NCBI GenBank assembly: GCA_902462475.1
Contig: CABQCB010000017.1
Span: 1 to 16,094, forward strand
Origin: an uncultured Oscillibacter sp.
GTDB taxonomy: Bacteria > Bacillota_A > Clostridia > Oscillospirales > Oscillospiraceae
Direction of reading: 5' to 3'
Length of the DNA: 16,094 nucleotides
Shown here: positions 1 through 16,094 of the stretch, piece by piece
Numbering within the stretch: the first letter of the stretch is position 1
How the letters are laid out: every line of letters begins with the position of its first letter
The notes under the pieces: model-generated
Databases searched by the model: none
Told to the model about the DNA's origin: nothing
Seen by the model: the letters and a program-made list of their open reading frames with translations, nothing else
Made by a program: the position numbers and the translations under genes

Positions 1-303
<303 letters not shown>

Positions 304-400
304 CTGTCATTTCAAATAACAATGGGATAGTTAAATTGTGATTTATGATAAAAAGAATGGACTTTTCCATAAAGAAATGACGAAATCTGGTGAAAAGTGC

Positions 401-429
401 TTGACGTACCGGAGGCACTGTCATATACT
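401..429 (+). promoter_or_regulatory. Promoter of the LacI-family regulator gene
   Basis: TTGACG (401-406), a 17-base spacer and TATACT (424-429) form a near-consensus sigma-A-type promoter. The predicted start near 436 places both direct repeats at 443-474 inside the first transcribed bases. The AT-rich stretch between this promoter and the gap promoter (about 304-400) holds no gene; only weak inverted repeats are visible there. Confidence 0.75.
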
Positions 430-442
430 GTGGGGGAAAATT

Positions 443-474
443 GATTACGCAATGTTGAAACCGATTACGCAATG
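443..474 (+). repeat. Direct repeat GATTACGCAATG x2, candidate autoregulatory operator
   Basis: Two identical 12-base copies lie at 443-454 and 463-474, with start points 20 bases apart, roughly two helical turns. They sit between the predicted transcript start and the Shine-Dalgarno of the regulator at 487. The same 10-base core occurs on the opposite strand in the gap leader. This suggests that one protein reads both promoters, most simply the LacI-family product itself. Confidence 0.55.
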
Positions 475-486
475 AGGAAAACGCCA

Positions 487-1503
487 ATGAAAGTGACCAT
501 CAGTGACGTGGCAAAGCTGGCGGGTGTCTCCACTGCCACCGTGTCTCACACCATCAATAATACCCGCTATGTCTCCGAGGAGACCAAGGAGAAGGTATAC
601 CAGGCCATTGCCGAGCTGGGCTATACGCCGGATGCCTCCGCCCGCAGTTTCCGCACGGGAAAGAAAAAGACCATCGGCTTCATCGTGCCGGATATTGCCA
701 ACAAGTTCTTCGCCACCATGATCGAGTCGGTGGAGACTTGCCTTGCCCAGCATGGGTATCATCTCATCATCGCCAACACCAAGGAGGATATGGAGCGGGA
801 GGAGACCAACATCCGCCTGCTCTCCGCAGGACTGGTGGACGGTCTGCTCATTGCCAGCACCATGGAGGATTTTTCCCGGCTGGACGCGCTGATCCCCGCC
901 GGCTTCCCGGTGGTGCTGGTGGACCGTACCTTTGATGTGAAGAAGTACTCCTCTGTGTGCGTGTCCAACTTCCGGCCCATCTACCGCAGCGTCTGCCGCC
1001 TGGCCGGCAAGGGGGCCCGCCGCATCGGCATCATCGGCGGCCTGCCGCGGCTGTCCACCACCCGGGAGCGCATCTCCGCCTATCAGCAGGCGGTGGCGGA
1101 CTGCGGATTGCCGGAGGATGAGTCCCTTATCCGCTACGGCAACTCCATGGAGGACAGTGCCCACACCTGTTTGGACGAGTTGCTGGAGCGCAAGTGCGAC
1201 GCCATCATCGTCTGCCAGGGCCTCATGGGCGCCGAGACCATCGTGCATTTGCACAAAAAGGGCATCCGGCTGGCCCAGGATATCGATCTGGTGAGCTTTG
1301 TGGACTATGATTCCAGCATCTATCAGCTCTATGACAACCAGATGGACTCCATCATCCAGCCGGTGGAGGAGCTGGGACAGGCTGCTGGCGAGCAGATCCT
1401 GCGGCGGATCGAGGACCCGGAGGCCCGGATCTTTGAAAAGGTCCTCACCTCTACCTACAAGCCCTATCAAACGCCCCAGTCCTGGGCGCATTCCGACCGA
1501 TAA
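487..1503 (+). CDS. LacI-family transcriptional regulator
   Basis: A 338-residue DNA-binding regulator of LacI/GalR type, expected to act as a dimer and respond to a sugar or metabolite. The N-terminal helix-turn-helix (about residues 3-22) reads TISDVAKLAGVSTATVS. The hinge segment (about 46-58) follows, then a periplasmic-binding-protein-like effector domain beginning KTIGFIVPDIANKFF and running to the end. I chose ATG 487 because GAGGAAA precedes it by about 8 bases and family members usually begin almost directly with the helix-turn-helix. The in-frame ATG at 472 lies inside the repeat and has no ribosome binding site. At hinge residue 55 the usual leucine lever (ARsLRT) is Phe (ARSFRT). 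The gene diverges from gap, and shared upstream elements suggest control of gap and of itself. It ends in a bidirectional terminator shared with the next gene. The effector is unknown. Confidence 0.93.
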   Translation: MKVTISDVAKLAGVSTATVSHTINNTRYVSEETKEKVYQAIAELGYTPDASARSFRTGKKKTIGFIVPDIANKFFATMIESVETCLAQHGYHLIIANTKEDMEREETNIRLLSAGLVDGLLIASTMEDFSRLDALIPAGFPVVLVDRTFDVKKYSSVCVSNFRPIYRSVCRLAGKGARRIGIIGGLPRLSTTRERISAYQQAVADCGLPEDESLIRYGNSMEDSAHTCLDELLERKCDAIIVCQGLMGAETIVHLHKKGIRLAQDIDLVSFVDYDSSIYQLYDNQMDSIIQPVEELGQAAGEQILRRIEDPEARIFEKVLTSTYKPYQTPQSWAHSDR

Positions 1504-1506
1504 CCG

Positions 1507-1543
1507 AAAAAAACGAGGCACGCCTGGCGTGCCTCGTTTTTTT
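1507..1543. terminator. Bidirectional intrinsic terminator
   Basis: A perfect stem CGAGGCACGC (1514-1523) with GCGTGCCTCG (1527-1536) closes a 3-base loop. It is flanked by seven A on the left and seven T on the right, so it works on both strands. It lies between the convergent stop codons at 1503 and 1547. Confidence 0.93.
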
Positions 1544-1546
1544 ACT

Positions 1547-3622
1547 TCAGCGGGTAAAGGAGAGGTGGAAGCGGCTGCCCGCGTCCCCGGCGAATACCAC
1601 CAGTCCGCCCTCCTCCAGAGGGGCCTTGGTGTCGTCCCACAAGACGGAGGAAGCGGTGAGGTAGCCCTCGGGATTGTAGACCCAGAAGCCGCCGTCACCC
1701 TCCACCTGGACGGACATGGCGGTCCAGGCGGCATCTTCCCCGATCCGGTACCAGCGGGCGTAGCCGTCCGGCTGGATGGTGCTGTACGACCAGCCGGAGC
1801 CGGTGAAGAGCTCCGGTGCGTCCTCCTGGGCAAGATAAAGAGTGGCGCCTGCGGTGAGATAGGTGTCACCGTTCTCCTCGCGAACGGTCATGTCGTAGCC
1901 GTCCCGGCCGCCGGTGCCCGGCAGCTGGAGCTCATAGCGGGCGGAGGCAGCGTCCACGATCCGGTCGGAGCCCACATAGCCCGGCGCGGACTGGGGCGCC
2001 TGGGACACCTGCGCGGCGCTCTCCGTCAAGGAGAGGTAGACCTGGGAGGTATAGGGCTCCGTCAAAGGCAGGAAGCTGGTGACGGACAGGGCATCCCAGG
2101 CGCTTTGTACCTCCGGCGAGACCTGGTTTTCCGGCATCCGCACGGCTGCGTAGTTGCTCATGGGCAGCGCGCCAAGTCCCGGCAGCGCGCCGAAGGCCTT
2201 CTGGTAGAGATAGGTCTCGCCGTTGGACTCCGTCACAAAGGACAAAAGCGACAGGTTGTTCGCATCCCGGAAGGTTCCGTCAGAGTAGTAGGAGAACACC
2301 TGCGCGGGAAGATCGGGGAAGTTGAGATAGGCCAGTGTCAGCTTCCCGTCGGCGGAGACATCCACCCGGTATTGGGCGGTGGTGGAGCCGTAATAGCCGG
2401 AAAAAGCGGTCAGCTCGGCGGGCATGGAGGCGGCCTGGGCGTCCGGCAGGGCGGGGATGGTCTCATCCACCGCGACGCCGTCCTGCCGGAGTGCTTCCGT
2501 GAGGAGGCGGGCGGCGGCCAGTTCGTTGTAGGCGGAGGAGCCGCCGGAGGAGAGCACGGCGGCGGCCATGCGGTGCTCGGGCAGCACGATGAGCCCCGCA
2601 TGGTAGCGCAGGGTGTCGCCGCCCTTGACCAGGGCCTGGATGCCGTTTTGGGAGAAGGGGAAGAAGGACACGCAGTCCCAGCCAAGACCGTAGCTGAGAA
2701 GATCCAGCGTGTCGTCCGGCCAGACGCCCCGGTCGTACTCCGGTGCCGCCATGGCTTTGCGGGAGGAGGCGGAGAGCAGGGTGCTGTCCGTCAGCGCGCC
2801 GCCGAAAGCTGCCAGGTCCGAGGCGGAGGCGTACAGCCCGCCGGCACCCACGGCGTTGAGGCAGTCCTGCGGGAGGGGGCGGGGATCGTTTGCAGAGTAG
2901 GTCTTGGCCAGAAGAGCGGTGTCAAAATCGTCGCCGGGGGCAAAGGTACTCTCCAGGCCGGCAGGAGCAAGGATGTTCTCGCGGACGTATTCCATGAAGT
3001 CCTGGCCGCTGACGGCTTCCACGATCAGCTGGGCCAGGGTGAAGCCGTCATTGCAGTAGACGCTGTATGTACCGGGGTCAGCCACCAGGCGCTGGGTGGA
3101 GAGGGTCTCCAGCAGATGGTCCACAGCGGAGTCATCTGCGTCATCAAACAAGATGGCACCGGCCAGACCGCTGCCCATGAGGCCGGAGGAGTGGTTGAGC
3201 AGCATCCGCACAGTAATGTCCCGGTAGCGGGGATCCGCCATGCGGAACTGGGGCAGATAGCGGGTGACGGGGGCGTCCAGAGACACGTGGCCCTGCTCGG
3301 CCAGCTGCATCACGGCCACGGTGGTGTAGATCTTGCTGACAGAGCCGATGCCATAGAGGATGTCGTCCGTAAGGGCCCGGTCCTCCGACTTGGAATAGAC
3401 GCCGCTGCTGCCGGTGAGGATGATCTCACCGTCCTTCCAAAGAGCGTATTGCACGCTGGTGGCACTGCCGTATTCCAGAGCGGCCAGGGCGGTGGAGACG
3501 GCGGTTTCCTCCAAAGAGGGAGCTGTGTCATCAGTTTGGGCGGCCAGTGCCGGAGCCGACAGACTCAGGGACAGCACCAGCGCCATGAGCAGCGCCAGAC
3601 AGCGTTTTTTCCGTACGATCAT
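1547..3622 (-). CDS. Secreted serine hydrolase, beta-lactamase/penicillin-binding (class C-like) fold
   Basis: A 691-residue exported protein of the serine beta-lactamase superfamily (Pfam Beta-lactamase type), members of which include esterases, D-aminopeptidases and DD-peptidases. A signal peptide is clear at residues 1-28 (MIVRKKR, a hydrophobic core, then APALAA). The catalytic motifs are in the expected order: SVSK at 94-97 (SxxK, nucleophile Ser94 and Lys97), LLNHSSGL at 141-148, YCN at 189-191 (YxN), and HAG at 341-343 (the HxG/KTG position). Residues about 404-434 (ELTAFSGYYG) begin a second beta-rich region like those appended to many of these hydrolases. The last 250 residues are not recognised. 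The start is supported by GGAAGG 7 bases before the ATG. It appears monocistronic and convergent with the regulator at 487-1503. The substrate is unknown: peptidoglycan stem peptide, an ester or a D-amino acid peptide are all possible. Confidence 0.9.
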   Translation of the reverse strand: MIVRKKRCLALLMALVLSLSLSAPALAAQTDDTAPSLEETAVSTALAALEYGSATSVQYALWKDGEIILTGSSGVYSKSEDRALTDDILYGIGSVSKIYTTVAVMQLAEQGHVSLDAPVTRYLPQFRMADPRYRDITVRMLLNHSSGLMGSGLAGAILFDDADDSAVDHLLETLSTQRLVADPGTYSVYCNDGFTLAQLIVEAVSGQDFMEYVRENILAPAGLESTFAPGDDFDTALLAKTYSANDPRPLPQDCLNAVGAGGLYASASDLAAFGGALTDSTLLSASSRKAMAAPEYDRGVWPDDTLDLLSYGLGWDCVSFFPFSQNGIQALVKGGDTLRYHAGLIVLPEHRMAAAVLSSGGSSAYNELAAARLLTEALRQDGVAVDETIPALPDAQAASMPAELTAFSGYYGSTTAQYRVDVSADGKLTLAYLNFPDLPAQVFSYYSDGTFRDANNLSLLSFVTESNGETYLYQKAFGALPGLGALPMSNYAAVRMPENQVSPEVQSAWDALSVTSFLPLTEPYTSQVYLSLTESAAQVSQAPQSAPGYVGSDRIVDAASARYELQLPGTGGRDGYDMTVREENGDTYLTAGATLYLAQEDAPELFTGSGWSYSTIQPDGYARWYRIGEDAAWTAMSVQVEGDGGFWVYNPEGYLTASSVLWDDTKAPLEEGGLVVFAGDAGSRFHLSFTR

Positions 3623-3672
3623 TGCAGGACCTTCCTTTCATCTTGCGTGTGGCGGATATCTCGTAAGGAGAG

Positions 3673-3701
3673 GATACACCATCCACCCGGGGGAAGGTCA
3701 A
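3673..3701 (-). promoter_or_regulatory. Possible promoter of the serine hydrolase gene
   Basis: On the minus strand TTGACC (3696-3701) is followed by TGTATC at 17 bases (3673-3678), or by TATCCT at 19 bases. The -35 is good and the -10 is weak, so an activator or an alternative arrangement is possible. The interval 3702-3745 shows nothing else. Confidence 0.4.
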
Positions 3702-3745
3702 GCATTTTTTGAAAAGAAGAGGCGCGCGGCAGACGCAAGCTTCTG

Positions 3746-3774
3746 TTGTCCCGCAGGGGAGAATGTGGTATACT
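3746..3774 (+). promoter_or_regulatory. tRNA-Leu promoter
   Basis: TTGTCC (3746-3751), a 17-base spacer and TATACT (3769-3774) lie about 45 bases before the mature tRNA start. This gives the tRNA gene its own transcription unit with a short 5' leader. Confidence 0.75.
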
Positions 3775-3818
3775 GCTGCTTGTGGCTGCGGGGAGTATAG
3801 CTGCCCCGCCGCTCCTAC

Positions 3819-3903
3819 GCGCCTGTGATGGAATTGGTAGACATGCGAGATTTAGGTTCTCGTGCAGCGATGCGTGTGGGTTCGAGTCCCTTCAGGCGCA
3901 CCA
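3819..3903 (+). tRNA. tRNA-Leu, anticodon UAG, CCA encoded
   Basis: An 85-base class II tRNA. The acceptor strands GCGCCTG (3819-3825) and CAGGCGC (3893-3899) pair fully, followed by A and an encoded CCA (3901-3903). The D arm is ATG/CAT around GAATTGGTAGA. The anticodon stem CGAGA/TCTCG encloses loop TTTAGGT, giving anticodon TAG at 3853-3855, which reads CUN leucine codons. The long variable arm GCA-gcga-TGC is typical of tRNA-Leu. The T loop is TTCGAGT. The T stem has three G-C pairs, then a T-T mismatch and a G-T wobble, slightly weak but not disabling. It has its own promoter and terminator. Confidence 0.97.
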
Positions 3904-3945
3904 AAAAAGAAAGACATCTGCTGGAAGCGGGTGTCTTTCTTTTTT
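3904..3945. terminator. Bidirectional terminator after tRNA-Leu
   Basis: A long stem: AAAAAGAAAGACATCTGC pairs (with a few G-T wobbles) with GCGGGTGTCTTTCTTTTTT around the loop tggaa. A-rich and T-rich flanks make it able to stop transcripts from both the tRNA gene (plus) and the TetR-type gene ending at 3997 (minus). Confidence 0.9.
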
Positions 3946-3996
3946 GGTTTCCGCTATCCGCCATTTCATGCAAAGAGGATCGTGCGCATGTTGTGC

Positions 3997-4581
3997 TCAT
4001 GCACGGGCGGCAGCGCCTCTTACCTGATCACTCAGCATCGTGTCGGCAAACTGGATCAGCTCTTCGGGGGTGCGGTCGATCTCGCCCAGCAGCCAGCTTT
4101 CCATGATGCCGGCCAGAGCCACCACATAAAAGTGGGTCAGTGTTTCCACGTCCATAAACGAATCCAGGTGGCTCCGCACCCCGATTTCATCGGCAAGCTG
4201 TTCGATGGTGAGGTGAATGATGGCATAGATATCCGATTCAAAAAAGCGCTTGATGTGGTCATGGCCCATGGAGCGCAGCGCGCACAGGCACACCGCGCGA
4301 TTCTCCTCCAGATAGCGGAACAGCTGGAGCAGTCCCTCTTTCCACAAAAGGGCCCCTTCCTGCTGGCGCAGCAGCGAGATGGCCTCGTTTTCAAACATCC
4401 AGCGCAGCAAATCGTAAATATCTTCAAAGTGGTAGTAAAAACTCTGGCGGCGCATACCGCAGGCGTTCGTCAGCTCAGAGATCGTGATCTTATCCAGCGG
4501 CTTTTGCGCCATGGCTTCTTTCAAAGCGGCAGCAAGCTCGCGCTTGGTCTGTTCGGAAACGGAGAGATTCTTTTGACTCAT
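3997..4581 (-). CDS. TetR/AcrR-family transcriptional regulator, divergent from the exporter operon
   Basis: A 194-residue regulator. The helix-turn-helix lies at about residues 32-53 (KITISEL, then CGMRRQSFYYHF), followed by DIYDLL, the typical TetR N-terminal signature. The helical C-terminal part, with FYVVALAGIMESWL and later EELIQFADTM, resembles the TetR_C_8-type ligand/dimer domain of Firmicutes regulators. An in-frame ATG 12 bases upstream (4593) would add MNAF. I favour 4581 because GAAGGTGA sits only 3 bases before 4593 but at workable distance from 4581; this is not certain. A TATACT-type -10 on the minus strand (4607-4612) has no good -35. It diverges from the operon starting at 4756 and is the natural candidate repressor of it. 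It resembles the regulator at 13015-13578 strongly over the DNA-binding region. Confidence 0.9.
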   Translation of the reverse strand: MSQKNLSVSEQTKRELAAALKEAMAQKPLDKITISELTNACGMRRQSFYYHFEDIYDLLRWMFENEAISLLRQQEGALLWKEGLLQLFRYLEENRAVCLCALRSMGHDHIKRFFESDIYAIIHLTIEQLADEIGVRSHLDSFMDVETLTHFYVVALAGIMESWLLGEIDRTPEELIQFADTMLSDQVRGAAARA

Positions 4582-4645
4582 GAATGCATTCACCTTCTCA
4601 TTTTATAGTATAGCATAGCGCCCCGGCTTCTTCCATCGGTCAGAT

Positions 4646-4684
4646 GCCCCCCTGGTGTCAAAATTCTGACATCGGGGGCTTTTT
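4646..4684 (+). terminator. Hairpin with T-tract in the divergent intergenic region; contains TGTCAAAATTCTGACA
   Basis: GCCCCCCTGGTGTC pairs imperfectly with GACATCGGGGGC around the loop aaaattct, followed by TTTTT (4680-4684), so it reads as an intrinsic terminator on the plus strand. No plus-strand gene lies immediately upstream. It could stop read-through from the tRNA side, act as a leader attenuator of the operon, or be a dispersed hairpin element. The core TGTCAAAATTCTGACA (4656-4671) is itself an inverted repeat and recurs almost unchanged at 13606-13624. Confidence 0.6.
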
Positions 4685-4689
4685 GTCCT

Positions 4690-4718
4690 TTGCACCCGCT
4701 GCGAAAGACGGATAGCAT
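4690..4718 (+). promoter_or_regulatory. Weak candidate promoter for the exporter operon
   Basis: TTGCAC (4690-4695), a 17-base spacer and TAGCAT (4713-4718) is the best match between the hairpin and the GAGGAGGA ribosome binding site at 4741. Both hexamers are poor. The octamer ATAGCATA at 4712-4719 also occurs at 4610-4617 beside the TetR start, so it might be part of an operator. Confidence 0.25.
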
Positions 4719-4755
4719 AAGAGAGAACGCTCGCAGGACAGAGGAGGAAGATCAG

Positions 4756-5073
4756 ATGAAAGAGTACAGGATCGTCTTGGAAAGTCAGCTCGGCCCTCGG
4801 AACGGCATGCTTCGCCTGAAAGAAGAGAGGGCGGGAACTGTGACCGGGTCGATCACCCTGCTTGGTGTTGAAAACGCCGCGTCCGGCCAGTGGATCGGCA
4901 AGCACTCGCTTCGCCTGTGGCACCATCTGCGTACCCATGTCAGCGATCTGGAATGTGTTTCTGTATTCGAGCTGGATGGCGACAGCATTTCCGGCACACT
5001 GCAAAATGACAAGACCACCATGCGCTGGCATGGAAAGAATGACCGCAGAGAAAGGGGAAAACGAAAAGAATGA
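4756..5073 (+). CDS. Small protein of unknown function, first gene of the exporter operon
   Basis: A 105-residue protein I do not recognise. It is soluble, without signal peptide or membrane segment. Residues about 3-92 look like a compact beta-rich domain: alternating hydrophobic strands EYRIVLES, GMLRLKE, GTVTGSITLLGVENA, a segment LRLWHHLRTHVSDLECVSVFEL, then DSISGTLQNDKTTMRW. A very basic tail (about 94-105, RRERGKRKE) ends it. The start at 4756 is set by GAGGAGGA about 7 bases upstream; the frame is open further upstream but without a ribosome binding site. Its stop overlaps the next start as ATGA, so its translation is coupled to the exporter. A cytosolic modulator or substrate-binding role for the transporter is possible but only inferred from context. 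Confidence 0.8.
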   Translation: MKEYRIVLESQLGPRNGMLRLKEERAGTVTGSITLLGVENAASGQWIGKHSLRLWHHLRTHVSDLECVSVFELDGDSISGTLQNDKTTMRWHGKNDRRERGKRKE

Positions 5074-7511
5074 CGGAGAACAAAAAAGCAGGCGGCGGCT
5101 TCATGACAAAGCTTGCCACATTCATCGTGGATAAGCGGAATCTGTTTTTCCTGCTTACCATCATCATGCTGATCTTTTCCGCTTTTTCCCGCAACTGGGT
5201 GGAGGTAGAGAGCGAACTTGCCGCCTATCTGCCCGCGGACTCGGAGACCCGGCAGGCCCTGGACATTATGGAAGAGCAGTTTGTCACCTACGGCAGCGCC
5301 CGGATCATGGTGGCCAACATCTCGCAGGACAAGGCCGAGGAGCTGAAAGATCAGATCGCTGGCATAAAAGGTGTGCAGAGCGTGGAATACGACAACACCG
5401 AGGACCACTACAACAACGCGTCCGCGCTGTATGCCGTCACGTTTGACTATGATGAGTCGGATGACAGCTGCCTGACCAGTCTGGAGACCATAAAATCCGC
5501 GCTCTCGTCCTACGATGTCTATGTCTCCACCGAGCTGGGCAACACCGAGCAGGAGGCCATCGACAGCGAGGTCCGCGTCATCATGGTCTATGTGGCTGTG
5601 ATCATCGTGCTGGTGCTGCTGTTCACATCCCAGACCTATGCGGAGGTCCCTGTGCTGATCTTGACCTTCGTGGTTGCCATGATCATGAATCTGGGCACCA
5701 ATTTCCTGCTGGGGAAGATCTCCTTTGTGTCCAATTCCGTGACCAGCATCCTTCAGCTGGCGCTGTCGCTGGACTATGCGGTCATCTTCTGCAACCGCTA
5801 TAAAGAAGAGCATCAGACCCTTCCTATCCGGGAGGCGGTCATCGTGGCGCTGAGCAAGTCCATCCCCGAGATCGGCGCCAGCAGCCTGACGACCATCGGC
5901 GGCCTGGTCGCCATGATGTTCATGCAGTTCCGCATCGGCTCGGATATGGCGATCTGCCTGATCAAGTCGATCCTGTTCGCGCTGCTTTCCGTATTCGTTG
6001 TGATGCCGGGCCTTTTGATGCTGTTCGGCCCGCTGATGGACCGCACGGAGCACCGCAATTTTGTGCCTAAGATCCCCTTCGTGGGCAAGTTTGCCTACAA
6101 AACGAGACATATCGTGCCGGTCCTGTTCACCATTGTGATCGTTATCGCATTCCCGCTCAGCCAGAAGTGCCCCTACGCCTATGGGGAGAGTTCACTGGAA
6201 ACGCCCGTGCTCAACGAGACACAGATCGCGGAGAACATGATCAGCGACAATTTCTCCTCCGCCAATATGCTGGCGCTCATGGTGCCCGCAGGCGACTATG
6301 AAAAGGAGGCGGCCATCCTTTCCGAGCTGGAGCAATACGATGAGGTGGACTACGCCATGGGCATCGCCAATGTGGAGGCCATGGACGGCTATACGCTGGC
6401 GGACCAGCTGACCCCCCGGGAGTTTGCAGAGCTGACGGAGCTGGACTATGAGGCAGCGAAGGTGGTTTACGCCGCTTATGCCGCCGAGCAGGAGGAATAC
6501 GGCCAGATCCTGGGCAATCTGGACGGCTATGAGGTACCTCTGATCGATATGTTCCTCTTTGTCTGCGATCAGGTGGACTCCGGCATTGTGACGCTGGACG
6601 AAGAGCAGACCGATATGCTCAACGAGGCCTACACCCAGATGACCGCTGCCAAAAAGCAGCTGCAGGGCACCGATTACAGCCGCATGCTGGTGTATCTGAC
6701 CCTGCCGGAGAGCGGCGATGAGACCTATCAGTTCCTGGATACCGTTCAGGAGACGGCACAGAAATACTATCCGGACGAAGCGGTCTATGTGGCCGGCAAC
6801 TCCACCACGGAATACGATTTCCAAAAAGCGTTTGCCCGGGACAATCTGGTGGTCAGTGTGGTGTCCATCCTCATCGTGCTGGTGGTGCTGCTGTTCACCT
6901 TCAAGTCGGCAGGCATGCCGGTACTGCTGATCCTTGTCATCCAGGGCAGTATCTGGATCAACTTCTCCCTGCCCTATCTCCTCGACGAGCCTCTGTTCTT
7001 TATGAGCTATCTGGTGGTGAGCTCCATCCAGATGGGCGCCAACATTGACTACGCCATCGTGGTAGCCAACCGCTATCAGGAGCTGAAAGAGCAGATGCAT
7101 CACCGGGATGCCATCATTGAGACCATGAACTTCGCCTTCCCCACCATCATTACATCCGGCACCATTTTGGCGGTGGCCGGCACCCTGATCGGCATGATGA
7201 CCTCCACGGCGTCTATTACCGGCATCGGCCAGAATCTGGGGCGCGGCACCATCATCTCCATCCTGCTGGTCATGTTCGTACTGCCGCAGATCCTGCTGGT
7301 GGGCGGAAAGATCGTGGATATGACCGCCTTTGAGATGCCGAATGTCACAAAGAAGCACAGCGGCCGCGGACGCGTCCGGGTGGACGGCATGGTGCGCGGC
7401 GAGATCCGCGGCGTAGTCAGCGGCATAATGCACGCTACCGTGGACGGCGAGGTAGACCTGAATCTGATCTCGGGCACCGCATCGGAGGAGGATGAAGATG
7501 AAACGGAATAA
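5070..7511 (+). CDS. MMPL/RND-superfamily exporter with a repetitive C-terminal tail
   Basis: An 813-residue polytopic transporter of the RND superfamily, MMPL type: proton-driven export of lipids or other amphiphiles from the membrane. It has the duplicated architecture: TM1 about 24-40, an outer loop 41-168, TM2-6 about 169-322, TM7 about 347-364, a second outer loop 365-590, and TM8-12 about 592-750. Each half carries an Asp-Tyr pair in the fourth helix of the half, SLDYAVIFCNRY (Asp235) and NIDYAIVVANRY (Asp660), matching the two Asp-Tyr pairs that form the proton relay in MmpL3. After the last helix a tail (about 764-803) reads as short Gly/Val-periodic units, RVRVDGMVRGEIRGVVSG and so on, followed by an acidic end (EEDEDETE). 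ATG 5070 overlaps the upstream stop; Met12 at 5103 is an alternative with a weaker site. The last 14 bases overlap the next gene. The substrate is unknown. Confidence 0.92.
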   Translation: MTENKKAGGGFMTKLATFIVDKRNLFFLLTIIMLIFSAFSRNWVEVESELAAYLPADSETRQALDIMEEQFVTYGSARIMVANISQDKAEELKDQIAGIKGVQSVEYDNTEDHYNNASALYAVTFDYDESDDSCLTSLETIKSALSSYDVYVSTELGNTEQEAIDSEVRVIMVYVAVIIVLVLLFTSQTYAEVPVLILTFVVAMIMNLGTNFLLGKISFVSNSVTSILQLALSLDYAVIFCNRYKEEHQTLPIREAVIVALSKSIPEIGASSLTTIGGLVAMMFMQFRIGSDMAICLIKSILFALLSVFVVMPGLLMLFGPLMDRTEHRNFVPKIPFVGKFAYKTRHIVPVLFTIVIVIAFPLSQKCPYAYGESSLETPVLNETQIAENMISDNFSSANMLALMVPAGDYEKEAAILSELEQYDEVDYAMGIANVEAMDGYTLADQLTPREFAELTELDYEAAKVVYAAYAAEQEEYGQILGNLDGYEVPLIDMFLFVCDQVDSGIVTLDEEQTDMLNEAYTQMTAAKKQLQGTDYSRMLVYLTLPESGDETYQFLDTVQETAQKYYPDEAVYVAGNSTTEYDFQKAFARDNLVVSVVSILIVLVVLLFTFKSAGMPVLLILVIQGSIWINFSLPYLLDEPLFFMSYLVVSSIQMGANIDYAIVVANRYQELKEQMHHRDAIIETMNFAFPTIITSGTILAVAGTLIGMMTSTASITGIGQNLGRGTIISILLVMFVLPQILLVGGKIVDMTAFEMPNVTKKHSGRGRVRVDGMVRGEIRGVVSGIMHATVDGEVDLNLISGTASEEDEDETE

Positions 7512-10500
7512 CTTTAAAAAGAAAAAAGAGCGGTGGATCGCCGCCGGCCTTGCGGTCGTTCTGCTGGCAGGTTTTCTGTTTCCTGTGCTGGCCTATGCCG
7601 CTGAGACCGTGGACGGCGCCATCCACATCCAGTCCCAGCAGGATCTGCAGATCCTGGCGGAAAACTGCCGGCTGGACACATGGTCCCAGGGCAAGACCGT
7701 GATCCTGGACCGTGACATCACCCTGGATGAAGATGCGCAGGATTTTTTGCCCATCCCCACCTTCGGCGGGACCTTTGAGGGCGGTGGCCACACCATCAAC
7801 GGATTTTCCCTCACCGGGGAGGATTCCAACGCCGGACTGTTTGACACCCTGCAGGAAAGTGCCGTGGTGAGCCGCCTGACCGTGGTGGGTCAGGTGACGC
7901 CAAGCGGTGCCGGTGATACCATCGGCGGCATCGCAGGCACCAACTATGGAAAACTGGTGGACTGCTCGTTTGAAGGGGCGGTGAAAGGAAAGGACACAGT
8001 GGGCGGTCTTGTGGGCGTCAATGAGACCACGGGACAGCTGATCAGCTGCCGCTGTCAGGGCATGGTCACCGGCGAGCACTATGTGGGCGGTATCGTGGGG
8101 CAAAACAGCGGCAGTGTGATCCAGTGCCGCAATGACGGCGACATCAACACCACGGCTGTGGAGGTGTCTGCGGATTTGACGGACCTTTCCCTGCTGGGGA
8201 CCACGGAGAGTGTGCCCGCCGGCACGGATATCGGCGGCATCGCGGGCTTTTCCAGCGGCGTGATCCAAAGCTGCACCAACACGGGCAGTGTGGGCTATGA
8301 GCACATGGGCTACAATGTGGGCGGCATCGCGGGGCGCCAATCCGGCTATCTGGATGGCTGCCGCAACACCGGCACGGTCCAGGGCCGCAAGGATGTGGGC
8401 GGCATCGCCGGACAGCTGGAACCCCAGGTGACCCTTCGGTACAACGAGGATCTGTTGGATCAGCTGTGGGGAAAGCTGGATGCGCTGCAAAGCTTGACAG
8501 ACCGGGCGGCGGACCATGCGCAAGATAGCTCTGGCCTTCTCTCCGATGACTTTGAGGGCCTGTCGGCCGACGTCGGCGACGCAAAGGACGCGATGAGCGG
8601 ACTGAGCGACGCCCTTACCGACTGGGGCAATGAAAATATCGGGCAGATCAACGATGCTTCTGCCCGGCTGTCCTGGGTGATCAGCCGGACGGAGCCCGTT
8701 TTGGACAGGGTTTCAAAGTCGATCTCGCATTTGCAGACGGTATCAGAGCTGCTGGAGAGTGCAGCGGACGAGGTGGATACGGCGGACGAACAGGGAGCAG
8801 CGGCCGCTGAGGAATTGGGGCAGGCATCCCGGGAGCTGCAGGAGGCGTTCAGGCACGCGGAGAACTGCGCCGGACATCTGGGCACGGCGCTGGAGCTTGC
8901 CGGGAAGATGCTGGGCGGAGATGAGAGCGAAGAGACGACCGGCGAACTCCTGGACGAGCTGAACGCCGCGCGGGAGGACGCGCAAAGTGCAAAGACGGCG
9001 CTGGGCAGCGCTCTGTCCCACGCCGATACTGCGCGCGGATATCTGGAGAAGATGGGAGATACCGGCGCCGGAGCGCTGGAGGACGTGACGGATGCGGCGG
9101 AGCCGCTGGACCGTGCGCTGGCTTCTCTGGAAAAAGCGGTGGACGAGATGGGTGAGATCGTGGAAACGCTGGCGGATGAGCCGGCCATCTCCTTTTCCCC
9201 GGTGGACAGCAGCGTGACCAGCCAGGGGGATGCGCTGGACGCGGCGCTGTCCCGGATGATCGACAATGCCAACCGCATGAGCAGCAATCTCACCGCTGCG
9301 TCCGATACCCTTCTGGATGATGTGCGCGCCATCAACGACCAGCTGGGCGCCATCACGGACCTGCTGCAAGAAGCGGTGGAGGATGCCAAAAACAAGGACG
9401 CTGAGGATCCCATTGAGGATGTCTCAGACGAGGCTTCCAGCGATCCGGCCGCAGGCAAGGTGCTGGGCGCGGTCAACAGCGGCCGGGTGCAGGGCGATTT
9501 GAATGTGGCCGGCATCGTGGGGTCCATGTCGGTGGAATACGATTTTGACCCGGAGGACGATCTGACGGAGGATGGGACCCGGTCACTGGATTTTCAGTAC
9601 AGAACGCTGGCGGTTGTGACGGACTGCATCAATGAAGGCAGCATCGAGGCAAAAAAAGATTATGCCGGCGGCATTGTGGGCCGGATGGATCTGGGGGCGG
9701 TAAAGGCCTGTGAAAGCTACGGGGAAGTGGAGAGCACCGGCGGAGATTATGTGGGCGGCATCGCCGGCATTTGCCGGGCCACCATCCGCGACTGCTATAT
9801 CAAATGCTTCCTGTCCGGCGGAGATTATGTGGGCGGCGTGGCCGGCGCCAGTGAGGACGACACCGTGGTCTCCGGCTGCTACACACTGGTGGAGATCACC
9901 GACGGCGGCCGCTGCACCGGTGCTGTCTGCGGCAACGAGGCCGGTGAATTCTCCAAAAACTACTATGTGTCCGATACCTTGGCAGGCCTGGGCCGCATCA
10001 GCTACGCCGGAAAAGCCGAGCCGATGACCTTTGAGGCGCTGAGCCAGGTGAGCGGCATGCCGGACAAAATGACCCGGTTCACCCTTCGCTTTCTGGTGGA
10101 GGATGAGGAGATCAAATCCTATGAGTTCTCTTACGGAGATTCTTTCGGCCCGGAGGCCTTTCCCGAGATCCCGGTGAAGGATGGGTACTATGCTTCCTGG
10201 GATACACAGGATCTGACGGATCTGCATTTTGATAAGACAGTGACGGCCGAATATGTCCGGTATGTGCTGACACTTTCCTCCGATGCCTCCCGTCCCAGCG
10301 GACGGCCGGTCTTTTTCATGGACGGCGATTTTGACGATGCGGCAGTGCTCACTGTTACCCGGACGGAAGAACCGGAGCAGGTGGACGGCAGAGCGGCGGT
10401 GGAGCAATGGCATCTTTCCTGCTCGGATCCTTCGCAGGAGAGCTATACCGTGCGCTATCTCTCGCCGGACGAGTCTCCAGACGGGTACGCTGTATTCGTC

Positions 10501-12102
10501 CGTGACCAGGATGGATGGCAAAAAGCGTCCTGCTCTGCATTCGGCAGCTATCTGGTCTTTACGGTGGCGGCCGCGGAGGCAGATGTGGCCGTTGTGCCTG
10601 TTGCAAGTGTGTGGCTCAAGATCGTGATCGTGTGCGCCGTGGCGGTGCTGTTGCTGGCGCTGCTGGTCGTGATCCGTCATCACCGCGGCGGAAAAAAGGA
10701 GAAGGCGCCTGCCCTGGGGCACAGTGCCGAGGAAAAAGCGTTGGAAGAAAACGCGGCGGCTCAGCCGGCCAAAAAGAAAAGGAGGCTGGCGGGACTTCTT
10801 ATCCTCGCGCTGGCGGCTGCGGCTGTATGCGCGCTGGTGGGAGGAAAGCTTGGAGCCGCAGCGGACGCCTGCCAACTGCTGCGGGAATTTGCCGAACAGC
10901 CGGAAAGCGCCATGACGCTGTCCATGAGCATCCAGCTGGATGATGCACTGACCAATACAGAGATGGACATCACCCGCACGCAGGTGGAGGGCCATACGGT
11001 CAGCTGTATCCGCAGCAGCGGCATTTCCCTGTATTACGCCGACGGTGCGGTCATGATGGAAAACGGCAGGGCGTTCAAGGTCAGTGAGCTGTATCCGGAC
11101 TATTCGCTGCTGCCGGCACAGACTGCGGAGCTTTTTGAGACCGTCTCCTTTTCCACGAACCGCAGCAACGGAGAGGTGACCTGCCGGCTGACGGCGGAAG
11201 GAGAGAATGCCGGGCGGCTGCTGAAGGTCCTGCTGCCCTATCAGGCAGACGATCTCCCGGATACCCAAAAGCTGACTGTGGAGCTTACATATTCGGGAAA
11301 TGAGATCCTTTCGCTTCGTTTTGCTTCCCAGGGGACCTTGACGGATGACGCAAAGACTGCGTATACCCTGACTGCCGAGCTCAAGCCCAAGAGTGGCGAC
11401 TCGGATTTTGCTGTCCCTGAGGCGGTGAGAGAGACGGTTTGCTCCGGAAATGTGGAAGGAGAGGTCTCCATTTCGGAAGATCTGTTCCGCCTGCTCAGCG
11501 CCTGGACAGTGATGGGGCAGGAGGATTCCTTCACGGCGGATGTGCAGCTGGATGTCGATTGCGGTCCCGTTTCGTTCAGTGAGGGCTTGAAGTACGGCCA
11601 GGCGCTTGCAGAGGGAGAGTCCATCAGCTTTGTCCGCAAGGATGATCTTGCTGTCTATTTTGCGGGAGGGACCTTCTGTGACCAAAACGGCGTCCTGCTG
11701 ACACAGCAGAACAGTGCGCTCGTGGATCGCGCGCACCTGCTGGAGGTGCTCAAGCAGATCTGCCTGAACAGCCAGTTTGACTGCACCGATACCGGAAACG
11801 GCAGCTGGCTGTATACATTGACGCTGGATGAAAGCGCCATGAAGACGGTGGCCTATGCTGCGGCACCCGAAATGGAATCGCTGCCTGTGACACTTGCGTC
11901 GGGCAGCGTGCAGATCACCGTGAGCGGCACGGCCATCCAGGAGATCGAATGCTCCTGCACGGGGGGCCTGGAAGCTTTGGAGGAAGCGGCACCTGTCACA
12001 GTGTCCGTGAACGTACTGTTTGCCCATAACAGTGAATTTGAAATTCCCGGTGCGGTGCAGGACCGGCTGATGCAAGAGGGAGTGATGGATCGTGGCGAAT
12101 AA
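7498..12102 (+). CDS. Giant membrane-anchored extracytoplasmic protein: GLUG solenoid, coiled coil, TM hairpin, tandem C-terminal domains
   Basis: A 1534-residue protein of unknown function. In order: basic N-terminus and hydrophobic signal/anchor (14-34, possible cut after AYA); about 95-312, six GLUG-type units with GGIAG/GGLVG motifs, expected to form a beta-solenoid; about 315-640, a hydrophilic Ala/Leu/Asp/Glu-rich coiled coil; about 654-850, a second set of about five GLUG units; about 861-920, a Flg_new/InlB-like unit with FSYGDSFG and DGYYASW; an Ig-like stretch to 1037; TM1 1039-1060; a basic loop 1061-1096; TM2 1097-1116; then two similar beta-rich domains (about 1124-1310 and 1329-1520). 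Basic residues at both inner ends put the solenoid and the C-terminal domains outside. ATG 7498 is preferred over 7492 because GGAGGAGG sits 6 bases before it. It overlaps the exporter by 14 bases and the kinase-like gene by 11. A scaffold or carrier for the exporter is inferred. Confidence 0.88.
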   Translation: MKRNNFKKKKERWIAAGLAVVLLAGFLFPVLAYAAETVDGAIHIQSQQDLQILAENCRLDTWSQGKTVILDRDITLDEDAQDFLPIPTFGGTFEGGGHTINGFSLTGEDSNAGLFDTLQESAVVSRLTVVGQVTPSGAGDTIGGIAGTNYGKLVDCSFEGAVKGKDTVGGLVGVNETTGQLISCRCQGMVTGEHYVGGIVGQNSGSVIQCRNDGDINTTAVEVSADLTDLSLLGTTESVPAGTDIGGIAGFSSGVIQSCTNTGSVGYEHMGYNVGGIAGRQSGYLDGCRNTGTVQGRKDVGGIAGQLEPQVTLRYNEDLLDQLWGKLDALQSLTDRAADHAQDSSGLLSDDFEGLSADVGDAKDAMSGLSDALTDWGNENIGQINDASARLSWVISRTEPVLDRVSKSISHLQTVSELLESAADEVDTADEQGAAAAEELGQASRELQEAFRHAENCAGHLGTALELAGKMLGGDESEETTGELLDELNAAREDAQSAKTALGSALSHADTARGYLEKMGDTGAGALEDVTDAAEPLDRALASLEKAVDEMGEIVETLADEPAISFSPVDSSVTSQGDALDAALSRMIDNANRMSSNLTAASDTLLDDVRAINDQLGAITDLLQEAVEDAKNKDAEDPIEDVSDEASSDPAAGKVLGAVNSGRVQGDLNVAGIVGSMSVEYDFDPEDDLTEDGTRSLDFQYRTLAVVTDCINEGSIEAKKDYAGGIVGRMDLGAVKACESYGEVESTGGDYVGGIAGICRATIRDCYIKCFLSGGDYVGGVAGASEDDTVVSGCYTLVEITDGGRCTGAVCGNEAGEFSKNYYVSDTLAGLGRISYAGKAEPMTFEALSQVSGMPDKMTRFTLRFLVEDEEIKSYEFSYGDSFGPEAFPEIPVKDGYYASWDTQDLTDLHFDKTVTAEYVRYVLTLSSDASRPSGRPVFFMDGDFDDAAVLTVTRTEEPEQVDGRAAVEQWHLSCSDPSQESYTVRYLSPDESPDGYAVFVRDQDGWQKASCSAFGSYLVFTVAAAEADVAVVPVASVWLKIVIVCAVAVLLLALLVVIRHHRGGKKEKAPALGHSAEEKALEENAAAQPAKKKRRLAGLLILALAAAAVCALVGGKLGAAADACQLLREFAEQPESAMTLSMSIQLDDALTNTEMDITRTQVEGHTVSCIRSSGISLYYADGAVMMENGRAFKVSELYPDYSLLPAQTAELFETVSFSTNRSNGEVTCRLTAEGENAGRLLKVLLPYQADDLPDTQKLTVELTYSGNEILSLRFASQGTLTDDAKTAYTLTAELKPKSGDSDFAVPEAVRETVCSGNVEGEVSISEDLFRLLSAWTVMGQEDSFTADVQLDVDCGPVSFSEGLKYGQALAEGESISFVRKDDLAVYFAGGTFCDQNGVLLTQQNSALVDRAHLLEVLKQICLNSQFDCTDTGNGSWLYTLTLDESAMKTVAYAAAPEMESLPVTLASGSVQITVSGTAIQEIECSCTGGLEALEEAAPVTVSVNVLFAHNSEFEIPGAVQDRLMQEGVMDRGE

Positions 12103-12694
12103 GATCATCTGCATTGGGCGCGAATTCGGCAGCGGCGGCCATGAGATCGCTGTGCGCACGGCGTCCAGGCTGGACATTCGGGTGTATGAAAAGGATCTTT
12201 TTCATCTGGCGTGCCGGTACGGGGAGCTTTCCGAGAAAATGATGGAATCTGCGGACGAAACAGCCACCAATCCCTTTTTGTACCGGACCGTACACGAGGG
12301 AAACTACCATGTCACCCGGGGACTGCCTACCTCGGAGGTGCTGTTTGAACTGCAAAGCCACGAGATCCGCCATATCGCCGGCAGGGAAAGCTGCATTTTC
12401 GTGGGCCGCTGTGCGGACTACGTGCTGCGGGAGGAGGATGTGAAGCTGCTGCGGGTTTTCGTCCGTGCCCCGGTGGAAAAGCGCATTGCGCGCAAGATGC
12501 AGCAGGAAAACCTCACCCGGGAAAAGGCGGTCCGCCTTGTGCGGAAGATGGATAAACAGCGGAAAAAGTACTATGAGTCCTATACCGGCCGCGTTTGGGG
12601 CGCACCGGATGGATGCGACCTGTGCATCGATACCGGTGTCACGGAGTTTGATGCCGCTGTGGACCAGATCTGTGCGGCCTATTCCGCTATGTAG
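12092..12694 (+). CDS. Cytidylate-kinase-like family protein (last gene of the operon)
   Basis: A 200-residue cytoplasmic protein of the Cytidylate_kin2 type (P-loop nucleoside monophosphate kinase relatives). The N-terminal motif CIGREFGSGGHEIA (residues 7-20) occupies the P-loop position but lacks the Walker Lys, as is usual in this family. Further family marks are IFVGRCADYVL in the middle, then RKMDKQRKKYYESYTG and CDLCIDTG in the C-terminal part. Family members are usually assigned as CMP/dCMP kinase-like from sequence, and their true substrate is often unproven. It starts at GTG 12092, which overlaps the preceding gene by 11 bases; GAGGG lies about 11 bases upstream, and no in-frame ATG fits better. 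Coupling to an exporter operon is unexpected. Phosphorylation of a nucleotide or another small substrate linked to the exported molecule is possible, but this is inference. Confidence 0.88.
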   Translation: MANKIICIGREFGSGGHEIAVRTASRLDIRVYEKDLFHLACRYGELSEKMMESADETATNPFLYRTVHEGNYHVTRGLPTSEVLFELQSHEIRHIAGRESCIFVGRCADYVLREEDVKLLRVFVRAPVEKRIARKMQQENLTREKAVRLVRKMDKQRKKYYESYTGRVWGAPDGCDLCIDTGVTEFDAAVDQICAAYSAM

Positions 12695-12706
12695 CCGGAT
12701 CTTTCC

Positions 12707-12732
12707 GGTATGCTGATGAAGATAAGCATACC
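12707..12732 (+). other. Hairpin just after the exporter operon
   Basis: A perfect 7-base stem GGTATGC/GCATACC with a 12-base loop, preceded at 12695-12708 by a smaller CCGGA/TCCGG stem that begins right after the stop codon. There is no T-tract, so it may protect the mRNA 3' end rather than terminate. Confidence 0.4.
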
Positions 12733-12769
12733 ACAGAGGCAGTCCGCCGTCGGACGCCCGGATTTTCCG

Positions 12770-12799
12770 CGTGCGGGTCCAAGCTTCTCCTGCACACCA
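12770..12799 (+). pseudogene. tRNA-like 3' fragment (T-arm and CCA remnant)
   Basis: The bases GTGCGGGTCCAAGC then about 12 bases and CACCAAA resemble the 3' end of the tRNA-Leu at 3876-3905 (GTGTGGGTTCGAGT, then CACCAAA) in order and nearly in spacing. The T loop is altered (TCCAAGC), the T stem pairs poorly and no 5' half is recognisable within 100 bases upstream. It could be a decayed tRNA, an attachment-site remnant or chance. Confidence 0.25.
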
Positions 12800-12802
12800 A
12801 AT

Positions 12803-12838
12803 CGGAGCAAGCGATTCATCGCTTGCTCCGGTTTTTTT
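12803..12838 (+). terminator. Intrinsic terminator of the exporter operon
   Basis: CGGAGCAAGCGAT (12803-12815) pairs with ATCGCTTGCTCCG (12818-12830), a perfect stem, followed by G and seven T (12832-12838). It lies about 110 bases after the kinase-like stop and is the first T-tract terminator downstream of the operon. Confidence 0.93.
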
Positions 12839-12840
12839 GC

Positions 12841-12935
12841 GGCGGTCACCGCGGGGTGTGTCTTCTGTACCTGCGTTTAATAATGAAGGCCGCGGAAAAC
12901 CGGTCCCTCCTGCCGCAGGCGTGCCTGGGTTCTTC
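12841..12935. other. Spacer without recognisable gene
   Basis: The part of the 320-base gap 12695-13014 between the terminator and the next promoter. No reading frame here has a ribosome binding site. A loose inverted repeat (AACC near 12898 against GGGTT near 12927, with CTGCCGCAG between) might be a decayed hairpin, but I see nothing firm. Confidence 0.4.
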
Positions 12936-12964
12936 TGGACAAGCGCGGCGGTTTTTGATACAAT
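12936..12964 (+). promoter_or_regulatory. Strong promoter of the second TetR-type gene
   Basis: TGGACA (12936-12941), a 17-base spacer and TACAAT (12959-12964), with TGa directly before the -10. Each hexamer matches consensus at five of six bases. The predicted start near 12971 gives a leader of about 45 bases. Confidence 0.8.
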
Positions 12965-13014
12965 CATTCCATATTGTTTATGTAGAAATTCGATGGACGC
13001 AGAGGGAACACGCC

Positions 13015-13578
13015 ATGCCCATGGATATGAAAGCCAAAATCGGAGAGACACTCAGTCAGCTGCTTTGCCGCAAACCGCTGGACAAGATCACCGTCAAGGA
13101 ACTGGTGGATACCTGCGGGATCAGCCGGCAGACCTTTTACTATCACTTCCAGGATATCATGGATGTGGTGGAGTGGAACCAGCGCCAGTCGCTCCGGCAG
13201 GCCATCGAGGCCAGCCTGGCCGCGCCTACGGGGCGGGATGCCATCCGGGGGATCGTGGCGGAGACGGTGAAGCGGCGGGAGCAGATCCGGCAGATGCTAT
13301 CCTCCCAGCGGGGCCGGGAGATCGAGCAGCTGCTGGTCAAGGCGGTGAGCACGTACCTGCGGGAGATGCTGCTGGTGAAAGCGCCGGGCTTTACGCTGCC
13401 GCCGGCCGACGTGGAGGCAGCGCTGTGCTTTTACGCCTGCGGCATGGTGGGCATGATGCTCGCGGGCCTGGAGAACAAGCATTTGGATGAGGAGCTGCTG
13501 GCGGACCAGATGCTGCGGCTTTTGTCCGGGGAGATTTCCCTGCGCCCGGCGGATGCCGGCGCGGACGGCACCAAGTGA
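13015..13578 (+). CDS. TetR/AcrR-family transcriptional regulator (paralogue of the one at 3997-4581)
   Basis: A 187-residue regulator. The DNA-binding helix-turn-helix is at about residues 25-45 (KITVKEL, then CGISRQTFYYHF), followed by DIMDVVEW. The C-terminal half is helical with a hydrophobic segment ALCFYACGMVGMMLAGLE (about 142-159), fitting a TetR-type ligand/dimer domain. Of three close in-frame ATGs (13015, 13021, 13027) I chose 13015 because AGAGGGA ends 7 bases before it. The open frame extends upstream to 12823 but across a promoter and terminator. It shares KPLDKIT, EL, CG, RQ, FYYHF and DI with the first regulator. It has its own strong promoter and is followed by a 21-base-pair hairpin. 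Targets may include itself, the ftsH unit downstream or the exporter operon upstream. Confidence 0.9.
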   Translation: MPMDMKAKIGETLSQLLCRKPLDKITVKELVDTCGISRQTFYYHFQDIMDVVEWNQRQSLRQAIEASLAAPTGRDAIRGIVAETVKRREQIRQMLSSQRGREIEQLLVKAVSTYLREMLLVKAPGFTLPPADVEAALCFYACGMVGMMLAGLENKHLDEELLADQMLRLLSGEISLRPADAGADGTK

Positions 13579-13591
13579 ATAAAAAATATAA

Positions 13592-13638
13592 ACAAAGGGC
13601 CGAAAGTGTCAAAATTCTTGACACTTTCGGCCCTTTGT
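13592..13638. terminator. Perfect 21-bp hairpin containing GTGTCAAAATTCTTGACAC
   Basis: Bases 13592-13612 pair perfectly with 13618-13638 around the loop aattc. It begins 13 bases after the TetR-type stop codon. The left flank is A-rich (AATAAAAAATATAAA), which would give a T-tract on the minus strand, but only CTATA follows on the plus strand. It may terminate the TetR transcript by sheer stem strength, block antisense transcription, or serve as an operator. The core is shared with 4656-4671. Confidence 0.6.
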
Positions 13639-13663
13639 CTATACAGGAGAGAAGAACTGACAG

Positions 13664-13692
13664 TGGCCAAATCGCAAGGGGACTGCTATAAA
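13664..13692 (+). promoter_or_regulatory. Probable promoter of the coiled-coil gene-ftsH unit
   Basis: TGGCCA (13664-13669), a 17-base spacer and TATAAA (13687-13692) with TGc before the -10 (extended -10). The predicted start near 13699 leaves a short leader of under 30 bases. Confidence 0.55.
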
Positions 13693-13726
13693 AGTAGCGT
13701 GGACCGCGGAAAGAGAGGTGGATGCC

Positions 13727-14164
13727 ATGGAAGGGACCAACGGACTGTTCTCCGCGAAGCTCAAAGAGCTGGAACGGGAATACGGACAGCTGCAAAGCGG
13801 CCTCCATCATCTGGAGGATGGCCGGGAGGGCGGACAGCGGGAGCTGGATCAGATCTGGCGGGAGTACGAGGAACAGCTGGCACATCTGGAGCGCACGGCC
13901 CGGAGCTGCCGCTCGCCTGCCATGGCCCAGATGGCGGCCTTGCAGCAGGAATACGAACAGAAAATGGAGCGGATCCTGCAAGAGCGCCTGGCGGGATCCG
14001 GTGGAGAGCGGCAGGCGGAGGCGGCGGCGCTCTATGCCGAGTATGCCATTGATTTTGCAGTCCAGGCCATGCGCTATGCGCTGATGGCGGCGCTGACAGC
14101 CGCCCGGCTGCAGGAAAAACTGCGCACGACTGAGGCAGAAGGAGAGAACGATCAGTATGAATGA
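13727..14164 (+). CDS. Small coiled-coil protein co-translated with ftsH
   Basis: A 145-residue protein I do not recognise. Residues about 7-57 and 66-88 are heptad-like, charged helices (SAKLKELEREYGQLQSGL; AALQQEYEQKMERILQERL), predicting a coiled coil. Residues about 95-133 form an Ala-rich amphipathic helix (ALYAEYAIDFAVQAMRYALM) that is not hydrophobic enough to be a sure membrane segment. There is no signal peptide. ATG 13727 follows AGAGAGG by 8 bases; a GTG at 13718 in the same frame lies within that site. The last 8 bases overlap the ftsH start. A cytosolic partner, adaptor or regulator of the FtsH protease is inferred from coupling only. Confidence 0.75.
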   Translation: MEGTNGLFSAKLKELEREYGQLQSGLHHLEDGREGGQRELDQIWREYEEQLAHLERTARSCRSPAMAQMAALQQEYEQKMERILQERLAGSGGERQAEAAALYAEYAIDFAVQAMRYALMAALTAARLQEKLRTTEAEGENDQYE

Positions 14165-15974
14165 AGTCAAAAGACCCAAAAAGCCACTGCTCTATTATTA
14201 CGGCATCATCCTTTTGGTGTTGATGCTGTTCAACCTGCTGGCACTGCCCCGCTTCGCGGAGGGGCAGTTGGTCGAGGTGGACTACGGCACCTTCATGTCC
14301 ATGACGGAAAACGGCCAGATCGGACGGGTGGAGCTGCAGGAGCAGGAAAACCGCATCCTCTTCACCAACCAGGAGGAGACGACCATCTACAAAACGGCCA
14401 TGGTGGACGATCCGGAGCTGACGCAGCGGCTCCACGACGCGGGCATCCCGTTTTACGGCCAGGAGATCCGGCAGGAGTCTCCCATCTTATCCGTCCTGCT
14501 GACGTGGATCTTGCCGCTGGTGATATTCATTGCCATTGGACAGTTCATGTCCAAAAAGCTCATGGACCGGGCCGGCGGCGCCAACGCCATGTCCTTCGGC
14601 CTGGGCAAGTCCAACGCCAAGATTTATGTGAAGTCCTCCGAGGGCATCAAGTTTTCCGATGTGGCCGGTGAGGACGAGGCCAAGGAGAGCCTCAAGGAGA
14701 TCGTGGACTACCTGCACGATCCCCAAAAGTACCGGGAGATTGGCGCGGCCATGCCCAAGGGCATTTTGCTGGTGGGCCCTCCGGGCACCGGCAAGACCAT
14801 GCTGGCCAAGGCAGTGGCCGGCGAGGCCAACGTTCCGTTCTTCTCCATGTCCGGCTCGGAGTTTGTGGAGATGTTCGTAGGCATGGGCGCATCCAAGGTG
14901 CGGGACCTTTTCAAACAGGCCAAGGAGAAAGCACCGTGCATCGTCTTTATCGATGAGATCGACGCCATCGGCAAAAAGCGGGACGGACAGATCGGCGGCA
15001 ACGACGAGCGGGAGCAGACCCTCAACCAGCTGCTCACGGAGATGGACGGCTTTGAGGGCAATACCGGCGTCATCATCCTGGCAGCCACCAACCGGCCCGA
15101 GTCCCTGGACCCGGCCCTCACCCGGCCCGGACGGTTTGACCGCCGGGTTCCGGTGGAATTGCCTGATCTCCATGGACGGGAGGAGATCCTGAAGGTCCAC
15201 GCCAAGAAGATCAAGACGGCAGAGGATGTGGACTTCCATAAAATTGCCCGCATGGCGTCCGGCGCCTCCGGCGCGGAGCTTGCCAACATCATCAACGAAG
15301 CGGCACTCCGGGCGGTGCGCAATGGCCGGAACTTTGCCACCCAATCCGACTTGGAGGAAAGCATCGAAGTAGTCATCGCCGGCTATCAGAAGAAGAACGC
15401 CATCCTGACGGATCAGGAGAAGTGGACGGTTTCCTACCATGAGATCGGCCATGCGCTGGTGGCTGCCAAGCAGACCCACTCCGCACCTGTCCAGAAGATC
15501 ACCATCATCCCCCGGACCTCCGGAGCCCTGGGCTACACTATGCAGGTGGAGGAGGGCAACCACTACCTCCTGACCCGGGAAGAGCTGGAAAACAAGATCG
15601 CCACCTACACCGGCGGCCGTGCGGCGGAGGAGGTCGTCTTTGGGACCATCTCTACCGGCGCGTCCAACGACATCGAGCAGGCTACCAAACTGGCCCGGTC
15701 CATGATCACCCGTTACGGCATGAGCAAGGACTTCGACATGGTGGCCATGGAAACGGTCAGCAACCAGTATCTGGGCGGCGACAGTTCCCTTACCTGCTCC
15801 ATGGAAACCCAGACGGAGATCGACCGTCAGGTAGTGGCGCTGGTGAAAAAGCAGCATGAAAAAGCTGCGGCTATTCTGGTGGAAAACCGGGAAAAGCTGG
15901 ATGAACTGGCCCGGTATCTCTATGAAAAAGAGACGATCACCGGCGAGGAATTTATGGAGATTTTGAATCGGTAA
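14157..15974 (+). CDS. ftsH: ATP-dependent zinc metalloprotease FtsH
   Basis: A membrane-bound AAA+ protease that unfolds and degrades membrane and short-lived cytosolic proteins as a hexamer. Of 605 residues: TM1 about 11-30, an outer domain 31-112, TM2 about 113-131, an AAA module with GPPGTGKT (207-214, Walker A), pore loop FVGMG (240-244), CIVFIDEID (261-269, Walker B with Glu267) and the second region of homology ending RPGRFDR with arginine fingers near 323 and 326. The protease domain has zinc motif HEIGH (428-432, catalytic Glu429) and the third-ligand Asp505 in [11 protein letters not shown]. All key residues are present. The protein is somewhat shorter than many Firmicutes FtsH proteins, mainly lacking a long C-terminal tail. 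It starts 8 bases inside the upstream gene's end, with AAGGAG about 12 bases before ATG, so translation is probably coupled. Genomes of this type can carry several FtsH copies, so it need not be the housekeeping one. Confidence 0.97.
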
Positions 15975-15980
15975 GCATTG

Positions 15981-16020
15981 AAAAAGCAGGCATCGCTTAC
16001 AAAAGCGATGCCTGCTTTTT
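15981..16020. terminator. Bidirectional intrinsic terminator after ftsH
   Basis: An 18-base perfect stem, AAAAAGCAGGCATCGCTT with AAGCGATGCCTGCTTTTT, around the loop acaa. Terminal A and T runs serve both ftsH and the convergent gene entering from the right. Confidence 0.93.
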
Positions 16021-16055
16021 TGATATGCGGGAAGGATGGAGAGCGGCAAGAAGAC

Positions 16056-16094
16056 TCAGCGCTCTTCCCGGAAGTAGCTCAGGCCCAGGCTTGC
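16056..16094 (-). CDS. 3' end of a minus-strand gene (runs off the right edge)
   Basis: Reading leftward from the window edge, one frame gives ASLGLSYFREER and then TGA (16056-16058), about 35 bases before the bidirectional terminator. This layout fits the last 12 codons of a convergent gene. The product cannot be identified from so few residues. Confidence 0.45.
   Translation of the reverse strand, partial: ASLGLSYFREER

Follow-up and report, generated by a model that had tools for sequence, protein, structure and literature searches.

How the lipophilic cargo of an RND/MMPL pump gets across a thick Gram-positive wall is a question to which we know of no answer. The MMPL family exports waxy lipids in mycobacteria, and the locus described here places an MMPL pump directly ahead of a very large partner protein in an uncultured Oscillibacter sp. 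(assembly GCA_902462475.1). The stretch of DNA that was analysed, hereafter the window, covers positions 1 to 16,094 of contig CABQCB010000017.1.

Layout of the operon

An earlier note on this DNA had described four overlapping genes behind a divergent TetR-type gene, with a terminator at the end, and this arrangement is present in the sequence as stated. The four open reading frames, all on the plus strand, span 4756-5073, 5070-7511, 7498-12102 and 12092-12694 and encode, in order, a protein of 105 aa, an MMPL protein of 813 aa, a giant protein of 1534 aa and a cytidylate-kinase-like protein of 200 aa. The features of the locus are as follows, with their basis in brackets.

3997..4593, minus strand: divergent TetR-family regulator, TetR_N plus TetR_C_8 (Pfam match)
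4656..4671, no strand: putative TetR operator TGTCA-N6-TGACA (recurring palindrome)
4756..5073, plus strand: 105-aa small protein (open reading frame; no match in a Pfam/NCBIfam search)
5070..7511, plus strand: MMPL/RND transporter, 813 aa, Asp-Tyr pairs near residues 235 and 660 (Pfam MMPL, alignment)
7362..7475, plus strand: cytoplasmic MMPL tail of about 38 residues, glycine-repeat, solenoid-like, with a bactofilin-like pattern (sequence pattern)
7498..12102, plus strand: 1534-aa giant partner protein behind the MMPL (open reading frame, homologue and synteny comparison)
7531..7611, plus strand: signal peptide or N-terminal hydrophobic segment (hydropathy)
7618..8442, plus strand: beta-helix, first half, GLUG (Pfam Glug, structure model, VIA-align)
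8449..9393, plus strand: helical bundle inserted in the beta-helix (structure model)
9457..10002, plus strand: beta-helix, second half (structure model, VIA-align)
10078..10602, plus strand: strand-rich juxtamembrane domain (structure model)
10609..10692, plus strand: membrane helix 1 (hydropathy, structure model)
10780..10863, plus strand: membrane helix 2, after a basic loop (hydropathy)
10846..12099, plus strand: two tandem domains of predicted LppX/LprF/LprG/LolA fold (AF2 model, pLDDT 87; Foldseek; VIA-align)
12092..12694, plus strand: Cytidylate_kin2-family protein, GTG start, probably accessory (Pfam match)
12803..12838, plus strand: intrinsic terminator (stem plus T run)

With 7498 taken as the start of the giant gene, successive genes share 4, 14 and 11 bases. 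The listed reading frame has an ATG at 7492; we set the start at 7498 because the ATG there is better spaced from the preceding GGAGGAGG. The operon is closed by a perfect 12-bp stem (12803-12830) and seven T (12832-12838); the terminator listing gives this stem on the minus strand only, and the T run was read from the sequence. A tRNA-Leu gene (3819-3903) stands between the unit and the preceding genes. Before it lies a gene (1547-3622, minus strand) whose 691-aa product has a Beta-lactamase (PF00144) domain, a class that also includes esterases and peptidases. A second, separate TetR-type gene (12985-13578, plus strand) directly follows the operon terminator, with FtsH next.

Conservation of the pump and its partner

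Conservation was assessed in 95 sequences, comprising the window, 80 loci fetched by alignment of the giant protein (L001-L080, the best 80 of at least 489 confirmed giant-protein loci) and 14 further loci; the sample includes near-identical or same-contig members (L007 and L081; L041-L050). Genes were called with HMMs grown on these same 95 sequences, so a gene that was missed may still be present. The MMPL and giant genes are neighbours on the same strand in 88 of the 95. Three of the remaining seven are cut by a contig edge and begin within or at the giant gene (L008, L045, L056), three have an MMPL of 37-38% identity without a partner (L091-L093), and one has only an MMPL fragment (L094). 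At this last locus (L094, 5478-7583), TetR, kinase-like and small genes lie beside the fragment and no giant gene is present on the fetched piece, an arrangement that may be a remnant or a contig artefact. In a metagenome assembly (L005, 7649-13562), the MMPL and giant genes are split across several frames. One genome (G001) carries two MMPL-giant pairs (L023, L088), the second with a same-direction TetR gene in front.

The giant protein itself served as the query for L001-L080, which gives more weight to the reverse test, starting from the MMPL. A search for the MMPL at E<=1e-120 in 117 evenly drawn genomes of one order located 14 places in 13 genomes. The giant gene adjoins all 11 places of at least 47% identity, two of which were already in the giant-gene sample (G001 first copy, L023; G081, L007), and none of the three places of 37-38%. 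Across 16 genomes, this MMPL type (at least 48% identity over most of the length) is separate from other MMPL matches (at most 34%), with the single exception of a 164-residue fragment at 45%. The giant-protein family is widespread, with 2611 database proteins matching at E<=0.001, although many of the 120 listed match only part of it. The MMPL and the giant protein thus form a conserved core, accompanied in many loci by a divergent TetR gene, and their order recurs across Clostridia beyond chance.

The two small genes behave differently. The earlier note had treated all four genes as one unit and proposed a neighbourhood comparison, in which the two large genes proved to be kept together and the two small ones did not. 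A fixed four-gene unit is rejected on synteny: of the 95 sequences, 28 have a detected small gene and 17 a kinase-like gene. The small gene always lies directly before the MMPL gene, with the divergent TetR gene on its other side in 27 of the 28 (L017 starts at a contig edge); TetR genes without a detected small protein also occur, for example in L031 and L037. The small protein has 66 homologues in the database and no Pfam domain.

The kinase-like protein matches Cytidylate_kin2 (PF13189; E 3.1e-47, 161.4 bits against a cut-off of 28), with 3hdt and 3fdi as solved relatives. Its gene lies downstream of the giant gene in 11 loci and beside TetR on the opposite strand in six. At the P-loop position it has GREFGSGGHEIA, and none of the 17 aligned copies has there the lysine of the classical CMP kinase P-loop. 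The earlier note had assigned this protein a supply role. Presence in so few loci, at two places, makes a core role of this kind unlikely, and this occurrence together with one to eight PF13189 matches in each of 16 genomes rules it out as a general core supply enzyme. Both the small and the kinase-like protein are probably accessory.

Architecture of pump, partner and regulator

The pump matches Pfam MMPL (PF03176) over two stretches (E 2.4e-45, 155.4 bits against a cut-off of 20.5). LDY at about residue 235 and IDY at about 660 are presumably the proton-relay helix motif, as known from MmpL3, and both pairs occur in all six proteins inspected, including one unpaired relative. Among solved structures, MmpL4 and MmpL5 are the nearest to the pump. 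In the alignment, pump residue 553 falls on residue 730 of a 974-aa MmpL4 chain but on residue 539 of a 783-aa MmpL4 chain, indicating that the pump is without the insert of about 190 residues found in full-length MmpL4. The in-pump coiled-coil extension of the MmpL5/MmpL10 type is absent, and long helices appear instead in the model of the partner.

The glycine-repeat tail is found in 80 of 80 partner-paired MMPLs longer than 500 aa (79 by a pattern written after the tails had been seen, L020 by eye) and in none of three unpaired relatives. It resembles bactofilins in its glycine-spaced hydrophobic repeats, but it spans only about 38 residues and is fused to the pump. The Pfam bactofilin model matches 7 of 48 tails weakly at E<=1 (best E 0.0062; one recorded bit score 14.5 against a cut-off of 27.9), none above the cut-off, and the window's own tail, with no Pfam match at E<=1, was rejected as a bactofilin.

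The partner is predicted to have a core of beta-helix, inserted helical bundle, strand-rich domain and membrane helix, to which this lineage appears to have added a second membrane helix and two carrier-fold domains. Its assignment to the GLUG beta-helix class follows from a Pfam Glug match above the cut-off (E 1.3e-7) and the predicted fold. Foldseek with a 1031-residue N-terminal model returned nothing at E<=0.001; VIA-align with this model gave a likeness to the IgA1-protease beta-helix. The helical part may act as a tube or scaffold. It is also like designed four-helix bundles, so that a tube shape is not established by the model, which counts against the explanation we prefer.

The length of the helical insert falls into two classes. 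Among 84 proteins, measured as residues between fixed alignment columns after dropping L005 and proteins shorter than 950 residues, 51 have inserts of 308-372 residues, 31 of 408-463 and two are shorter (229 and 252), with none between 373 and 407; the near-identical L041-L050 inflate the short class. Because the classes switch 13 times on the MMPL tree (61 labelled rows), they do not mark clades; a helix pair of about 80 residues that is gained and lost would fit the pattern. A switch of this size is hard to reconcile with one fixed wall thickness and also speaks against our preferred explanation.

Each C-terminal domain shows the predicted fold of the LppX/LprG/LprF carriers among the 50 entries listed by VIA-align, although Foldseek TM-scores are low, the best being 0.48 of the target for LprG. 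The domains match no Pfam family at E<=10 and no PDB sequence at E<=1. Unlike LppX, LprG and LprF, they stand in tandem, are fused to the pump's partner without sequence match to those proteins, and are tethered by a membrane helix within one long protein instead of a lipoprotein anchor. The pair may carry lipid. The earlier view, in which the giant protein serves as both a scaffold and a carrier, is supported, and its carrier part gains structural support from the models. In 68 of 91 sequences with the giant gene no carrier domains are seen (L009, L010 and L025, at least, stop short of them), so the core does not depend on the carrier, a point against our preferred explanation. Among 16 genomes, the domain occurs in four, once each and always within the long protein, and no free-standing copy was found at E<=0.001 in genomes without the fusion.

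Of 81 sequences (the window and L001-L080), 32 have a divergent TetR gene ahead of the operon. The palindrome TGTCA-N6-TGACA, noticed by eye in the gap between TetR gene and operon and then counted, occurs at 20 sites, one each in 20 of the 81 sequences and all in this gap, against 1.2 sites expected in 1.295 Mb under even base use. It is absent from 12 of the 32 sequences with a divergent TetR, which weakens our preferred explanation. The stricter TGTCANAAWTNTGACA is present in 8 of 16 whole genomes. It is the only such site in the genome, at the operon promoter, in seven, whose loci already had the site; what is new is that these genomes yielded no further exact match. In G005 the single site lies elsewhere. 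The same pattern read backwards matches in 1 of 16 genomes. These counts suggest that the TetR protein is likely a local, dedicated regulator of the operon that would bind TGTCA-N6-TGACA.

A candidate export system and its alternatives

The nearest known designs are mycobacterial. The coiled coil of MmpL10 is described as oligomerising the pump, and that of MmpL5 as needed for efflux and modelled as a 13-nm tube (PMC12501195; PMC12183618); the partner MmpS5 has one helix and an Ig-like domain (PMC12501195). Like the operon, MmpL5-MmpS5 and MmpL10 join a pump of the MMPL/RND type to a helical extension outside the cytoplasm (PMC12501195). The operon differs in that its helical part belongs to another protein, the partner, where it interrupts a beta-helix, its pump has no such insert, and there is no mycomembrane. 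A review describes LppX as helping PDIM, the product of MmpL7, to reach the surface, and states that contact of such lipoproteins with MmpL was not shown (PMC6463170). On our best reading, the partner would provide in trans what MmpL5 and MmpL10 have in cis, plus an LppX-like shuttle. In the open-access literature no description of such a system or of an MMPL and GLUG operon was found, and for MMPL together with bactofilin only what is, by its title, a CRISPR review.

We lean slightly towards the operon being a TetR-controlled, inducible export system for lipid or another amphiphile. In such a system, the pump, driven by the proton-motive force, would move substrate from the membrane into the partner, whose helical bundle would hold the pump or prolong it towards and into the wall, the part that MmpL5 and MmpL10 leave to a coiled coil of their own. 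Where present, the tandem carrier domains would take hold of the acyl chains of the lipid and hand the molecule over, giving a route from pump to partner to wall or surface. The solenoid-like cytoplasmic tail would aid assembly or anchor the pump, and TetR would respond at its single operator once amphiphile accumulates. The substrate may be the cell's own lipid or a foreign amphiphile, the data being compatible with either. In a rough clustering of neighbouring reading frames, every additional family was limited to at most 13 of the 81 sequences, so there is no sign of a substrate pathway that travels with the operon, another point against this explanation. The earlier proposal of a self-contained system of export type in a Gram-positive is supported: the labels of L001-L080 are nearly all Bacillota, chiefly Oscillospiraceae and Lachnospiraceae, the exceptions being L030, labelled Bacteroides, and L052, which has no label. 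A more specific form, in which a wall-reaching Gram-positive lipid-export machine has its RND pump assembled or anchored by the bactofilin-like tail and receives in trans a conduit arm toggling between two lengths, a membrane adaptor and a tandem LppX-type shuttle, strikes us as unlikely in its entirety.

The main rival is detoxifying efflux of toxic amphiphiles such as bile acids, free fatty acids or plant antimicrobials, in which the partner would do no more than stabilise the pump or bind what it ejects. It draws on FarE/FarR of S. aureus, a Gram-positive case in which a divergent TetR gene stands beside an RND/MmpL-type pump for fatty acids and FarR is required for FarE expression (PMC10019231). 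Many relatives are gut bacteria by label, and the one dedicated site in seven of 16 genomes would suit such a regulator. The comparison with FarE/FarR covers gene arrangement. However, the part of that report used here names no giant partner (PMC10019231), and simple ejection needs no tandem lipid carrier; we regard this rival as somewhat unlikely.

Two further possibilities shift the emphasis from pump to partner. The giant protein could be a surface adhesin or wall-anchored scaffold, with the MMPL serving its placement rather than lipid export, but the paired RND-type pump retains both Asp-Tyr pairs and the carrier-fold domains are linked to the membrane, both of which point to transport and leave this idea with little probability. 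Lower still do we place a sensing role, in which the C-terminal domains would detect lipids like RseB and the partner would signal through its two membrane helices: LprF, LppX and LprG outscore RseB in structure alignment among the 50 entries listed, the loop between the helices is short and basic, and Pfam matched no anti-sigma factor or cytoplasmic signalling domain in the operon proteins.

If the export system that we favour is correct, the operon would represent a separable version of the MmpL design in gut bacteria, with arm, adaptor and carrier placed on one partner that is removable by parts. A TetR with a genome-unique site would, in addition, offer a direct route to the inducing molecule.
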